Source: Betaproteobacteria bacterium (lineage in GTDB: Bacteria; Pseudomonadota; Gammaproteobacteria; Burkholderiales; Rhodocyclaceae). From it: 57,349 nucleotides of DNA. Both the position numbers and the translations under genes were made by a program. The notes beneath the pieces are model-generated. The model saw only the letters and a list, made by a program, of their open reading frames with translations. It made no database searches and was not told where the DNA came from. Shown here in pieces: positions 1-57,349 of the stretch. The stretch spans positions 1 to 57,349 of the forward strand of contig WRKX01000003.1 of assembly GCA_009777925.1 (NCBI GenBank), read 5' to 3'. Numbering within the stretch: position 1 is the first letter of the stretch; each line of letters opens with the position of its first letter.

Positions 1-1
1 C

Positions 2-76
2 ATGAACATGCTCACCCAACACCCTGATCGCGTCCAATCTTATTTCAATGATCCTAAAACCAAATATGCCGCATAA
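2..76 (+). CDS. 3' end of an unidentified gene (5' part outside the window)
   Basis: An open frame enters from the left edge and stops at TAA 74-76, giving a short hydrophilic tail that ends in KTKYAA. It lies just outside the left end of the IS630-type element. The tail could be the C-terminus of another transposase, but too little is visible to decide. Confidence 0.3.
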   Translation: MNMLTQHPDRVQSYFNDPKTKYAA

Positions 77-173
77 TATTCAATACTTAATGGCCGGGTG
101 AATAGTACAATTGTATAGTTGGCATTCATTTTGCTTTACTGAAGTTGTCGCATGATTTTTGGAGGTTCCGGAC

Positions 174-509
174 ATGGCTTATAGCAAAGACTTTCGTTGC
201 CTGGTTTTGGATTTTGTGGCCAATGGCGGCAGCAAGGCAGAGGCTGCCCGGAGGTTTGGTATTTCTCGGCAGAGCGTGTTTGACTGGTTGAAGCATCCGC
301 CAGATCATAAGCCCGGCAAGCCTGGTCCGAAAGGGAGCCTGAAGTACGATCAGGAAGAGTTGCGAGCTGAGGTACAAGCCAATCCTGATGCCTTGTTGCG
401 TGAGTTGGCAGCTTCGCGCAAGGTGAGCAACAACAGTATTTTCCTTGCGCTCAAGCGCCTTGGGTTTGTCCGTAAAAAAAACTCTACGCTACAGCGAAAG
501 TCTTCGTAA
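174..509 (+). CDS. IS630-type transposase OrfA (helix-turn-helix part)
   Basis: The product has 111 residues. A helix-turn-helix lies near residues 20-45, with the signature ARRFGISRQSVFDWLK, followed by a basic linker and a second winged-helix-like region. ATG 174 is chosen because GGAGG at 161-165 sits 8 bases upstream; an upstream in-frame TTG overlaps that ribosome site and is less likely. The gene ends shortly after a run of eight A (474-481). Ribosomal slippage on such runs joins OrfA to OrfB in several IS630 elements. The +1 frame after this run continues the transposase sequence (KKTLRYSES), which supports a programmed frameshift in the intact ancestor. Confidence 0.8.
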   Translation: MAYSKDFRCLVLDFVANGGSKAEAARRFGISRQSVFDWLKHPPDHKPGKPGPKGSLKYDQEELRAEVQANPDALLRELAASRKVSNNSIFLALKRLGFVRKKNSTLQRKSS

Positions 510-997
510 GCCTTCGCGGACGCGACATTTCCTCAAGCGGCGTTATCAAGCCAATTACCTTCCCCTCTGATGAGACCGGCTTTGCGCCGACAACCTACTG
601 TCCTTATGCCCGAGCGCCGGCAGGCCAAAAGATTATTGGCTACCGGGCAGCCGTCCAGAGACCACGGACTAGCCTACCGGGCGCGTATCATCAAAAGCGC
701 CTGATTGCGCCTATGCTATTTAAAGGTACATGCAATACCATTCTATTCAACGAATGGCTCAAACATTTCCTGTTGCCCGAGCTAACACAACCTTCCCTCA
801 TCATCCCTGACAACGCCGTGTTCCACCGATCACGTTCAACAATGCAACTCATACATGAAGCAGGGCATCGGATGCTATTCATGCCTCCATATTCACTGCA
901 TCTAAACCCCATCGAAAAGCTATGGGCAAACATCAAACGTACATGGCAAAACAAACAACAATATTCCATCGAACAAATTATTCAAGAGTCTAGTTAA
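476..997 (+). pseudogene. IS630-type transposase OrfB (DDE catalytic part), frameshifted
   Basis: The catalytic part is recognisable by SDETGFAPTTY near 566, PDNAVFHRS near 810 and NPIEKLWANIKRTW near 907, which hold the three acidic residues of the DDE triad. The frame entered after the A-run stops at TGA 568-570. The DETGF frame begins next to that stop, so a frameshift with a short loss of the segment before DETGF has broken the gene. The stop of the catalytic frame is at 995-997. This copy should be unable to make active transposase. The inverted copy at the right window edge is intact as far as it is visible. Confidence 0.8.
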
Positions 998-1093
998 TTA
1001 CGGGAAGTACTATAAATCAATAAATTCCATGAATATTCCAGAATGTCCAAAGAAAACACAATATGCCGAAATCAATGCCGATTTTATTCTTGC

Positions 1094-1113
1094 GGACGGC
1101 AATTGCGCCGTCC
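1094..1113 (-). terminator. GC-rich hairpin after the CorC/HlyC-type gene
   Basis: GGACGGC and GCCGTCC form a perfect 7-bp stem with a 6-base loop, 41 bases beyond the stop codon at 1155. There is no clear T-run, so it could instead be a relative of the dispersed TGCAGACGGCAAT repeats in this window. Confidence 0.4.
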
Positions 1114-1154
1114 CCCTTAAAAAGGGTGCTGCCGGAAGAGGCGTAGTTTGCCGA

Positions 1155-2462
1155 TCATAAAGCCGGGCTGGTGTCCGGCGCCTCTGGCAGAGGCGCGAGC
1201 TTTTGCAGGCGGACTGTTTTTACGCTCTTGTCCTGGGTTTGCAGAACTTCCGCCGCCACCTCGCCCAACTTCAGGCTGACCCGCGCTTCCGGTATCTCCT
1301 CCAGGCATTCGAGAATCAGCCCGTTCAGGGTTTTTGGCCCATCAAGCGGAAATTGAAGCCCCAGCTTGCGGTTCAGATCCCGCAGGGTCATGGAGCCATC
1401 CACAATGACGCTGCCGTCCGAACCCCAGTCAAGCGAGCGGGGCGCGCCGGGCAACGACGTGGTAAATTCGCCAACAATCTCTTCCACAATGTCTTCCAGC
1501 GTCACCATCCCCAGAATCTCGCCATACTCGTCGACCACAAAGCCAAAGCGCTGATGATTTTCCTGAAAGAACGCCAATTGGGCTATAAGCGGAGTTCCGG
1601 CAGGAATATAGTAGGGCGCTGCCAGCAGGGCGCGCAGCTCTTCCCCGGTAAAATCCTCAGCGTGCAGCAAAGGCAACGCTCGCCGCACCGAAAGCACCCC
1701 CAGCAATTGATCCAGACTGTCCTGACAGACAGGCAGGCGACGATGACGGCTGGTAATCAGGCGCTTTTTGTTCTCCTCCCAATCCTCGGAAATATCCAGA
1801 AATTCAAGCGCGCCGCGCGGCGTCATAACGTCTTCTACGACAATCCGTTCCAGGTCAAACAGGTTAAGCAGCAAATTGCCATGTTTGGCGGGAATAAGCT
1901 CGCGGCTTTCCATGACCAGAGTGCGTAGCTCTTCCGGCGTCAGTTTGGGCGCATCCGCCGCCGGACGCAACGACATACCAAAAAGGCGAAGCAGCCCGCC
2001 CGCAAACAGGTTGACGAACCAGATTGCCGGATAAAAAATTCGGGAAAGCGGCATCAGGACAAAGGCCAGACATTGGCTCAGGGAATCGGCATGAGTAGCG
2101 CCAATGATTTTCGGCGTAATTTCGGAAAACACCAGAATCACAAAGGTAATCACCAGGGTTGCAATACCCAGTACCCACTCGCTGCTGCCAAAAAGTTTCA
2201 GGCTGATGAAGCCGACCAACGCGGCAGCGGCGGCATTCACAAGATTATTGCCCAGGAGAATAACGCCCAACAAACGATCAGGACGCGCGAGCAGCGCCAG
2301 CGCCAGACGCGCCCCCAGGTTGCCCTTCTCTGCCAGATGCTTCAGCTTGTAGCGATTGGCCGCCATCATTGCCACTTCGCTTAAGGAAAAGAAGGCGGAA
2401 AGCAGCAAAAGCGCGGCCAATATCAGGAAAAGCAGCGAGAGGGGAATGGTGTCCAGGCTCAA
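1155..2462 (-). CDS. HlyC/CorC (CNNM/DUF21) family membrane protein with CBS pair
   Basis: The protein has 435 residues. An N-terminal DUF21/CNNM membrane domain covers about residues 5-200 with four hydrophobic segments. A CBS-domain pair follows (about 210-335), with the family hallmark DEYGEILGMVTLEDIVEEI. A C-terminal CorC_HlyC domain occupies about 350-425. Family members are linked to magnesium or cobalt efflux and resistance; older annotations as hemolysins are misleading. Full-length family size is about 430 residues, so it looks complete. The start is a TTG without a clear ribosome site, so the exact N-terminus is uncertain. It follows ypjD in the same direction, 45 bases after that gene's stop. 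Confidence 0.85.
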   Translation of the reverse strand: MSLDTIPLSLLFLILAALLLLSAFFSLSEVAMMAANRYKLKHLAEKGNLGARLALALLARPDRLLGVILLGNNLVNAAAAALVGFISLKLFGSSEWVLGIATLVITFVILVFSEITPKIIGATHADSLSQCLAFVLMPLSRIFYPAIWFVNLFAGGLLRLFGMSLRPAADAPKLTPEELRTLVMESRELIPAKHGNLLLNLFDLERIVVEDVMTPRGALEFLDISEDWEENKKRLITSRHRRLPVCQDSLDQLLGVLSVRRALPLLHAEDFTGEELRALLAAPYYIPAGTPLIAQLAFFQENHQRFGFVVDEYGEILGMVTLEDIVEEIVGEFTTSLPGAPRSLDWGSDGSVIVDGSMTLRDLNRKLGLQFPLDGPKTLNGLILECLEEIPEARVSLKLGEVAAEVLQTQDKSVKTVRLQKLAPLPEAPDTSPAL

Positions 2463-2507
2463 GGTTGCAAGCGCCGTAAGGCAAAAAGTCGAGGCCAGTC
2501 GTAATTT

Positions 2508-3362
2508 TCAGGCGCGCCCCAGGAGAACTTCCAGGACAAACTGTTTGCCTATATAAGCCAGCAGAAGCGCGCAGAAGCCGGCAATCGTCCAATTGAGCGC
2601 CCGCCGTCCCCGCCAGCCATAGATGTGACGCCCGATCAGCAGAATGGCAAAAATAAGCCAGGACAGAACGCCGAATACGGTTTTATGGTCGAAAGTCAGA
2701 GCTCTGCCGAAAATCTCTTCAGAATACAAAAATCCGCTCCCCAAAGCCAGCGTCAAGAGGACAAAGGCAATATTGAGAATACGAAACAGCAAGGCTTCAA
2801 GAGCAAGCAGCGGCGGCATATTGCCGATCCGCCGGGAAGAAACGCGAGACGGGGAATGCAGACGCCTTTCCAATAAGCCCATAAAAATCGCGTGCGCCAC
2901 CGCCAGCGCAAAGAAACCACAGGCGAGCATGGTAACCAGCAAATGAAAGCGAAAACTCAACGCGCCGATATGCGCGACGGTGTGCGTATTCGGAAAAATG
3001 AGCGGCAAAAAAGCGGCCAGCGCAGCCGACAGAAGCACAATGGGCTGAATGCCGTCCAGCCTCACCTGAAAACTTTCCAGCCAGTAAATCAACACAGCGA
3101 GCCAGGCCATCAAACAGAAAGCCAGGGCAAAGGAGAATTGCATACCGCCCTGCCCAAAGAGCAAGCCCTGTAACCCAGTGGCATGTATGACCATGGTCAT
3201 GCCGACGAGGAATTTTTCCACCCGGATCACCCGGACAGACAGCGGTAACGCGCCGCTTTCCGACCAACGGCTTTTCCAGAAACGCACCCCAAGCGCGAAA
3301 TAAAGCGCTCCGGCAAAGGCAAGAAGGAAGGAGAAAAGCGAGAGCTGATTTACAATAAGCAT
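2508..3362 (-). CDS. Cytochrome c assembly (CcsA/HemX-like) membrane protein, YpjD type
   Basis: A 284-residue inner-membrane protein with about eight hydrophobic segments. Histidines conserved in the CcsA/CcmC superfamily are visible in the SFRFHLLVTMLACGFF, TFDHKTVFGVLSW and IGRHIYGWRGRRALNW regions. This small YpjD-type member is found beside ffh in many proteobacteria, as here, and its exact role is not settled; heme handling or cytochrome assembly is inferred from the superfamily. Its start codon is only 24 bases from that of ffh on the other strand, so the two divergent promoters must overlap each other's coding sequence or share a tiny control region. Confidence 0.85.
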   Translation of the reverse strand: MLIVNQLSLFSFLLAFAGALYFALGVRFWKSRWSESGALPLSVRVIRVEKFLVGMTMVIHATGLQGLLFGQGGMQFSFALAFCLMAWLAVLIYWLESFQVRLDGIQPIVLLSAALAAFLPLIFPNTHTVAHIGALSFRFHLLVTMLACGFFALAVAHAIFMGLLERRLHSPSRVSSRRIGNMPPLLALEALLFRILNIAFVLLTLALGSGFLYSEEIFGRALTFDHKTVFGVLSWLIFAILLIGRHIYGWRGRRALNWTIAGFCALLLAYIGKQFVLEVLLGRA

Positions 3363-3386
3363 TCCAAGATTTTACCTGAAGCTGCC

Positions 3387-4736
3387 ATGCTTGATAACCT
3401 GACGCAACGCCTTTCCAAAATCGTAAAAACCCTGCGCGGCGAAGCGCGCCTGACCGAAGCCAATATCGGCGAAGCGTTGCGAGAGATTCGCATGGCTCTT
3501 CTGGAGGCCGACGTAGCCTTGCCGGTCATCAAGGATTTCATCGCCATCGTGAAAGAAAAGGCCGTCGGCGAGGAAGTGGTCGGTTCGCTAACCCCCGGTC
3601 AGGCTTTGGTTGGTGTAGTGCATCGAGAGTTGGTCACGCTCATGGGCGGCGCGCACGCCTCCCTCAATCTGGCAACCCAGCCGCCTGCCGTTTTGTTGAT
3701 GGCCGGTTTGCAGGGCGCGGGGAAAACCACAACCGTCGGCAAGCTCGGTAAATTCCTGAAAGAACAACAGAAGAAAAAAGTGCTCGCTGTTTCGGTAGAC
3801 GTCTATCGGCCAGCCGCCATCGAGCAGTTAAAAACCGTTGCCCAAAACGCCGGCATTGAATATTTCCCCTCGACACGCAACGAAAAACCGGAGGACATTG
3901 CCCGTGCTGCCGTTGATTGGGCGCGGCGGCATTACTTCGACGTGCTCATCGTCGACACCGCAGGCCGCCTGAGTATTGACGAAGCGATGATGGCGGAAAT
4001 TCAGATGTTGCACGCTACCCTCTCCCCGATCGAAACCCTGTTCGTGGTAGACGCCATGCTGGGACAGGACGCGGTCAATACTGCCCGCGCCTTTAACGAA
4101 GCGCTGCCTCTGACCGGCATCGTGCTGACCAAACTGGATGGCGATGCGCGGGGCGGGGCGGCGTTGTCCGTGCGTCACGTCACCGGCAAGCCTATCAAAT
4201 TTTCCGGAGTGGGCGAAAAACTGACCGGCCTGGAAGCATTCCATCCCGAACGCATGGCTTCGCGCATCCTCGGCATGGGCGATGTCCTGTCGCTGATTGA
4301 GGAAGTCCAGAAAGGCGTCGACGAAGAAGAGGCGCTGGCGCTGGCAAAAAAACTGAAGTCTGGCAAGGGTTTTGATCTGGAAGATTTCAAGAATCAAATC
4401 GGCCAGATGCGCAAGATGGGAGGCATGACGGCGCTGATGGACAAACTTCCCGCGCAACTGGCGCAGGCCGCCGGCCAACTCCCCAGCGGCACGGAAGACC
4501 GGATGATCCGCCGGGTCGAAGGCATCATCAACTCCATGACCCCGGAAGAACGCAAAAAACCTGATATTCTGAAAGCCAGTCGCAAACGGCGCATCGCCAC
4601 CGGCGCGGGAGTCGAAGTGCAGGAAGTCAACCGGATTCTAAAACAGTTTGAACAGACCCAAAAAATGATGAAACACCTGAGCAAAGGCGGCATCGGCAAA
4701 TTGATGCGTGGCATGAAAGGCATGTTGCCTTTCTGA
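3387..4736 (+). CDS. ffh: Signal recognition particle protein Ffh (SRP54)
   Basis: The GTPase of the signal recognition particle. It binds 4.5S RNA and signal peptides of nascent membrane proteins and docks with FtsY. The 449-residue product shows the N domain (1-90) and the G domain (about 100-295), with P-loop GLQGAGKTTTVGK, DTAGRLS and TKLDGDARGG. The methionine-rich M domain (about 300-449) contains RMIRRVEGIINSM and RKRRIATGAGVEVQEVNRIL. Length and motifs are those of a complete Ffh. No 4.5S RNA gene was recognised in the window. Confidence 0.98.
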   Translation: MLDNLTQRLSKIVKTLRGEARLTEANIGEALREIRMALLEADVALPVIKDFIAIVKEKAVGEEVVGSLTPGQALVGVVHRELVTLMGGAHASLNLATQPPAVLLMAGLQGAGKTTTVGKLGKFLKEQQKKKVLAVSVDVYRPAAIEQLKTVAQNAGIEYFPSTRNEKPEDIARAAVDWARRHYFDVLIVDTAGRLSIDEAMMAEIQMLHATLSPIETLFVVDAMLGQDAVNTARAFNEALPLTGIVLTKLDGDARGGAALSVRHVTGKPIKFSGVGEKLTGLEAFHPERMASRILGMGDVLSLIEEVQKGVDEEEALALAKKLKSGKGFDLEDFKNQIGQMRKMGGMTALMDKLPAQLAQAAGQLPSGTEDRMIRRVEGIINSMTPEERKKPDILKASRKRRIATGAGVEVQEVNRILKQFEQTQKMMKHLSKGGIGKLMRGMKGMLPF

Positions 4737-4760
4737 TTACTCATCCATTATTTTCTGACC

Positions 4761-5840
4761 ATGTTCCCGCGTTTTTTTCCCCTTCGTCTCTTTCCTTCGT
4801 CTGAAATTTTCATGCTCTCTCGCGTTCTCGCTTTCCTCCCCGCGTTCTTCGTAATCGTTGCCGCCTTCTACTACCTTCCTGTTCGCAGCAAGGAACCCAG
4901 CATTGCCGAAATGCCTGCCGCGCAAACCTTCGCGCAGGAAATGCGCGAGAAGCACGGCATGGATGAAGCCGATCTGCTGCGCCGCTTTGCCAGGCTGACG
5001 CCCAACCATCGCGTCCTTAAACTCATTGCTCCGCCCGCTCCCGGCTCCACTTCGCAACGTTCATGGCAACGTTACCGCAGCCGCTTTATTGAACACAAAC
5101 GCATCCAGCAGGGACTTGATTTCTGGCAACAGCACGCCGCCACCCTGAAGCGGGCGGAAGCAGCTTACGGTGTGCCGGCGGAAATCATCGTCGCCATCAT
5201 CGGAGTCGAAACCTTCTACGGGCAGAATACCGGAAGTTTCAACGCCTTTTCCACTCTCACCACCCTCGCTTTTTACGACCCCAATCGCTCCGCTTTTTTC
5301 CGGCAGGAGCTTGAGCAACTTCTGCTTCTGGCGCGTGAAAATAACCGGAACCCGGAAAGCTATACCGGCTCTTACGCGGGCGCGCTTGGCATTCCCCAAT
5401 TCCTGCCCGGCAGCCTGCGCCGCTACGCGGTGGATTTTGACAACGACGGAATCATTGATCTTGCCGACAGCGAAGACGACGCCATCGGCAGCGTCGCCAG
5501 CTTTCTCGCCGCGCACGGCTGGCAAAAAAACGCGCCTATCGCCATTCCCGTCCGCATGCCTGATAATTTGCCGCCGGAAACACTTGCCACCTGGCTGGAA
5601 GGCGGCATTCGCCCGTCTCTCCCCGCGACCGTTCTTTTAGCTGCCGGAGTTGCTGCCGAACCTTTCGAGGGCGCTGACCTCAATGTAACCCTGATTGACC
5701 TCGCTACCCCGGATGTCCCGACTGAATACTGGCTGGGTTTTGAAAATTTTTACGTCCTGACCCGCTACAACCGTTCCAGCTTTTACGCCATGTCGGTCTT
5801 TCAGCTTGCCGAGCAAATCGCCCTGGCAAGAAAACGCTGA
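4761..5840 (+). CDS. mltB: Lytic murein transglycosylase B (MltB family)
   Basis: Cleaves the MurNAc-GlcNAc bond of peptidoglycan, forming 1,6-anhydro ends. The 359-residue product has an N-terminal hydrophobic segment (about residues 19-40 from ATG 4761). The MltB catalytic domain follows, with the catalytic glutamate in GVETFYGQNTGSF near residue 150 and the conserved SYAGALGIPQFLPGS and DFDNDGIIDLADSEDDAIGS stretches. No lipobox cysteine follows the hydrophobic segment, so it is probably membrane-anchored or secreted rather than a lipoprotein. ATG 4812 is an alternative start placing the hydrophobic segment at the very N-terminus. It lies 24 bases after ffh and may be read through from it. 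Confidence 0.92.
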   Translation: MFPRFFPLRLFPSSEIFMLSRVLAFLPAFFVIVAAFYYLPVRSKEPSIAEMPAAQTFAQEMREKHGMDEADLLRRFARLTPNHRVLKLIAPPAPGSTSQRSWQRYRSRFIEHKRIQQGLDFWQQHAATLKRAEAAYGVPAEIIVAIIGVETFYGQNTGSFNAFSTLTTLAFYDPNRSAFFRQELEQLLLLARENNRNPESYTGSYAGALGIPQFLPGSLRRYAVDFDNDGIIDLADSEDDAIGSVASFLAAHGWQKNAPIAIPVRMPDNLPPETLATWLEGGIRPSLPATVLLAAGVAAEPFEGADLNVTLIDLATPDVPTEYWLGFENFYVLTRYNRSSFYAMSVFQLAEQIALARKR

Positions 5841-6026
5841 AGTCCAGACGCCGACAAGCGGCGTTCTCTGGATATAACTATTCGTTTATAGTAATTGCTC
5901 AGAGCGGTTGAAAATATCAGCCGCCGCTTTTGTTTAATAGCAACCATCACCCTTTTCGCAGGTCGGGGTAAGCATAGCGAACCTCAACATTCGAGATTGT
6001 GAAACCACAATTATGGAGATTTGATT

Positions 6027-6149
6027 ATGCGCATTGGCCTTGGATTAGTGTTAATCGTGGCGGTTGTTGTGATAATCGTCATGAAAATCGTACTCTATTT
6101 CGGCAAAAAGCATGTCGAGAAAGAAATCAAGCGCGACTCTGATAAATAA
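6027..6149 (+). CDS. Small single-pass membrane protein, 40 residues
   Basis: ATG 6027 is preceded by GGAG at 6015-6018 and the frame runs to TAA 6147. The product begins with a strongly hydrophobic stretch (about residues 3-26, rich in V, I and L) and ends in a charged tail with KKHVEKEIKRDSDK. The pattern is of a one-helix inner-membrane microprotein with a cytoplasmic basic and acidic tail. No family was recognised. The ribosome site and the hydrophobic-then-charged layout are the evidence that it is real. Confidence 0.55.
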   Translation: MRIGLGLVLIVAVVVIIVMKIVLYFGKKHVEKEIKRDSDK

Positions 6150-6262
6150 AACGACTACCGGGTATAGCCACTCTTTCGCGCAGAAACTAACCCATCAGTC
6201 ATTCCAGCGCAGGCATACTGCTGGCTGGAGTATTTTTTCATCCAACCCAGTATGGTTTGGCG

Positions 6263-6375
6263 TAAGTGATTTTACGTAGGGGCGCGATTTATCGCGCCCT
6301 GAGTATTGCTGCCTGCAAGACATTGCCGTCTGCAAGACCGATTTATCGCGCCCTGAACATTGCAGTCTGCAAGAA
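6263..6375. repeat. Dispersed palindromic repeat cluster (GCGCGATTTATCGCGCC and TGCAAGAC units)
   Basis: AAGTGATTTTACGTAGG leads into a palindrome GGCGCGATTTATCGCGCC. This is followed by GTCTGCAAGAC-type units and a second ATTTATCGCGCCCTGA copy with a further TGCAAGA unit. The first part matches 32212-32255 in inverse orientation, and the other units recur at 54068-54210, 31185-31205 and 35258-35278. It lies between mltB and the 3' end of rmuC, where hairpins could end transcription from both sides. Together with the 40-residue gene it accounts for the 5841-6488 interval. Confidence 0.75.
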
Positions 6376-6488
6376 AATAAAACAGCCGGTTTCATCGTAA
6401 AACTAACTTCGGTTTGAAACCCCTTCCTTGTTCGTTTTGAGCTACAGGCATGAATGTCTGTCGCTAATTTCTTGCTGCTCTGCGTATT

Positions 6489-7877
6489 TCAGTCCGTTGC
6501 CTCTTCCTCCCAGCCGTCTTCGCTGCCGTTATCCAGCAACCTTTCCCCAGGACATTCCCCGCCAGACATGTCTGGCAAACTTTCCGCTTCCGGCAGGCTT
6601 TCGACCGCTTTCAGCCTTTTCGACACGGCGCGGGTACGAACTTCGGCCTTGTCAATGCTGTTTGTCGCTTCCTGCAATTTTTTTCTGGTGTGCGCTAATG
6701 CCTCGCCAAAACGGGCAAATTCGCCCTTAACCGCGCCCAAAACCGCCCAGACTTCCGCCGAGCGTTGCTCTATCGCCAGTGTGCGAAAGCCCATCTGCAA
6801 ACTGTTCAGGAGCGCCGCCAGGGTCGAAGGCCCGGCCAGATTGATGCGCCATTCGCGTTGCAGGGTATCCGCCAGACCCGGACGGCGTAGCGCCTCGGCA
6901 TACAAGCCTTCAATGGGCAAATAAAGAATGGCGAAATCGGTCGTATCCGGCGGCGCGACGTACTTTTCCCGAATGCGCCGCGCTTCCAGCTTCAAACACG
7001 CCTCCAGCCTTCTACCCGCCTCTTCCGCCGCTGCCGGTTCGCCCGCCTCCTGCGCTTCCAGCAGACGCTGGTAATCCTCCAGCGGAAATTTGGCGTCAAT
7101 GGGAAGCCAAACCGGACTATCGGCCGCCCTGCCGGGCAGACGAATCGCAAATTCCACCCGCTCATTGCTGCCGGGCCGGGTAGCGACATTGGCCGCGTAC
7201 TGTCCCGCCGTCAACATCTGCTCCAACAGATTCGCCAGTTGCACTTCGCCCCATGAACCGCGTGTTTTCACATTGGCAAACACCCGCTTTAAATCCCCGA
7301 CTCCGGCGGCCAGGCCCTGCATTTCGCCCAGCCCGCGGTGCACCAGTTCCAGGCGTTCGCTCACCAGTTTGAAAGATTCGCCCAGCCTTTGCTCCAGAGT
7401 GGCATGCAGCTTTTCATCAACCGTGCGCCGCATTTCATCGAGTTTGCCCGCGTTTTCCGCCTGCAAGGCTTGCAGGCGCGTTTCCACCGCGCCGCGCAAT
7501 TGCTCAAAGCGGCTATCCAGAGAACCGGAGACGCGAGTAAATTCCTGGGCAAACGCGCCCAGGCGCTCGTTCTGCCCTTGTCCTAATTGCCCGATGGATT
7601 GGGTAAGCGTCTGGCTCAAATCCTGAAAAAAGCGGCTTTGTCCCTGCCCGCGTTCTTCCCGTTCCCGCGCCGCCTGTTCCAGGGCTTCCCGCCGGATCGA
7701 AGCCATCCCGTCACGAAAAAGCTGCTCCAGACGATCCAGACGCATGACAATATCTTCATGCGCCGCTGCCCATCTGTCTTTATCCCTCCCTTTTCGCAAA
7801 CGCCAACAGAGAAAAAACACGCCCGCAAGCAGCAGCGCCTGCAAAATAAAGAGAGAGACAGGAAACAAGGAAGACAT
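6489..7877 (-). CDS. rmuC: DNA recombination protein RmuC
   Basis: RmuC is a predicted nuclease-fold protein that limits inversions at short inverted repeats. The 462-residue product starts with a membrane helix (about residues 5-25), then a long coiled coil rich in E, Q and R (about 35-190). The RmuC domain follows, with KTRGSWGEVQLANLLEQML, LPIDAKFPLEDYQRL and TTDFAILYLPIEGLYAEAL. ATG 7877 is chosen because it puts the helix at the N-terminus; the frame extends 24 codons further up. A C-terminal extension after the domain is acidic. Divergent from paaK. Confidence 0.92.
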   Translation of the reverse strand: MSSLFPVSLFILQALLLAGVFFLCWRLRKGRDKDRWAAAHEDIVMRLDRLEQLFRDGMASIRREALEQAAREREERGQGQSRFFQDLSQTLTQSIGQLGQGQNERLGAFAQEFTRVSGSLDSRFEQLRGAVETRLQALQAENAGKLDEMRRTVDEKLHATLEQRLGESFKLVSERLELVHRGLGEMQGLAAGVGDLKRVFANVKTRGSWGEVQLANLLEQMLTAGQYAANVATRPGSNERVEFAIRLPGRAADSPVWLPIDAKFPLEDYQRLLEAQEAGEPAAAEEAGRRLEACLKLEARRIREKYVAPPDTTDFAILYLPIEGLYAEALRRPGLADTLQREWRINLAGPSTLAALLNSLQMGFRTLAIEQRSAEVWAVLGAVKGEFARFGEALAHTRKKLQEATNSIDKAEVRTRAVSKRLKAVESLPEAESLPDMSGGECPGERLLDNGSEDGWEEEATD

Positions 7878-8081
7878 CAAAGCGCACCCTGGCAGATAAG
7901 AAAAAACGTATTGTGACTCATATCGCAAAATCGGAAGCCAGCGTAACACGAATCAACGACGCCATTTGGACTTGTGCCATAAACAGGCGTTTATAAAAGG
8001 CAAAAGCCCCGTAATCAATCGCGCATTCGCCCGACACAGGCTATCATATTCAGATGTGCCACTACTTATCGAGTCCCAGCC

Positions 8082-9389
8082 ATGATGTTTGATATTGACA
8101 ACGAGACGCTTCCCCGCGAAGAGCTAAAAGCCATGCAATTACGCCGCCTTCAGGACATGGTGGCGCGTTGCTATGAGACGGTAAAGTTCTATCAGGAAGC
8201 CATGGACGAACTGGAAGTCAAGCCGCACCACATCCAGACTCTTGCTGATGTCAAACTGCTGCCGTTTACCAAGAAGGAACAACTGCGCGACAACTACCCT
8301 TACGGGATGTTTGCCGTGCCGCGTGACCAGGTTGTCCGGTTGCACGCTTCTTCCGGCACTTCCGGCAAACCTATCATGGTCGGGCATACGCGGCGCGATC
8401 TCGCCAACTGGGGGCAACTGGTCGCGCGCTGCCTTGCCGCTGCCGGTCTTCAGCCGGGCGACCGTCTGCATAACGCCTATGGTTACGGTCTCTTCACCGG
8501 CGGACTGGGGCTGCACGGCGGCTCTGAAACCCTTGGCATAACGGTCATTCCGATATCCGGCGGGCAAACGCAAAAACAGGTCATGCTCCTGCAAGACCTT
8601 GCGTCGGACGCCATGTGCTGCACTCCTTCCTACGCTCTCAACATCGTGGAAGAAGCCGAAAAACTGGGAATTGATATCCGCAAGCTGCCGCTACGGGTTG
8701 GTCTCTTCGGCGCTGAGCCGTGGAGCGAAGAAATGCGCTATGAACTCGAATCGCGCATGGGCATTGACGCGCTTGATATTTACGGTCTCACTGAGCTCAT
8801 GGGGCCGGGAGTCGGCATCGAATGTCTGGCCGCCAAGAAGGGGCTGCACATCTGGGAAGACCATTTCCTTGTCGAATGCGTTGATGTCGACACCGGAGAG
8901 CCGCTCCCTCCCGGAGAAAAAGGGGAAATTGTTGTCACCTCGCTCAGCCGCGAAGCCTTCCCGATGCTGCGTTTCCGTACCCGCGACATCGCGGTGCTCG
9001 ACCCCGCACCCTGCAAATGTGGTCGCACCCATGTGCGCATGAGCCGTATTTCCGGGCGCTCCGATGACATGCTCATCATTCGCGGCGTCAACGTCTTCCC
9101 TACGCAGGTTGAAGCTATCCTGATGCGCACGGAAACGCTTTCGCCCTTCTATCAGCTTGAGGTTTTCCGCGAAGGCCATCTCAATTCCCTGCGGGTCAAC
9201 GTCGAAGCCAGCCCGCCTCTATACGCCAAAGGCCAGGAGTACATGGATCGCGTCTCTTCCAAGGTACAAAAGGACATCAAGGATTTCATCGGCATTTCCT
9301 GCGAAGTCAAAATTCACCCAACAGGCTCGGTTGAGCGCTCAATGGGCAAGGCCACCCGGGTCATTGACCACCGACAAGAGAAGAAATAA
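8082..9389 (+). CDS. paaK: Phenylacetate-CoA ligase
   Basis: Activates phenylacetate with CoA and ATP, the entry step of aerobic or anaerobic phenylacetate breakdown. The 435-residue product has the adenylate-forming motif HASSGTSGKPIMVGHTRRD near residue 87, the YGLTELMGPGVG motif near 235, and the hinge region FRTRDIAVLD followed by GRSDDMLIIRGVNVFPTQVE. The C-terminal SMGKATRVIDHR matches the family. No other paa gene is present, so it may act in phenylacetate salvage or aromatic amino-acid use. It is the last core gene before the integron and ISAs1 region. Confidence 0.95.
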   Translation: MMFDIDNETLPREELKAMQLRRLQDMVARCYETVKFYQEAMDELEVKPHHIQTLADVKLLPFTKKEQLRDNYPYGMFAVPRDQVVRLHASSGTSGKPIMVGHTRRDLANWGQLVARCLAAAGLQPGDRLHNAYGYGLFTGGLGLHGGSETLGITVIPISGGQTQKQVMLLQDLASDAMCCTPSYALNIVEEAEKLGIDIRKLPLRVGLFGAEPWSEEMRYELESRMGIDALDIYGLTELMGPGVGIECLAAKKGLHIWEDHFLVECVDVDTGEPLPPGEKGEIVVTSLSREAFPMLRFRTRDIAVLDPAPCKCGRTHVRMSRISGRSDDMLIIRGVNVFPTQVEAILMRTETLSPFYQLEVFREGHLNSLRVNVEASPPLYAKGQEYMDRVSSKVQKDIKDFIGISCEVKIHPTGSVERSMGKATRVIDHRQEKK

Positions 9390-9485
9390 CGAAAAAACAG
9401 AGGGCATGGGCAGCAAGGGATACTCTCCTCTGCCCTGTGCTCTGCGTGGCTGGCGGTTCAGGGGATCGCATATTGCCGGGAGCGC

Positions 9486-10758
9486 CAGGGCAATCGCATG
9501 AATGCCATTGTTGTAGACTCTCTGGAATACTCGTTTACGATCAGTGGGTTACGAGGGGGGCTGTTCACAGGGGATTGATTTGTGTAGTTTTCTGTCTTTT
9601 TGGAGTGTTCCATGGAGACGGAAGGCAAACTGTGTCTGGCGGACGTATTCGTCTCGATCAGCGACCCGAGACAAGCGGGGAAGGTTAGGCACGATCTGGT
9701 CGAGTTACTGGTGGTGGCGGTCAATGCGGTGCTGGTTGGAGCCTACACCTTCGTTGAGATCGAGCTGTGGGCGAAAGAAAAACTAGACTGGCTGCGGGGC
9801 TACCTCAGGCTGAAAGCGGGTATTCCCTCGCACGACACCTTTGGGCGGCTGTTTGGGTTAATTGATCCAACGCAATTCGAGGCCGCCTTTCGGCGCTGGG
9901 TCGGATCGATCCTCCCCACGCTGGGGGCCGATGCCGTGGTGGCCATTGACGGTAAGAGCAGTCGGCGCACAGGCAAGCTGAATGCGACGCCGCTGCATCT
10001 GGTGAGCGCGTTTGCCGCAGGTGCCGGTTTGGTGCTCGGGCAGCGGGCAACGGCGGCGAAGTCCAATGAAAAGACGACCATTCCTGAACTCCTGGCTACC
10101 TTGGCGCTGGAAGGCTGCATCGTCACGTTCGATGCCATGGGTACCCAGACCAACATCGCCCAAGCGATCCGCAATCGTGGCGCGCATTATGTCCTGGCGC
10201 TCAGGGACAACCAGCCGAGCCTGGCCGATTCGCTGCGCGATCTCTTTGCCCGGTTCAAGGCGGCGCCGGACAGGACACCCCACGCGATGTCCGAAACCGT
10301 GGAGAAGGATCATGGACGAATCGAGACGCGGCGTTGTTATGCCTTCGATCAACTGGCGTGTCTGCATAAACCGGAGCGGTGGCACGATCTGAACTCCTTC
10401 GCGGTGATCGAGTCACAGCGCGAAATCAAGGGCAGGACGACGCTTGCGCAGCGCTACTATCTTTCGAGTCTCGCCCCCGATGCAGATCGCCTCTTGCGGG
10501 CAATCCGCGCTCACTGGAGTATTGAAAACCGACTGCACTGGTGCATGGATGTTGTCTTCGCCGACGATCAAATGCGCGCCCGCACCGGCCATGCCGCCCA
10601 CAACCTCGCCGTGCTCAAGCACATCACTCTGAACCTCATCCGCCTTGACCCTACACCACGAAAGGGCGGCATTAAGGCCCGACGCCTCATCGCCGCAACT
10701 TCCGATTCCTACCGCGCTCAATTGCTCGGGCTGACATGACTTTCATGCGATTGCCCTG
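9486..10758 (+). mobile_element. ISAs1-family insertion sequence, intact
   Basis: Perfect 17-bp inverted ends CAGGGCAATCGCATGAA lie at 9486-9502 and 10742-10758 and enclose one full transposase gene. The 8-10 bases next to the two ends do not match, so the usual target duplication is absent. The right end cuts into an attC site (10759-10804) whose missing part is not found at the left end. Both facts suggest a deletion next to the element after insertion. Confidence 0.92.
9612..10739 (+). CDS. ISAs1-family DDE transposase
   Basis: A 375-residue transposase. The N-terminal associated domain (about 1-100) shows DPRQAGKVRHDLVELL and the typical GIPSHDTFGRLF. The DDE core follows, with aspartates in VVAIDGKSSRRT (near 112) and VTFDAMGTQTNIA (near 178), and the glutamate region HWSIENRLHWCMDVVF (near 305). 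ATG 9612 is chosen over an upstream TTG because GGAG at 9602-9605 gives a sensible ribosome site. The length is that of intact ISAs1 transposases and no disruption is seen, so the element is potentially active. Confidence 0.93.
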   Translation: METEGKLCLADVFVSISDPRQAGKVRHDLVELLVVAVNAVLVGAYTFVEIELWAKEKLDWLRGYLRLKAGIPSHDTFGRLFGLIDPTQFEAAFRRWVGSILPTLGADAVVAIDGKSSRRTGKLNATPLHLVSAFAAGAGLVLGQRATAAKSNEKTTIPELLATLALEGCIVTFDAMGTQTNIAQAIRNRGAHYVLALRDNQPSLADSLRDLFARFKAAPDRTPHAMSETVEKDHGRIETRRCYAFDQLACLHKPERWHDLNSFAVIESQREIKGRTTLAQRYYLSSLAPDADRLLRAIRAHWSIENRLHWCMDVVFADDQMRARTGHAAHNLAVLKHITLNLIRLDPTPRKGGIKARRLIAATSDSYRAQLLGLT

Positions 10759-10804
10759 ACCGGCACCCAAGCGCGAAGCGCGCGGAGTTGAGCATAGTGT
10801 TAGG
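10759..10804 (-). repeat. attC site, truncated by ISAs1 (tRNA cassette)
   Basis: The sequence ACCGGCACCCAAGCGCGAAG onward matches the attC sites at 11105, 12706 and 12963 and ends in GTTAGG at 10799-10804. The half holding CCTAACGTTTATGTT is missing because ISAs1 abuts at 10758. Confidence 0.75.
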
Positions 10805-10940
10805 ATGCCTGGCGAAACCGAACGCACGACCCGAAAAAAATACCACCGTCGCCTGCCAGAGCGGGATGTAACCGCGAGGCTAAACACAAACCGACCACGA
10901 GGCTTGAGCCGTACGAACCCCCTCTTTCGAGGGGACTCGG

Positions 10941-11025
10941 CGGAGAGTATGGGATTCGAACCCATGAAGAGTTTCCTCTTACCGGATTATCAATCCGGCG
11001 CCTTCAGCCACTCGGCCAACTCTGG
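10941..11025 (-). tRNA. Class II tRNA in an integron cassette: serine-type body with GAU (Ile) anticodon
   Basis: On the minus strand 85 bases fold as a long-variable-arm tRNA. The D arm is GCC-GAGTGGCTGAA-GGC and the anticodon arm CCGGA-TTGATAA-TCCGG with anticodon GAT (10989-10991). The variable arm is AAGAG-GAAA-CTCTT, the T arm ATGGG-TTCGAAT-CCCAT, and G73 lies at 10941. The D loop, long arm and G73 are serine-tRNA traits, and SerRS is known to ignore the anticodon, so serine charging is a fair inference while the anticodon reads AUU/AUC. The top two acceptor pairs are C-C mismatches and CCG rather than CCA follows G73, so the molecule may be weakened or decaying. It is in cassette orientation with its own promoter. 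Confidence 0.75.
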
Positions 11026-11063
11026 AAAGACTTGAACCTTTCCACAATTGGCATGATGTCGAA

Positions 11064-11092
11064 ATCATACTCGGAGGCGAGTCACCACGCAA
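11064..11092 (-). promoter_or_regulatory. Candidate promoter of the cassette tRNA
   Basis: On the minus strand TTGCGT (11092-11087) and TATGAT (11069-11064) are separated by exactly 17 bases, and the tRNA 5' end lies about 40 bases downstream. An inverted repeat TGGAAAG-N8-CTTTCCA spans the tRNA 5' boundary and could affect processing. Confidence 0.5.
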
Positions 11093-11104
11093 GCGTCTGC
11101 GCTT

Positions 11105-11190
11105 CCTAACGTTTATGTTAACCGGCACCCAAGCGCGAAGCGATTGGGTGTCCAGCGACCGAAGGGAGCGGGGTTGAACATGTTGTTAGG
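11105..11190 (-). repeat. attC site of the 286-residue-protein cassette
   Basis: This 86-bp imperfect palindrome runs from CCTAACG to TTGTTAGG and contains paired ACCCAA / TTGGGT arms. It is almost identical to the sites at 12706 and 12963, as expected for attC sites from one integron lineage. Confidence 0.85.
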
Positions 11191-11300
11191 ATGCTTGGGT
11201 AGTGCTCAGATACAAGGCTAGCCGAACGCGTGGCCTGCGGAGTATACCGCTTTCGCTCGCCAGAGCGGGGACTGTCAGATCAAGTCTGAACTTCTACAAC

Positions 11301-12161
11301 TTAGCGTATATTCCATGCTAACTTGATTGCCATGGATATGAGGCTTGGAGAAGATGGAGGAATATATTGCTCTTTAAGAACGGTTTCGATCATCTCTTTG
11401 ATGTCTGCATTAGCCCGGGAATCCTCAAAACGATGAAGGAAAACAGTAGTAGTGCCTTGAGCACCTAAGCATGTTTGTTGATATGATTGACTCACATTCC
11501 TACCTCGGAGGAGGTGTATGTGAGCAGTTAACCCGTCAAAATAAACCCTTGCGTAATCAACGGTATTATTTGCATATAGATTGACATCTAGCATTTCCTT
11601 TTGTTCGATAAGAGGTGTTCGATTGTGATGTATGCCTAAAGTAGATAGCTGAAAGAGTTGTATTGGGTATTCTGAAAAATTTCCCGGATTCTTGTTTAGG
11701 ATTTTTAGTCTTAGATCTTCTAGTTCATTGTGATTGAGTATGAAATCCTTAAATTCTGGTCGACTTGACGCGGCTGCCCTCCAAACGATGCTAAGGAAAA
11801 ATAGTTGAAGCGCGTGTGCTTCGTGAATGTCAATTAGGCGGTGGTGCGGCTTTCCATCAACGAGGACTTGGTCATTACTTTTTAGCTCTCTTTCGCTAGA
11901 CCATCCGCTCCATACCAATTTGTATCTACGCAATATATCAATACCTTTTGCGTCGATGTCTGCAAGAATATTTTCACCGGTTTGGGTCACGAGTGCGCTG
12001 TCGTACCAGCTATTCGATCTGCGCTTAGTTTTTGAATCAATTCCTGTCTCCACAAACTTTTCCCCCCTTCGTTCCAAGCGAGTGAGAGCGAGAGGCAATA
12101 TATGCGATTTAACAAACGTGCCTCTTGTTCTTGTGAGTGCGCACAACTGGTTAGGGTTCAT
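11301..12161 (-). CDS. Integron cassette protein, 286 residues, with KSHILP-type N-terminus
   Basis: Function unknown. The N-terminus reads CALTRTRGTFVKSHILPLAL, which resembles the C-x-x-C...KSHIIP start of a group of uncharacterised, possibly nuclease- or defence-related bacterial proteins. Here the second cysteine appears lost. The rest is soluble, with mixed helices, an acidic central part and no membrane segment. It lies alone between two attC sites and is read away from intI, as cassette genes are. Its AT content is clearly higher than that of the flanking core genes, a sign of foreign origin. No good ribosome site is seen before ATG 12161. Confidence 0.75.
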   Translation of the reverse strand: MNPNQLCALTRTRGTFVKSHILPLALTRLERRGEKFVETGIDSKTKRRSNSWYDSALVTQTGENILADIDAKGIDILRRYKLVWSGWSSERELKSNDQVLVDGKPHHRLIDIHEAHALQLFFLSIVWRAAASSRPEFKDFILNHNELEDLRLKILNKNPGNFSEYPIQLFQLSTLGIHHNRTPLIEQKEMLDVNLYANNTVDYARVYFDGLTAHIHLLRGRNVSQSYQQTCLGAQGTTTVFLHRFEDSRANADIKEMIETVLKEQYIPPSSPSLISMAIKLAWNIR

Positions 12162-12210
12162 ACGAGGAACAAGTTCAATGTAACGAATATTTCCTGCGCC
12201 TAGCGCAATG

Positions 12211-12277
12211 CCTAACGTAAAAGCTAAGCGGCAGACCCGCCGCAGGCGGGGCTGTCCGGCTTGAGCGCAAAGTTAGG
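12211..12277 (-). repeat. attC site of the 94-residue-protein cassette
   Basis: The site runs from CCTAACGTAAAAGCTAAG to GTTAGG at 12272-12277. The central inverted arms CCCGCC and GGCGGG fold into the usual extrahelical hairpin. It differs from the 86-bp class at 11105, 12706 and 12963. Between it and the gene at 12415 lie about 137 bases with no recognisable feature. Confidence 0.8.
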
Positions 12278-12414
12278 CACAGCGCCAAATCAGTGCGCAG
12301 TTTGCGGAGCATAACATCTGCGTACGTCGGTGCGGGTTGCAACCGCGCGACCAAACACTGATCGCGCGTAGCGCGAAAGCGGCACGGGCTTGAACGCGCG
12401 CATACGGTATAGCG

Positions 12415-12699
12415 TCAGAGCGTCCGCTTGAATGAAATGCTAGGCCACCACCGACCGAATATTGCCACAAGCAGAAAATAGATGGCCAGAAGGAATGCAA
12501 TTATGTCCAACGCCCCAACCAGTGGAATGGAAACACGGTAAAAGACGTTGATGGAGTGGTTAATTTTATAATTAATAAGCATAAAAACCAGACACGCCAC
12601 TGAAACAACTCCAATGCACCAGCGCCAGAGTGGGCGAATCTTGCGATGGCTCACATACGCTGCGGGGCTTGCTGATGTTGAGCAATGATTGTCTGACAT
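12415..12699 (-). CDS. Integron cassette membrane protein, 94 residues
   Basis: Function unknown. The product has two hydrophobic segments, about residues 25-45 (WCIGVVSVACLVFMLI) and 60-80 (VGALDIIAFLLAIYFLLVAI), with basic ends, so it is probably a two-pass inner-membrane protein. ATG 12699 is chosen because the longer frame would start inside the attC site of the preceding cassette. Small two-helix membrane proteins are common cargo of chromosomal integrons. It is oriented away from intI, like its neighbours. Confidence 0.6.
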   Translation of the reverse strand: MSDNHCSTSASPAAYVSHRKIRPLWRWCIGVVSVACLVFMLINYKINHSINVFYRVSIPLVGALDIIAFLLAIYFLLVAIFGRWWPSISFKRTL

Positions 12700-12705
12700 G
12701 CCATG

Positions 12706-12791
12706 CCTAACGTTTATGTTAACCGGCACCCAAGCGCGAAGCGATTGGGTGTCCAGCGACCGAAGGGAGCGAGGTTGAACATGTTGTTAGG
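12706..12791 (-). repeat. attC site of the first 257-bp cassette
   Basis: This 86-bp site with the same ends and arms as 11105-11190 closes the 257-bp unit that extends to 12962. Confidence 0.85.
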
Positions 12792-12943
12792 ACGCTTGGC
12801 GAAACCGAACTCACGCTCAATCGAACGCACGACCCGCAAAGAATACCACCGTCGCCTGCCAGAGCGGGATGTAACCGCGAGGCTGAACGTTGAACGGATG
12901 CAGCGCAAAAGAATGAAGGCGGCATGGATGTGAGGGTGGTCAT
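12719..12943 (-). CDS. Possible cassette ORF, 74 residues, copy 1
   Basis: An open frame in cassette orientation that runs into the attC site. Its twin at 12976-13200 has the same length, but the two proteins differ at 11 of 74 residues while the DNA differs by about 9%. The changes are therefore not biased towards silent sites, which argues against strong selection on this protein. The opposite-strand frame is also open. The unit may be non-coding, carrying a promoter or RNA instead. Confidence 0.25.
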   Translation of the reverse strand: MTTLTSMPPSFFCAASVQRSASRLHPALAGDGGILCGSCVRLSVSSVSPSVLTTCSTSLPSVAGHPIASRLGAG

Positions 12944-12962
12944 GAGTGCGGTGGCCGTGCTG

Positions 12963-13048
12963 CCTAACGTTTATGTTAACCGGCACCCAAGCGCGAAGCG
13001 ATTGGGTGTCCAGCGACCGAAGGGAGCAGTGTTGAACATGTTGTTAGG
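12963..13048 (-). repeat. attC site of the second 257-bp cassette
   Basis: This 86-bp site is nearly identical to the one at 12706-12791. It closes the unit that extends to 13219. Confidence 0.85.
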
Positions 13049-13200
13049 ACGCTTGGCGAAACCGGACTCACGCTCAACCGAACGCACGACCCGCAAAGGA
13101 TACCACTACCGCCTGCTGGAGCGGGATGTGAGCGCGAGGCTGAATATTGAGCGGATGCAGTGCAAGAGAATGAAGGCGGCATGGATGTGGGGGTGGTCAT
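12976..13200 (-). CDS. Possible cassette ORF, 74 residues, copy 2
   Basis: Twin of the frame at 12719-12943, again ending inside its attC site. The predicted product is cysteine- and serine-rich with no recognised domain. Divergence between the twins is largely amino-acid changing, so coding status is doubtful. Confidence 0.25.
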   Translation of the reverse strand: MTTPTSMPPSFSCTASAQYSASRSHPAPAGGSGILCGSCVRLSVSPVSPSVLTTCSTLLPSVAGHPIASRLGAG

Positions 13201-13219
13201 GAACGCGGTGGCCGGGCTG

Positions 13220-13274
13220 CCTAACGCTCAAGCTAACCGGCAGCGAAGCCGTCCGGGTTGAGCGCAATGTTAGG
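13220..13274 (-). repeat. attC site of the first cassette
   Basis: This 55-bp site runs from CCTAACGCTCAAGCTAACC to GTTAGG at 13269-13274, with GGCAGCGAAGCCGTCC as the central hairpin. It closes the cassette nearest to intI. Confidence 0.8.
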
Positions 13275-13324
13275 CTCCAAAGTATAACGAAGCCGACAGC
13301 CCAAAACGGTAGGCAGATATTAGA

Positions 13325-13570
13325 TTACTGGATGGGCACTGTTGGAGGAGCGATAGATGTTCCCGCAACTATAATTAAAACGCCTACAATATTGAGGAAA
13401 AATGAATTCTTGGCATCTTCCCAATGCGCTATAAGGAAGAACAAAGCTGCTCCCGGGATAAAAAAACATGCCAGACCCCATAAAATACCAGTTCTGAATG
13501 CAGCTATTAATATACCAAACCCACCAATAATGGCTATGGCTGCACCTACGATTATCAATACGTTATGCAC
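13325..13570 (-). CDS. First integron cassette: membrane protein, 81 residues
   Basis: Function unknown. The product has three hydrophobic segments, roughly residues 3-25 (VLIIVGAAIAIIGGFGILIA), 28-48 (ILWGLACFFIPGAALFFLIA) and 57-72 (FFLNIVGVLIIVAG), so it is probably a small inner-membrane protein. The start is GTG 13570, chosen because AAGGAG lies 8 bases upstream on the minus strand. As the first cassette it sits next to the attI junction (GTTAGGT, 13593-13587) and would be the best expressed from any Pc promoter. Confidence 0.7.
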   Translation of the reverse strand: MHNVLIIVGAAIAIIGGFGILIAAFRTGILWGLACFFIPGAALFFLIAHWEDAKNSFFLNIVGVLIIVAGTSIAPPTVPIQ

Positions 13571-13586
13571 TTTGTATTCTCCTTAA

Positions 13587-13640
13587 CCTAACACGGCTGA
13601 AGTGAGCAGTCTAACGTTTATGTTAGACAAACTGTCTTGA
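13587..13640 (-). other. attI-like recombination site
   Basis: Between intI and the first cassette the minus strand shows GTTAGGT (13593-13587), which fits the GTTRRRY crossover core. A further inverted GTCTAAC/GTTAGAC pair lies about 20-40 bases upstream. Location and core match an attI site; its outer limit is a guess. Confidence 0.6.
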
Positions 13641-13650
13641 AAGCAGCAGT

Positions 13651-13676
13651 GTCATATAATTTGTAAACATTGTCAA
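13651..13676 (-). promoter_or_regulatory. Possible cassette promoter (Pc) next to attI
   Basis: The minus strand has a perfect TTGACA at 13676-13671 pointing at the cassettes. The best -10 candidate, TATGAC (13656-13651), is only 14 bases away, so a strong promoter is not proven. Confidence 0.3.
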
Positions 13677-13728
13677 TTAATTTAAAACAGCGGTTGTTTT
13701 TTGATTAGACAAACCTAAAATTAAGCTG

Positions 13729-14790
13729 ATGGAAAATAAACCACCAAAGTTACTGGATCAGTTGCGCGGGGCGATTCGGGCGCGGCATTACAGCATTCGC
13801 ACGGAGAACGTTTATTGCGATTGGGCGCGGCGCTTCATTTTGTTTCACGGCAAGCGCCATCCGCGCGACATGGCGGCGAACGAGGTCACGGCGTTCCTGA
13901 CACATCTGGCGAACGAACGTAATGTGTCCGCTTCGACCCAGAATCAGGCGAAGAGCGCCTTGCTGTTTCTCTACAAGCAGGTGCTCGGCATTGAGTTGCC
14001 GTGGCTGGATGAGATCGTGCAGGCCAGGCGCGGCACGCGCTTGCCGGTGGTGTTAACGCCGCGCGAGGTGCGCGACTTGCTCGGCGCGACGCAAGGCACG
14101 ATGGGGCTTATCGTCGGGTTGTTATAGTGCTTCTCGTAATTATTTTTACCCTTTCTCGCTTGCAGGATAGGATGTCTGAAGGTTGATAGAGTAAGATTAT
14201 TTAGGAAAAGCACTATATACGGAACCGGTATGCGCCTGCTTGAATGCCTGCGTCTACGTGTGAAAGATGTAGAACTGACACGCCGCGAAATTCTGATTCG
14301 AGAGGGCAAGGGTAGCAAGGATCGCGTGACGGTATTACCGGAGAATCTCGTGTTGCCGCTACAGAAGCATTTGACGCGTGTAAAAACATTGCATGACGCG
14401 GATATTGCCGCTGGTTTCGGCGAGGTGTATTTGCCCGACGCACTGGCGCATAAATATCCACGCGCGGCGCGGCAGTGGGGATGGCAGTGGGTGTTTCCGA
14501 GTCCGGTACGCTCGCTGGACCCGCGCTCAGGGGCAGAGCGGCGACATCATATTTATCCCGAAAGCGTGCAACGCGCGGTACGCGAAGCGGCGCGGCATGT
14601 CGGCATCGTCAAGCCGTGCACGCCGCATGTGTTGAGACACAGCTTTGCGACGCACCTGCTCCAGGCCGGTTATGACATCCGCACGGTACAGGAGTTGTTG
14701 GGACACAGCGACGTGAAGACGACCATGATTTACACACATGTGCTCAATCGCGGCGGGCGCGGCGTTGTCAGCCCGCTGGACGCATTGTAA
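13729..14790 (+). pseudogene. intI: Integron integrase IntI, split by a 91-bp MITE
   Basis: A tyrosine recombinase of the integron class. Residues 1-132 end at TAG 14125, contributed by the insertion. Removing 14125-14217 rejoins the frame exactly (GLL then [17 protein letters not shown]), giving a 322-residue enzyme. The catalytic arginine in GTGMRLLE, the lysine in [20 protein letters not shown] and the tyrosine in [11 protein letters not shown] are all present. So is the IntI-specific extra helix around [20 protein letters not shown], which marks it as a true integron integrase and not a XerCD relative. Reading stops at the insertion, so no full enzyme can be made from this copy. Confidence 0.92.
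14125..14215. mobile_element. 91-bp MITE of the IS630 family inside intI
   Basis: Terminal inverted repeats TAGTGCTTCTCGTAATTATT and TAGTGCTTTTCCTAAATAAT match at 16 of 20 positions. A TA duplication flanks the element (14123-14124 and 14216-14217), as produced by IS630/Tc1 transposases. The left end matches the visible end of the IS630 copy at 57143 with one mismatch over 18 bases. It has no coding capacity, so it must have been moved in trans by such an element. Confidence 0.85.
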
Positions 14791-14833
14791 GCAAAGCGGA
14801 GCAGGCAAAACGTCACTTACTCGAAATCTGCTT

Positions 14834-15379
14834 TTATCCGCGCCCTGCCCCAGCAGGGCGAAAGGCGGCGCAAAATTCCGGGTTGGTTTCTAGATACGCG
14901 CCGCCGATGAGATCAATGCAGTAAGGCATGGCGGAGAAGACGGCATGCAGGCATTCGGCAATGGCCGCCGGTTTGCCGGGCAGGTTGATGATGAGGCACT
15001 GCCCCCGGACTCCGGCAGTCTGGCGGGAAAGAATCGCCGTCGGCACGGAAGCTAATGATACCGAACGCATCAACTCGCCAAAGCCCGGCAGCATTTTGGA
15101 ACAGACCTTTTCGGTAGCCTCCGGTGTTACGTCGCGGGGAGCAGGGCCGGTGCCGCCGGTGGTGACGATGAGGCAACATGCTTCATCGTCGCTTAATTCC
15201 CGCAGCGTGGCTTCGATCAACGCTTCGTCGTCTGAGATGATGCGGGCGACAGCTTCCCAGGGGTTTTTAATTGCCTGAGTGAGCCATTCATGGATGGCGG
15301 GGCCACCCTTGTCTTCGTACTCGCCAAGGCTTGCCCGGTCGGAAACGGTAAGAATGCCAATACGCGCGACGTTGCTCAT
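14834..15379 (-). CDS. mogA: Molybdopterin adenylyltransferase MogA
   Basis: Adenylates molybdopterin before molybdate insertion by MoeA. The 181-residue product carries RIGILTVSDRASLGEYEDKGG at its N-terminus and the MoCF-binding signature CCLIVTTGGTGPAPRDVTPEAT near residue 70, then LPGKPAAIAECLHAVFSAMPY. ATG 15379 overlaps the moeA stop by four bases and gives the family's usual length; the open frame continues upstream inside moeA and is not used. Last gene of the leftward Mo-cofactor run and convergent with intI, 43 bases away. Confidence 0.93.
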   Translation of the reverse strand: MSNVARIGILTVSDRASLGEYEDKGGPAIHEWLTQAIKNPWEAVARIISDDEALIEATLRELSDDEACCLIVTTGGTGPAPRDVTPEATEKVCSKMLPGFGELMRSVSLASVPTAILSRQTAGVRGQCLIINLPGKPAAIAECLHAVFSAMPYCIDLIGGAYLETNPEFCAAFRPAGAGRG

Positions 15380-16662
15380 AGCAAAAAGCCTCCATCGAGT
15401 TCTGTATCCGGCGTGCTTTGCCAAATAGCGCTTTCCAGAAGTTGTGCCTGCGCGGTTTCGTCCATGTTCAGAGCGTTGTGTCTGCCTGGAGCCACGAGCA
15501 GGACATCGGCGTGTGTCATGGAGAGGATGTTGCCGCTGCTCTGCGACGCGGCAGGCGTTGCGACATAGGCCCCGCTGGCGTCGCGGGAGAGTGTGGCGCG
15601 GACGAACTCGGCGCGTCCCTGTTTGGTCTTGACCGCCTTCGCCAAACGCACAGGAATCGCGCGGCGGAACAGACGGCGGTGTCCCATGAGGCGGCGCAGC
15701 GCGGGCAGGACGAGTTGCTCGAAGCAGACCATGCTGGAGACGGGGTTGCCGGGTAGGCAGAATACGAGGGCGTGATCTGAAGTGCCGAAGGCCACGGGGT
15801 GGCCGGGACGCATTTCGACGCGCCAAAAATGAATAGTGACACCCAAGGCAGCAAGTGTGGGGCGCACATGGTCATGCACGCCGACGGAAGTTCCGCCGGA
15901 AATCAAAAGCACGTCATATTCGAGTCCCTGCCGCAAAAAGCTGGCTAATTCTTCCGGGTTATCACGGGCGATACCAAGGAGTATGGGTTCGATGCCCAAC
16001 GCCTGTGTCTGCGCCATGAGGGCGTAGCTGTTCGAGTCGGGGATTTTGCGGGGGTCGAACGGTTCATCCAGTGCTTCGAGTTCGTCGCCGTTCGACAGGA
16101 TGGCGACGCGCGGCTTGCGAACGACTTTGACTTTTGCCCGCTTGACCGTAGCCAGCACGCCGATTGTGCCGGGGGTGATTTCTTCGCCGGGCTGGAGCAC
16201 GACCTCGCCTTCGCGCATGCTTTCGCCACGCTGGCGGATGTCGGTTCCGGGCTTGACGGGGATGGGAAATTCGACTTTGTCATGTTCCAGTGGGCGAGTG
16301 TCTTCCAAGCGAACTATGGTATCCGCGCCTGGTGGCAGCGGCGCGCCGGTCATTATTCTGGCGCACTGGCCGGGTTGGAGGGAGAAGCGGGGAGTATCGC
16401 CCGCCTTGATGTCTTCGATGATTTGTAGTGTTTTGGGGGCTTCTCCGATGTCGGCGGCACGCGTAGCATAGCCATCCATCGCGGAAACATCATAAGGTGG
16501 CAGGTCGCGGTTGGCGCAGACTTCTTCGGCAAGCGCCCGGCCAAGCGCCTCACCAAGTCCGACTTCTTCCGCGTCCAGCGGGATTATTTTGCCGAGGATG
16601 CAGGCTTGCGCTTCCGAGACGGACAGGCCGGGAGTTTTGGGGGGTTCAGTGGCGATTTTCAT
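15376..16662 (-). CDS. moeA: Molybdopterin molybdenumtransferase MoeA
   Basis: Inserts molybdate into adenylylated molybdopterin. The 428-residue product shows the N-terminal MoeA domain with PPYDVSAMDGYATRAADI (near 57) and RIMTGAPLPPGADTIVRLED (near 103). The MoCF-like domain III contains VLLISGGTSVGVHDHVRP (near 254) and VFCLPGNPVSSMVCFEQL (near 303). The C-terminal beta-barrel domain is present. Full length for the family. Starts 5 bases after mobA and overlaps mogA by four bases, so translation is probably coupled. Confidence 0.95.
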   Translation of the reverse strand: MKIATEPPKTPGLSVSEAQACILGKIIPLDAEEVGLGEALGRALAEEVCANRDLPPYDVSAMDGYATRAADIGEAPKTLQIIEDIKAGDTPRFSLQPGQCARIMTGAPLPPGADTIVRLEDTRPLEHDKVEFPIPVKPGTDIRQRGESMREGEVVLQPGEEITPGTIGVLATVKRAKVKVVRKPRVAILSNGDELEALDEPFDPRKIPDSNSYALMAQTQALGIEPILLGIARDNPEELASFLRQGLEYDVLLISGGTSVGVHDHVRPTLAALGVTIHFWRVEMRPGHPVAFGTSDHALVFCLPGNPVSSMVCFEQLVLPALRRLMGHRRLFRRAIPVRLAKAVKTKQGRAEFVRATLSRDASGAYVATPAASQSSGNILSMTHADVLLVAPGRHNALNMDETAQAQLLESAIWQSTPDTELDGGFLL

Positions 16663-16667
16663 GTTGT

Positions 16668-17258
16668 TTAGTTTCCAAAGTATTGTAGCGCCTTTCCAGC
16701 GTCTTCCGGGGTGTCGAGGTCGATAAAGCTATTAAGTTCCCTGTCAAGGCCAGTCAGATCGTGTTCGTCGACATAGCAGACATTCAGTTCCGGGAGTGTC
16801 GCAATGAGACCCGGTTTGCCGGGGCGAGCCAGCACGCCGCGTAACGCGGGCAGAGCCGAGACGGCGTAGAACGCGGTGAGCGGGTAAGGGTATCCGCCGA
16901 TAACCGGGACAACGGCCTGATATTCGGCGCGATGAGTCGCCAGCCGCTCAATGATTTCCGGTTGTAGGTAGGGCATGTCCGCCGCCACGGCAAAGACCCA
17001 GGGAGTTGTAACGTGTTGCAGACCCGCGCACAACCCGGCAAGCGGCCCGGCTTCGGGAATTTCGTCGCATACCTGCTTTGCTTCTATGTTGTCGCGTAGG
17101 CGCTGGACGCTGACCAGAATGTCAGGAAAAAGCGCCCGCGTCAGATCAAGCATGCGTTGAAGCAGACTTTGCCCGCCGAATTGCAGGGAAAGTTTGTCAC
17201 GCCCCATCCGGCGGGAAGCGCCGCCGGCAAAAATCAGCGCCGTGCAGTCCGCGATCAT
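16668..17258 (-). CDS. mobA: Molybdenum cofactor guanylyltransferase MobA
   Basis: Adds GMP to Mo-molybdopterin to make the bis-MGD cofactor needed by NapA in the same region. The 196-residue product begins with the nucleotidyltransferase signature LIFAGGASRRMGRDKLSLQF. It has EIPEAGPLAGLCAGLQHV and AADMPYLQPEIIERL (the metal-binding aspartate), and ends near FIDLDTPEDAGKAL. It overlaps mobB by four bases. MobA being encoded beside nap agrees with a DMSO-reductase-family enzyme as client. Confidence 0.94.
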   Translation of the reverse strand: MIADCTALIFAGGASRRMGRDKLSLQFGGQSLLQRMLDLTRALFPDILVSVQRLRDNIEAKQVCDEIPEAGPLAGLCAGLQHVTTPWVFAVAADMPYLQPEIIERLATHRAEYQAVVPVIGGYPYPLTAFYAVSALPALRGVLARPGKPGLIATLPELNVCYVDEHDLTGLDRELNSFIDLDTPEDAGKALQYFGN

Positions 17259-17761
17259 GTCCGGGCAGTGTCGATGTATTGAAGAAGGAAATCGGCCAGT
17301 CCGCCGAGATCATTGAGTGTGAAGTGTGGCAGTTCAGGGTAAACCTCAGGGCAATCGGTGGCGATGGCGATCAGGCCGTCGCCAATCTCGCAGCGCGGCG
17401 GTTTGCCGAGAGCGCGGCGCATGATTTCGATCTTTGGCCCGGCGGCGTGCGAAAAACCTTCAGCCAGCACCATGTCGGCCTCACCCAGAAAGCGTCTGGC
17501 AAGTTGCAGAGGTTCTCGTTCCGCGTCGGCATCAGCGATCAGTTGCAGCGCGCCCGTGGTAACGAGCATGCTGAGGGCTGCACCGGCGTTCTTGTAGCGC
17601 CAACTGTCCTTGCCTTCAGTATCAAGCTGGACTTTGTGATGGGCGTGCTTGATGGTGGCCACGCGCAATCCCCGCCGGATCAATTCCGGGATGAGGCGTT
17701 CGATGAGGGTGGTTTTGCCGGAATTGGAATGACCGACGAAGATAAAAACGGGAGGTGTCAT
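17255..17761 (-). CDS. mobB: Molybdopterin-guanine dinucleotide biosynthesis protein MobB
   Basis: A GTP-binding accessory protein that helps MobA. The 168-residue product has the P-loop FVGHSNSGKTTLIERLIPEL at the N-terminus, then VATIKHAHHKVQLDTEGKDS and ADMVLAEGFSHAAGPKIEI, all typical of MobB. Length is normal. It lies 24 bases after moaE and runs into mobA with a four-base overlap. Confidence 0.94.
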   Translation of the reverse strand: MTPPVFIFVGHSNSGKTTLIERLIPELIRRGLRVATIKHAHHKVQLDTEGKDSWRYKNAGAALSMLVTTGALQLIADADAEREPLQLARRFLGEADMVLAEGFSHAAGPKIEIMRRALGKPPRCEIGDGLIAIATDCPEVYPELPHFTLNDLGGLADFLLQYIDTART

Positions 17762-17785
17762 GTTGGGAGGGGAGTAAGGGTAGTT

Positions 17786-18211
17786 CTAAGGGTGTGGCGT
17801 TACCCAGGATTCGCCCTGGGGGGTAATTTCTTTTTTCCAGATCGGAGTACGCGCCTTGAGTTCGTCAATCAGCCAGCGGCAGGCGGCGAAAGCGGGAGCG
17901 CGATGCTCCGCGCCCGCGACGATGAGAACGATGTTGTCACCGGCGCGTACCGTGCCCAGGCGATGAACGATACGCGCGTCGATGAGGTCGAACCGGGCAA
18001 TTGCTTCATCACGCAGACGTAACAATTCGGCAAGCGCCATGCCGTGATGCGCCTCGAACGCGATTTCGTGGACGTCGCGCCCTTCGGAAAAATCGCGGGC
18101 GCAGCCGAGGAAGGTAGCGATGCCGCCGATGCGCTTCGAGTGTTCACGCAGAGCGGCGACCTCCGCGTCGAGAGAGAAGTCTTCCAGTTGCAGGCGGACG
18201 GCGGCGCTCAT
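17786..18211 (-). CDS. moaE: Molybdopterin synthase catalytic subunit MoaE
   Basis: The large subunit of molybdopterin synthase, which takes sulfur from MoaD thiocarboxylate to make the dithiolene. The 141-residue product shows GGIATFLGCARDFSEGRDV, LEAHHGMA-like FEAHHGMALAELLRLRD, RIVHRLGTVRAGDNIVLI and the active-site lysine region ARTPIWKKEITPQGESWV. ATG 18211 is used, because upstream codons overlap moaD; it follows the moaD stop by one base. Complete for the family. Confidence 0.94.
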   Translation of the reverse strand: MSAAVRLQLEDFSLDAEVAALREHSKRIGGIATFLGCARDFSEGRDVHEIAFEAHHGMALAELLRLRDEAIARFDLIDARIVHRLGTVRAGDNIVLIVAGAEHRAPAFAACRWLIDELKARTPIWKKEITPQGESWVTPHP

Positions 18212-18212
18212 C

Positions 18213-18455
18213 TCATCCTCCGGAAAAGGCGGACATAAAAACGATTTCCGCGCCATCGGCAAGCGGCGCGGCGTCCTGTTCGCCGACCCGCTGTCCATTG
18301 ACCGCCACGATAGCGACGATCTCGAAGGCTTCGGGGTGGCGTACCCGCAGTGTGTCGCGCACGTCCTGCCAGCGCAAGCCTTCCCGGAAATCCAGGGCGA
18401 TCTGGCGTGTGCCGGCGCGTTCGGCGACCGGGCCGAAAAAGAGTACGTTAATCAT
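18213..18455 (-). CDS. moaD: Molybdopterin synthase sulfur carrier subunit MoaD
   Basis: A ubiquitin-fold sulfur carrier of 80 residues. It starts [15 protein letters not shown] and ends with the essential Gly-Gly (FMSAFSGG), the site that MoeB adenylates and that then carries the thiocarboxylate. The start at ATG 18455 gives the usual 80-residue length and overlaps moaC by eight bases. The likely activating enzyme, moeB, is at 31293-32054. Confidence 0.93.
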
Positions 18456-19005
18456 GCGATGTGTCCTCGGTAGGGGCGACCGGCAGGTCGCCCCCGTCGG
18501 CGGGAGGGGTACGTCGCCATGTGCCGCTCCTGCCCCCGCTTTTTTCTTCCAGTTGGATGTTTTCGATGCGCATCCCCCGATCAATGGCTTTACACATGTC
18601 GTAGATGGTCAGTAACGCCCCGGCGGCGGCGGTGAGCGCCTCCATTTCGACTCCGGTCGAGCCGGCGCAGCGTGCTGTAACTCTGGTCTGGACGCCGACG
18701 CAACCCTCGGCGTCCGGCGCGAGAATTTCACTGAATTCGACTTCGACGCCGGTCAGCGGCAGAGGATGGCACATCGGGATCAGATCGGGGGTGTGCTTGG
18801 CGGCCATGACCGCCGCGACATCGGCCACGGCGAGCACGTTGCCCTTATTGATCGTACCGGCGCGAATGCGTTCCAGGGTGGCCGGACGCATGCGCAGAAC
18901 GCCGCTGGCGGTCGCGGCGCGGTTGCTCTCCGGTTTGGCGGAGACATCAACCATGCGGGCGCGGCCCGTGGCGGAGAAGTGAGTAAGATGGTCTGGTTCG
19001 TTCAA
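18448..19005 (-). CDS. moaC: Cyclic pyranopterin monophosphate synthase MoaC
   Basis: Converts the MoaA product to cPMP. The 185-residue product contains [50 protein letters not shown] split by the core, and [25 protein letters not shown], with the active-site lysine near KAIDRGM. The start is TTG 19005, six bases downstream of AAGGAG, with no better ATG nearby. An extra proline-rich tail of about 25 residues ([16 protein letters not shown]) follows the usual end and overlaps moaD. Upstream, the cassette-like genes separate it from moaA. Confidence 0.93.
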
Positions 19006-19106
19006 GGAAGCTCCTTTTCAGAAGTGCAGGTTAGGGTAAGTTTAGCAAACCCCATATCTGGGGAAAAGGTAATGGCGATGTTGGGGTTCGCGTTCCTCTC
19101 ACCCCA

Positions 19107-19160
19107 CCCTACCGCCTGAAGCAACCGCTTTAGCGCGTCCTGGTTGAATTAGATGTTAGG
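19107..19160 (-). repeat. attC-like site between moaC and the 182-residue membrane gene
   Basis: On the minus strand CCTAACATCTAATTCAACC pairs with GGTTGCTTCAGGCGGTAGGG around a central GCGCTAAAGCG hairpin, the R''-L''-L'-R' layout of attC. The R' core reads GGTAGGG in place of GTTAGGG, so the site is probably decayed. The stop of the neighbouring gene lies inside R'', as is common in cassettes. Confidence 0.7.
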
Positions 19161-19704
19161 ATTCACATCTAAACTCAGCAATGATTTTAGGCGAAAGAAG
19201 GCACTTGGTGATCCACCCAAATAGTATGCTAAAGCCGACAGCGAAAAGCACACTTATCACCTCGATGGCGTAAACGAAAAATTGCATATCCGGGGCATCG
19301 GGATGCGTGTTTGCCGCAAATTGTTCTTGCATGGACGAGAACATGATGAACTGTAGTGCTATTCCGCCAAGATTCCAGATGATACCCAGTACCATGATTC
19401 CAATGAAGCATAAACGCGCCCAGTTCCAACGTTTGAGCAGCCCGACAGAACTGACGAGGATGAACACCGAAAAAATCAGAAACGCGATGAATAAGATGTG
19501 AAAATTATTAATCATAAAAACCATGATTGGCGGCATATCCGGCGGAGGTGGAGCCTGCAAGGCTTGGTTGAACTCCGGGCTGCGAAATACGGTAAAAATC
19601 ATGATGTTCTGCAGAATAGAGATGACGGTGCAAAAGCCTGAAACCACAATGAATATCCAAGCCATAACCGTAATGAAAGTTGATCTGTTTTGTGCTTGAT
19701 CCAC
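19156..19704 (-). CDS. Cassette-like four-helix membrane protein, 182 residues
   Basis: Function unknown. Four hydrophobic segments lie at about residues 10-35 (VMAWIFIVVSGFCTVISIL), 60-90, 97-120 (LCFIGIMVLGIIWNLGGIAL) and 140-170, with a proline-rich loop QAPPPPDMPP between the first two. The start is GTG 19704 with GGAG and AAGG just upstream. It shares no role with the Mo-cofactor genes around it, has higher AT content, and ends inside an attC-like site. This suggests a captured integron cassette rather than a native operon member. Confidence 0.7.
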   Translation of the reverse strand: MDQAQNRSTFITVMAWIFIVVSGFCTVISILQNIMIFTVFRSPEFNQALQAPPPPDMPPIMVFMINNFHILFIAFLIFSVFILVSSVGLLKRWNWARLCFIGIMVLGIIWNLGGIALQFIMFSSMQEQFAANTHPDAPDMQFFVYAIEVISVLFAVGFSILFGWITKCLLSPKIIAEFRCES

Positions 19705-19732
19705 GGCCTTTCTCCGGATACTGATACGATCT

Positions 19733-19767
19733 ATCGCGCTTTAGCGCGTCAGAATGAATTGTTAGGA
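19733..19767 (-). repeat. Half attC-like site after the 90-residue membrane gene
   Basis: The minus strand reads CCTAACAATTCATTC followed by TGACGCGCTAAAGCGCG. This is the R''-L'' half and central hairpin of a classic attC, directly after the stop of the gene at 19768. The matching L'-R' half is not seen, so the site is truncated or fused to the next cassette. Confidence 0.65.
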
Positions 19768-20040
19768 TCAGTTTTTTCTCGCATTTTGCCAGAGATCCCA
19801 ACGACGATTTAGTTCAGCAACGGCACACCATTGAATCGTGCCAATAGCACCTGCGACAGCAACACCAGGAACTGTGCCATTTGGAACTTGCAATGAAAGT
19901 AGCGCAAGCGGTAAACCAGTAAAGATCAAGATAAGGTGAACCGAAACATCATACTCTCCGTGGCCGAAAAAGGCCACATCCAACCACAACATTGACCAGC
20001 CACAGTACAGAGTAAGAACTTTTTTCACAGGCCAAGGCAT
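19768..20040 (-). CDS. Cassette-like small membrane protein, 90 residues
   Basis: Function unknown. Two hydrophobic segments are visible, about residues 33-50 (VHLILIFTGLPLALLSL) and 55-72 (TVPGVAVAGAIGTIQWCAV), plus a weaker N-terminal one. It starts 7 bases after GTTAGGT, a recombination-type core that includes the moaA stop codon, and ends directly at a half attC. Small multi-pass proteins with this layout are frequent integron cargo. It stands between moaA and the rest of the moa genes on the same strand. Confidence 0.65.
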   Translation of the reverse strand: MPWPVKKVLTLYCGWSMLWLDVAFFGHGEYDVSVHLILIFTGLPLALLSLQVPNGTVPGVAVAGAIGTIQWCAVAELNRRWDLWQNARKN

Positions 20041-20045
20041 AAGGC

Positions 20046-20052
20046 ACCTAAC
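20046..20052 (-). other. GTTAGGT core at the moaA stop codon, probable cassette insertion junction
   Basis: The minus strand reads GTTAGGT across the moaA stop codon (TAG). It fits the GTTRRRY core and is the left boundary of the two cassette-like genes, opposite the attC-like site at 19107-19160. Confidence 0.5.
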
Positions 20053-21103
20053 CCCCGATATACGACATCTCTATTCTACCGGATAGCGCCTCGGTCATTT
20101 CATGGCGCAGTTGAGAATAGCGGTCGGCGCGACTACGCCAGACGGCGGTAATGTGTTGCCGTAATGCCACCTCATCACCGGGTTGGGCGCGTATGAGGGT
20201 ACGTAAATCTATGCCATCGGTGGCGAAGAGGCAGGTGTAGAGCTTGCCGTCCGTGGACAGGCGTAGTCGACTACATGTGTGACAGAACGCCTGCGTGACC
20301 GAGGTGATAACGCCGATTTCCCCGCTGCCATCCTGCAATGCCCAGCGTTCCGCTACGCCTTCGCCCTCTGTTAAGGAGGCAATGGGAACCAGGGGATATT
20401 CGCGCTCAATCAGCGCCAGAATTTCCCCGGCGCTGACCACATCGTCAAGCCGCCAGCCGTTGGTGTTGCCGACATCCATGTATTCGATAAAGCGCATGAT
20501 AACGCCGCTATGGCGAAAACGGCGAACCAGCGGCAGAATCTCGCTCTCGTTCACGCCGCGCTTGATGACCGCGTTGACCTTGACCGGCGTCAGTCCCACA
20601 GCCTCCGCGGCGGCAATGCCTTCAAGCACGGCCTCGGGTGAAACGCGGTTGCCAGTGATGCGGCGAAAGATGTCTTCATCCAGCGCGTCGAGACTTATAT
20701 TGAGACGCATCAAACCCGCGTCTTTCAGGGCGCGGGCTTTTTTTGCCAACAGCGTGCCGTTGCTCGTCATGGCGAGTTCGATGGGCTTGCCATCGTTATC
20801 ACACAGCCTGGCGAGCATTTCGACCAGCCGCTCAATGCCGTGCCGCAGCAGCGGCTCACCCCCGGAGAGGCGAATTTTACGCACGCCCAGCGCGATACAT
20901 TGCCGGGCGACGCGAACGATCTCCTCGAAGCTCAAAAGATCGGCATGGCGCAGAAAAACGAAATCCCGCCCGAAAACCTCACCCGGCATACAGTACGTAC
21001 AGCGCAGATTGCAGCGATCCGTCACAGAAATTCGCAAATCACGCAGGGGGCGCCGCAAACTGTCGAGACAAGCCACCCCTGTATGCAAATCGCGCATCAA
21101 CAT
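20048..21103 (-). CDS. moaA: GTP 3',8-cyclase MoaA (radical SAM)
   Basis: First step of molybdenum-cofactor synthesis: rearranges GTP using S-adenosylmethionine. The 351-residue product has the radical-SAM cluster motif TDRCNLRCTYCMP near residue 31, IRLSGGEPLLRHGIERLV, and the C-terminal second 4Fe-4S cluster motif FCHTCSRLRLSTDGKLYTC. It ends with the functionally needed Gly-Gly (MSYIGG). ATG 21103 or ATG 21097 are both possible starts. It is 52 bases downstream of napC's stop in the same direction, so nap readthrough could reach it. Confidence 0.95.
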   Translation of the reverse strand: MLMRDLHTGVACLDSLRRPLRDLRISVTDRCNLRCTYCMPGEVFGRDFVFLRHADLLSFEEIVRVARQCIALGVRKIRLSGGEPLLRHGIERLVEMLARLCDNDGKPIELAMTSNGTLLAKKARALKDAGLMRLNISLDALDEDIFRRITGNRVSPEAVLEGIAAAEAVGLTPVKVNAVIKRGVNESEILPLVRRFRHSGVIMRFIEYMDVGNTNGWRLDDVVSAGEILALIEREYPLVPIASLTEGEGVAERWALQDGSGEIGVITSVTQAFCHTCSRLRLSTDGKLYTCLFATDGIDLRTLIRAQPGDEVALRQHITAVWRSRADRYSQLRHEMTEALSGRIEMSYIGG

Positions 21104-21154
21104 CAATACTCTGCGAATGAATTATATTGGCCTGGCTGTGCGTTCAGTGGCGGT

Positions 21155-21850
21155 TTACTCCTCTTCTTCCTCTTCAGCGCCGGAATCTTCCACAGGCATG
21201 GTTTGCTGCGCGGGAGCGGAAGGCTTGAAAACTTCCAGCGCAATGCCGGGCGGGTCGGCCAGGTTGATTCCCTGGGCAATTGGCGGCAGTTTATGCACAA
21301 CGCCCTTGTGGCAGTCAATGCAGGTCTGCCCCTTTAACAGCCCATCCTCGTGCTGATTGACGGAACGGTAGCCTTGCATGCTGAAGTCGAAAGACTGGGA
21401 ATCATGGCAATTGCGGCATTCCTGCGAGTCGTTGGCCTTCATGCGCCGCCACTCGTTTTGCGCCAATTGCGCGCGCTTTGCCTCGAATTTTTCGGGCGTG
21501 TCAATGCTTCCCAATATCTTGTGCAGGACTTCGTTGCTGGCCTGCACCTTGCGGATCATTTTGGGAACAAACTCCTTCGGCACATGACAATCCGAGCAAA
21601 CCGCCCGCACGCCACTACGGTTGGCGTAGTGAACGCTGGTCTGGTATTCCCGGTACACGTTGTCCTTCATTTCGTGGCAACTGATGCAGAACGCTTCCGT
21701 GTTCGTCCAGTCCATCGTCGCGTTGAAAACAGCCACAAACAGAACGCCCAGAACGAAGGCCGTTATGATGGGAATCGTCAGTAAACGTTTCCACCCCTTA
21801 CGGCGCTTTGCCGCAGAAGCGGAAACTTCAACAGGAGATTTGGTATTCAT
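21155..21850 (-). CDS. napC: Tetraheme c-type cytochrome NapC
   Basis: Membrane-anchored quinol dehydrogenase of the NapC/NirT family that passes electrons to NapB and NapA in the periplasm. The 231-residue product has one N-terminal membrane helix (about 22-42) after a basic stretch. Four CxxCH heme sites follow: CISCHEMKD, CSDCHVPKE, CRNCHDSQS and CIDCHKGVV. The C-terminus is acidic (EEEEE). AGGAG precedes ATG 21850. It is the last gene of the nap operon. Confidence 0.95.
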   Translation of the reverse strand: MNTKSPVEVSASAAKRRKGWKRLLTIPIITAFVLGVLFVAVFNATMDWTNTEAFCISCHEMKDNVYREYQTSVHYANRSGVRAVCSDCHVPKEFVPKMIRKVQASNEVLHKILGSIDTPEKFEAKRAQLAQNEWRRMKANDSQECRNCHDSQSFDFSMQGYRSVNQHEDGLLKGQTCIDCHKGVVHKLPPIAQGINLADPPGIALEVFKPSAPAQQTMPVEDSGAEEEEEE

Positions 21851-21888
21851 TTGTGCTCCTCATGACAGTCAGTGGCGATCGGCAGGCG

Positions 21889-22344
21889 TTATCTTGCGCG
21901 CTGGAAAGTATTGGCAACCAGCGGTTTGGCGTCAACCTGAGGAACATGGCATTGCACACAGAAATAGCGCCGGGATGAAACATGGGATAAAACTGTTCCG
22001 TCCGCTGCCTCGAAGTGGGTTTTTGAGATCTTGGTGGCTCTTTCCTTCTTGTAGTTTTCCCAGGAATGGCAATCCATACACTTGTTGGCTTTCAAGGTGA
22101 CGGGATATTTATCTATCTCATGCGACACCATTGGCGGCTGATCCGTGAAATTGCGATCCAACGGGTCCGTGTCGCGCACCTTCTTGAGACCTTCGCCGGT
22201 AGGTTCCTTTTCCGGCGCCGAAACTGGCGCGGCGCGCAACGTGACAAGACCGCCGTCATCCGCGGCCTGGGAAACGCCGGTAAACAGCAGCAAACCGGTT
22301 GCCAGCACGGTAGCGGGGATAAGGGCAAGGAAGCGTTTTTTCAT
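21889..22344 (-). CDS. napB: Diheme cytochrome NapB, small subunit of nitrate reductase
   Basis: Electron-transfer subunit that partners NapA. The 151-residue precursor has a Sec signal peptide (MKKRFLALIPATVLATGLLL, cut near AADDG). Two heme sites, CMDCHSWENY and CVQCHVPQVDAKPLV, follow the typical PPMVSHEIDKYPVTLKANKC region. It overlaps napH by four bases and is followed by napC after 38 bases. Confidence 0.95.
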   Translation of the reverse strand: MKKRFLALIPATVLATGLLLFTGVSQAADDGGLVTLRAAPVSAPEKEPTGEGLKKVRDTDPLDRNFTDQPPMVSHEIDKYPVTLKANKCMDCHSWENYKKERATKISKTHFEAADGTVLSHVSSRRYFCVQCHVPQVDAKPLVANTFQRAR

Positions 22345-23342
22345 GATGAACTCCTCTGGTCGAAGCGATGGGTTAACCTGAAAACCTGTTTACTGCAAAC
22401 ATCTATACAGCGTCCGCAGTTGGTACAGCGAGAATCAAGAATGACGGGGCTATCCTGCCCCATTTTTTTTAATGCCGGGCGAATCACCTGTGGTTCCGGG
22501 CAGACAGCGAAACAATCCATACAGTCGTCGCAGGCGTCCCGCCGGGGCGCTGCCACGCGCAGCAGCGCCGTTTTGCCGAGCAGGCTGTAGAACGCGCCCA
22601 TCGGACAGAGATGGCCGCACCAGCCCCGGGAGGCAACTAACAAATCGTAAAGAAACACGGCGACGAGAATCCACAGCCCCGCGCCCATGCCGAAAAACAG
22701 GCCGCGATGGGTGATTGAGACCGGGTTTATCCATTCCATTGCCAGGGTTCCGGTGAGGGCGGCGGCAATGAACGTGCCGCCCAGAAACCAGTAGCGGGTA
22801 TTGGCGGGAAGCGCGTGGTTGGCTTTGATATTGAGCCGCCGCCGCAGCCACGCGGCGGCATCGGTAAGCATGTTGACCGGGCAGACCCAGGAGCAGAACA
22901 CGCGCCCGCCGACGAGCAGATAAAAAACCATCACGATGAGCGCGCCGATAATGGCCGTAGCGGCGGGCAGGAATCCGGTAGCCAGCACTTGCAGGAATAT
23001 GTAGGGGTCGGTCAGAGGCACAACATCCAGTATGAGGCTGGAGGACAGGTTGCCCTTAATGATCCACAGGGAATCGGTTGAGGCAGCGGTTGAGACGGAT
23101 GACAGAGCCGCTTCCGGCTGGAAACCGGCCAGACTGCCCGTGTTGGTCAGGGCAGGATCGGTCAGAGCGGAGCCAGGTTGTTTGCCATTGCCGATCCAGG
23201 CGGCGAGCCACGGACTGAGCATGAAAAGCGCCAGAATGCCCAACTGGCTCACGCGGCGCAGCAGCAGCCACTTGTGGGCAGGAAGCCATCCCTTGCTCGC
23301 AATGGCGTCCTCTCCGGGTCTGTTCGGGAGGCGGGCGCTCAT
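22341..23342 (-). CDS. napH: Quinol dehydrogenase membrane component NapH
   Basis: The integral membrane ferredoxin-type protein that with NapG feeds electrons into Nap from quinol. The 333-residue product has about four or five membrane helices with the CSWVCPVNMLTD and CGHLCPMGAFYS cysteine motifs on the cytoplasmic side. Two C-terminal 4Fe-4S clusters, CDDCMDCFAVCPEP and CTNCGRCIDVCSKQV, complete it. Four-base overlaps with napG and napB indicate coupled translation. Confidence 0.94.
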   Translation of the reverse strand: MSARLPNRPGEDAIASKGWLPAHKWLLLRRVSQLGILALFMLSPWLAAWIGNGKQPGSALTDPALTNTGSLAGFQPEAALSSVSTAASTDSLWIIKGNLSSSLILDVVPLTDPYIFLQVLATGFLPAATAIIGALIVMVFYLLVGGRVFCSWVCPVNMLTDAAAWLRRRLNIKANHALPANTRYWFLGGTFIAAALTGTLAMEWINPVSITHRGLFFGMGAGLWILVAVFLYDLLVASRGWCGHLCPMGAFYSLLGKTALLRVAAPRRDACDDCMDCFAVCPEPQVIRPALKKMGQDSPVILDSRCTNCGRCIDVCSKQVFRLTHRFDQRSSS

Positions 23343-24262
23343 GGCTCGCTCCCCGGAGCAGGACCGTTGAAGAATTCAGGATCAGGAGGATCGGCGAGAT
23401 CGTCGAGGCGTGGAGGCGGACCATCGTAGACGCGAGTATCCCCGTAGGCCCTGCCTTCCAGCCCGCGCACTTCAAATTCCTGTTGAGGCCCGATCAGTGA
23501 GCCGCCATGTTTTTCCTTCTCTTCCCATCCCTTGAGATAATGCTCGCCAATCCTGCCTTGCGCCAGCGCGGGCGGCAACACCCTGATGGCCGATTCCGCC
23601 AGAATGCAGGCTTTTTCGCACAGGCCGCAGCCGGTGCAGAGATCCGAGTGCACCGTGGGCAGAAGCATGGCGTGTTTGTCGGAACGGGGGTTATGCCGTT
23701 TTTCCAGGGTGATGGCCTTGATTCTCTCGACTTGCCCGTCTGCTGTGGTTTTTTCTGCGCTGACCGGGCAGACGTTATGGCAAATCTCGCAACGCAGTCC
23801 GAGGAAAGCGATACAGGTCTCCTGGTCTATGAGAACCGCCAGACCCATGCGCGCTTCGTTGATGTCTTCCAGCTTCGGGTCGAGCGCGCCGGTGGGACAA
23901 TTTCTGATGCAGGGAATGTCCGGACACATCTCGCAGGGGCCGGTTCGCGCCGTGAAGTACGGCGTGCCGGTCGGCACCGGATCACCCGGCGCGGCGAGCT
24001 TCAGGATGCCGGGAGGGCAATCCCGGACGCACAGGCCGCAACGGGTGCAGGCCGCTAGAAATTCCGCTTCCGGCAACGCGCCGGGAGGGCGCAGAGCCAG
24101 CGCGGCAAGCGCGCTGGCCTGATGCGAATAAACGCCGACGCCCAGCGCCATGAGACAGCCGCAACCCGCCGCCCCGGCCATGCCGGAGAGGAACTTGCGC
24201 CGCCCCGGAGAAGTCTTCGGTTTCTCCGGGCGGCTCTGTTCAGCGGGCTTATCCGTACTCAT
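23339..24262 (-). CDS. napG: Ferredoxin-type protein NapG
   Basis: Periplasmic iron-sulfur partner of NapH. The 307-residue product carries a twin-arginine-like signal (GRRKFLSGMAGAAGCG, about residues 21-45) and four 4Fe-4S motifs: CTRCGLCVRDCPPG, CEMCPDIPCIRNCPTG, the CEICHNVCPV region, and CTGCGLCEKACI. The C-terminal half matches the NapG/MauM type. It follows napA by 26 bases and overlaps napH by four. Confidence 0.94.
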   Translation of the reverse strand: MSTDKPAEQSRPEKPKTSPGRRKFLSGMAGAAGCGCLMALGVGVYSHQASALAALALRPPGALPEAEFLAACTRCGLCVRDCPPGILKLAAPGDPVPTGTPYFTARTGPCEMCPDIPCIRNCPTGALDPKLEDINEARMGLAVLIDQETCIAFLGLRCEICHNVCPVSAEKTTADGQVERIKAITLEKRHNPRSDKHAMLLPTVHSDLCTGCGLCEKACILAESAIRVLPPALAQGRIGEHYLKGWEEKEKHGGSLIGPQQEFEVRGLEGRAYGDTRVYDGPPPRLDDLADPPDPEFFNGPAPGSEP

Positions 24263-24288
24263 CGCCTGATCTTTTCAGCGGGGCGTTA

Positions 24289-26826
24289 TCAGGCGCGCAC
24301 CACCTTGACGGGACACTTCTTGAAGTCCGTTTCCTTGGAAAGCGGACAGGTAGTGTCCAGGATGAGCTTGTTGATGAGTTTGGCCTCGTCGAAGAAAGGG
24401 ACGTACACCAGGCCGCGCGGCGGCTTGTTGCGCCCTCGTGTATCGACTTGCAGCGTAATCTCACCCCTGCGGGAAATGACTTTCACTCTGGCGCCCTGGC
24501 GGAAACCACGCGCCTTGGCATCGTCCGGGTGCATGAAAATAACCGCTTCCGGCACGGCGCGGTGCAATTCTTCCACCCGCCGGGTCATGGAGCCGGTGTG
24601 CCAATGCTCCAGCACGCGGCCCGTGCACATCCACAGGTCGTATTCCTTGTCCGGTACTTCCGGCGGAGGCTGATACGGCAGGGCAAAAATGTTCGCCTTG
24701 CCGTCTTTTTGCCCGTAGAATTTGATGCCTTCGCCCTTCTGCACGTAAGGGTCATATTGCTCGTTGAAACGCCACAGGGTTTCCTTGCCGCCAACGACAG
24801 GCCAGCGCAGGCCGCGCGCTTTGTGGTAGGTATCAAAGTCAGCCAGGTCGTGCGCATGGCCCCGACCAAAGGCGGCATATTCCTCAAATAACCCTTTCTG
24901 CACGTAGAAGCCGAAATATTCGGATTCGTCGTTGGTATAACCCTTGATGGCGTGCGCGTTGACGGCAGCCGCGTTTTCCTTCGGGAACTTGTTGGCAACG
25001 CCGTTGGCGTAGAGAACGTCATACAGGGTCTTGCCCTTGTATTCCGGCTTCTTGTCAAGCAGCTCCGCCGGCCATACCTCTTCCGTCTTGAAACGTTTGG
25101 AAAATTCGATGTATTGCCAGAGGTCGGAACGAGCCTCGCCCGGCGCTTTGACCTGCTGGCGCCAGAACTGGGTGCGCCGTTCGGCGTTGCCGTAAGCGCC
25201 TTCCTTCTCCGCCCACATGGCTGTGGGCAGTATCAGGTCGGCCGCCTGCGCGGACACCGTGGGGTAGGCGTCAGAGACGACCACGAAAGCATTGGGATTG
25301 CGCCAGCCGGGATACATTTCATCATTGATGTTCGGCCCGGCCTGCATGTTGTTGGTCGTAGAAGTCCAGTAGCACTTGATGTTGCCATCCTTCAACTGGC
25401 GGCTTTGCAGAACGGCGTGGAAGCCGATCTTGTCGGGAATCGTCCCTTCGGGCAGTTGCCATTGTTTCTCGGATATTTTCCGATGCTCCGGGTTCATGAC
25501 CACCATGTCGGCGGGCAGGCGGTGCGCGAAGGTGCCGACTTCACGCGCCGTGCCGCAGGCGGAAGGCTGCCCGGTCAGGGAGAAGGGGCCATTGCCAGGC
25601 TTGGAAATCTTGCCGGTCAGGAGGTGGATGTTGTAGAACATGTTATTAACCCAGGTGCCGCGCGTGTGCTGGTTGGCGCCCATCGTCCAGAAGGACATCA
25701 CCTTTTTGTTCGGGTCACAGAACAGTTCGGCCAGCCTCTTCAGCTGGTCGGCTGGTACGCCGGAGAGTTCGACGGCTTTTTCCAGCGTGTATTCGGAAAC
25801 GAATTTGGCGTATTCCTCGAAGGAGATAGGCTCGGACGCGCCGGGATCGCCCTTGGGGTTACCGTCTTCGCCCGGGTAGCCATTGGCGGTGGCTTTTGCT
25901 TCGAGCGGATGCTTGGGACGCAGGCCGTAACCAATGTCGGTAACCCCCTTCTTGAAGTTGACACACTTGTCAATGAAAGCCTTGTCGAACTTTTTGTTCT
26001 GGATGATGTAGTTGGCGACAAAATTCAGGATGGCCAAATCGGATTGCGGCTTGAAGATCATCGAGTTGTCGGACAGCTCATACGAACGATGCTCGTAAGT
26101 CGACAGGACGTGGACTTCGCACTTATCATGGGTCAGACGGCGGTCAGTGACGCGCGACCACAGTATCGGGTGCATTTCCGCCATGTTGGAACCCCAGAGG
26201 ATGAAGGCGTCGGCGTTCTCGATGTCGTCGTAACAGCCCATCGGCTCGTCAATGCCAAAGGTACGCATGAAGCCAACCACGGCGGAAGCCATACAGTGAC
26301 GGGCATTCGGGTCGAGATTGTTGGAGCGGAAACCCGCCTTCATCAATTTGGAAGCGGCATAGCCTTCCCAGATCGTCCATTGCCCGGAGCCGAACATTGC
26401 GATAGAGGTCGGGCCGGTGGTTTTCAGAGCCTCCTTCCACTTTTCTTCCATGATATCGAAGGCTTCTTTCCACGAGACAGGCTCGAAATTACCGTTCTTG
26501 TCATATTTGCCGTTTCTCTTTCGCAACAAAGGTTGCGTTAGCCTGTCCCTGCCGTACATGATCTTGGAGAGGAAATAGCCCTTGATGCAGTTCAAGCCGC
26601 GATTAACCGGCGAATCCGGGTCGCCCTGCGTGGCAACCATCCTGCCATCCTGCACACCCGCCAACACTGAACAGCCAGTGCCGCAGAAACGGCAGGGTAT
26701 CTTGTCCCAGCGGATGCTTTTGTCGCCAGCGGACTGGGCAAGGACTCCGGCGGGCAACGTTACGCCGGCTACCGCAGCGGCGGTGGCAACGGCTTGGGTT
26801 TTCAGGAAATCGCGGCGTGTGGTCAT
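24289..26826 (-). CDS. napA: Periplasmic nitrate reductase catalytic subunit NapA
   Basis: Reduces nitrate to nitrite with bis-MGD molybdenum and one 4Fe-4S cluster. The 845-residue precursor starts with a Tat signal ([20 protein letters not shown]). The cluster cysteines follow in [15 protein letters not shown] and [11 protein letters not shown], and the Mo-ligand cysteine lies in [17 protein letters not shown]. The C-terminal molybdopterin-binding domain includes [20 protein letters not shown] 26826 is chosen for the GGAG eight bases upstream and because it puts RR at the N-terminus. The frame extends 10 codons further, into napD. Confidence 0.97.
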
Positions 26827-26827
26827 T

Positions 26828-27094
26828 TCAGTTCTCCTCGAGAGCGTGTTCTTCATCCGAATACTCCTGGTCAGAATATTCGTAAGAAAGGGTTATAGAC
26901 ATTACTTGCGGGATATAGTGGACTTGGATGATGGAATCGGAGACGGCATAGTCCGGGCCGTCTTCCAGCAGGACAATCATGCGCCCGGTGCCGCTGTCGG
27001 CTGCCACGCTGGCTCCGGGCACGGTTTTGACAGCGACCTTTATTGCTTCAGCATGTTCTGGCAGGAACTTCAGGACGAGGCTGACAATTCTCAT
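26828..27094 (-). CDS. napD: NapA maturation chaperone NapD
   Basis: A small cytoplasmic chaperone that binds the NapA twin-arginine signal and holds back export until the cofactor is inserted. The 88-residue product starts [19 protein letters not shown] and has the ferredoxin-like NapD pattern [20 protein letters not shown] followed by [14 protein letters not shown]. The acidic tail is typical. ATG 27094 overlaps the napF stop by four bases and ends one base before the napA start. Confidence 0.9.
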
Positions 27095-27651
27095 TGTGGG
27101 ATTCTTTCCGGGCAGAAGTTTGAATGCGGGCTGGGCGGCAGAGGGGTTTGCATGGAAATAGCATGGGTAGGACAGGACGCCACGCATTCGCCGCAGCCGG
27201 TACAACGCAATTCTGTGATTTCCGGTTTTGCCGGGGAACCCACGCGCGGGGTAAAACGAATGGCCCCTGCCTCGCAATGCTCTTCACAGGAACGGCACAG
27301 TACACCCTTATGGGGCAGGCAGGCCGTGTTGATCGTAGCCCGGATCGTCCATGGGGGAAGATCGGAGGAAAAAATCAGAGCCGGCGCCTGGGAGGATTCG
27401 TTCTGGCGGGCATGTTCCGCGCAGGCATGGACGCAATCCGCGCAGAACGTGCAATGCGCCCGCTGGAAATCGGCCTCCGGGAACCCACCCGCGCCTTCCG
27501 CGAGCAGCCCGGTGGGACACGCCGCCACACAAACGCCACAGCGGACACAGGCGCGTGTGAAAAGCGCTTCGTCCACCGCCCAGGGAGGACGGCGTGGAGT
27601 TATCACAACGCTACGCAAACGCTGACCACGCAAAAAGGTACGGCGACCCAT
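27091..27651 (-). CDS. napF: Ferredoxin-type protein NapF
   Basis: A cytoplasmic iron-sulfur protein that helps mature NapA. The 186-residue product has cluster motifs CVRCGVCVAACPTG, CTFCADCVHACAEHA and CTGCGECVASCPTHA, and a partial one in CLPHKGVLCRSCEEHCEAG. ATG 27651 is selected because GGAGAGGAGG lies just upstream; the in-frame TTG further up sits inside that ribosome site. First gene of napFDAGHBC, with the FNR-type promoter upstream. Confidence 0.92.
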   Translation of the reverse strand: MGRRTFLRGQRLRSVVITPRRPPWAVDEALFTRACVRCGVCVAACPTGLLAEGAGGFPEADFQRAHCTFCADCVHACAEHARQNESSQAPALIFSSDLPPWTIRATINTACLPHKGVLCRSCEEHCEAGAIRFTPRVGSPAKPEITELRCTGCGECVASCPTHAISMQTPLPPSPHSNFCPERIPQ

Positions 27652-27694
27652 ATCCACAAACTCCCTCCTCTCCAAGGAACCAGTGTCGACCGCA

Positions 27695-27735
27695 ATGCTA
27701 GTCAGTGATGGAAAACTATCCTTGATTTAGGTCAA
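27695..27735 (-). promoter_or_regulatory. FNR/Anr-type site and -10 element of the nap operon
   Basis: TTGAC-CTAA-ATCAA on the minus strand (27735-27722) matches the FNR consensus TTGAT-N4-ATCAA at 9 of 10 positions. TAGCAT at 27700-27695 serves as a -10 element and places the site centred about 41 bases before the expected start, the class II FNR position. Oxygen limitation would then switch on nap. No NarL/NarP site was recognised. Confidence 0.65.
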
Positions 27736-27809
27736 AAATTTAAAATAGCCTGATTGCAAGTATATACATCCTTATAAGTTGGATAGCATAGTTTATGCGT
27801 AGCAGATGT

Positions 27810-28283
27810 TTACTTCTGTTCGGCGCGCTGGATGTCTACGACAACGGAAGCGCGATAGTGCTTCCATTTCACCAGAATGACGTAGGATCGTGGCGAGACG
27901 ACAGTTTTCAGCCAATTGGACTTTGTTGTCTGCGAGGTTGGCACCGAGATTTCCATCGTCTCGCCAAAGTGCTTGCGCGCGTTGCCGGAAATCGTGTTGG
28001 CTATTTCCCCGGCGGCGTCAAGCAGGCGTTCATCGCTCCGGTTCTGCTCGCCCATGACAAGCAAAAGATGAGTCAACATGCTGTGCGGCGCGGAAAAATA
28101 GATGCGCCCGGTGAATCCACCGGACAGCGTGATGTAGCTGGTCAGGTCGAAGGTAGCGGATGGAACATCGTCTTCCAGCAGGTATGCGGTCTTGATCTCC
28201 ACCTTTTCCTGAGTGATCTGGAAGAAAAAATTGCTGACTGCTTCCACGAAAATAAGAATATCTTTTTCGTTAATGGCGCTCAT
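27810..28283 (-). CDS. CheX-like phosphatase domain protein
   Basis: A 157-residue single-domain protein of the CheX/CheC-like fold. CheX proteins remove the phosphate from CheY-type receivers. The conserved helix motif around ERLLDAAGEIANTISGNARK (E-x2-N core, near 83-102) and the following GETMEISVPT loop fit the family. ATG 28283 overlaps the receiver-gene stop by four bases, so the two are probably co-translated and act together. A role as phosphatase for that receiver is inferred from this pairing. Confidence 0.8.
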   Translation of the reverse strand: MSAINEKDILIFVEAVSNFFFQITQEKVEIKTAYLLEDDVPSATFDLTSYITLSGGFTGRIYFSAPHSMLTHLLLVMGEQNRSDERLLDAAGEIANTISGNARKHFGETMEISVPTSQTTKSNWLKTVVSPRSYVILVKWKHYRASVVVDIQRAEQK

Positions 28284-28648
28284 GGGCTGGTAAGCTCCAA
28301 AAAAGCCGTAATCAGATCTTCATCGGAAAACGGTTTGTAAAGAAATCCGCGCGCGCCTTTTTTCAGCGCCTTCAGCGCCGTGGCTTTGTCGCTCAACGCG
28401 GAAACGACGAGGATGTTGCAATCCGGGTTAATTTCGATCATTTTTTCCGTACACTCTACGCCATCCATTTCCGGCATGGTGATGTCCATCGTAACAAGTT
28501 CCGGCTCGTGCTCCGTGAAGAGAGTGATGGCTTCCTTGCCGTTCCTGGCCATGCCGAGCAACTGAACATCGTTCATTCTCTTGTCGCACAGTATACGGGC
28601 AATACGACTTCGGATGAGCGCGGAATCGTCGACGATCAGGAGTTTCAT
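28280..28648 (-). CDS. Stand-alone CheY-like response regulator
   Basis: A 122-residue receiver with no output domain. The acidic pair is in LLIVDDSALIRSRIARIL, the phospho-acceptor aspartate in PELVTMDITMPEMDGVE (near residue 54), the threonine/serine position in NILVVSALSD, and the lysine in GFLYKPFSDEDL. It starts 10 bases after the kinase gene and overlaps the CheX-like gene. It probably receives phosphate from the kinase; the target of the phosphorylated form is not visible here. Confidence 0.9.
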   Translation of the reverse strand: MKLLIVDDSALIRSRIARILCDKRMNDVQLLGMARNGKEAITLFTEHEPELVTMDITMPEMDGVECTEKMIEINPDCNILVVSALSDKATALKALKKGARGFLYKPFSDEDLITAFLELTSP

Positions 28649-28658
28649 TTCTATAGTC

Positions 28659-30803
28659 TCACGGCGTCGTACTGAATTGAATGCTGAATTCCGTAAACTT
28701 GTCCGGGCTGCTCCTGACCAGCATGTGGCCGCCCATGCGCTTCACTTTTTCCAGCACCACGTCCAGCCCGATGCCGTGCCCTGAATCCTGATCGGGTGTT
28801 TCCGCAGTCGAGACGCCGGGCAGGAAAAGGCGAGTGGCGATTTCCTTGTCGCTCAAAGCTGACGCTTCCTCCAAAGTCATGAAGCCTTTTTCCACAAATA
28901 ACTTGCGCAGACGCTCGGGCACGATGCCGCAGCCGTCATCACGCACCGTAAAGGAGTGACGCCCATGGCCCAGAGACTCACAACGCAGACTCAGCCTGCC
29001 GATCAACGGTTTGTTGTGCGCGTTGCGTTTGTCGGGCGCTTCGATCCCGTGCGCCAGGGCGTTACGTACGAGCTGCACGGAAATGTCCTGCAACTCCCTA
29101 GTTACGGTGTTAGGCAGGGAGAACATTTTTTCGAGTTGGCAGGATACTTTGACCTGTTTGCCGTGATCGGCGGCAATCCGTTCCGCAAGCGCGGTGATGT
29201 GATCCACGAACGGTTGTTTCCTGGGAGTATCTTCTGCCGCGTCCTCGCGCTCTGCCGAGTGCGCCTTGCCCAGAGCGCTGCCCAGGCGAGAGACAACCTG
29301 GGCGAGCGAGGAATGCTGTTGGTAGAAGCCTTCCAGCAACACGACCACTCGCAGCATCTGGTCGCCGCCAAAGTTCTCATCATCACGCATGACGATCATT
29401 TCTTTTTCGCAGTCGTGCGCGTAGCTCTCCAGCATGTCAATGCCAAGCACCGCCGCCTCGCCTTTGATTCCGTGCACAAGGCGCATGATCTGGTTCAAGA
29501 TACGCATGCGCTCCCGCGCCTCTTCGTGGGACTCGCTCAACGCCGCGTTGATTTGCGCCAGCGATTCGCCAACGTTTGTAATGAAGCGCTGGAGCGTATC
29601 GAAATCGCTGTTTGCCAGGCGCAACAGGGTTTCAATTTCGGCCTTTGCCTGATTCTTCGCCTGCTCGACCTGTTGGGCAAGCACGGCCTTGTCGGTAACA
29701 TCCTGCACCGTGACCAGCAGGTGGGAAATCTGCTCTGCCGTGATAACCCGGTTGAAGAAGAAGGACAGGTAGCGGGTCTGGGTGTCGCCGCGCGTATCGG
29801 TGACAAGAACAGGCACGTCCGTCAAGGGGTTGAGACTGGTCACCAGGGATTCCTTTACCCGGTCGCCCAGAAGCAGTTCGATGTAGTCCACGGCGGCTTC
29901 ATAAACACTTCTGGGAGCAATGGCTTCGAGGTGCGGCATAAAGTCTGCGCCCGGCTGGATGTCTCTTCGCAAGATGTCGGGCAGGGAACTCGAAAACTGC
30001 GTTCCGATTTTCTTGTCCTTGTCCAGCAAAAACAGCCCTTCACGCACCGTCGCGAGAATTTCCGCCGTCTCCTTGCGGGACTGGGCAAGCAGATGATCGC
30101 CCAGTATCAAATCCCGAATTGAAACGACGACGGTATAGGCAAAGTTTACGAGCGCAAAGAAGATGCCAGCGAGCAGCACGATCCGCAAAGTGGAGGCACG
30201 CTTGTTGGCAACGTGTTCCAGATCGGTGGTCAGGTCGTTCATGTATTGCAGTATTTTCAGATTGTTCATCTGCGCAAAGGCCAATGCAGCCGTGAGCGTA
30301 TCGGGATTATTTTTTACGAATTCCAGCATCCCTTCGAGTTCTTCCTCCGAAAACTCCTGGTTCTTACTCAGTAAGGGTTGCAGCAGCCCCAAGTAATAAT
30401 CCCATATTTCATAAGTTTCTTCCACGGCTTTCCGGGATTCGTCCGTTTCAACCTGAGTCAGGAACACGGGGTTGCCGTCGCCGCCGGTCACCATGCCGCC
30501 ATCGCGGAAACCTTTCAGGGTCGTGTCAAAGAGCTTGACTGCAAGGTTCAGCTCTTTCAGGTTGGCCTTGGTGGCGACATTTCTACTTCTCGCCAAGCTG
30601 TTCTCCGTCATCAGGAGCGCCTTGGTCATGCGCTGCGACAACATGCGCTGGCGACCGGACAGGTTGATTGACACGGCGGATTCATCGCTCTTGTAGGTGT
30701 TATAAAAATTTACCCCGATGACTACCGCGTCCGCCACCATGAAAAGCACCACGGCAAAAACGATCTTGCGGTATTTGAAAAATATGCTGCGGTCGTCATT
30801 CAT
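28659..30803 (-). CDS. CheA-like histidine kinase with PilJ/NarX-type sensor region
   Basis: A 714-residue membrane kinase. A helix near 12-32 is followed by a periplasmic region with NLSGRQRMLSQRMTKALLMT, the PilJ-N signature found in type IV pilus transducers and in nitrate sensors. A second helix lies near 205-225, then a coiled coil, a PAS-like part (235-370), and an Hpt-like phosphohistidine segment RLVHGIKGEAAVLGIDML (near 490). The CheA-style ATPase domain has LVRNALAHGIEAPDKR, DDGCGIVPERL and GHGIGLDVVLEKVKRMGGH. No CheW-binding P5 domain follows. ATG 30803 has GGAG upstream. It lies upstream of nap on the same strand. Confidence 0.85.
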   Translation of the reverse strand: MNDDRSIFFKYRKIVFAVVLFMVADAVVIGVNFYNTYKSDESAVSINLSGRQRMLSQRMTKALLMTENSLARSRNVATKANLKELNLAVKLFDTTLKGFRDGGMVTGGDGNPVFLTQVETDESRKAVEETYEIWDYYLGLLQPLLSKNQEFSEEELEGMLEFVKNNPDTLTAALAFAQMNNLKILQYMNDLTTDLEHVANKRASTLRIVLLAGIFFALVNFAYTVVVSIRDLILGDHLLAQSRKETAEILATVREGLFLLDKDKKIGTQFSSSLPDILRRDIQPGADFMPHLEAIAPRSVYEAAVDYIELLLGDRVKESLVTSLNPLTDVPVLVTDTRGDTQTRYLSFFFNRVITAEQISHLLVTVQDVTDKAVLAQQVEQAKNQAKAEIETLLRLANSDFDTLQRFITNVGESLAQINAALSESHEEARERMRILNQIMRLVHGIKGEAAVLGIDMLESYAHDCEKEMIVMRDDENFGGDQMLRVVVLLEGFYQQHSSLAQVVSRLGSALGKAHSAEREDAAEDTPRKQPFVDHITALAERIAADHGKQVKVSCQLEKMFSLPNTVTRELQDISVQLVRNALAHGIEAPDKRNAHNKPLIGRLSLRCESLGHGRHSFTVRDDGCGIVPERLRKLFVEKGFMTLEEASALSDKEIATRLFLPGVSTAETPDQDSGHGIGLDVVLEKVKRMGGHMLVRSSPDKFTEFSIQFSTTP

Positions 30804-31292
30804 TTTAGATGCTCCGTTTAAAAAAGCGCATCGAAATCGCATCATATGCCGTGCCGGGAAAATTAGTTCTTGTTCAGAAACTCCGGCGTGTCTGCGTCTG
30901 CCGCAGGCATTGCGCGTCATACAGCGGTGTCATCCGCTTGGAGTCGTCTTTGAGAAAACCGTTCAACCGGTTTATTGCGCCCCGCGCGAACAGAGACATA
31001 TTATGTGTAATTTGTACAAATGTATAGATAGCATTCTTCTTGCGTAACTGAAGAGAGGCGTGTGGTGTATGATTTTTGCAGAGATGAACACGGTGTACCG
31101 TAAAAACCAGCTTCGCCTGTTTTGGATATTTTATTCATCTGAAGTTGCGCACACGCTTCGTAGAGTACCCGCCATTTATGGCGTAGGTCTTGCAGACGGC
31201 AATTTCATTCCCTCTCCCGCTTGCGGGAAAGGATGATCTCACTTGAACCTTGAACCGAAACCGCTCTAATAGCCGATGCCTGCCGCCTTCGG
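30804..31292. other. 489-bp gene-free stretch with an IS630-end remnant and a dispersed repeat
   Basis: No supported gene. It holds the promoter region of the kinase gene, an IS630-left-end-like segment (31007-31085), a GTCTTGCAGACGGCAATT unit (31187-31204), and a CCCGCTTGCGGG hairpin (about 31216-31227) that resembles the interior of the MITE at 14125. Confidence 0.7.
31007..31085 (+). repeat. Solo fragment resembling the IS630 left end
   Basis: The segment GTACAAATGTATAGATAGC onward aligns with 106-170 through GCATTC, CTGAAG and TATGATTTTTG, about three quarters identical by eye, with one short gap. The transposase sequence that should follow is absent, so it is a relic or a distant relative's end. 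Confidence 0.55.
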
Positions 31293-32054
31293 TCAGGCAA
31301 TGCGGGCGTTGTCGCCGCAGACCGGGCAGGCCGGGTCTTTGCTGAAGGTGACGGTGCGTAGCGTTTGGGAGAGAATATCAATCAGCAACAGCCGCCCGGT
31401 GAGTCGCGCGCCGATGTCGGCGAGCAGTTTCAGGGCTTCCGCCGCTTGCAGGCAGCCTACTACGCCAACCAGCGGCGCGAATACGCCGGTAACATTACAG
31501 CGTTCTGCTGCCACCGACTGCCCGTCAGGGAACAGGCAGTGGTAGCAGGGAGAGTCCGGGCGTGAAAAATCGAAAACGCTCACCTGACCGCTAAAGCGCA
31601 ACGCCGCGCCGGAGACCAGCGGCGTCCGGTTCTGGACACAGGCGCGGTTGATCGCATGGCGCGTGGTGAAATTGTCGCTACAGTCGAGCACGACATCGGC
31701 TGCCGCCACATGGGTTTTCAATGTCTCTTCTTCCATACGTTCATAAAGCGGAATGAGGCGCACGCTTGAGTTGATCTCTGCCAGCGATTGTATGGCGGAG
31801 ACTGGCTTGGCCTGACCGATTCGCGCTTCCGTATGCAATATCTGACGTTGCAGGTTGGTGGCGTCGACCGTGTCGTCATCAACCAGTGTCAGCGTACCCA
31901 CCCCGGCGGAAGTCAGATACAGCGCGGCGGGTGACCCCAGGCCGCCAGCGCCAATAACGAGCGCATGGCTTTGCAGAATGCGCTCCTGCCCTTCGATACC
32001 CAGTTCACTGAGCAGGATATGGCGGCTGTAACGGCACAGTTGAGAGTCGTCCAC
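31293..32054 (-). CDS. moeB: Molybdopterin-synthase adenylyltransferase MoeB (ThiF/HesA family)
   Basis: Adenylates the C-terminal glycine of MoaD so that sulfur can be loaded. The 253-residue product shows the ATP-binding loop VIGAGGLGSPAALYLTSAGV, VDDDTVDATNLQRQILH, DCSDNFTTRHAIN and the zinc cysteines CYHC (CYHCLFPDG) and CPVC near the end. ThiF-like proteins share these features, and assignment to MoeB rests on length and on the Mo-cofactor setting. The start is GTG 32054. It is separate from the main moa/moe block by the nap operon and the kinase module. Confidence 0.88.
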   Translation of the reverse strand: MDDSQLCRYSRHILLSELGIEGQERILQSHALVIGAGGLGSPAALYLTSAGVGTLTLVDDDTVDATNLQRQILHTEARIGQAKPVSAIQSLAEINSSVRLIPLYERMEEETLKTHVAAADVVLDCSDNFTTRHAINRACVQNRTPLVSGAALRFSGQVSVFDFSRPDSPCYHCLFPDGQSVAAERCNVTGVFAPLVGVVGCLQAAEALKLLADIGARLTGRLLLIDILSQTLRTVTFSKDPACPVCGDNARIA

Positions 32055-32415
32055 GATGGTATTATGAAAAGTTAAAGGTCAAAGGATTCGCCGCAACGAA
32101 TCACAAACATGTTTCATTTTTGCGTATAAGCGAAAAAACTGTCAATGCGGGTAGTATCTCGGTTTGAAATATGTGTTGAGTTTACGGGAAGATGATGGGC
32201 TTTCCGGCAAAACGTAGGGCGCGATAAATCGCGCCCTACGTAAAATCACTTGCACCAAGCCAGGCAAAAGCGTCGGTTTCAGAAACCGGAATGGGGCAAC
32301 AGGCGCAACTTTCCCTTTGTCTGCTCTCTGTGAGCGGGTATCATTTAAAGTTTCTCCAAATGGCGTTTGCTGCCGTTTGATCTGTTCCCTTTTTCTTACT
32401 TCAGAGATTGCGCAT
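32055..32415. other. 361-bp intergenic stretch between moeB and hom
   Basis: Apart from the palindrome at 32212-32241 no gene or clear control site is seen. The promoters of moeB and hom must lie here, since the two genes diverge. No threonine or methionine leader peptide or riboswitch was recognised. Confidence 0.6.
32212..32241. repeat. Near-perfect 30-bp palindrome, dispersed repeat copy
   Basis: ACGTAGGGCGCGAT and ATCGCGCCCTACGT are exact inverse complements around AA, and the flank TAAAATCACTT extends the match to 6263-6300 in inverse orientation. It is a mobile palindromic repeat candidate. Confidence 0.8.
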
Positions 32416-33735
32416 ATGAACTCAATTCAACCCGTCAACGTAGGCCTGCTTGGCATCGGCACGGTTGGTGGCGGCACTTACACTGTTCTTGCCCGCAACG
32501 CGGAGGAAATTGCCCGCCGCGCCGGGCGTCCCATTCAGGTTTTTATCGTCGCCGACAGCGATATTGATCGCGCGCGCGCGCTCGTGGGCGACTCCTGTCA
32601 GGTTACTGATGAGCCGTTTGCCGTGGTTACTGATCCGGCGGTTGATGTGGTCGTGGAGCTGATCGGCGGCTATACCGTCGCGCGTGATCTGGTCATGCGC
32701 GCCATTGAAAACGGCAAACACGTAGTCACCGCAAACAAGGCGCTCCTTGCCCTCTACGGGAACGAGATTTTCGCCGCCGCGCAGCAAAAGGGCGTGACCG
32801 TTGCCTTCGAGGCGGCAGTAGCGGGCGGCGTTCCCATCATCAAGGCGTTGCGCGAAGGGCTTTCCGCCAATCGCATCGAATGGGTAGCCGGGATTATAAA
32901 CGGCACAACCAATTTCATCCTCTCGGAAATGCGCGAAAAAGATTTGCCCTTCGCCGACGCACTCTCTGAAGCGCAACGCTTAGGCTACGCCGAGGCCGAT
33001 CCTACCTTTGATATTGAAGGGATTGACGCCGCGCACAAGACCACCCTGATTGCAGCCATCGCCTTCGGCATTCCGGTTCAGTTCGATAAGGCATATGTCG
33101 AGGGCATCACGAAACTGGAGGCGCTTGATATTCGCTACGCCGGGCAACTGGGCTATCGCATCAAGCTGTTAGGGGTCACCAAACGCCGGCAGGATGGCGT
33201 GGAATTGCGCGTACACCCGGCGCTCGTGCCGGAAAAACGTCTGCTCGCCAATGTCGAGGGCGCGATGAACGCCGTGCTGGTCAAGGGCGACGCGGTAGGC
33301 GCGACCCTCTATTACGGCAAGGGCGCGGGCGCGGAACCGACCGCTTCCGCCGTCATCGCTGATTTGATAGATGTTACCCGCGCAGCCACGACCGATCCGG
33401 ACAACCGCGTGCCACATCTGGCTTTCCAGCCGGATCAGTTGCATGATCTCGCCATCCTGCCGATTGAGGAGGCCGAAACCGCGTTCTATCTGCGCCTTAC
33501 GGTGGAAGACAGACCCGGTGTGCTGGCCGACATTACCCGCATTCTCGCGGATGAAGGCATTTCCATTGACGCCATGCTGCAAAAGGAGCCGGAAGAAGGG
33601 AAAGGTATAACGGACATTATCATGCTCACCCATGTCTGCCGGGAAAAAGAGGCCAATGCCGCAATCAGGAAGATTGAGGCGCTCTCTTCCATCAGAAATT
33701 ACGTGACAAAAATTCGCCTGGAAAACCTGCAATGA
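32416..33735 (+). CDS. hom: Homoserine dehydrogenase
   Basis: Reduces aspartate semialdehyde to homoserine for threonine, methionine and isoleucine synthesis. The 439-residue product has the NAD(P) motif VGLLGIGTVGGGTYTVL, the catalytic region GIINGTTNFILSEM and GYAEADPTFDIEGIDAAHK, and a C-terminal ACT domain (from about 355) with LRLTVEDRPGVLADITRIL that usually senses threonine. ATG 32416 is chosen to match the family start. No thrC or aminotransferase follows; ccmH overlaps its stop codon instead. Confidence 0.96.
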   Translation: MNSIQPVNVGLLGIGTVGGGTYTVLARNAEEIARRAGRPIQVFIVADSDIDRARALVGDSCQVTDEPFAVVTDPAVDVVVELIGGYTVARDLVMRAIENGKHVVTANKALLALYGNEIFAAAQQKGVTVAFEAAVAGGVPIIKALREGLSANRIEWVAGIINGTTNFILSEMREKDLPFADALSEAQRLGYAEADPTFDIEGIDAAHKTTLIAAIAFGIPVQFDKAYVEGITKLEALDIRYAGQLGYRIKLLGVTKRRQDGVELRVHPALVPEKRLLANVEGAMNAVLVKGDAVGATLYYGKGAGAEPTASAVIADLIDVTRAATTDPDNRVPHLAFQPDQLHDLAILPIEEAETAFYLRLTVEDRPGVLADITRILADEGISIDAMLQKEPEEGKGITDIIMLTHVCREKEANAAIRKIEALSSIRNYVTKIRLENLQ

Positions 33736-34274
33736 GAATTTGCATTCCGCTTCTGGTCGCGTTTTTTCTGGCCTTGCCGGTGTGGGCAACTTCACCTATG
33801 CCAGAGGAAGAGGTACAACCCATGTCACAGGAGGCGCGGCCTCTGGCGGAAGACCAGGTAACGGAAAAGCGTATGCTTGCCATTGCCGAGGAATTACGCT
33901 GTCTGGTTTGCCAGAACGAAACCATTGCCGCCTCCAATGCGGAACTGGCCAAGGATTTGCGCCGGGAAATCCGTAGCATGATCGGCACGGGCAAAAGCGA
34001 CCCGGAAATCATTGAGTTCATGGTAGAGCGTTATGGCGATTTTGTGCTCTACCGCCCGCCCTTCAAGGCGACTACCTGGCTTCTCTGGCTGCTGCCGCCA
34101 CTTTTTCTGCTGCTGGGTCTTGCCGGGGCAAGACTGTACCTTCTCCATCGTAATCGCCGCTTGTCCGCTGTCGCGCCGCTCCCTGCGGAAACTCTCCGCG
34201 TAGCGCAACATCTGTTGGCAGAGGAATCGCCCGTAGAGCCTGATTCCGCCCAGCCAACTCCGTCCACTCCCTGA
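33732..34274 (+). CDS. ccmH: Cytochrome c biogenesis protein CcmH
   Basis: A periplasmic thiol-redox subunit of the System I heme-lyase complex that prepares CxxCH in apocytochromes. The 180-residue product has a signal peptide (residues 1-19), the LRCLVCQNETIAASNA motif near residue 55, the helical RREIRSMI...YGDFVLYRPP region, and one membrane helix (about 115-135). A proline-rich tail ends it. It overlaps hom by four bases. It probably serves NapB and NapC, though the rest of ccmA-G is not in the window. Confidence 0.92.
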   Translation: MRICIPLLVAFFLALPVWATSPMPEEEVQPMSQEARPLAEDQVTEKRMLAIAEELRCLVCQNETIAASNAELAKDLRREIRSMIGTGKSDPEIIEFMVERYGDFVLYRPPFKATTWLLWLLPPLFLLLGLAGARLYLLHRNRRLSAVAPLPAETLRVAQHLLAEESPVEPDSAQPTPSTP

Positions 34275-34292
34275 TTTTGCCCGCGAAAATTC

Positions 34293-35198
34293 ATGACTGC
34301 TTTTCTTATTGCCGCCGTTCTCCTAATTCTGCTGCCGGTTGCCCTGCTCTTTCCGACGCTCCTGAAGCGCCGTAAGGCGCTTATCAATTCTCCCGCGCCT
34401 GTCCGTAACATCCATATCCTGCGCGAACAATTGGCTGATCTGGAAAGGGAACGCACCGCCGATTTATTGAGCGAGGGCGATTTTATAGAGGCTAAAGAAG
34501 ACCTGGAGCGGCGTTTGATTGAAGAAAACGCGCCGGGCGAGCGCGGGGACAATGAAGCCGCTCCTGTCCAAAACAACGCGCAGAATTCCCCGTTTGCCGC
34601 TGCCCTGCTTATACTGCTCCTCGTGGTGGGCGGATTTTCTGGCTATCGCTGGCTTGGCTCGCCGCTGGCGCTGGACGCAGAAAATATTGCCCACACCACT
34701 GGACATGCCGCGCCTACGGCGGAACAAATTTCCGGCATGGTTCAGCAACTGGAAGAACATCTCAGGGAAAACCCGGATGATGAAGAAGGTTGGTTGAATC
34801 TGGCGCTTACTTACCAGATGCTTGGCCGCCCTGCCGAGGCAGTTGCCGCCTATGAAAAGGTTGAAGCGCGAATCAGCGCCGATCCTGATCTTCTGACGAG
34901 CTATGCCGAAGCCCTTGCCCTGACCGCCATACCCGAAAAGCCTGACGAGAAGCCGACCGCTTTTCACGGCAAACCGCGCCGCCTGCTTCTGGAGGCGCTG
35001 CAACTCGAACCCGAACATCCCAAGGCGCTTTTTTTGGCAGGCGCTGCCGCGTTTGAGGCGGGCGACAAACAGGAAGCCGTGGTTCACTGGGAAAAACTGT
35101 TGCCGCATGTCGAAGAGGGCAGTGAACTACACGCGCTCCTGATTGCCAATATCGAGCGCATCCGCGCCGAAACACCTGCGGACAAGGCGGCAAGGTAA
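34293..35198 (+). CDS. ccmI: Cytochrome c biogenesis protein CcmI (TPR type)
   Basis: Delivers apocytochrome to the CcmFH lyase. The 301-residue product has an N-terminal membrane helix (about 2-22), a cytoplasmic loop with LREQLADLERERTADLLSEGDF (split across the CcmI signature), a second helix (near 105-120), and TPR repeats with NPDDEEGWLNLALTYQMLGRP and HPKALFLAGAAAFEAGDKQEA. It follows ccmH by 18 bases and ends 84 bases from trkH, which converges on it. Confidence 0.9.
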   Translation: MTAFLIAAVLLILLPVALLFPTLLKRRKALINSPAPVRNIHILREQLADLERERTADLLSEGDFIEAKEDLERRLIEENAPGERGDNEAAPVQNNAQNSPFAAALLILLLVVGGFSGYRWLGSPLALDAENIAHTTGHAAPTAEQISGMVQQLEEHLRENPDDEEGWLNLALTYQMLGRPAEAVAAYEKVEARISADPDLLTSYAEALALTAIPEKPDEKPTAFHGKPRRLLLEALQLEPEHPKALFLAGAAAFEAGDKQEAVVHWEKLLPHVEEGSELHALLIANIERIRAETPADKAAR

Positions 35199-35257
35199 CG
35201 TTGGGCAACATGTTTTCGGAGACTATAGCCAAACACTCAAAAACGTTGGGATTCGCG

Positions 35258-35278
35258 CCATTGTTGTCTGCAAGACCA
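35258..35278. repeat. Dispersed TTGTCTGCAAGACC unit next to the trkH stop
   Basis: This short palindromic unit matches the TGCAAGAC units at 6318-6345 and 54084-54110. It lies between the convergent ccmI and trkH genes. Confidence 0.5.
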
Positions 35279-35282
35279 GGAC

Positions 35283-36746
35283 TTATTTTTTCCAGAAAGC
35301 CGGGGTGAGGACGACCAGCAGAGTAAAAATTTCAAGGCGCCCCAGGAGCATGGCAAAGGAACAGACCCAGGTCTGAAATTGGCTAAAGCTCGCGTAATTG
35401 CTTGCCGGCCCGACTTCTCCCAGGCCGGGGCCGGTGTTGTTCAGGGAAGCGACAGCGGCGGAAAAGGCCGTGATTATTTCCATCCCGGAAAAAGAGAGGG
35501 TGAGGGTCAGCGTTGCCAGACTGACCATATAAATAAAGCTGAAGGCCAAAACCGCAAACAGCATGTTGGGCGGGATTGAGCGTCCGCCAAGTTTGACCGG
35601 GCGCACTGCCGCCGGGTGCATGGCGCGGAGCAGTTCCCGATAAACCTGCTTGTAGAGCAATACGGCGCGCATCATCTTGATGCCGCCACCGGTAGAGCCG
35701 GTGCAGGGGACAAAACTGCACAAAAAAAGCATCCACAAAGGCGCGAAGAAAGGCCAGAAACTGTAGTCGGTAGAGGAAAAGCCCGCCGTAGTGGCGATGG
35801 ACACAACGTTGAAGGCAGCGTAACGCAGGATGGTAGCGCTACTGTCGTAGACATGGAAACTCCAGAGATAGAAGGCAATGAGCAGAATGCTGGCAAGCAA
35901 AACCCCCAAAAACCAGAGAATTTCCGGGTCACGCAGGTGGGTGCGCAAGTCAACATTCGCAATGGCAACATAATGTGTGGAGAAATTCATCCCGGCAATC
36001 AGCATGAACAAAATGGCAATGCCTTCGATCAGGGGAGAATTCCAGTAGGCGAAGCTCGCGTCATGGGTGGAAAAACCGCCGAGCGAGACCGTGGAAAAAG
36101 CATGGCAGAGCGCATCGAAAGCGCCCATTCCCGCCCAGTAATAGGCCATGCCGCAAAGGGCGGTAATGCCGACATAGACCAGCCACAAACCTTTCGCGGT
36201 TTGGGCGATACGGGGCGTGAGCCTGGCGTCTTTTATCGGCCCCGGCGTTTCTGCCTTGAACATTTGTCGTCCCCCGATGCCAAGCATGGGGAGAATGGCT
36301 ACGGCAAGCACGATCAATCCCATGCCGCCCAGCCAGATGATGAGATGCCGCCAGAGATTTATGGAAACCGGCAGCAAATCCAGGCCGGGAAGCACTGTCG
36401 CGCCTGTGGAAGTAAGGCCGGATACGGCCTCAAAGTAAGCGCCGGTAAACCCGATGTCAAGTTGGGTATAAAAAGGAATCGCGGCGAAGACCGGCAGCGC
36501 CGACCAGACCAGAACAACAAGCAAAAAACCGTCGCGCACGTTGAGTTCCCGCTTGTGCCGACGGGTAAAAAACCACAGAAACAAGCCGCTGCCCATCGTC
36601 ATAAAAAAGGCAAGGTCATAGGCAGTTTCCGCGCCATCATGAAAAAGATGCGCAGTGCCGAGCGGCACGAGCAAGGTCAGGGAAAAAAGCGCCAGCAACA
36701 TGCCGAAAGCGCGAATGACGGGAAAAAAACGCTCCATACGGATCAA
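35283..36746 (-). CDS. trkH: Trk potassium uptake channel protein TrkH
   Basis: The membrane subunit of the Trk system. The 487-residue product has about ten hydrophobic segments and four selectivity-filter-like loops, including VSGLTSTGATVLPGLD, FSTVSLGGFSTHDASFA, IATTAGFSSTDYSFWP and SLNNTGPGLGEVGP. This is the normal TrkH length. It starts three bases after trkA, its regulatory partner, so the two form one unit. Confidence 0.95.
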   Translation of the reverse strand: MIRMERFFPVIRAFGMLLALFSLTLLVPLGTAHLFHDGAETAYDLAFFMTMGSGLFLWFFTRRHKRELNVRDGFLLVVLVWSALPVFAAIPFYTQLDIGFTGAYFEAVSGLTSTGATVLPGLDLLPVSINLWRHLIIWLGGMGLIVLAVAILPMLGIGGRQMFKAETPGPIKDARLTPRIAQTAKGLWLVYVGITALCGMAYYWAGMGAFDALCHAFSTVSLGGFSTHDASFAYWNSPLIEGIAILFMLIAGMNFSTHYVAIANVDLRTHLRDPEILWFLGVLLASILLIAFYLWSFHVYDSSATILRYAAFNVVSIATTAGFSSTDYSFWPFFAPLWMLFLCSFVPCTGSTGGGIKMMRAVLLYKQVYRELLRAMHPAAVRPVKLGGRSIPPNMLFAVLAFSFIYMVSLATLTLTLSFSGMEIITAFSAAVASLNNTGPGLGEVGPASNYASFSQFQTWVCSFAMLLGRLEIFTLLVVLTPAFWKK

Positions 36747-36749
36747 TGC

Positions 36750-38186
36750 TTAAAAGAAGTGAAATCCTACCTGGAAGAGTTTTTCGACTTGTTTGACCAG
36801 TTCTTTCGTCGCGCAAAATACGATGATATGATCGCCGGGCTGGATGACGGAATCGCCATGCGCGATTTCCACCTGTACCTTATGCTGTTCAGCGATACCG
36901 TCACTGCGCGTCTCACTGAATGCGGCAAGGTCAAGATTACGCACCAACGCGGCTATGGCTACGCCTTTCGGCCAGTCTATGTCGTTGATTTTGTGTCCGA
37001 TAATGCGGGAACTCCCGGAATCGCCATGCGCCACAATTTCCAGAGCTTCCGCCGCGCCCCGCCGCAGGGAATGGACGGTTGCCACATCCCCTTTGCGAAC
37101 CCTCGCCAGAAGCGAGCCGATGGAGATGTGCGCCGGGGAAATACCGATGTCAATAGGGCCGCCTTGTGTCATGTCGGCATAGGCATTGCGGTTGATAAGC
37201 GCCAAAACCCGTTTGCAGCCCATCCGTTTGGCAAGCGAAGTGGTCATGATATTGTCCGCGTCGGAACTGGTGAGCGCGAGAAACAAATCCATTTCCGCGA
37301 CATTTTCCTGTTCCAGCAAGTCTTCATCCGTCGCGCTGCCACAGAGTACCAGCGAGTCTTTCAATTCTTCCGCAATGAAGTCGGCGCGGCTTCTGTTCAT
37401 CTCGATGACCTTGATTTCATAGCGCGCCTCCAGTGCGGCGGCAACCCGAAAGCCGATGTTGCCGCCGCCCGCGATCATGATACGGCGCACAGGATTTTCA
37501 TCCGGCCTGATCTCGCGCAGTATCAGGCGGATATGTTCGGTAGCGGCGAGAATGAATACTTCGTCGCCGGGCTGCAGGCACACTTCGCCATCCGGGATAA
37601 TGTGTTTGCCATGGCGAAAAATGGCAACGACGCGGGCGTCTGTGTCGGGCGGCAAATGCGAGCGTATTTCCCGGATCGGCTTTGCGACCAACAGCCCGCC
37701 TTCATGCGCCCGAATCCCGACCAGCGATACCCTGCCCCCGGCAAAACCCAGCACCTCCAGAGCTTCCGGGAATTCAACCAGCCGGGTGATGTGTTCGGTA
37801 ATGGTCTGTTCAGGACAAATGGCGAAGTCGACCGCGAAATTTTCTTTGGCAAGCATTCCCTGATTGTCATGAAAATCATGGCCGCGCAGCCGGGCAACAC
37901 GGGTTGGAATATTGAAGACGCTCTGCGCTATTTTGCAGGCCACAAGATTGGTCTGGTCGCTCTGGGTCAGGGCAATGATGAGATCGGCGTCCTCCGCGCC
38001 TGCGTTTTTCAATACCGAGGGATAAATCACATTGCCCACCACCGCGCGCAGATCAAGGCGATCCTGCAACGCCGCAAGCGGCTCGCCGTCGCTGTCAACC
38101 ACGGTAATGTCGTTTTCTTCCGAAGAGATCAGGTTTTCCGCGACGCTGGTGCCGACCCGCCCCGCGCCAAGAATGATGATCTTCAT
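36750..38186 (-). CDS. trkA: Trk potassium transport peripheral subunit TrkA
   Basis: The cytoplasmic NAD(H)-binding regulator of TrkH. The 478-residue product has two RCK halves. Each begins with a Rossmann loop (IIILGAGRVGTSVAENLI near 3; IMIAGGGNIGFRVAAALE near 235) and is followed by a TrkA-C domain. It is slightly longer than E. coli TrkA because of a C-terminal extension ending in KLFQVGFHFF. It begins 16 bases after the ntrX stop in the same direction. Confidence 0.96.
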   Translation of the reverse strand: MKIIILGAGRVGTSVAENLISSEENDITVVDSDGEPLAALQDRLDLRAVVGNVIYPSVLKNAGAEDADLIIALTQSDQTNLVACKIAQSVFNIPTRVARLRGHDFHDNQGMLAKENFAVDFAICPEQTITEHITRLVEFPEALEVLGFAGGRVSLVGIRAHEGGLLVAKPIREIRSHLPPDTDARVVAIFRHGKHIIPDGEVCLQPGDEVFILAATEHIRLILREIRPDENPVRRIMIAGGGNIGFRVAAALEARYEIKVIEMNRSRADFIAEELKDSLVLCGSATDEDLLEQENVAEMDLFLALTSSDADNIMTTSLAKRMGCKRVLALINRNAYADMTQGGPIDIGISPAHISIGSLLARVRKGDVATVHSLRRGAAEALEIVAHGDSGSSRIIGHKINDIDWPKGVAIAALVRNLDLAAFSETRSDGIAEQHKVQVEIAHGDSVIQPGDHIIVFCATKELVKQVEKLFQVGFHFF

Positions 38187-38202
38187 AGCGTCATGTCCGC
38201 TT

Positions 38203-39483
38203 TTAATCTGTTTCGTGTCGCTTTCCTACAGCGATGCCCAGTTGCTTCATCTTGCGGTAGAGATGAGTGCGCTCCAGGCCGGAATGCTCTGAAACTCGCG
38301 TCATGTTACCGCGCTCGCTGCGTAAAAGATGTTCGAAATAGCGTTTCTCGAAAGCGTCGCGCGCTTCGCGCAAAGGCAGGGAAAACAGGCTTTCCAGTTC
38401 TGCCGGCAAAACATTGCGCTGTATCCCCAGATTGGGAACCAGGCGCACGAGCTCGTCTTCGCCGATTTCTTCGTCCAGGGTGGAAAGCGCCAGACTGCGA
38501 ATCAGCGCCTGTAAGTCATCCCAAAGGGAAAAAATGGCGCTGGCGTCGCGCCCGGGCCAGTTGGTACGGATCAGATTCAGGGCGGCAGAGGAAAAACGGC
38601 GCATCGGCGATTCTCCCCGCTCCACCATCAGGCTAAGAAATAGACTGCAAATTTCCGGCAGATCGTTGGCGTGCTGGAGGAGATCCGGCATGAAAACCAC
38701 AACTTCCGAGACGCGCTTCAAGGTGTGCAGATCCCAGGCTTTATCCGCCAGCGCCTCCAGAGGTTGCGCGGTGGCGGCGACGATCAGAATATTGTGCTGG
38801 GTAGCGCGATCCAGCGCAAAGGCAAGATTCATTTGCTGCATCTTGCCAAGCGCCGCCAGGTCGCCGACATAAATCAGCCCGCCTGCCGTCTTTTGCAGGG
38901 TTTCCTGGGTCAACGTGCCGACGTATTCGCGTAAATCCAGCCAGGGCGAACGCGGTCTTTGCAGAGTGCGGGCGCAGAGTTCGGCAATCAGACCGACGCC
39001 GCCTTTCAAAAGCAGGGAATTGCTGCGCGCGGCGGATTGTTCCAGGCGTTTTTTCAGGTCACGAAACAAGGTGGCATGACTCAACGCTTCCAGCGTGGCG
39101 GGGGGGCGCTGCCCGATACGGTCATGTTTCAGGGCTTTGCGGATGGTCGCAAGCAGTTTTTGCAGGGCGATGGGTTTTTCCAGAAAATCCACAGCGCCGA
39201 TGCGGGTAGCTTCCACCGCTGTGTCAATCGTGCCATGCCCGGACATCATGACGACCGGCATCGTCAATTGTCCGCCGGTATTCCATTCCTTAAGCAGGGA
39301 AATGCCGTCGGTATCAGGCATCCAGATGTCGAGCAATACCAGATCGGGAACCCGCTCGCTCCGCGCGCTCCGCGCTTCGGCGGCATTTTCCGCCACTCGC
39401 ACCGAGTGTCCTTCATCTGAAAGAATTTCGGAAAGCAGTTCCCGAATGCCTATTTCGTCGTCCACGATCAGTATGTCAGCCAT
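38203..39483 (-). CDS. ntrX: NtrX-type response regulator with degenerate AAA+ domain
   Basis: The response regulator partner of NtrY. The 426-residue product has a receiver (1-115; phospho-aspartate in DLVLLDIWMPDTDGI, lysine in LEKPIALQKL). The middle domain corresponds to the sigma-54 AAA+ module but has lost its key motifs: SLLLKGGVGLIAEL replaces the Walker A loop, no GAFTGA loop is seen, and GGLIYVGDL stands at the Walker B position. A Fis-type helix-turn-helix ends it (MTRVSEHSGLERTHLYRKMKQ). It probably acts as a DNA-binding regulator without sigma-54 activation. It overlaps ntrY by eight bases. Confidence 0.9.
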   Translation of the reverse strand: MADILIVDDEIGIRELLSEILSDEGHSVRVAENAAEARSARSERVPDLVLLDIWMPDTDGISLLKEWNTGGQLTMPVVMMSGHGTIDTAVEATRIGAVDFLEKPIALQKLLATIRKALKHDRIGQRPPATLEALSHATLFRDLKKRLEQSAARSNSLLLKGGVGLIAELCARTLQRPRSPWLDLREYVGTLTQETLQKTAGGLIYVGDLAALGKMQQMNLAFALDRATQHNILIVAATAQPLEALADKAWDLHTLKRVSEVVVFMPDLLQHANDLPEICSLFLSLMVERGESPMRRFSSAALNLIRTNWPGRDASAIFSLWDDLQALIRSLALSTLDEEIGEDELVRLVPNLGIQRNVLPAELESLFSLPLREARDAFEKRYFEHLLRSERGNMTRVSEHSGLERTHLYRKMKQLGIAVGKRHETD

Positions 39484-41695
39484 GTTGGATTCCTCTTAAC
39501 TGTTCTGTTTCTGCCTGCGGCAGGCGGATGACAATGCGCGCCCCGCCTTCCACTTTGTTGCTGATGGCGATCTCGCCATGATGCTCGTCAATGATTTTTT
39601 TCACAATGGGCAAACCAAGGCCGGTGCCGCGTGATTTGGTCGTAATGTAAGGCTCAAATACGCGCGGTAAAATTTCCGCCGGGAAACCATCGCCATTGTC
39701 CTCTATTTGCAGCAGGACAACGCCATTTTCTGCTTTGGTACGGATAAAAATTTCCGATCCCTCGGCATTCTCCAGCGCGTCTTCACCGTTACGCAGCAGA
39801 TTGTGAATTACCTGCCGCAACTGATTCGCGTCACCCTGCACCAAAGGCAAATCGTCATTCAGACTGGAGCGGATAGGGGCGCTGGAATGTTCGTAGAGCG
39901 CCAATACTTCCAGAATCAGGGCATTCAGGTCAAGAGGCGCCAGTTCAGGCGCGGGCAGGCGCGAATAATCGCGGAAATCGTCCACCATCCGCTTCATCGC
40001 CAAAACCTGATTCACTATGGTTTGAGTTGCGCGCTCCAGTATTTCCTGATCTTTGCCTTGCAGACGATCGGCAAGTTTGAATTGCAGGCGCTCGGCGGAA
40101 AGCTGGATGGGCGTCAGCGGATTCTTGATTTCATGCGCCAGGCGACGCGCGACTTCTCCCCAGGCAATGCTGCGTTGCGCTGCAATCAGACGGGTAATGT
40201 CATCGAACACTACCACAAACCCGCCACCCGATACCAACGGCAGGCGGCTGCCACGCAGGAGCAGATGCCGAATCTGGCCTTCCCCGGACAGGCTTTCGAC
40301 TTCCGTTTGTCCTTGCCAGTCTGCCTCGCCGGCCTGGGTGAAATACTCCTCCAGGAGCTTGCCGAGCAGAGGGAAACGCTGCCATGCCGCTGCCTGAACG
40401 TGCAGTTCAGTGGACAGCGCTTCGCCCAGAATGGAGAGCGCGCCCTCGTTCAGGGTGCGAAGCACACGGTCGGCGTCAAATACCAGCACCCCGGCGGAGA
40501 GATTGGCAAGAATGGATTCCAGATAAGCACGGGCGCTCTCCAGCTCGTTTCGGTGCCGCTCGGTTTCCTGATGAGCTTCGGAAAGCTGCCGGGTCATCTG
40601 GTTGAACGATTGGGTCAGCGCCCCCAGTTCATCGCCGCCCTTGATAATCCGTCGTTGCGAATAGTCTCCCTGGGCGACCGCCTGAGTACCTTCCGCCAGA
40701 ATGGAGAGAGGCGCGGAGAGACGACGCGCCAGAAGAAAAGCCAGCGCGAACGCCGCGAGCAAGGCAACCAGCAAGGTCAGGGTCAGAGACAGGGCATAGA
40801 TGCGGGTTAACCCCTGACGGCCAAGCTGCAATTCCTGATATTCGCTATACACCAGTTGCACTGCCTCGGCGTTGCGGTTCAGGTTTTCCGGCACATCCTG
40901 CGCCAGTTGCAGGACACGCGGCGTCTCAAAAAAGCTGCGGCTGGCAATGGGCAGCAGAACACGCAGGCGCATTTCTCTCCCTTGCGCTTTTTTTCTTTGC
41001 GCTGCTTCTTCCAGTGCGTCTTTTTCGTCAATGACCACAAGAGGCGTCAGACCGTCCATGCCTGCCGGAGCGGTTGCCAAGGCTTGCGCCTGCTTCAGTT
41101 CGGAGGGCAGGGGCAAGGGCGGCAAAGGCTGGGTCAAATCGCGCTGGGCGCTAATCAGCAATTGGCCGGTAGGCGAAAAAAGCGCGACGGAATCTACCGC
41201 AGCCTGCTCGCGAAGGCGCACTAAATGGGCGCGTAGCCCTGCTTCCGGGCTGCCGGCAATATCGTGCGCCATGCCTTGCGCTTTTTGCGCCAGTTCCCCC
41301 CGCAAATAATCGAAGGCTGAATGCCCCAGATCAAGGCCGGATTCCAGCGCCTTTTCCACGCGCACGTCAAACCAGCTCTCAATTGAGTGGGTAATGAATT
41401 GCACCGAGACGACATAAATCAGGGAACCGGGAATGACCGCAATCAGGCCAAACATCAACATGAGCCTTAGTTTCAGGCGCGCGCCGAATTTTTGCGTGCG
41501 AATATCCCGCAGCAGCCTTGCGATTTGCCAGCCAACCAGAACCAGCAACAGGACAGTAACCAGGGCGCTGGCAAGCAAAATTTGCGAGTAATTTTTGCTC
41601 ATCGCGTCCGCCGTAATCGAGGTCAGCAGCAAAATCCAGAGCATTATGCCAAGCGCCAGGGCCAGCACGCCCAAAACCGGGATTAGGCGTTTCAT
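39476..41695 (-). CDS. ntrY: Sensor histidine kinase NtrY
   Basis: A nitrogen- or redox-responsive kinase. The 739-residue product has several N-terminal membrane helices (about 7-27, 37-55, 85-110 and 305-330) around a periplasmic region. A HAMP domain (near 328-380) and a PAS domain (near 395-500) follow. The phospho-histidine lies in ARRLAHEIKNPLTPIQLSAERL. The ATPase domain has LLRNGEDALENAEG, IEDNGDGFPAEILPRVFEPY and GTGLGLPIVKKIIDEHHG. It follows the DUF4390 gene with a four-base overlap, as in other betaproteobacteria. Confidence 0.95.
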   Translation of the reverse strand: MKRLIPVLGVLALALGIMLWILLLTSITADAMSKNYSQILLASALVTVLLLVLVGWQIARLLRDIRTQKFGARLKLRLMLMFGLIAVIPGSLIYVVSVQFITHSIESWFDVRVEKALESGLDLGHSAFDYLRGELAQKAQGMAHDIAGSPEAGLRAHLVRLREQAAVDSVALFSPTGQLLISAQRDLTQPLPPLPLPSELKQAQALATAPAGMDGLTPLVVIDEKDALEEAAQRKKAQGREMRLRVLLPIASRSFFETPRVLQLAQDVPENLNRNAEAVQLVYSEYQELQLGRQGLTRIYALSLTLTLLVALLAAFALAFLLARRLSAPLSILAEGTQAVAQGDYSQRRIIKGGDELGALTQSFNQMTRQLSEAHQETERHRNELESARAYLESILANLSAGVLVFDADRVLRTLNEGALSILGEALSTELHVQAAAWQRFPLLGKLLEEYFTQAGEADWQGQTEVESLSGEGQIRHLLLRGSRLPLVSGGGFVVVFDDITRLIAAQRSIAWGEVARRLAHEIKNPLTPIQLSAERLQFKLADRLQGKDQEILERATQTIVNQVLAMKRMVDDFRDYSRLPAPELAPLDLNALILEVLALYEHSSAPIRSSLNDDLPLVQGDANQLRQVIHNLLRNGEDALENAEGSEIFIRTKAENGVVLLQIEDNGDGFPAEILPRVFEPYITTKSRGTGLGLPIVKKIIDEHHGEIAISNKVEGGARIVIRLPQAETEQLRGIQHG

Positions 41696-42405
41696 GGCGC
41701 AGGCTCCTCAAATGACGCGTCGGATAGGGCTGCATCCTCTTCTGCTGCCGGTTGCGGCGTGACAAAAGCGGCAGGCACGGTGTATTTCCAGGCATATTTG
41801 CCTGAATCCAGCGCCCATTCGCTACGGGCGGATCCGGTAAAAGAGGCGCTCACCTGGAAGAGTTTGGGCAGTTGCGTAGTATCCAGACGCAGGCGCAAAC
41901 TCGCGTTCAGGGTTTCGCCGGGTTCGAGAGGCTTATCCACGATCTGCCAGCGATGCACGCGGGCAAGCGCGCGCAGCGCCGAGGCCAGATCAGGGAAGGT
42001 TTGATGCAGGGAACCAGTTGTCAGTCGATATTGGCGAGTCAGGGCGTGGTAGCTTAAGCGCCAGGTCTGGCTGGCTTTGGCAACGCTCTGGTCGCTCCAG
42101 TACCAGCGCGGTCTTTCCAGTACGAATTCCAGTGTGAAAAAAAGCGGAATACCTTTTTCCACCGCGTCTTCCAGACGGGGATTGAAATCTATTTTCGCGG
42201 CAGAGGACAGAACATAGCTTGCGTCGCTCTCCGCTTCGATTTTCGGATTGAGGATTTCAATGCCTTCCGCCCTGGACGCGCCGCAAAGAATTGCGACGAG
42301 AACAACGAAGACAAGCTGAACACAGACGCGCAATGGGCGAGGCAGCTGGAGCTGGTCAGATATGTTTTTGCAACAGAGCATAGTAAAAACCGTCGTGTTC
42401 CGCAT
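41692..42405 (-). CDS. DUF4390 family protein
   Basis: A 237-residue protein of unknown function usually found between rsmB and ntrY, as here. It starts with a signal-anchor stretch (about residues 26-44, VCVQLVFVVLVAILCG). The periplasmic DUF4390 part follows, with KIDFNPRLEDAVEKGIPLFF, LERPRWYWSDQ and LTRQYRLTTGSLHQTF. The start overlaps the end of rsmB by 50 bases if ATG 42405 is used; ATG 42381 is an alternative. A role linked to NtrY signalling is only suggested by the neighbourhood. Confidence 0.85.
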   Translation of the reverse strand: MRNTTVFTMLCCKNISDQLQLPRPLRVCVQLVFVVLVAILCGASRAEGIEILNPKIEAESDASYVLSSAAKIDFNPRLEDAVEKGIPLFFTLEFVLERPRWYWSDQSVAKASQTWRLSYHALTRQYRLTTGSLHQTFPDLASALRALARVHRWQIVDKPLEPGETLNASLRLRLDTTQLPKLFQVSASFTGSARSEWALDSGKYAWKYTVPAAFVTPQPAAEEDAALSDASFEEPAP

Positions 42406-43624
42406 CAGGCAGCAAATGTTCCTCGTACTGCAAACTGGCGTCTGAATTTTGCTTCAGGAAACGCCTGATTTGGTTTTCGTTTTCCTGCGGAAAGAGTGAA
42501 CAGGTAGCATAAAGCAATTTTCCCCCCGTTTGCAGGCGCGGCCAAAGCCCTGCCAGAATGCGCGCCTGGGTTTGAGCAAAACGGGCAATGTCCGTTTCCC
42601 GCCGCAGCCATTTTACGTCAGGAAAGCGCCGCGCTACCCCGCTGGCGGAACAGGGGACATCGGCCAGGATGGCGGCAAAGCGTTCTTCCCGCTCTGCCGG
42701 ACTGGGCGGGCGGGTGGCGTCGGCGACACGAATTTCAGCCTCTAACCCCAGGCGCGCAAGATTTTCCCGGATGCGTTGGCATCGCGTCGGCTCAATATCT
42801 TGTGCCACCAGCAGAAGATTGTCGCCCTGTTCCAGAAGATGGGCGGTTTTTCCGCCAGGCGCGGCGCAGGCGTCCAGTACTTTTGCGCCTTTCTCCGGCA
42901 GCAGAATTTGCGCGGCGCGTTGCGCACCCAGATCCTGTACGGACAATTCCCCTTCCTGAAACCCGGGCAGGCGTTCTACCGGCACGGGACGTGCCAGCAG
43001 AAGGCCGCATTGTCCACGCGCTTCCGCATGAATGTTGGCTTCCTGTAGGCGGAGAAGGCAGGTTTCCTGGCTGGTTCGGCGCAAGTTGACCCGTAAGGCC
43101 ATCGGCGGCGGTTGATTGCCCGCCGCAACTATTTCCCGCCAGGATTGTGGGTAGGCTACTTTGAGCCGGGCGATCCACCAGTCAGGATGACACAACCTTG
43201 CCGCTTCCGGCAGGGCGGCAAACAATTCTTCCCGCCGCCGCAGGAAATGGCGCAATACGCCATTCGTCAAATTTTTGTAATGCCCGCCTTCGAGAAAGGC
43301 CGCCGCCATCACCGCCTGATTGACGACGGTGTGCGCCTTATCGGGGTTGCTCTCCAGCCGGTAGAGCGCCAGCAGCAACAATGCCAGGATTCCTGGGCGA
43401 GGCGTATCGCGCAACAGGGGCGCAAGCAGCGCCTCGCCTTGTCCGTAGCGCCGCAAAACGCCATAGACCATATCCTGCGCTTCCGGACGCGCCGCTGGCG
43501 GAATGTTTTGCAAAAAGCCATCCGCCAGACTTTGCCCTGCCATGACGCGGACAAGGCTATCCGCAGCGTGCCGGAAGGCTAAGGCCAGTGAATCGGGCGG
43601 CAGGGGCAGGGAGGCTTCCGGCAT
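42356..43624 (-). CDS. rsmB: 16S rRNA (cytosine-967-C5) methyltransferase RsmB
   Basis: Methylates C967 of 16S rRNA using S-adenosylmethionine. The 422-residue product has an N-terminal NusB-like domain (about 1-140) and the methyltransferase domain. Its motifs are KVLDACAAPGGKTAHLLE, the proline-cysteine catalytic loop ILADVPCSASGVARRFPDV, and LLYATCSLFPQENENQI with the second catalytic cysteine. ATG 43624 is chosen since the longer frame would enter pilD. It ends inside the DUF4390 gene. Confidence 0.94.
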   Translation of the reverse strand: MPEASLPLPPDSLALAFRHAADSLVRVMAGQSLADGFLQNIPPAARPEAQDMVYGVLRRYGQGEALLAPLLRDTPRPGILALLLLALYRLESNPDKAHTVVNQAVMAAAFLEGGHYKNLTNGVLRHFLRRREELFAALPEAARLCHPDWWIARLKVAYPQSWREIVAAGNQPPPMALRVNLRRTSQETCLLRLQEANIHAEARGQCGLLLARPVPVERLPGFQEGELSVQDLGAQRAAQILLPEKGAKVLDACAAPGGKTAHLLEQGDNLLLVAQDIEPTRCQRIRENLARLGLEAEIRVADATRPPSPAEREERFAAILADVPCSASGVARRFPDVKWLRRETDIARFAQTQARILAGLWPRLQTGGKLLYATCSLFPQENENQIRRFLKQNSDASLQYEEHLLPDAEHDGFYYALLQKHI

Positions 43625-43656
43625 CGGACGAGAGAATACAGGGCTGCTCGGCAAGC

Positions 43657-44532
43657 TCAGAAAGCCAGATCCAGATAGAGGCGGTTCAGGTCGTTCCCGT
43701 AGAAGAAGGCAATAGCGCCGGCGGCGGCCAGGTAAGGGCCGAAGGGAATGGGAATCTGGCGGCCGCGTTTGGCAAAAACAATCAGGCTTGCCCCGACAAG
43801 AGCACCTACCAATGAGGAAAGCAACACAATAGCCGGCAGCATGGCCCAGCCCATCCAGGCGCCGAGCGCGGCAAGCAGCTTGAAATCGCCATAACCCATG
43901 CCTTCCTTGCCGGTGGCAAGGCGGAACAGCCAATACACCGCCCAGAGGAAGAGATAGCCAGCCATCGCACCGAGCACGGCATCCGCCAGAGGCACAAACA
44001 GGCCGGCAAGATTGACGAGCAATCCAAGCCAGAGAAGCGGCAGAGTCAGGCGATCAGGCAGGAGTTGGGTATCCGCGTCAATCATCGCCAGTGCCAACAA
44101 GATCCAGAGAAAGAGCATGGCAGCGATGGCGGTAAGACCAAAGCCGAAATGCCAGGCGGCAACGCCCGCCAAAAGGGAGGCGGCAGCTTCAACAAGCGGA
44201 TAGCGCAAACCAATCGGCGCGCGGCAGACCCGGCACTTGCCGCGCAGGAAAAGATAGCTTAACAGGGGTATGTTTTCCAACGCCGGGATTAAGTGCCCGC
44301 ACTGCGGGCAATGCGAGCGCGGCACGGCAAGATTGAAGGTCGCCTTTGGCTCTGGCGGCGCTTCGCCCCGATATGCGGCGTACTCCTGCTGCCATTCCAT
44401 CTCCAGCATTCGGGGCAGGCGATGGATGACAACATTGAGAAAGCTGCCGATGGCAAGACCAAGAAGCAGAGCCGCGCCGATAAAAAATTCCGGCGCGGCC
44501 AGGATTTGCAGCAAGGTGGGAGGAGACATCAA
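43657..44532 (-). CDS. pilD: Prepilin peptidase / N-methyltransferase PilD
   Basis: Cuts the leader of type IV prepilins and methylates the new N-terminus. The 291-residue membrane protein has the zinc-type cysteine pairs CPQCGHLIPALENIPLLSYL and CRVCRAPIGLRYP. The two catalytic aspartates lie in MIDADTQLLPDRLTLPLLW and MGYGDFKLLAALGAWMGW. About seven hydrophobic segments follow the first. It starts within the end of pilC (four-base overlap), completing the pilB-pilC-pilD unit. Confidence 0.95.
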   Translation of the reverse strand: MMSPPTLLQILAAPEFFIGAALLLGLAIGSFLNVVIHRLPRMLEMEWQQEYAAYRGEAPPEPKATFNLAVPRSHCPQCGHLIPALENIPLLSYLFLRGKCRVCRAPIGLRYPLVEAAASLLAGVAAWHFGFGLTAIAAMLFLWILLALAMIDADTQLLPDRLTLPLLWLGLLVNLAGLFVPLADAVLGAMAGYLFLWAVYWLFRLATGKEGMGYGDFKLLAALGAWMGWAMLPAIVLLSSLVGALVGASLIVFAKRGRQIPIPFGPYLAAAGAIAFFYGNDLNRLYLDLAF

Positions 44533-45752
44533 ACGAAGGCGCCCATCTTGAAGATCGGCAGATACATGGCAATAATAATGCCCCCGACCAAAACGCCCAA
44601 AACGACCATGATGATGGGCTCCATCAGGCTGGAGAGGGCATCGACCATCTGGTCTACCTCTTCCTCAAAAAAATCGGCAATCTTGCCCAGCATGGTGGAC
44701 AATGAACCGGATTCCTCCCCTATAGAGACCATCTGGACGACCATGTTGGGGAAAAGGCCAACCTGCTGCATGGAATTGGTAAGACTGGTGCCGGTGCTGA
44801 CCGAAGATTGCACCTTGCGGGTAGCGTCCCGATAGACGACGCTACCGGAAGCGCCGCCGACGGAATCCAGCGCCTCGACCAAAGGCACCCCGGCTTCAAA
44901 CATGGTCGCCAGAGTACGGCTCCAGCGGGCAATGACGGATTTACGGATCAGTTCGCCGAAGAGCGGTAGCCGCAAGCCTAAGCGATCCATAGTATGCTGC
45001 AGCTTTTCCGAGCGTTTCAGCATCCAAAAAAATGCGATTGGGCCGCCGCCAAGTATCGCTATGATGAGATACCAGTAATCAATAAAAAAGTCCGAAATGG
45101 TGATGACGGCGACAGTGGGAACGGGCAACTCCGCGCCAAAACCGCTGAACAGTTCCTTGAAGGCCGGGATCACGAAAATCATGATGAGGGTGACAATAAG
45201 GATCGCAGCAACGATGATGGCGGCCGGATAGAAAAGCGCCGATTTGATCTTGCCCTTGATGCGCAACATCTTTTCCTTGTAGGTTGCCAGACGATCAAGC
45301 AGGGTATCCAGAATGCCAGCCTGTTCGCCAGCAGCGACCAGGTTGCAATAAAGAGCATCAAAATAGAGCGGGTGTTTACGAAAAGCCGTTGCCAGGGAAT
45401 TGCCGGTCTCCACATCGGCCTTGATGCTGAGCAGGAGCTTGCCGACCGAGGGATTGGCATGCCCGCGCCCGACAATGTCGAAGGCTTGCAGGAGCGGTAC
45501 CCCTGAGCGCATCATCGTGGCAAACTGGCGGGTAAAAATGGCTATGTCCTTTTCCTTGATCTTTTTCCCCGTTCTTAGACGTTGCCGGGTTATTTTGGGA
45601 GAAATGATGCCCTGGCGGCGAAGCTGGTTTTGTACAACCGTTTCAGACGCGGCGCGGATTTCGCCGTTCAAGACCCGCCCTTCCTTGTTTTTGCCTTCCC
45701 AGACAAAAACAAACTCTTTAATCGCCTTTTTGCCTCTTGTCGAAGTTGCCAT
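44529..45752 (-). CDS. pilC: Type IV pilus inner-membrane platform protein PilC
   Basis: The inner-membrane platform of the type IV pilus, working with PilB. The 407-residue product has two T2SSF domains (about 75-195 and 280-400). Each has its signature: FTRQFATMMRSGVPLLQAFD in the first, WSRTLATMFEAGVPLVEALD in the second. Three hydrophobic segments lie near 175-200, 225-245 and 380-400. It follows pilB by 14 bases and overlaps pilD. Confidence 0.95.
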   Translation of the reverse strand: MATSTRGKKAIKEFVFVWEGKNKEGRVLNGEIRAASETVVQNQLRRQGIISPKITRQRLRTGKKIKEKDIAIFTRQFATMMRSGVPLLQAFDIVGRGHANPSVGKLLLSIKADVETGNSLATAFRKHPLYFDALYCNLVAAGEQAGILDTLLDRLATYKEKMLRIKGKIKSALFYPAAIIVAAILIVTLIMIFVIPAFKELFSGFGAELPVPTVAVITISDFFIDYWYLIIAILGGGPIAFFWMLKRSEKLQHTMDRLGLRLPLFGELIRKSVIARWSRTLATMFEAGVPLVEALDSVGGASGSVVYRDATRKVQSSVSTGTSLTNSMQQVGLFPNMVVQMVSIGEESGSLSTMLGKIADFFEEEVDQMVDALSSLMEPIIMVVLGVLVGGIIIAMYLPIFKMGAFV

Positions 45753-45766
45753 GAGTGTGTTCCTTA

Positions 45767-47512
45767 TTAAAGATTGGTAGTACCAAGCACTTCTTCAAGG
45801 GAGGTAATGCCTTCCTTGACTTTTCTGAGACCGGATTCGCGCAGGGTCCTGACGCCCTCCCTTGCCGCCTGATCGGCGATTTGCAGGGAAGTGCCGCCGG
45901 CAAGAATGATGCGCTGCATTTCTTCCGAAATCGGCATGACCTGATGCAGACCGACTCGCCCCTTGTAGCCCCTGCCTTTGCAATGGTTGCAGCCGCGCGG
46001 TTCGTAGGGTATCCAGGAACCGTCCAGTTCTTCCGGGCTGAACCCTGCTTCCAGAAGCGCCGAATCGGGAATTTCAACCGGCTGCTTGCAGGAACAGAGC
46101 TTGCGCGCCAGACGCTGCGCGGTGATGAGCAGAATGCTGGAAGCGATGTTGAACATGGGAATTCCCATATCCATCAGCCGGGTAAGGGTCTGCGGCGCGT
46201 CGTTGGTGTGCAGGGTGGAGAGCACCATGTGTCCGGTCTGGGCTGCCTTGACCGCGATTTCCGCCGTTTCCAGGTCGCGGACTTCACCCACCATGATGAT
46301 GTCCGGATCCTGGCGAAGAAAAGCCCGCAGCGCGGTAGGGAAGGTCAATCCTGTCTTGTCGTCTACATTAACCTGATTGATCCCCGGAAGGTTGATTTCC
46401 GCCGGGTCCTCGGCGGTAGAAATGTTGACACCCGGATCATTCAGGATGTTGAGGCAGGTATAAAGCGACACCGTTTTGCCGGAGCCTGTGGGACCGGTGA
46501 CCAGGATCATGCCGTAGGGCCTATGAATGGCCTCCATCAAGGCTTCCTTCTGCTCTTCGTCGTAACCCAGCGCCTCAATGCCGAGACTGGCTACGGCCGG
46601 GTCAAGAATCCGCACGACGATTTTTTCACCATGCAGGGTAGGCAGGGAACTTACCCGGAAGTCAATGACACGGGATTTGGATAGCACAAGCTTCATCCGC
46701 CCGTCTTGCGGCAGCCTTTTTTCCGAAATATCCAATCTGGAAATTACCTTGATCCGGGAAGCCAGTTGTCCCTTGATGGCAACAGGCGGATTCATAACTT
46801 CTTTTAGCTTGCCGTCAATCCGGAAACGAATACGATAAAACTTTTCAAAAGGCTCGAAGTGAATGTCGGAGGCGCCTTCATTGATCGCGTCAACCAGGGT
46901 TTTCTGCAGGAATTTGACGATCGGCGCGTCTTCAACTCCTGCCGCCGCGCCCAGGTCGCCGACAGGCTGCTCCTCGGTTTCAGCCACGATGTCTTTGAAT
47001 TCTTCAAAGTTGAGGTCATCCGAGTCGCCAATGATGTTTTGCAGGGCTTTGCTGGTGTCTTCCGAAAATTTCTGGAGCAGGGGCAGCAGTTTGTCAATTT
47101 CGACCACAATCTGGTCTATGGTCATGGAAATCTGGAAGCGAATCGCGTCCAGCGCCTGCCGGTTGGTGGGGTCTGCGGTAGCGATAGTGAGCTGGTTGCC
47201 TCGCTTGAACAAGGGCAGAATACGATGTTGCCCAATCAGTTTGGGGTCAATGGCGTTTTCCGGAACGTAAGCGCTGTCGTAAGCGGAAAGGTCGAACAGA
47301 GGGATGAAAAAAGTTTCCGAAGCAAAACGCGCCAGATCAGCCGCGCGCATTTTGCCGCTGTTGATCAATTCTTCCGGCAGCGAGGTGTTTTCGACAAGGG
47401 CGCGATTCGCCAGACGCTTAGCGTCGCTTTCCTGCAGATGTCCTGCCTTGACCAGTGCCAGAGCCAGGCCGCTGATCTGGGGCGCGTTTTGGGAAGGATC
47501 GGTAGCAACCAT
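45767..47512 (-). CDS. pilB: Type IV pilus assembly ATPase PilB
   Basis: The extension ATPase of the pilus. The 581-residue product has an N-terminal T2SSE/MshE domain (about 20-170). The ATPase domain follows, with Walker A MILVTGPTGSGKTVSLYTCL (near 336), the Asp box NISTAEDPAEINLPGINQV, Walker B DIIMVGEVRDLETAEIAVKA, and four zinc cysteines in CSCKQPVE and CNHCKGRGYKG. Full length. No pilin or pilT gene lies nearby. Confidence 0.96.
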   Translation of the reverse strand: MVATDPSQNAPQISGLALALVKAGHLQESDAKRLANRALVENTSLPEELINSGKMRAADLARFASETFFIPLFDLSAYDSAYVPENAIDPKLIGQHRILPLFKRGNQLTIATADPTNRQALDAIRFQISMTIDQIVVEIDKLLPLLQKFSEDTSKALQNIIGDSDDLNFEEFKDIVAETEEQPVGDLGAAAGVEDAPIVKFLQKTLVDAINEGASDIHFEPFEKFYRIRFRIDGKLKEVMNPPVAIKGQLASRIKVISRLDISEKRLPQDGRMKLVLSKSRVIDFRVSSLPTLHGEKIVVRILDPAVASLGIEALGYDEEQKEALMEAIHRPYGMILVTGPTGSGKTVSLYTCLNILNDPGVNISTAEDPAEINLPGINQVNVDDKTGLTFPTALRAFLRQDPDIIMVGEVRDLETAEIAVKAAQTGHMVLSTLHTNDAPQTLTRLMDMGIPMFNIASSILLITAQRLARKLCSCKQPVEIPDSALLEAGFSPEELDGSWIPYEPRGCNHCKGRGYKGRVGLHQVMPISEEMQRIILAGGTSLQIADQAAREGVRTLRESGLRKVKEGITSLEEVLGTTNL

Positions 47513-47578
47513 AAAAGTTTCCGCTTACAGATAGAAACAAGGGTTAATAATGCTACAACCGTCAGGATTTGTACATCG

Positions 47579-48271
47579 TCATGACGAGGCGCTTTCCATT
47601 TTGTTGCGGCGTAGTTGCAGAATTTCCCATTTTTTTGCTTTTGCGATCTGAAAAAGACGAGTATCCGGGTTAACCGCGACCGGATGGGAAACCTTTTCAA
47701 GCAGGGGCAGGTCGTTGTGGGAGTCGCTGTAAAAGCGGCTTTCGGTAAAATTTCCCCAGTGGAGCGCCTGCGCTTCCAGCCAGTCTTCCACCCGGAGCAG
47801 TTTTCCTGCGCGAAAGGAAGGAATTCCTTTGCCCTTGCCGGTGAATTCGCCGTTGCTACATTCCGGGATTGTGGCGATGAGATGAGGGATGCCGAACTCG
47901 CGGGCAATGGGCGCGGTAACGAAACTATTGGTTGCCGTTACCAGTGCCGTCAAACTGTCTTTTTCCGCCAGATAGCGATTTACCAAGGCGCGCGCCGCCG
48001 GTGTAATCATGGGACGAATGACTTCCGCCATATATTCGGCGCGCCAGGTTTCCAGTGTGGCGCGGGGGTGAGCGGCGAGCGGCGCGAGCTGGAAGGCGAG
48101 AAAGGCGTTGATGTCGAGCGTTCCCGCCTCATAGTCGGCGAAAAAACGACGATTTTTTTCTGTCTGTGTCTGCCGGTCAAGCGCGCCTTTCTGAATCAGG
48201 AATTCTGCCCAGGCGAAATCGGAATCTCCGTCCAGAAGCGTGTTATCGAGGTCGAACAGCAGAAGGCGCAT
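47579..48271 (-). CDS. HAD-superfamily IB phosphatase (SerB-like)
   Basis: A 230-residue haloacid-dehalogenase phosphatase of the IB group, often annotated as phosphoserine phosphatase-like. Motif I LLLFDLDNTLLDGDSDFAWA, motif II ALVTATNSFVTAPIAREFG, and motif III/IV KLLRVEDWLEA with FYSDSHNDLPLLEKVSHPVAV are complete. The substrate cannot be told from the sequence. It begins two bases after hda, with which it is commonly paired in betaproteobacteria. Confidence 0.88.
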   Translation of the reverse strand: MRLLLFDLDNTLLDGDSDFAWAEFLIQKGALDRQTQTEKNRRFFADYEAGTLDINAFLAFQLAPLAAHPRATLETWRAEYMAEVIRPMITPAARALVNRYLAEKDSLTALVTATNSFVTAPIAREFGIPHLIATIPECSNGEFTGKGKGIPSFRAGKLLRVEDWLEAQALHWGNFTESRFYSDSHNDLPLLEKVSHPVAVNPDTRLFQIAKAKKWEILQLRRNKMESASS

Positions 48272-48273
48272 AG

Positions 48274-48948
48274 TCAGGGTTCCAGACAGGATTCACGCAG
48301 GGGATTGCCCAGCATGGCGCGCAGGAACGGCACGGTAAGCGGGCGTTTTTGTTCCAACGAATAACAGTCGAGCGCGGCCATGGTAGCGGCAAGGATACGC
48401 ATGTCGCGGCTGGCATGGCTGAGCAGATAATCCAGACCGTCGTCGCCAAGCGGCAGGGAGCGGGTGGCTGCGATTCCGGCGAGCGCGGTTTTTTTTTCCG
48501 CGTCGGACAGGGTATTGAGTCTGTAGACCAGTCCGCTTCCCAGGCGGGTGCGCAAATCCTCGCGCAGAATAAGTTGGGCGGGCGGCGCGGCAGCCGCGAC
48601 AAGTAGCTTGCCGCGCCGGGCGTGAATCTGGTTGAACGCGTGAAAAAGCGCGATTTGTCCTGTCTCAGCAAGCAGTTCGACATGATCTACCGCGAGATGA
48701 GAAGCAGTTTCCGGCAGATTGGCGCAAGCGCGATCCTGCTTTATGTCGAGGTAGAAAAAACCGCTTGCTTGCAATAGATGACTTTTGCCGGAACCGGGGT
48801 CTCCCCAGAAGAGGAACGCGCTTTCTTCGCCTTCCGGCGCGGCCAGCCAATAGCTAAAGGCGCTCAATGCCTCTTCATTCGCGCCGGGAATAAAATTGGC
48901 CAGCGTGGGCGTGCTTTCAGGCAATAAATCAAGGAGCAACTGACGCAT
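48274..48948 (-). CDS. hda: DnaA regulatory inactivator Hda
   Basis: A DnaA-like AAA+ protein that with the beta clamp converts DnaA-ATP to DnaA-ADP. The 224-residue product has the N-terminal clamp-binding stretch MRQLLLDLLPES, the P-loop FLFWGDPGSGKSHLLQAS, the VDHVELLAE Walker-B-like region, and the sensor and C-terminal helical part ILAATMAALDCYSLEQKRPL. It lacks the DnaA DNA-binding domain, which separates it from DnaA itself. Confidence 0.92.
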   Translation of the reverse strand: MRQLLLDLLPESTPTLANFIPGANEEALSAFSYWLAAPEGEESAFLFWGDPGSGKSHLLQASGFFYLDIKQDRACANLPETASHLAVDHVELLAETGQIALFHAFNQIHARRGKLLVAAAAPPAQLILREDLRTRLGSGLVYRLNTLSDAEKKTALAGIAATRSLPLGDDGLDYLLSHASRDMRILAATMAALDCYSLEQKRPLTVPFLRAMLGNPLRESCLEP

Positions 48949-48953
48949 GGCGA

Positions 48954-49979
48954 TTATTTCTGATCGGCGTCATGCCAGAACAGCTGCCGTATTTCCTCTG
49001 CCAGAACGATGCCGGTGATCCGGGCGAGGCAGAGCAGATTCCAGTAATAGCGGTAGGAGGCGCGGTCATGCAAACGCCCCTGATGGCGAATCGGCCCCCA
49101 GCCGCTTGCCTGGGCTTCTGCAAGAATATCGGCAGCGGCATGAATTTCGGAAAGATCCGGGCGCATGGCAGCGAGAATGGGAGGTATCTGATTGGGATGA
49201 ATGCTCCACATCCGCATAAACGCGAATTCCTGCCGCGCCCGATGGGCGTCGTTCAGGATTACATCCGTATTTTCCAGTTCGGTGCTGACATTATGCGTCG
49301 GGGTAATGCCTGCCGCATGGGCGGCGGCGGCAACCTCGCACTTGGCGCGGACAATCAGGGGATGGCTGAACTGGCCGGGACTTTGCATGGCGGCGGCGGG
49401 GATCGCGCCCTGATGGTCGGAGACAAAATCCATCAGGCCGAAATCCAGGCTTTCCACACCGGCAAGCGTGGCAATTTGCCAGACTTCCCGCAACGCACCG
49501 TGGGTTTCGATCAGGACGTGGACGGGAATGGCGCGTTGCAGGTCGAGGCTTGCCTCAAGCTGGCGGAGCAGCCCGATTTGTTGCGCAACATTGGCGGCGG
49601 CGCGGGCTTTGGGCAGGGTAATAAAGGCCAGTTCCTTGCCTGCTATTTCGAGCGCGATTTGCAGGTCTGCTTGCCAGTGCGGATGGCTGACATCATGGAT
49701 GCGAATTCCGACCCGCCCGAAACGATTTTCCGCGCTGACGACAAGGTTCGCGCACATTGTCGCGTGCGCGGCTTCCATTCCTGTTTTGGCCCCGTCTTCG
49801 CAATCGCAGGTCACGTCGAACAGGGCTGCGCCGCTTTCAGAACTCATTTTCTGTTGCAGGAGAAGCGCCCTGAGAATGGTTTTTTCCGAGCCGGCGTAAT
49901 GGTCGACAACGGGCAGAATGGCGCGCGGTTCCGTCCTGCCGAACAGAACGAAGTCGGGAAACTGGGGGGGTTGCGTCAT
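48954..49979 (-). CDS. HpcH/HpaI aldolase / citrate-lyase beta-like (CitE) family protein
   Basis: A 341-residue CoA-ester lyase-type TIM barrel. Family marks are ALFDVTCDCEDGAKTGMEA (acidic metal site), RIHDVSHPHWQADLQIAL, AFITLPKARAAANVAQQIGL, IPVHVLIETHGALREVWQIA and SLDFGLMDFVSDHQGAIPAAA. Members include citrate lyase beta and malyl-CoA or citramalyl-CoA lyases; the substrate is not decidable from the sequence. Four-base overlap with the hydrolase gene upstream suggests co-translation. Confidence 0.85.
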   Translation of the reverse strand: MTQPPQFPDFVLFGRTEPRAILPVVDHYAGSEKTILRALLLQQKMSSESGAALFDVTCDCEDGAKTGMEAAHATMCANLVVSAENRFGRVGIRIHDVSHPHWQADLQIALEIAGKELAFITLPKARAAANVAQQIGLLRQLEASLDLQRAIPVHVLIETHGALREVWQIATLAGVESLDFGLMDFVSDHQGAIPAAAMQSPGQFSHPLIVRAKCEVAAAAHAAGITPTHNVSTELENTDVILNDAHRARQEFAFMRMWSIHPNQIPPILAAMRPDLSEIHAAADILAEAQASGWGPIRHQGRLHDRASYRYYWNLLCLARITGIVLAEEIRQLFWHDADQK

Positions 49980-50614
49980 GCGTTGTCGCCCACGAAGGGG
50001 TTGTATTGACGCTCGTATCCCAGGACAGACATCGGGCCATGCCCGGGAATGAAGCGAACGTCATCTCCCAGCGGGAAAAGTTTTTCCCGGATCGAAGCGA
50101 TGAGGTCGGTGTGCTTGCTGCCGGGGAAATCGGTGCGCCCGATGGAGCCTTGGAACAGCACATCGCCCACCAGCAGCAGGCGAGAAGCGCGATGGTAAAA
50201 CACGACATGTCCGGGGGTGTGTCCGGGGCAATGCAACACTTCCAGTTCTTCCTTACCGAAATGTATCCGATCGCCGTCGCCAAGCCATTGCTCCGGCTTG
50301 AATGAACGCCCCCCTGCGATGCCATAGCTCTGGCCGACCTCAAAAATGCGTTCAAGCCAGAAAAGATCGCGCTCATGCGGCCCCATGACGGGGATAGCGA
50401 AATGGTCGGCTATTTCCCTTGCCGCGCCCGCATGGTCGAAATGACCGTGAGTTATCAGGGCGAGCGCCGGTTTCAGCTTTTCGGCGGCAACAGCCGCGAT
50501 GATGCGCTCGGCGTCGCCGCCCGGATCAACGATTGCGGCGGCGCGGGTTTCTTCACACCAGAGAAGGGTGCAGTTTTGTTCGAGCGGAGTTACGGGAACG
50601 ATCTGGTAGCGCAT
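49976..50614 (-). CDS. Metallo-beta-lactamase-fold hydrolase (glyoxalase II-like)
   Basis: A 212-residue MBL-fold enzyme. The metal-binding HxHxDH motif is LALITHGHFDHAGAAREI, followed by HCPGHTPGHVVFYH and VGDVLFQGSIGRTDFPGS, and a late histidine in FIPGHGPMSVLGYER. The short form resembles YcbL-type glyoxalase II or persulfide dioxygenase relatives. Full length for that subgroup. First gene of the leftward run. Confidence 0.9.
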   Translation of the reverse strand: MRYQIVPVTPLEQNCTLLWCEETRAAAIVDPGGDAERIIAAVAAEKLKPALALITHGHFDHAGAAREIADHFAIPVMGPHERDLFWLERIFEVGQSYGIAGGRSFKPEQWLGDGDRIHFGKEELEVLHCPGHTPGHVVFYHRASRLLLVGDVLFQGSIGRTDFPGSKHTDLIASIREKLFPLGDDVRFIPGHGPMSVLGYERQYNPFVGDNA

Positions 50615-50682
50615 GGTCGGATGGGCAGGTGTGGGAAAAGCGACAGGGTAACATTTAAAACGCCAAAGGCGGGGCGCAAGAT

Positions 50683-51261
50683 TTACGGTTCTGGCTTGCG
50701 ATACAAGAGGGCGCGGATGTTCATGTCCAGCGGCAGGGCGTAATCTACTGCGGCCAGCGCGATGTTGCTTTCGATCTGGGTCAGTTTCAGGTTGATGAAC
50801 ACCCGGTCGACGCTTTCGGCGTAGGTTCCGATTAAGAGCGCCTGCGCTTCGTGCTGTTGGGCGATGTCTGCGATTTCGCGGGTCAGCATCAATTCACCCT
50901 CGTCGCGCTTCATATAGAGTTTTTGGCGAACTTTCAGTTCCACGACCCTGAAACCTTGCTGCGCGAGACGCGCCCCCAGTTGTTCGGCGATCAGCCGCCC
51001 TAACGGCGAAGATTCTTCCAGCGCGTTGATGTTGACCAGAGTGGCGACGATGATGGGGTGCTGCGGCGACAATCGTCCTTCTGCCTGCGCGAGCAGGGTA
51101 TCGGCGGCGCGGTAGCTGGTGAGAATCAGCTCACTTTCTGCCACGCTCGCGTAAGAAGCGGCGCGGTATCCGGGCTGGCGGGAAAACGTGAGGCATCCTG
51201 CCAGACACAGGAGCAGGATGGGCAACAGGAACGACAGATAAGGGCGGCGCATGCAGGTCAT
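50683..51261 (-). CDS. FlgO-like outer-membrane lipoprotein
   Basis: A 192-residue secreted protein with lipobox LLCLAGC near residue 22, so it is probably lipid-anchored. The body matches the FlgO domain pattern (IIVATLVNINALEESSPLGRLIAEQLGARL then GFRVVELKVRQKLY and ALLIGTYAESVDRVFINLKL). FlgO proteins belong to a flagellar outer-membrane group in vibrios, but no flagellar gene is near, so the role here is open. It overlaps the upstream lipoprotein gene by four bases. Confidence 0.8.
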   Translation of the reverse strand: MTCMRRPYLSFLLPILLLCLAGCLTFSRQPGYRAASYASVAESELILTSYRAADTLLAQAEGRLSPQHPIIVATLVNINALEESSPLGRLIAEQLGARLAQQGFRVVELKVRQKLYMKRDEGELMLTREIADIAQQHEAQALLIGTYAESVDRVFINLKLTQIESNIALAAVDYALPLDMNIRALLYRKPEP

Positions 51262-51989
51262 TTTTCCTGGTTCGGCTTTTGCGAATCCGGTTTTTGGGGG
51301 TCGCCTACGATGGAAATTGAGCCTTTCGTTATGCCGCCTTCGCAGGGATTGAGACGGGAGCAGATGCGTTGCTCATAGAGGCGCAAATCGTGGGCGCTGA
51401 TGTAATAGGTTTGCGAGTTGCGGGCGACGTAACGCGCCCCGTCCAGTACCGACAGGGTCACAAAAATTTCGCAATGCGCGGCGCGGGAGGGGAAGAGGTG
51501 GACGAGGTTTGGATTTGTTTCCCTGGGTTCCGGGGTTGCCACCCATAGATTTGGCATGAGCGGGCGGACTTTTTGGTCGGGTTCCAGTTTGTCGCCGTAG
51601 CCGAATTTCAGGGATTGCACGTCAATGTTAAGCGTAAGCGCGTTATCAGGCGTGTTTGTTACAGTAACGTTCTGTGTTACCAGCGCGGTAATCAGGGCAT
51701 TGGTAAAGGCGCGGGAAAAAGTGGTCTCGGTTTCAGACGCGAGGACATAAAGCGGACGGCAATTTCTCCCCGGCCCGCAGCGTTGCCCGCGCATCCCGAA
51801 TACCAGGGCGCGCGCGGCGTCTTCCGCGATGCTTTGCCAGTGTCTTCCCGCTTCCAGGCGGAATTGCGCGCTGACGGGAAACTGCGTCGGCACGGGGATG
51901 GCAGGTTCCGTTTCTTCGGTCTGCGCCGGAGTCGCGCAACCGGAAAGGATAAGGCACAGACAAGAGAGGCAAAGGATGACAAAGCGCAT
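51258..51989 (-). CDS. Putative lipoprotein of unknown function
   Basis: A 243-residue protein with signal peptide and lipobox LILSGCATPAQTEE (cysteine near residue 18). It has a proline-rich linker followed by a mixed alpha/beta domain with several cysteines (CGPGRNC and RICSRLNPCEGG). No family was recognised. It is paired with the FlgO-like gene, and the two may form an outer-membrane complex. Divergent from rapZ. Confidence 0.75.
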   Translation of the reverse strand: MRFVILCLSCLCLILSGCATPAQTEETEPAIPVPTQFPVSAQFRLEAGRHWQSIAEDAARALVFGMRGQRCGPGRNCRPLYVLASETETTFSRAFTNALITALVTQNVTVTNTPDNALTLNIDVQSLKFGYGDKLEPDQKVRPLMPNLWVATPEPRETNPNLVHLFPSRAAHCEIFVTLSVLDGARYVARNSQTYYISAHDLRLYEQRICSRLNPCEGGITKGSISIVGDPQKPDSQKPNQEK

Positions 51990-52169
51990 GGTAAAGAGGC
52001 GTCCGAAGAGAGTGTGCTGGAAATGCGCAGTAAAAAATAACGATTATTGTAGCAAAAGCGCTAAGCGGAACAGGGGAGTATGTTTTTGGACAGGCGTTGC
52101 AGTTGCCTGAAAAGGCGCTCTCGCTTATGGTGTCCGGTGGCGCATGTGCGTTTTTATATTTGCGTGCTC

Positions 52170-53009
52170 ATGGAAATTGTATTGATTAGCGGCCTGTCTG
52201 GTTCAGGTAAATCGGTGGCGTTAAAGGCGCTGGAAGACCGTGGCTATTATTGTGTGGATAATTTGCCGGTCGCCATGCTGGATATGCTTGTCGGGCATAT
52301 GGGCGTGGAAAGTCGCCTTGGCGTTGTGGTGGACGCCCGTTCCGGTGGAGATATTGCTGGTTTGCCGGAAAAAATCGCGGCTCTTCGTCAGGCGGGACAT
52401 CATTTGCTTTTTCTGTTTCTTGAAACGCAGGACGAGGTACTAATTCAGCGTTTTTCCGAAACCCGGCGTCGCCATCCGTTGACTTCGGAGAGCAGGACAC
52501 TGATGGAGGCGCTTCTGGAAGAGAGGCGCTTGCTCCTACCGCTTGCCGAATTGGGACAACGCCTGGACACTTCCGGGCTTCGTCCCTCCGCTTTGCGGGA
52601 ATGGGTATTGCAAAGCGCGGATGTGGCAGCAAATGAAGGGTTGACTTTGCTGATCGAATCCTTCGGTTTCAAGAATGGCCTGCCGCGCGACGCTGATCTG
52701 GTTTTTGATGTGCGTTGTCTGCCTAATCCCTTTCATGATCCTGCCCTTTCCCCGCTGACCGGGCTGGATGCGCCGGTTATTGATTTTCTGGAAGCGGACG
52801 CAACCGTGCGGCGGTTGCGCGAGGATATTCAACGGTTTGTCGCGGACTGGCTGCCTGCCTGGTTCCGCGATAGCCGCGCCTATCTGACCGTTGCCGTCGG
52901 TTGCACCGGCGGACAACATCGTTCCGTCTATCTTGCGGAATGGCTGGGACGGCAGTTTCAGGGGAAAGTATCCAGAGTGCTGGTGCGGCATCGGGGTCTG
53001 GCGGCATGA
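52170..53009 (+). CDS. rapZ: RNase adapter protein RapZ
   Basis: An ATP/GTP-binding protein that guides RNase E to the small RNA GlmZ in enterobacteria. The 279-residue product starts MEIVLISGLSGSGKSVALKA, with the P-loop, and shows DARSGGDIAGLPEKI, DLVFDVRCLPNPFHDP and the C-terminal TVAVGCTGGQHRSVYLAEWL. ATG 52170 matches the family start; the frame is open 30 codons further up. No hprK or ptsN gene lies next to it. Confidence 0.94.
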   Translation: MEIVLISGLSGSGKSVALKALEDRGYYCVDNLPVAMLDMLVGHMGVESRLGVVVDARSGGDIAGLPEKIAALRQAGHHLLFLFLETQDEVLIQRFSETRRRHPLTSESRTLMEALLEERRLLLPLAELGQRLDTSGLRPSALREWVLQSADVAANEGLTLLIESFGFKNGLPRDADLVFDVRCLPNPFHDPALSPLTGLDAPVIDFLEADATVRRLREDIQRFVADWLPAWFRDSRAYLTVAVGCTGGQHRSVYLAEWLGRQFQGKVSRVLVRHRGLAA

Positions 53010-53154
53010 CGAGGCGGCGGTCTGAAGCAGAGAGGGTTTGCGCCCCTGCTATTCCTGCTGCTCCAACGCATCCATTCGTTATTTCCGTAAAGGCGGGAAT
53101 TCAGATTAGCGGCGAATACATTACCAAATTGTCTGATTTTTCCCGATTGATCGC

Positions 53155-53532
53155 ATGACCCGTTGGCTTATCTTTTTCCGGCCGGGCGATATTGTGCTCA
53201 TACTTCTGGCGGCCTTTTGCGTGGTCGCCAGCTTTCCTCTTTTTTGGAGTAGCGGAGTGGGCGAGCGGGCAGTTATTCGGGTGGATGGCGAGATTTTTCG
53301 GGAGGTAGCGCTTGACCGGGCGGCAACCATCGTTGTGCGGGGGGCGTTGGGCGAGACGAGAATTGAGATTGAGAAGGGACGCGCCCGTGTAGCGGCTGAT
53401 CCGGGTCTGCGCCAATACTGTGTGCGCCAGGGCTGGCTTTCCCGCGCCGGGGCTATTGCTATTTGCGCGCCTAATCGCGTGAGTTTATCCATTGTCGGAC
53501 GACACGAAATTTATGACTCGCTCAACTATTGA
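53155..53532 (+). CDS. NusG domain II-containing membrane protein
   Basis: A 125-residue protein with one N-terminal membrane helix (about 8-30) and a periplasmic NusG-domain-II-like beta fold (AVIRVDGEIFREVALDRAAT then GETRIEIEKGRARVAADPGL). It ends CVRQGWLSRAGAIAICAPNRVSLSIVG. This type is typically next to a Gx transporter gene, as here, and its cellular role is unknown. The next gene overlaps its end by 20 bases. Confidence 0.85.
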   Translation: MTRWLIFFRPGDIVLILLAAFCVVASFPLFWSSGVGERAVIRVDGEIFREVALDRAATIVVRGALGETRIEIEKGRARVAADPGLRQYCVRQGWLSRAGAIAICAPNRVSLSIVGRHEIYDSLNY

Positions 53533-54079
53533 TGCCGACCCGCCTGTTCCGCCGCAGGTAACTGCAGAACTTGTTGTTACCCCGCATGATCGGCAAATTG
53601 CGCGGCTGGCGGCGGCGGCGGTTGGCCTTGCCATTATTGACGCGGTTATTCCTCTACCTTTGCCCGGCGTCAAACCCGGACTGGCGAACATTATTACACT
53701 TTTGGCGCTGGCGCGTTATGGCTGGCGTGTTGCCGCGTGGGTGAGTTTGTTGCGGGTTGTTGCCAGTGCGCTGGTTTTGGGGCAATTTCTGGCACCGGGA
53801 TTTTTTTTGAGTCTTGCCGGAGCTATTGCCAGCCTGGCGGTATTGGGTATTGTCTATCGTTTGCCCCGGCGTTGGTTCGGCCTGGTAAGCTGGAGCTTAT
53901 GCGCCAGTTTTGCGCATATTACGGGACAAATTCTGCTGGCCCGCCTCTGGCTGGTTCCGCACGACGGCATTTTTCGTCTGCTTCCGGTCTTTGCCCTTGC
54001 CGCGCTCCTGTTCGGTATTTTGAATGGTCTTGTGGCGGCAAATATTCATGCCGGAATAGACAGCGAGCGGGCGCGATAA
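53513..54079 (+). CDS. Gx transporter family membrane protein (heptaprenyl diphosphate synthase component I-like)
   Basis: A 188-residue membrane protein with about five hydrophobic segments. The family mark is the glycine-rich IIDAVIPLPLPGVKPGLANIITLLALA region, related to the S-components of ECF transporters. The name comes from a weak link to heptaprenyl diphosphate synthase and does not imply that activity. ATG 53513 lies inside the NusG-II gene; starting there gives a basic N-terminal end. The stop falls inside a dispersed repeat that begins at 54068. Confidence 0.85.
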   Translation: MTRSTIDADPPVPPQVTAELVVTPHDRQIARLAAAAVGLAIIDAVIPLPLPGVKPGLANIITLLALARYGWRVAAWVSLLRVVASALVLGQFLAPGFFLSLAGAIASLAVLGIVYRLPRRWFGLVSWSLCASFAHITGQILLARLWLVPHDGIFRLLPVFALAALLFGILNGLVAANIHAGIDSERAR

Positions 54080-54210
54080 ATCGGTCTTGCAGACGGGTCT
54101 TGCAGACGGCAATGTACGGGCGCGATAAATAGCGCCCGGCTCAACAAATCACCGGCGGTCTGCAATACATGCCATATGCAAGACCGGTGAATCGCGCTGC
54201 TCCTACAGGG
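54068..54210. repeat. Dispersed palindromic repeat cluster, third copy
   Basis: GGGCGCGATAAATCGG, two GGTCTTGCAGACGG units and a GGGCGCGATAAATAGCGCCC palindrome follow each other, then a degenerate GCAAGACCGGTGAATCGCGC unit. Together with the 5' leader of the ATPase gene it accounts for 54080-54349. Confidence 0.75.
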
Positions 54211-54349
54211 TCTTTACACATCACTTAAAATAGCCGCAGGATTTTTGGACATTGCCGCTGCCGGGATAATTTACCCTGCGCCGTATTCAGGCGGCGTTCA
54301 TAAAAAGTAAACTTACCAAAAAATCAACTTAACCGGAAAGGAACCCCAC

Positions 54350-57058
54350 ATGAAAAAAAACTATGTCCATACCCACGCGCGATGGTTTGCCAAAGACGCG
54401 GCAATCGTGCTGGAAAGGCTGGAAACTTCCCCGGATAAAGGATTGTCCGCCACAGAAGCAGCCGCCCGGCTGGCAGAATTCGGCCCCAATGAGCTTCCCG
54501 CCGCCAAGGCAGACTCCGCCTTTATCCGCTTCTTGCGCCACTTTCACGATGTCCTGATCTATATCCTCTTCGTCTGCGCCTTCGTAACCCTGGTACTTGG
54601 GCATTACACCGATACTATAGTCATTATCGTCGTGGCTGTGGTCAACGCGGCCATCGGATATTTTCAGGAAAACAAGGCGGAAAAAGCCTTGAACGACATC
54701 CGCAACATGCTCTCGCTACGCGCCGCAGTCATCCGGGACGGCACGCGCATTGACATGGACGCTGCGGAATTGACTCTGGGCGATATCGTCTACCTTTCTC
54801 CCGGCGACAAGATTCCCGCCGACCTGCGTCTTTTTCGGGCAGAAAACCTGCGCGTGGAAGAGGCGGCGCTTACCGGCGAAGCCGTGCCCGCCGGAAAAAA
54901 TACCCTGTCCCTTGCCCCGGAAACAGTGCTTGGCGACCGCTCCAACATGGCCTATTGTGGCACTACTGTAAGCGCGGGCACGGCTTACGGCGTGGTGGTA
55001 GACATCGGCACGGACACGGAAATAGGCCGCATCAGCCAACTTATTGCCGAAGTGGGCGTCACCACCACGCCGCTTATCCGGCAGATGGCAGCTTTCGGCA
55101 AGACCATTTCCGCAGTCATCATCGGCATTGCCGCCCTGATCTACCTGTTCGGGCATTTCTTCCGCAAAGAATTGTACGAACCATCGGAACTTCTGCTTTC
55201 CACTATCGGTCTTGCTATCGCGGCGATTCCCGAAGGTCTGCCCGCCATCCTCTCCATTATCCTTGCCATCGGCGTGCAGAACATGGCAAAGCGTAACGCC
55301 ATCGTCCGCAACCTGCCCTCGGTCGAAACCCTTGGATCCGTCTCCGTCATCTGCTCGGACAAGACCGGAACCCTGACCAAAAACGAGATGACCGTCAAAA
55401 ACCTTGTCGCGCATGACGCCAGCTTCACCGTCACCGGTTCCGGCTACGCGCCGGTGGGGGAGATCAGACAAGGAGACGAACCCGCCACCATAAACGAAGG
55501 CGCGTTGCTGCACCGGCTCCTTACCTGTTTCAGGCACTGCAATGACGCCTCCCTGTCGCAGGAAGACGCCTGGACGGTGCAGGGCGACCCGACTGAAGGC
55601 GCGTTGCTGGCTGTCTATGAAAAGGCGAAGATTGAGACAGAGCTGCCGTTCCGTGTCGCCACCCTGCCGTTCGATTCGGAATACAAATACATGGCTACCC
55701 TGGCCGGCGGCAGGGACGAGGGTATTCTGTACATCAAAGGCGCGCCCGACAGGCTGCTCGCCGTGGCGCGACAGGAAATGACGGCGGGCGGCCCCGCGTC
55801 GCTGGAGCGGGAACATTGGGAAAAAACGGTCGCCGATCTTGCAGCCGAAGGCAAGCGCGTGCTTGGCGCGGCAATCAAGTTTGTCCCCGCAGCCAAGAGA
55901 GATATCACGCACGCGGATTTGCAGGAAGGCGTTATCTTCCTCGGACTCGCGGGTATCGTAGACCCGCCGCGCGAAGAGGTGGTGGACGCCGTTGCCGTGT
56001 GCCGTACTGCTGGCATCCGGGTCAAGATGATTACCGGCGACCACGCGGACACGGCCAGAGCCATCGGCATGGAACTGGGCATCGGCGACGGGGAAAAAGC
56101 TCTCACCGGCACTGAGCTTGACGAGATGACCGATGAGCAGTTCTACGCCGCCGCCTGCAAATACGACGTTTTCGCCCGCACCAGCCCGGAACACAAGCTG
56201 AAACTGGTCAAGGCGCTACAGGCGCACGGTGCTATTTGCGCCATGACCGGCGACGGCGTAAACGACGCCCCGGCGCTGCGTATGGCTGACGTGGGCGTGG
56301 CTATGGGCATCAAGGGAACGGAAGTGACCAAGGACGCTTCGGAAGTCGTGCTGGCGGATGATAACTTCAGCACCATTGCGGCAGCGGTGGAAGAAGGACG
56401 CAGGGTTTACGACAACCTGAAAAAAACCATCCTCTTCATCCTGCCGACCAATGGCGCGGAAAGTTTCCTCATCATTGCTGCCATTCTGTTCGGCACGATG
56501 ATTCCGCTGACGCCAGTCCAGATTCTGTGGGTGAACATGGTGACCTCGGTTACCATCTCGCTGGCCCTGGCCTTTGAGCCGGTAGAGCCGGGCGCAATGG
56601 CGCGACCGCCGCGCAATGCCGCCGAACCTCTTTTGAGCCGCTATTTCCTCTGGCGCATTCTGTTCGTGTCCGTGATGATCGGCGGGTTCACCCTTGGTTT
56701 AAGTGTCTGGCTGCTCGAATTGGGCTACCCGGAAGCGGAAGTTCGCACCATAACCCTGCAAACCATCGTGCTCTGCCAGGCGTTCCATCTCTTTAACAGC
56801 CGGAGCATCCGCCAGTCGGCATTCGCGCTTGATTTTTTCGGAAACAAGGCGGTTTTTGCGGTATGCGGCCTGATGGTATTGCTCCAGCTTGCCGTCGTGT
56901 ATCTGCCGTTCATGAATACAATATTCGGCACCGTGCCGCTGGGAGCAAAGGGTTGGCTGGCGCCCATCCTGCTCGGCGTTATCGTCTTTATCGTGGTTGA
57001 GATTGAAAAATTCGCCATGCGCCGATGGGACGCCTACAAGGCTGTTCCGGGCCGGTAA
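54350..57058 (+). CDS. P-type cation-transporting ATPase (SERCA/PMR1-like, P2 type)
   Basis: A 902-residue pump. The N-terminal cation-ATPase domain (about 1-70) is followed by the actuator TGEAVPAGKN (near 176), PEGLPAILSIILAIG in helix M4, the phosphorylation site CSDKTGTLTKNEMTVKN (near 336), FDSEYKYMATLAG, and the hinge MTGDGVNDAPALRMADVGVA. Helix M5 shows NGAESF and M6 LWVNMVTSVTISLALAFEP. In SERCA the M6 aspartate of the calcium site stands where a serine is found here, so calcium is not assured. GGAAAGGAA precedes ATG 54350. Confidence 0.93.
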   Translation: MKKNYVHTHARWFAKDAAIVLERLETSPDKGLSATEAAARLAEFGPNELPAAKADSAFIRFLRHFHDVLIYILFVCAFVTLVLGHYTDTIVIIVVAVVNAAIGYFQENKAEKALNDIRNMLSLRAAVIRDGTRIDMDAAELTLGDIVYLSPGDKIPADLRLFRAENLRVEEAALTGEAVPAGKNTLSLAPETVLGDRSNMAYCGTTVSAGTAYGVVVDIGTDTEIGRISQLIAEVGVTTTPLIRQMAAFGKTISAVIIGIAALIYLFGHFFRKELYEPSELLLSTIGLAIAAIPEGLPAILSIILAIGVQNMAKRNAIVRNLPSVETLGSVSVICSDKTGTLTKNEMTVKNLVAHDASFTVTGSGYAPVGEIRQGDEPATINEGALLHRLLTCFRHCNDASLSQEDAWTVQGDPTEGALLAVYEKAKIETELPFRVATLPFDSEYKYMATLAGGRDEGILYIKGAPDRLLAVARQEMTAGGPASLEREHWEKTVADLAAEGKRVLGAAIKFVPAAKRDITHADLQEGVIFLGLAGIVDPPREEVVDAVAVCRTAGIRVKMITGDHADTARAIGMELGIGDGEKALTGTELDEMTDEQFYAAACKYDVFARTSPEHKLKLVKALQAHGAICAMTGDGVNDAPALRMADVGVAMGIKGTEVTKDASEVVLADDNFSTIAAAVEEGRRVYDNLKKTILFILPTNGAESFLIIAAILFGTMIPLTPVQILWVNMVTSVTISLALAFEPVEPGAMARPPRNAAEPLLSRYFLWRILFVSVMIGGFTLGLSVWLLELGYPEAEVRTITLQTIVLCQAFHLFNSRSIRQSAFALDFFGNKAVFAVCGLMVLLQLAVVYLPFMNTIFGTVPLGAKGWLAPILLGVIVFIVVEIEKFAMRRWDAYKAVPGR

Positions 57059-57069
57059 GCGCATCCCTG

Positions 57070-57100
57070 AAGGGCTGCCGCTATGCGGCAGCCCTTGTTT
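57070..57100 (+). terminator. Rho-independent terminator of the P-type ATPase gene
   Basis: AAGGGCTGCCGC and GCGGCAGCCCTT form a perfect 12-bp stem around TAT, and GTTTT follows. It begins 12 bases after the stop codon, which is the strongest terminator seen in the window. Confidence 0.9.
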
Positions 57101-57142
57101 TACGGGCTATCCACGGAGATCATCATGTTCGATAGTTTGATA

Positions 57143-57349
57143 TAGTGCTTCCCGTAATTAACCGGACTCCTGAATAATTTGTTCGATGGAATATTGTTGT
57201 TTGTTTTGCCATGTACGTTTGATGTTTGCCCATAGCTTTTCGATGGGATTTAGATGCGGTGAATATGGAGGCAGGAATAGCATCCGATGCCCTGCTTCAT
57301 GTATGAGTTGCATTGTTGAACGTGATCGGTGGAACGCGGCGTTGTCAGG
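57143..57349 (-). mobile_element. IS630-type element, copy 2, inverted and cut by the window end
   Basis: The sequence is the inverse complement of 812-1012 with about eight differences. It begins TAGTGCTTCCCGTAATTA after TA and encodes the end of OrfB (NPIEKLWANIKRTW and the conserved region before it) on the minus strand. No gene-breaking change is visible in the available part. Confidence 0.85.

Follow-up and report, generated by a model that had tools for sequence, protein, structure and literature searches.

The pairs G1-C72 and G2-C71 are reported to be absolutely conserved in the tRNA-Ser of E. coli and in most bacterial tRNA-Ser; the determinants read by SerRS comprise G73 and acceptor-stem elements, and it is chiefly the variable arm, not the anticodon, that confers serine identity (PMC9976931). 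Mistranslation is known both for tRNA-Ser given foreign anticodons and for the tRNA-ProX family; tRNA-ProX, from Streptomyces and Kitasatospora, and yeast tRNA-Ser(CAG) pair one isotype's body with an anticodon of a different isotype and retain a chargeable acceptor (PMC11415595). Mobile elements carry tRNA genes too. Phage tRNAs rescue phages from tRNA-degrading defences by supplying a working isotype, as with tRNA-Tyr against retron-Eco7 and tRNA-Lys against PrrC, and altering the anticodon or stem loops of a phage tRNA abolished rescue (PMC11555353). The tRNA genes of tRNA-dependent lysogeny, sometimes tRNA-Ile2-CAT, sit on temperate phages and stand in for a host tRNA of matching isotype that has been disrupted (PMC10865867). 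Attackers of tRNA-Ile are also described: CdiA-CT EC3006 cleaves it (PMC9424206).

In this work, we analyse a tRNA gene in a stretch of 57,349 nucleotides from a Betaproteobacteria bacterium (contig WRKX01000003.1; 'the window' hereafter) and compare it with these systems. With bacterial tRNA-Ser (GCU, GGA, UGA, CGA) it shares the class II body, the D arm, the long variable arm and G73, and it differs in its isoleucine anticodon, in CCG following G73 in place of CCA, and in the loss of G1-C72 and G2-C71. Like tRNA-ProX and yeast tRNA-Ser(CAG) it joins one isotype's body to another's anticodon, whereas its acceptor end is open and hybrids of this kind occur in mobile elements of many phyla. It resembles the phage tRNA-Tyr and tRNA-Lys as a mobile-element tRNA gene with, it is suggested, its own transcription unit; unlike them, it is predicted to be unchargeable. 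Some relatives lie on phages, as lysogeny tRNAs do, whereas the integron-borne window cassette is without a replacing role of that kind. A literature search, with subscription journals mostly outside its reach, found no paper describing such a tRNA.

A serine-type tRNA with an isoleucine anticodon

ARAGORN calls a single tRNA with anticodon gat on the minus strand, from 11025 to 10941 (c[10939,11025]), with the following parts:

10941..11025, minus strand: gene for a tRNA-shaped RNA; its class II body is of serine type, and G73 lies at 10941 (ARAGORN; Rfam RF00005, 48.6 bits; structural parse)
10989..10991, minus strand: anticodon GAU (Ile) (ARAGORN, anticodon at position 35; sequence)
11024..11025, minus strand: positions 1-2 (C, C), mismatched with 72-71 (Rfam, parse)
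10942..10943, minus strand: positions 72-71 (C, C) (Rfam, parse)

This bears out the sequence-only reading, which had described a serine-type class II tRNA with a long variable arm, G73 and anticodon GAU, and C-C mismatches at 1-72 and 2-71; the covariance model accepts the fold, the gathering score of RF00005 being 29. The acceptor strands CCAGAGU/ACUCUCC form Watson-Crick pairs at 3-7, leaving 1-72 and 2-71 both C-C, and the anticodon, long variable and T arms are all paired in the structural parse. Measured against tRNA-Ser, the gene has the long paired variable arm (16 nt), the serine-type D arm and G73, and it lacks G1-C72, G2-C71 and a serine anticodon. Measured against tRNA-Ile, its anticodon loop UUGAUAA (GAU with A37 and A38) is Ile-like, the short variable loop is absent, position 73 is G and not A, and C4-G69, D-stem pair 12-23 and C29-G41 are not Ile-like. 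The intact acceptor stem of the body's own isotype, which marks mistranslating hybrids, is absent. The body is also serine-like by its matches: 14 of 16 matching phage records name a tRNA-Ser feature at the match, and ARAGORN calls tRNA-Ser in all six full-length matches fetched from relatives (an eighth fetched match, L192, was short and left out). A 1-72 mismatch might suggest an initiator-like function, with three G-C pairs expected in the anticodon stem; the anticodon stems here are without them.

One copy of the tRNA was found in the assembly, which also encodes tRNA-Ser with GCU, UGA, GGA and CGA (ARAGORN on fetched loci); by score it ranks 38th of 40 Rfam tRNA matches in the genome. An ordinary tRNA-Ile(GAU) was not among the tRNAs called, which is no evidence of its absence because the assembly consists of 175 contigs and such genes are usually located in rRNA operons.

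The surroundings of the gene are of integron type:

11104..11191, no strand assigned: attC-type repeat, whole, on the upstream side of the tRNA cassette (101-nt repeat family; ends TCCTAAC/GTTAGGA)
10759..10805, no strand assigned: downstream attC-type repeat, with an insertion sequence in place of its outer end (repeat families D3/D4; sequence)
9600..10739, plus strand: transposase of the insertion sequence adjoining the cassette (PF13808, PF01609)
13729..14127, plus strand: integrase, N-terminal piece (PF13495, E 2.7e-31)
14230..14790, plus strand: integrase, C-terminal piece (PF00589, E 1.9e-32)

Direct repeats of 101 nt lie at 11098, 12699 and 12956 (94-95% identical), with shorter ones at 10774, 12207, 12246, 13216 and 13243; from their end motif we take them to be of attC type. 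The integron cassette proposed earlier remains a putative one: attC-type repeats flank the tRNA on both sides and the tyrosine recombinase domains of a putative integron-type integrase lie nearby in two pieces (13729-14790, Pfam), whereas the downstream repeat is cut by the insertion sequence. What interrupts the integrase at 14123-14217 resembles a small transposable element: some 95 bases that carry 33-nt inverted repeats (79% complementary). Two adjacent 257-bp units at 12704-13217 share 91% identity, resemble cassettes in which no clear gene is seen, and have about 70 bases in common with the end of the tRNA cassette (10816-10885). The protein of the neighbouring cassette (11304-12161) matched no Pfam or PADLOC family.

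Relatives and their open acceptor end

The same hybrid of serine body and isoleucine anticodon recurs in distant phyla, phages, plasmids and prophages. A pattern made of the serine D arm and a (G/U)AU anticodon, with A37 included, was found at 26 places in 84,980 species genomes; 22 of these hold a tRNA (all except L007, L015, L022 and L027) and 19 are distinct (L021 and L025 repeat L009; L012 repeats L011). They come from Actinobacteria, Chloroflexi, Verrucomicrobia, Proteobacteria, Acidobacteria, Bacteroidetes, Gemmatimonas, Firmicutes, FCPU426 and Eisenbacteria. In one Opitutaceae chromosome the hybrid occurs at L009, L021 and L025, each time followed by the same sequence, which looks like copying by a mobile element. 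Viral contigs gave 8 places with the same pattern and 26 with a looser one; viral scans for the plasmid-type D arm and for the conserved 5' end gave none. A lambdoid-type prophage carries the hybrid in 11 of 5,426 E. coli genomes, annotated as tRNA-Ile and on the strand opposite to its direct neighbours, and in an Enterobacteriaceae sample 1 of 392 genomes, the source of L018, had it (at most two candidates scored per genome among the matches listed).

The exact 36-base core of the window tRNA has no other match in genome_contigs. Searches of relatives gave matches in 27 of 60 genomes besides its own (28 of 60 with its own genome, G000), and the same cassette was not found among them, the best match outside its own genome (E 4.6e-11, 76%) being confined to the tRNA. 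Among plasmids, blastn with the window sequence matched 14 records, best of all Photobacterium damselae plasmid pPHDD1 (L002), with 77.8% identity over query bases 223-371 in an alignment that reaches into the leader. This relative has anticodon UAU, is mismatched at 1-72 and 2-71 (C-C, U-C), and sits in a Vibrio-type integron: it follows a repeat common in Vibrio plasmids (part of the query matches 98 other records), and in L002 the tRNA and one reading frame lie between two copies of this repeat, at 5830 and 6735. A sequencing or assembly error that hides a normal tRNA in the window is therefore unlikely, since the same two pairs are mismatched on this plasmid. An Arthrobacter plasmid has another such hybrid, with GAU. 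A plasmid search with L011 matched 25 records, the best rows at 74-83% and covering no more than about half of the query; a plasmid search with L018, and phage and E. coli searches with L214, gave no match.

To compare acceptor ends, we passed all sequences through a uniform parser, which yielded 41 distinct (G/U)AU sequences, or 40 after a chance match (L114) was dropped. We call a hybrid open if it has a true mismatch at 1-72 or 2-71; L214 was counted as paired (two G-U) despite its mismatched pair 3. By this measure 31 of 40 Ile-anticodon hybrids are open, against 1 of 41 serine-anticodon tRNAs (a mis-parse) and none of 67 with other anticodons (Fisher 3e-13 and 3e-19, values that are too small because the sequences are partly related and not independent). 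In an ARAGORN-based parse both pairs are Watson-Crick in 60 of 60 tRNA-Ser, and all 19 distinct hybrids from the genome_contigs scan are open. The change falls on either strand: 12 retain CC at 71-72 with an altered 5' side and 19 alter the 3' side.

The rest of the molecule is kept. Open hybrids retain pairs 4-7 and the D stem in 30-31 of 31 cases and pair 3 in 25 of 31. Sequences had been selected for anticodon and T stems that are mostly paired and for a degree of acceptor pairing, but not for the variable arm, so this arm is the fair test of kept structure, and its stem averages 5.77 bp against 2.23 in shuffled sequences. Pairs 4-7 and the other arms being kept, the open end is not general decay. 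G73 is present in 15 of the 31 and lost in 16, and CCA is encoded in 6; A38 occurs in 25 of 31, and A37 throughout the parsed set, as the pattern required. A73 is found in most hybrids that lack a mismatch at 1-72 or 2-71 (7 of 9) and in few that are open (3 of 31; Fisher p 2e-4, too small a value because relatives are non-independent). The combination expected of an efficient serine mistranslator, a paired acceptor with G73, occurs in 2 of 40; these two viral hybrids with GAU, L035 and L204, are the best candidates for true Ile-to-Ser mistranslating tRNAs. Taken together, a structural class of open-ended serine-body hybrids is well supported by these sequence comparisons.

Three further viral scans took in the anticodons NAV, NGB and NTB. 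Among the matches listed, the pooled loci comprise 39 distinct sequences with Ile anticodons (30 open), 6 with Phe anticodon GAA (4 open) and 144 others (3 open); the plasmid copy L002 is omitted from this count, as its D arm differs. The open Phe hybrids, L239, L230, L245 and L283, are all phage-borne serine-type tRNAs, and L239 has the same leader and 3' end as the Ile kind of E. coli. With four such phage relatives, isoleucine would not be the sole target. Class II tRNA-Asn with a long variable arm, GTT, G73 and a paired acceptor is apparently common in viral contigs as well (27 distinct among the matches listed; L042, L064, L079, L339, L411 and others).

Leader and neighbouring genes

Three further features, all on the minus strand, adjoin the window tRNA:

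11064..11092, minus strand: promoter-like element TTGCGT-17-TATGAT (by eye; sub-threshold in a consensus scan)
11026..11052, minus strand: leader with a stem ending at -1 (computed folding)
10919..10934, minus strand: hairpin CCCCUC-GAAA-GAGGGG just past the tRNA 3' end (read from the sequence)

The promoter-like element claimed in the sequence-only reading can be seen by eye, and the claim is weak, as a consensus scan of 10750-11220 returned neither promoter nor terminator; the hairpin was not scored as a terminator because its T run is weak.

By computed folding the leader pairs with the 5' strand of the tRNA: its stem runs on in register into +1 to +11, with 10 of 11 standard pairs, and would therefore compete with the cloverleaf. 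Leader-only stems that end at -1 and extend in register likewise occur in L002 (7/8), L011 (12/13), L014 (7/7) and L009 (9/10); 4 of 15 tested have no such stem, and in further members the stems do not extend. Of the 31 open hybrids, 8 are preceded by a strong leader hairpin (-15 kcal/mol or below), as are 7 of 102 controls, a moderate excess (p 0.007; p 0.001 by Mann-Whitney); L100, a mis-parse, was left out, and by a cruder measure no open sequence beat its shuffled leaders. In the enterobacterial group, E. coli, L211 and L239 have different bodies and yet agree at every position over about 32 leader bases, an identity that reaches the tRNA start and passes it, and the leader hairpin of L018 has a compensated change.

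Hybrids lie in mobile settings, namely an integron, plasmids, prophages and near integrases. Neighbour proteins were picked by eye, so the following counts are not frequencies: in one batch 4 of 10 are phage-type integrases (L018, L028, L006, L024), in a second 4 of 10 hit defence models (two of them at L011, the others at L002 and L003), and a third holds ParA and DNA methyltransferase/HNH proteins, with 5 of 10 blank. No partner nuclease was found among the neighbour proteins tested.

What the hybrids may do

Since SerRS ignores the anticodon, a serine body with an isoleucine anticodon would be toxic unless its charging were broken. The loss of G1-C72 and G2-C71 would keep SerRS from charging such a tRNA well, and poor serylation would mean that no serine is placed at Ile codons; IleRS would probably fail as well, given G73 in place of A73 and the absence of other stem determinants, and the leader hairpin may hinder 5' processing. 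What remains would be a stably tRNA-shaped molecule whose anticodon loop is that of Ile, an RNA that, once made, could act as a decoy and titrate a nuclease, or an attacker of similar kind, directed at the anticodon. For a mobile element, this would make a fitting small gene for protection. On our best reading the window tRNA would be hardly serylated, and a decoy fits it better than an efficient mistranslator. That it is an uncharged decoy, offering the anticodon arm of isoleucine to attackers of tRNA-Ile, is the best of several readings and plausible, though short of probable. The wider proposal is more tentative still: a new class of mobile RNA genes, serine-body decoys with Ile or Phe anticodons, stripped at the acceptor top, uncharged, in some cases clamped by the leader at the 5' strand, spread by integrons, phages and plasmids, and protecting their carriers from enzymes that read the anticodon loop.

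The 31 open hybrids among 40, the kept arms, the mobile settings, the defence-type neighbours and the known attackers of tRNA-Ile speak for a decoy. Against it stand G73 in 15 and encoded CCA in 6 of the 31 open hybrids, both needless for a pure decoy, the Phe anticodon of four phage relatives and the lack of a partner nuclease among the proteins tested, and the invariably serine-like body is left unexplained, the scans having taken in that body only. Moreover, the known anti-nuclease phage tRNAs are functional isotypes, and altered anticodon or stem loops of the phage tRNA abolished rescue (PMC11555353), so supply rather than decoying may be the rule. The sequence-only reading had offered both a mistranslating tRNA and a decoy, with the mismatches as decay or as a limit on charging. 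For efficient mistranslation the comparative evidence is unfavourable, the pairs conserved in tRNA-Ser being lost in 31 of 40 and G73 present in only 15 of 31 open hybrids; decay does not fit mismatches that recur while other arms are kept, and limited charging may occur, most of all in the window's own subgroup, where G73 is retained. A damped mistranslator, charged weakly by SerRS through the long arm and G73 and placing some serine at AUU/AUC, would draw on the anticodon independence of serine identity (PMC9976931), on the precedent of foreign-anticodon tRNA-Ser and tRNA-ProX (PMC11415595), and on the G73 and well-formed variable arm of the window copy; set against the lost pairs, the loss of G73 in 16 of 31 open hybrids and the rarity of paired G73 hybrids, we consider it rather unlikely.

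Other readings make different parts of the molecule matter. If the leader hairpin and the cloverleaf exclude each other, the RNA might be a bistable regulator whose function is switching and not decoying. The in-register stems of the window and four relatives, the leader shared by three enterobacterial members with different bodies and the compensated change in L018 favour this; the excess of strong hairpins is moderate, the cruder measure was no better than shuffled leaders and 4 of 15 lack the stem, and so bistability seems unlikely to be the function. The anticodon loop, with GAU or UAU, A37 throughout and A38 in most open hybrids, would suit a toxin-resistant stand-in tRNA-Ile, charged with isoleucine by an anticodon-reading IleRS while its odd body escapes nucleases, and the paired phage hybrids with A73 may be exactly such tRNAs. 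For the open hybrids we find this quite unlikely, because the discriminator is a strong Ile determinant and is A in just 3 of 31, because C4-G69, pair 12-23 and C29-G41 are un-Ile-like in the window copy, and because an open acceptor end has no evident use in such a tRNA. A decaying tRNA-Ser relic carried along by mobile DNA would account for the low Rfam rank of the window tRNA, its CCG and its mismatched end; it is improbable where only the uppermost acceptor pairs have changed, divergent copies still have paired D, anticodon, variable and T arms, the leader is conserved and the same anticodon class recurs from many bodies.

Annotation pipelines label such genes plain tRNA-Ile, as the E. coli prophage copies illustrate. 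If the hybrids are weakly charged instead of serving as decoys, they would be a widespread mobile source of Ile-to-Ser mistranslation. If they are decoys, part of the mobile tRNA repertoire would not be for decoding, and breaking the two top acceptor pairs would make safe a serine body with a foreign anticodon, which is dangerous because SerRS recognition is anticodon-independent. The decoy reading, if true, would also provide a simple sequence rule to find uncharged tRNA mimics and would point to unknown attackers of tRNA-Ile and tRNA-Phe.
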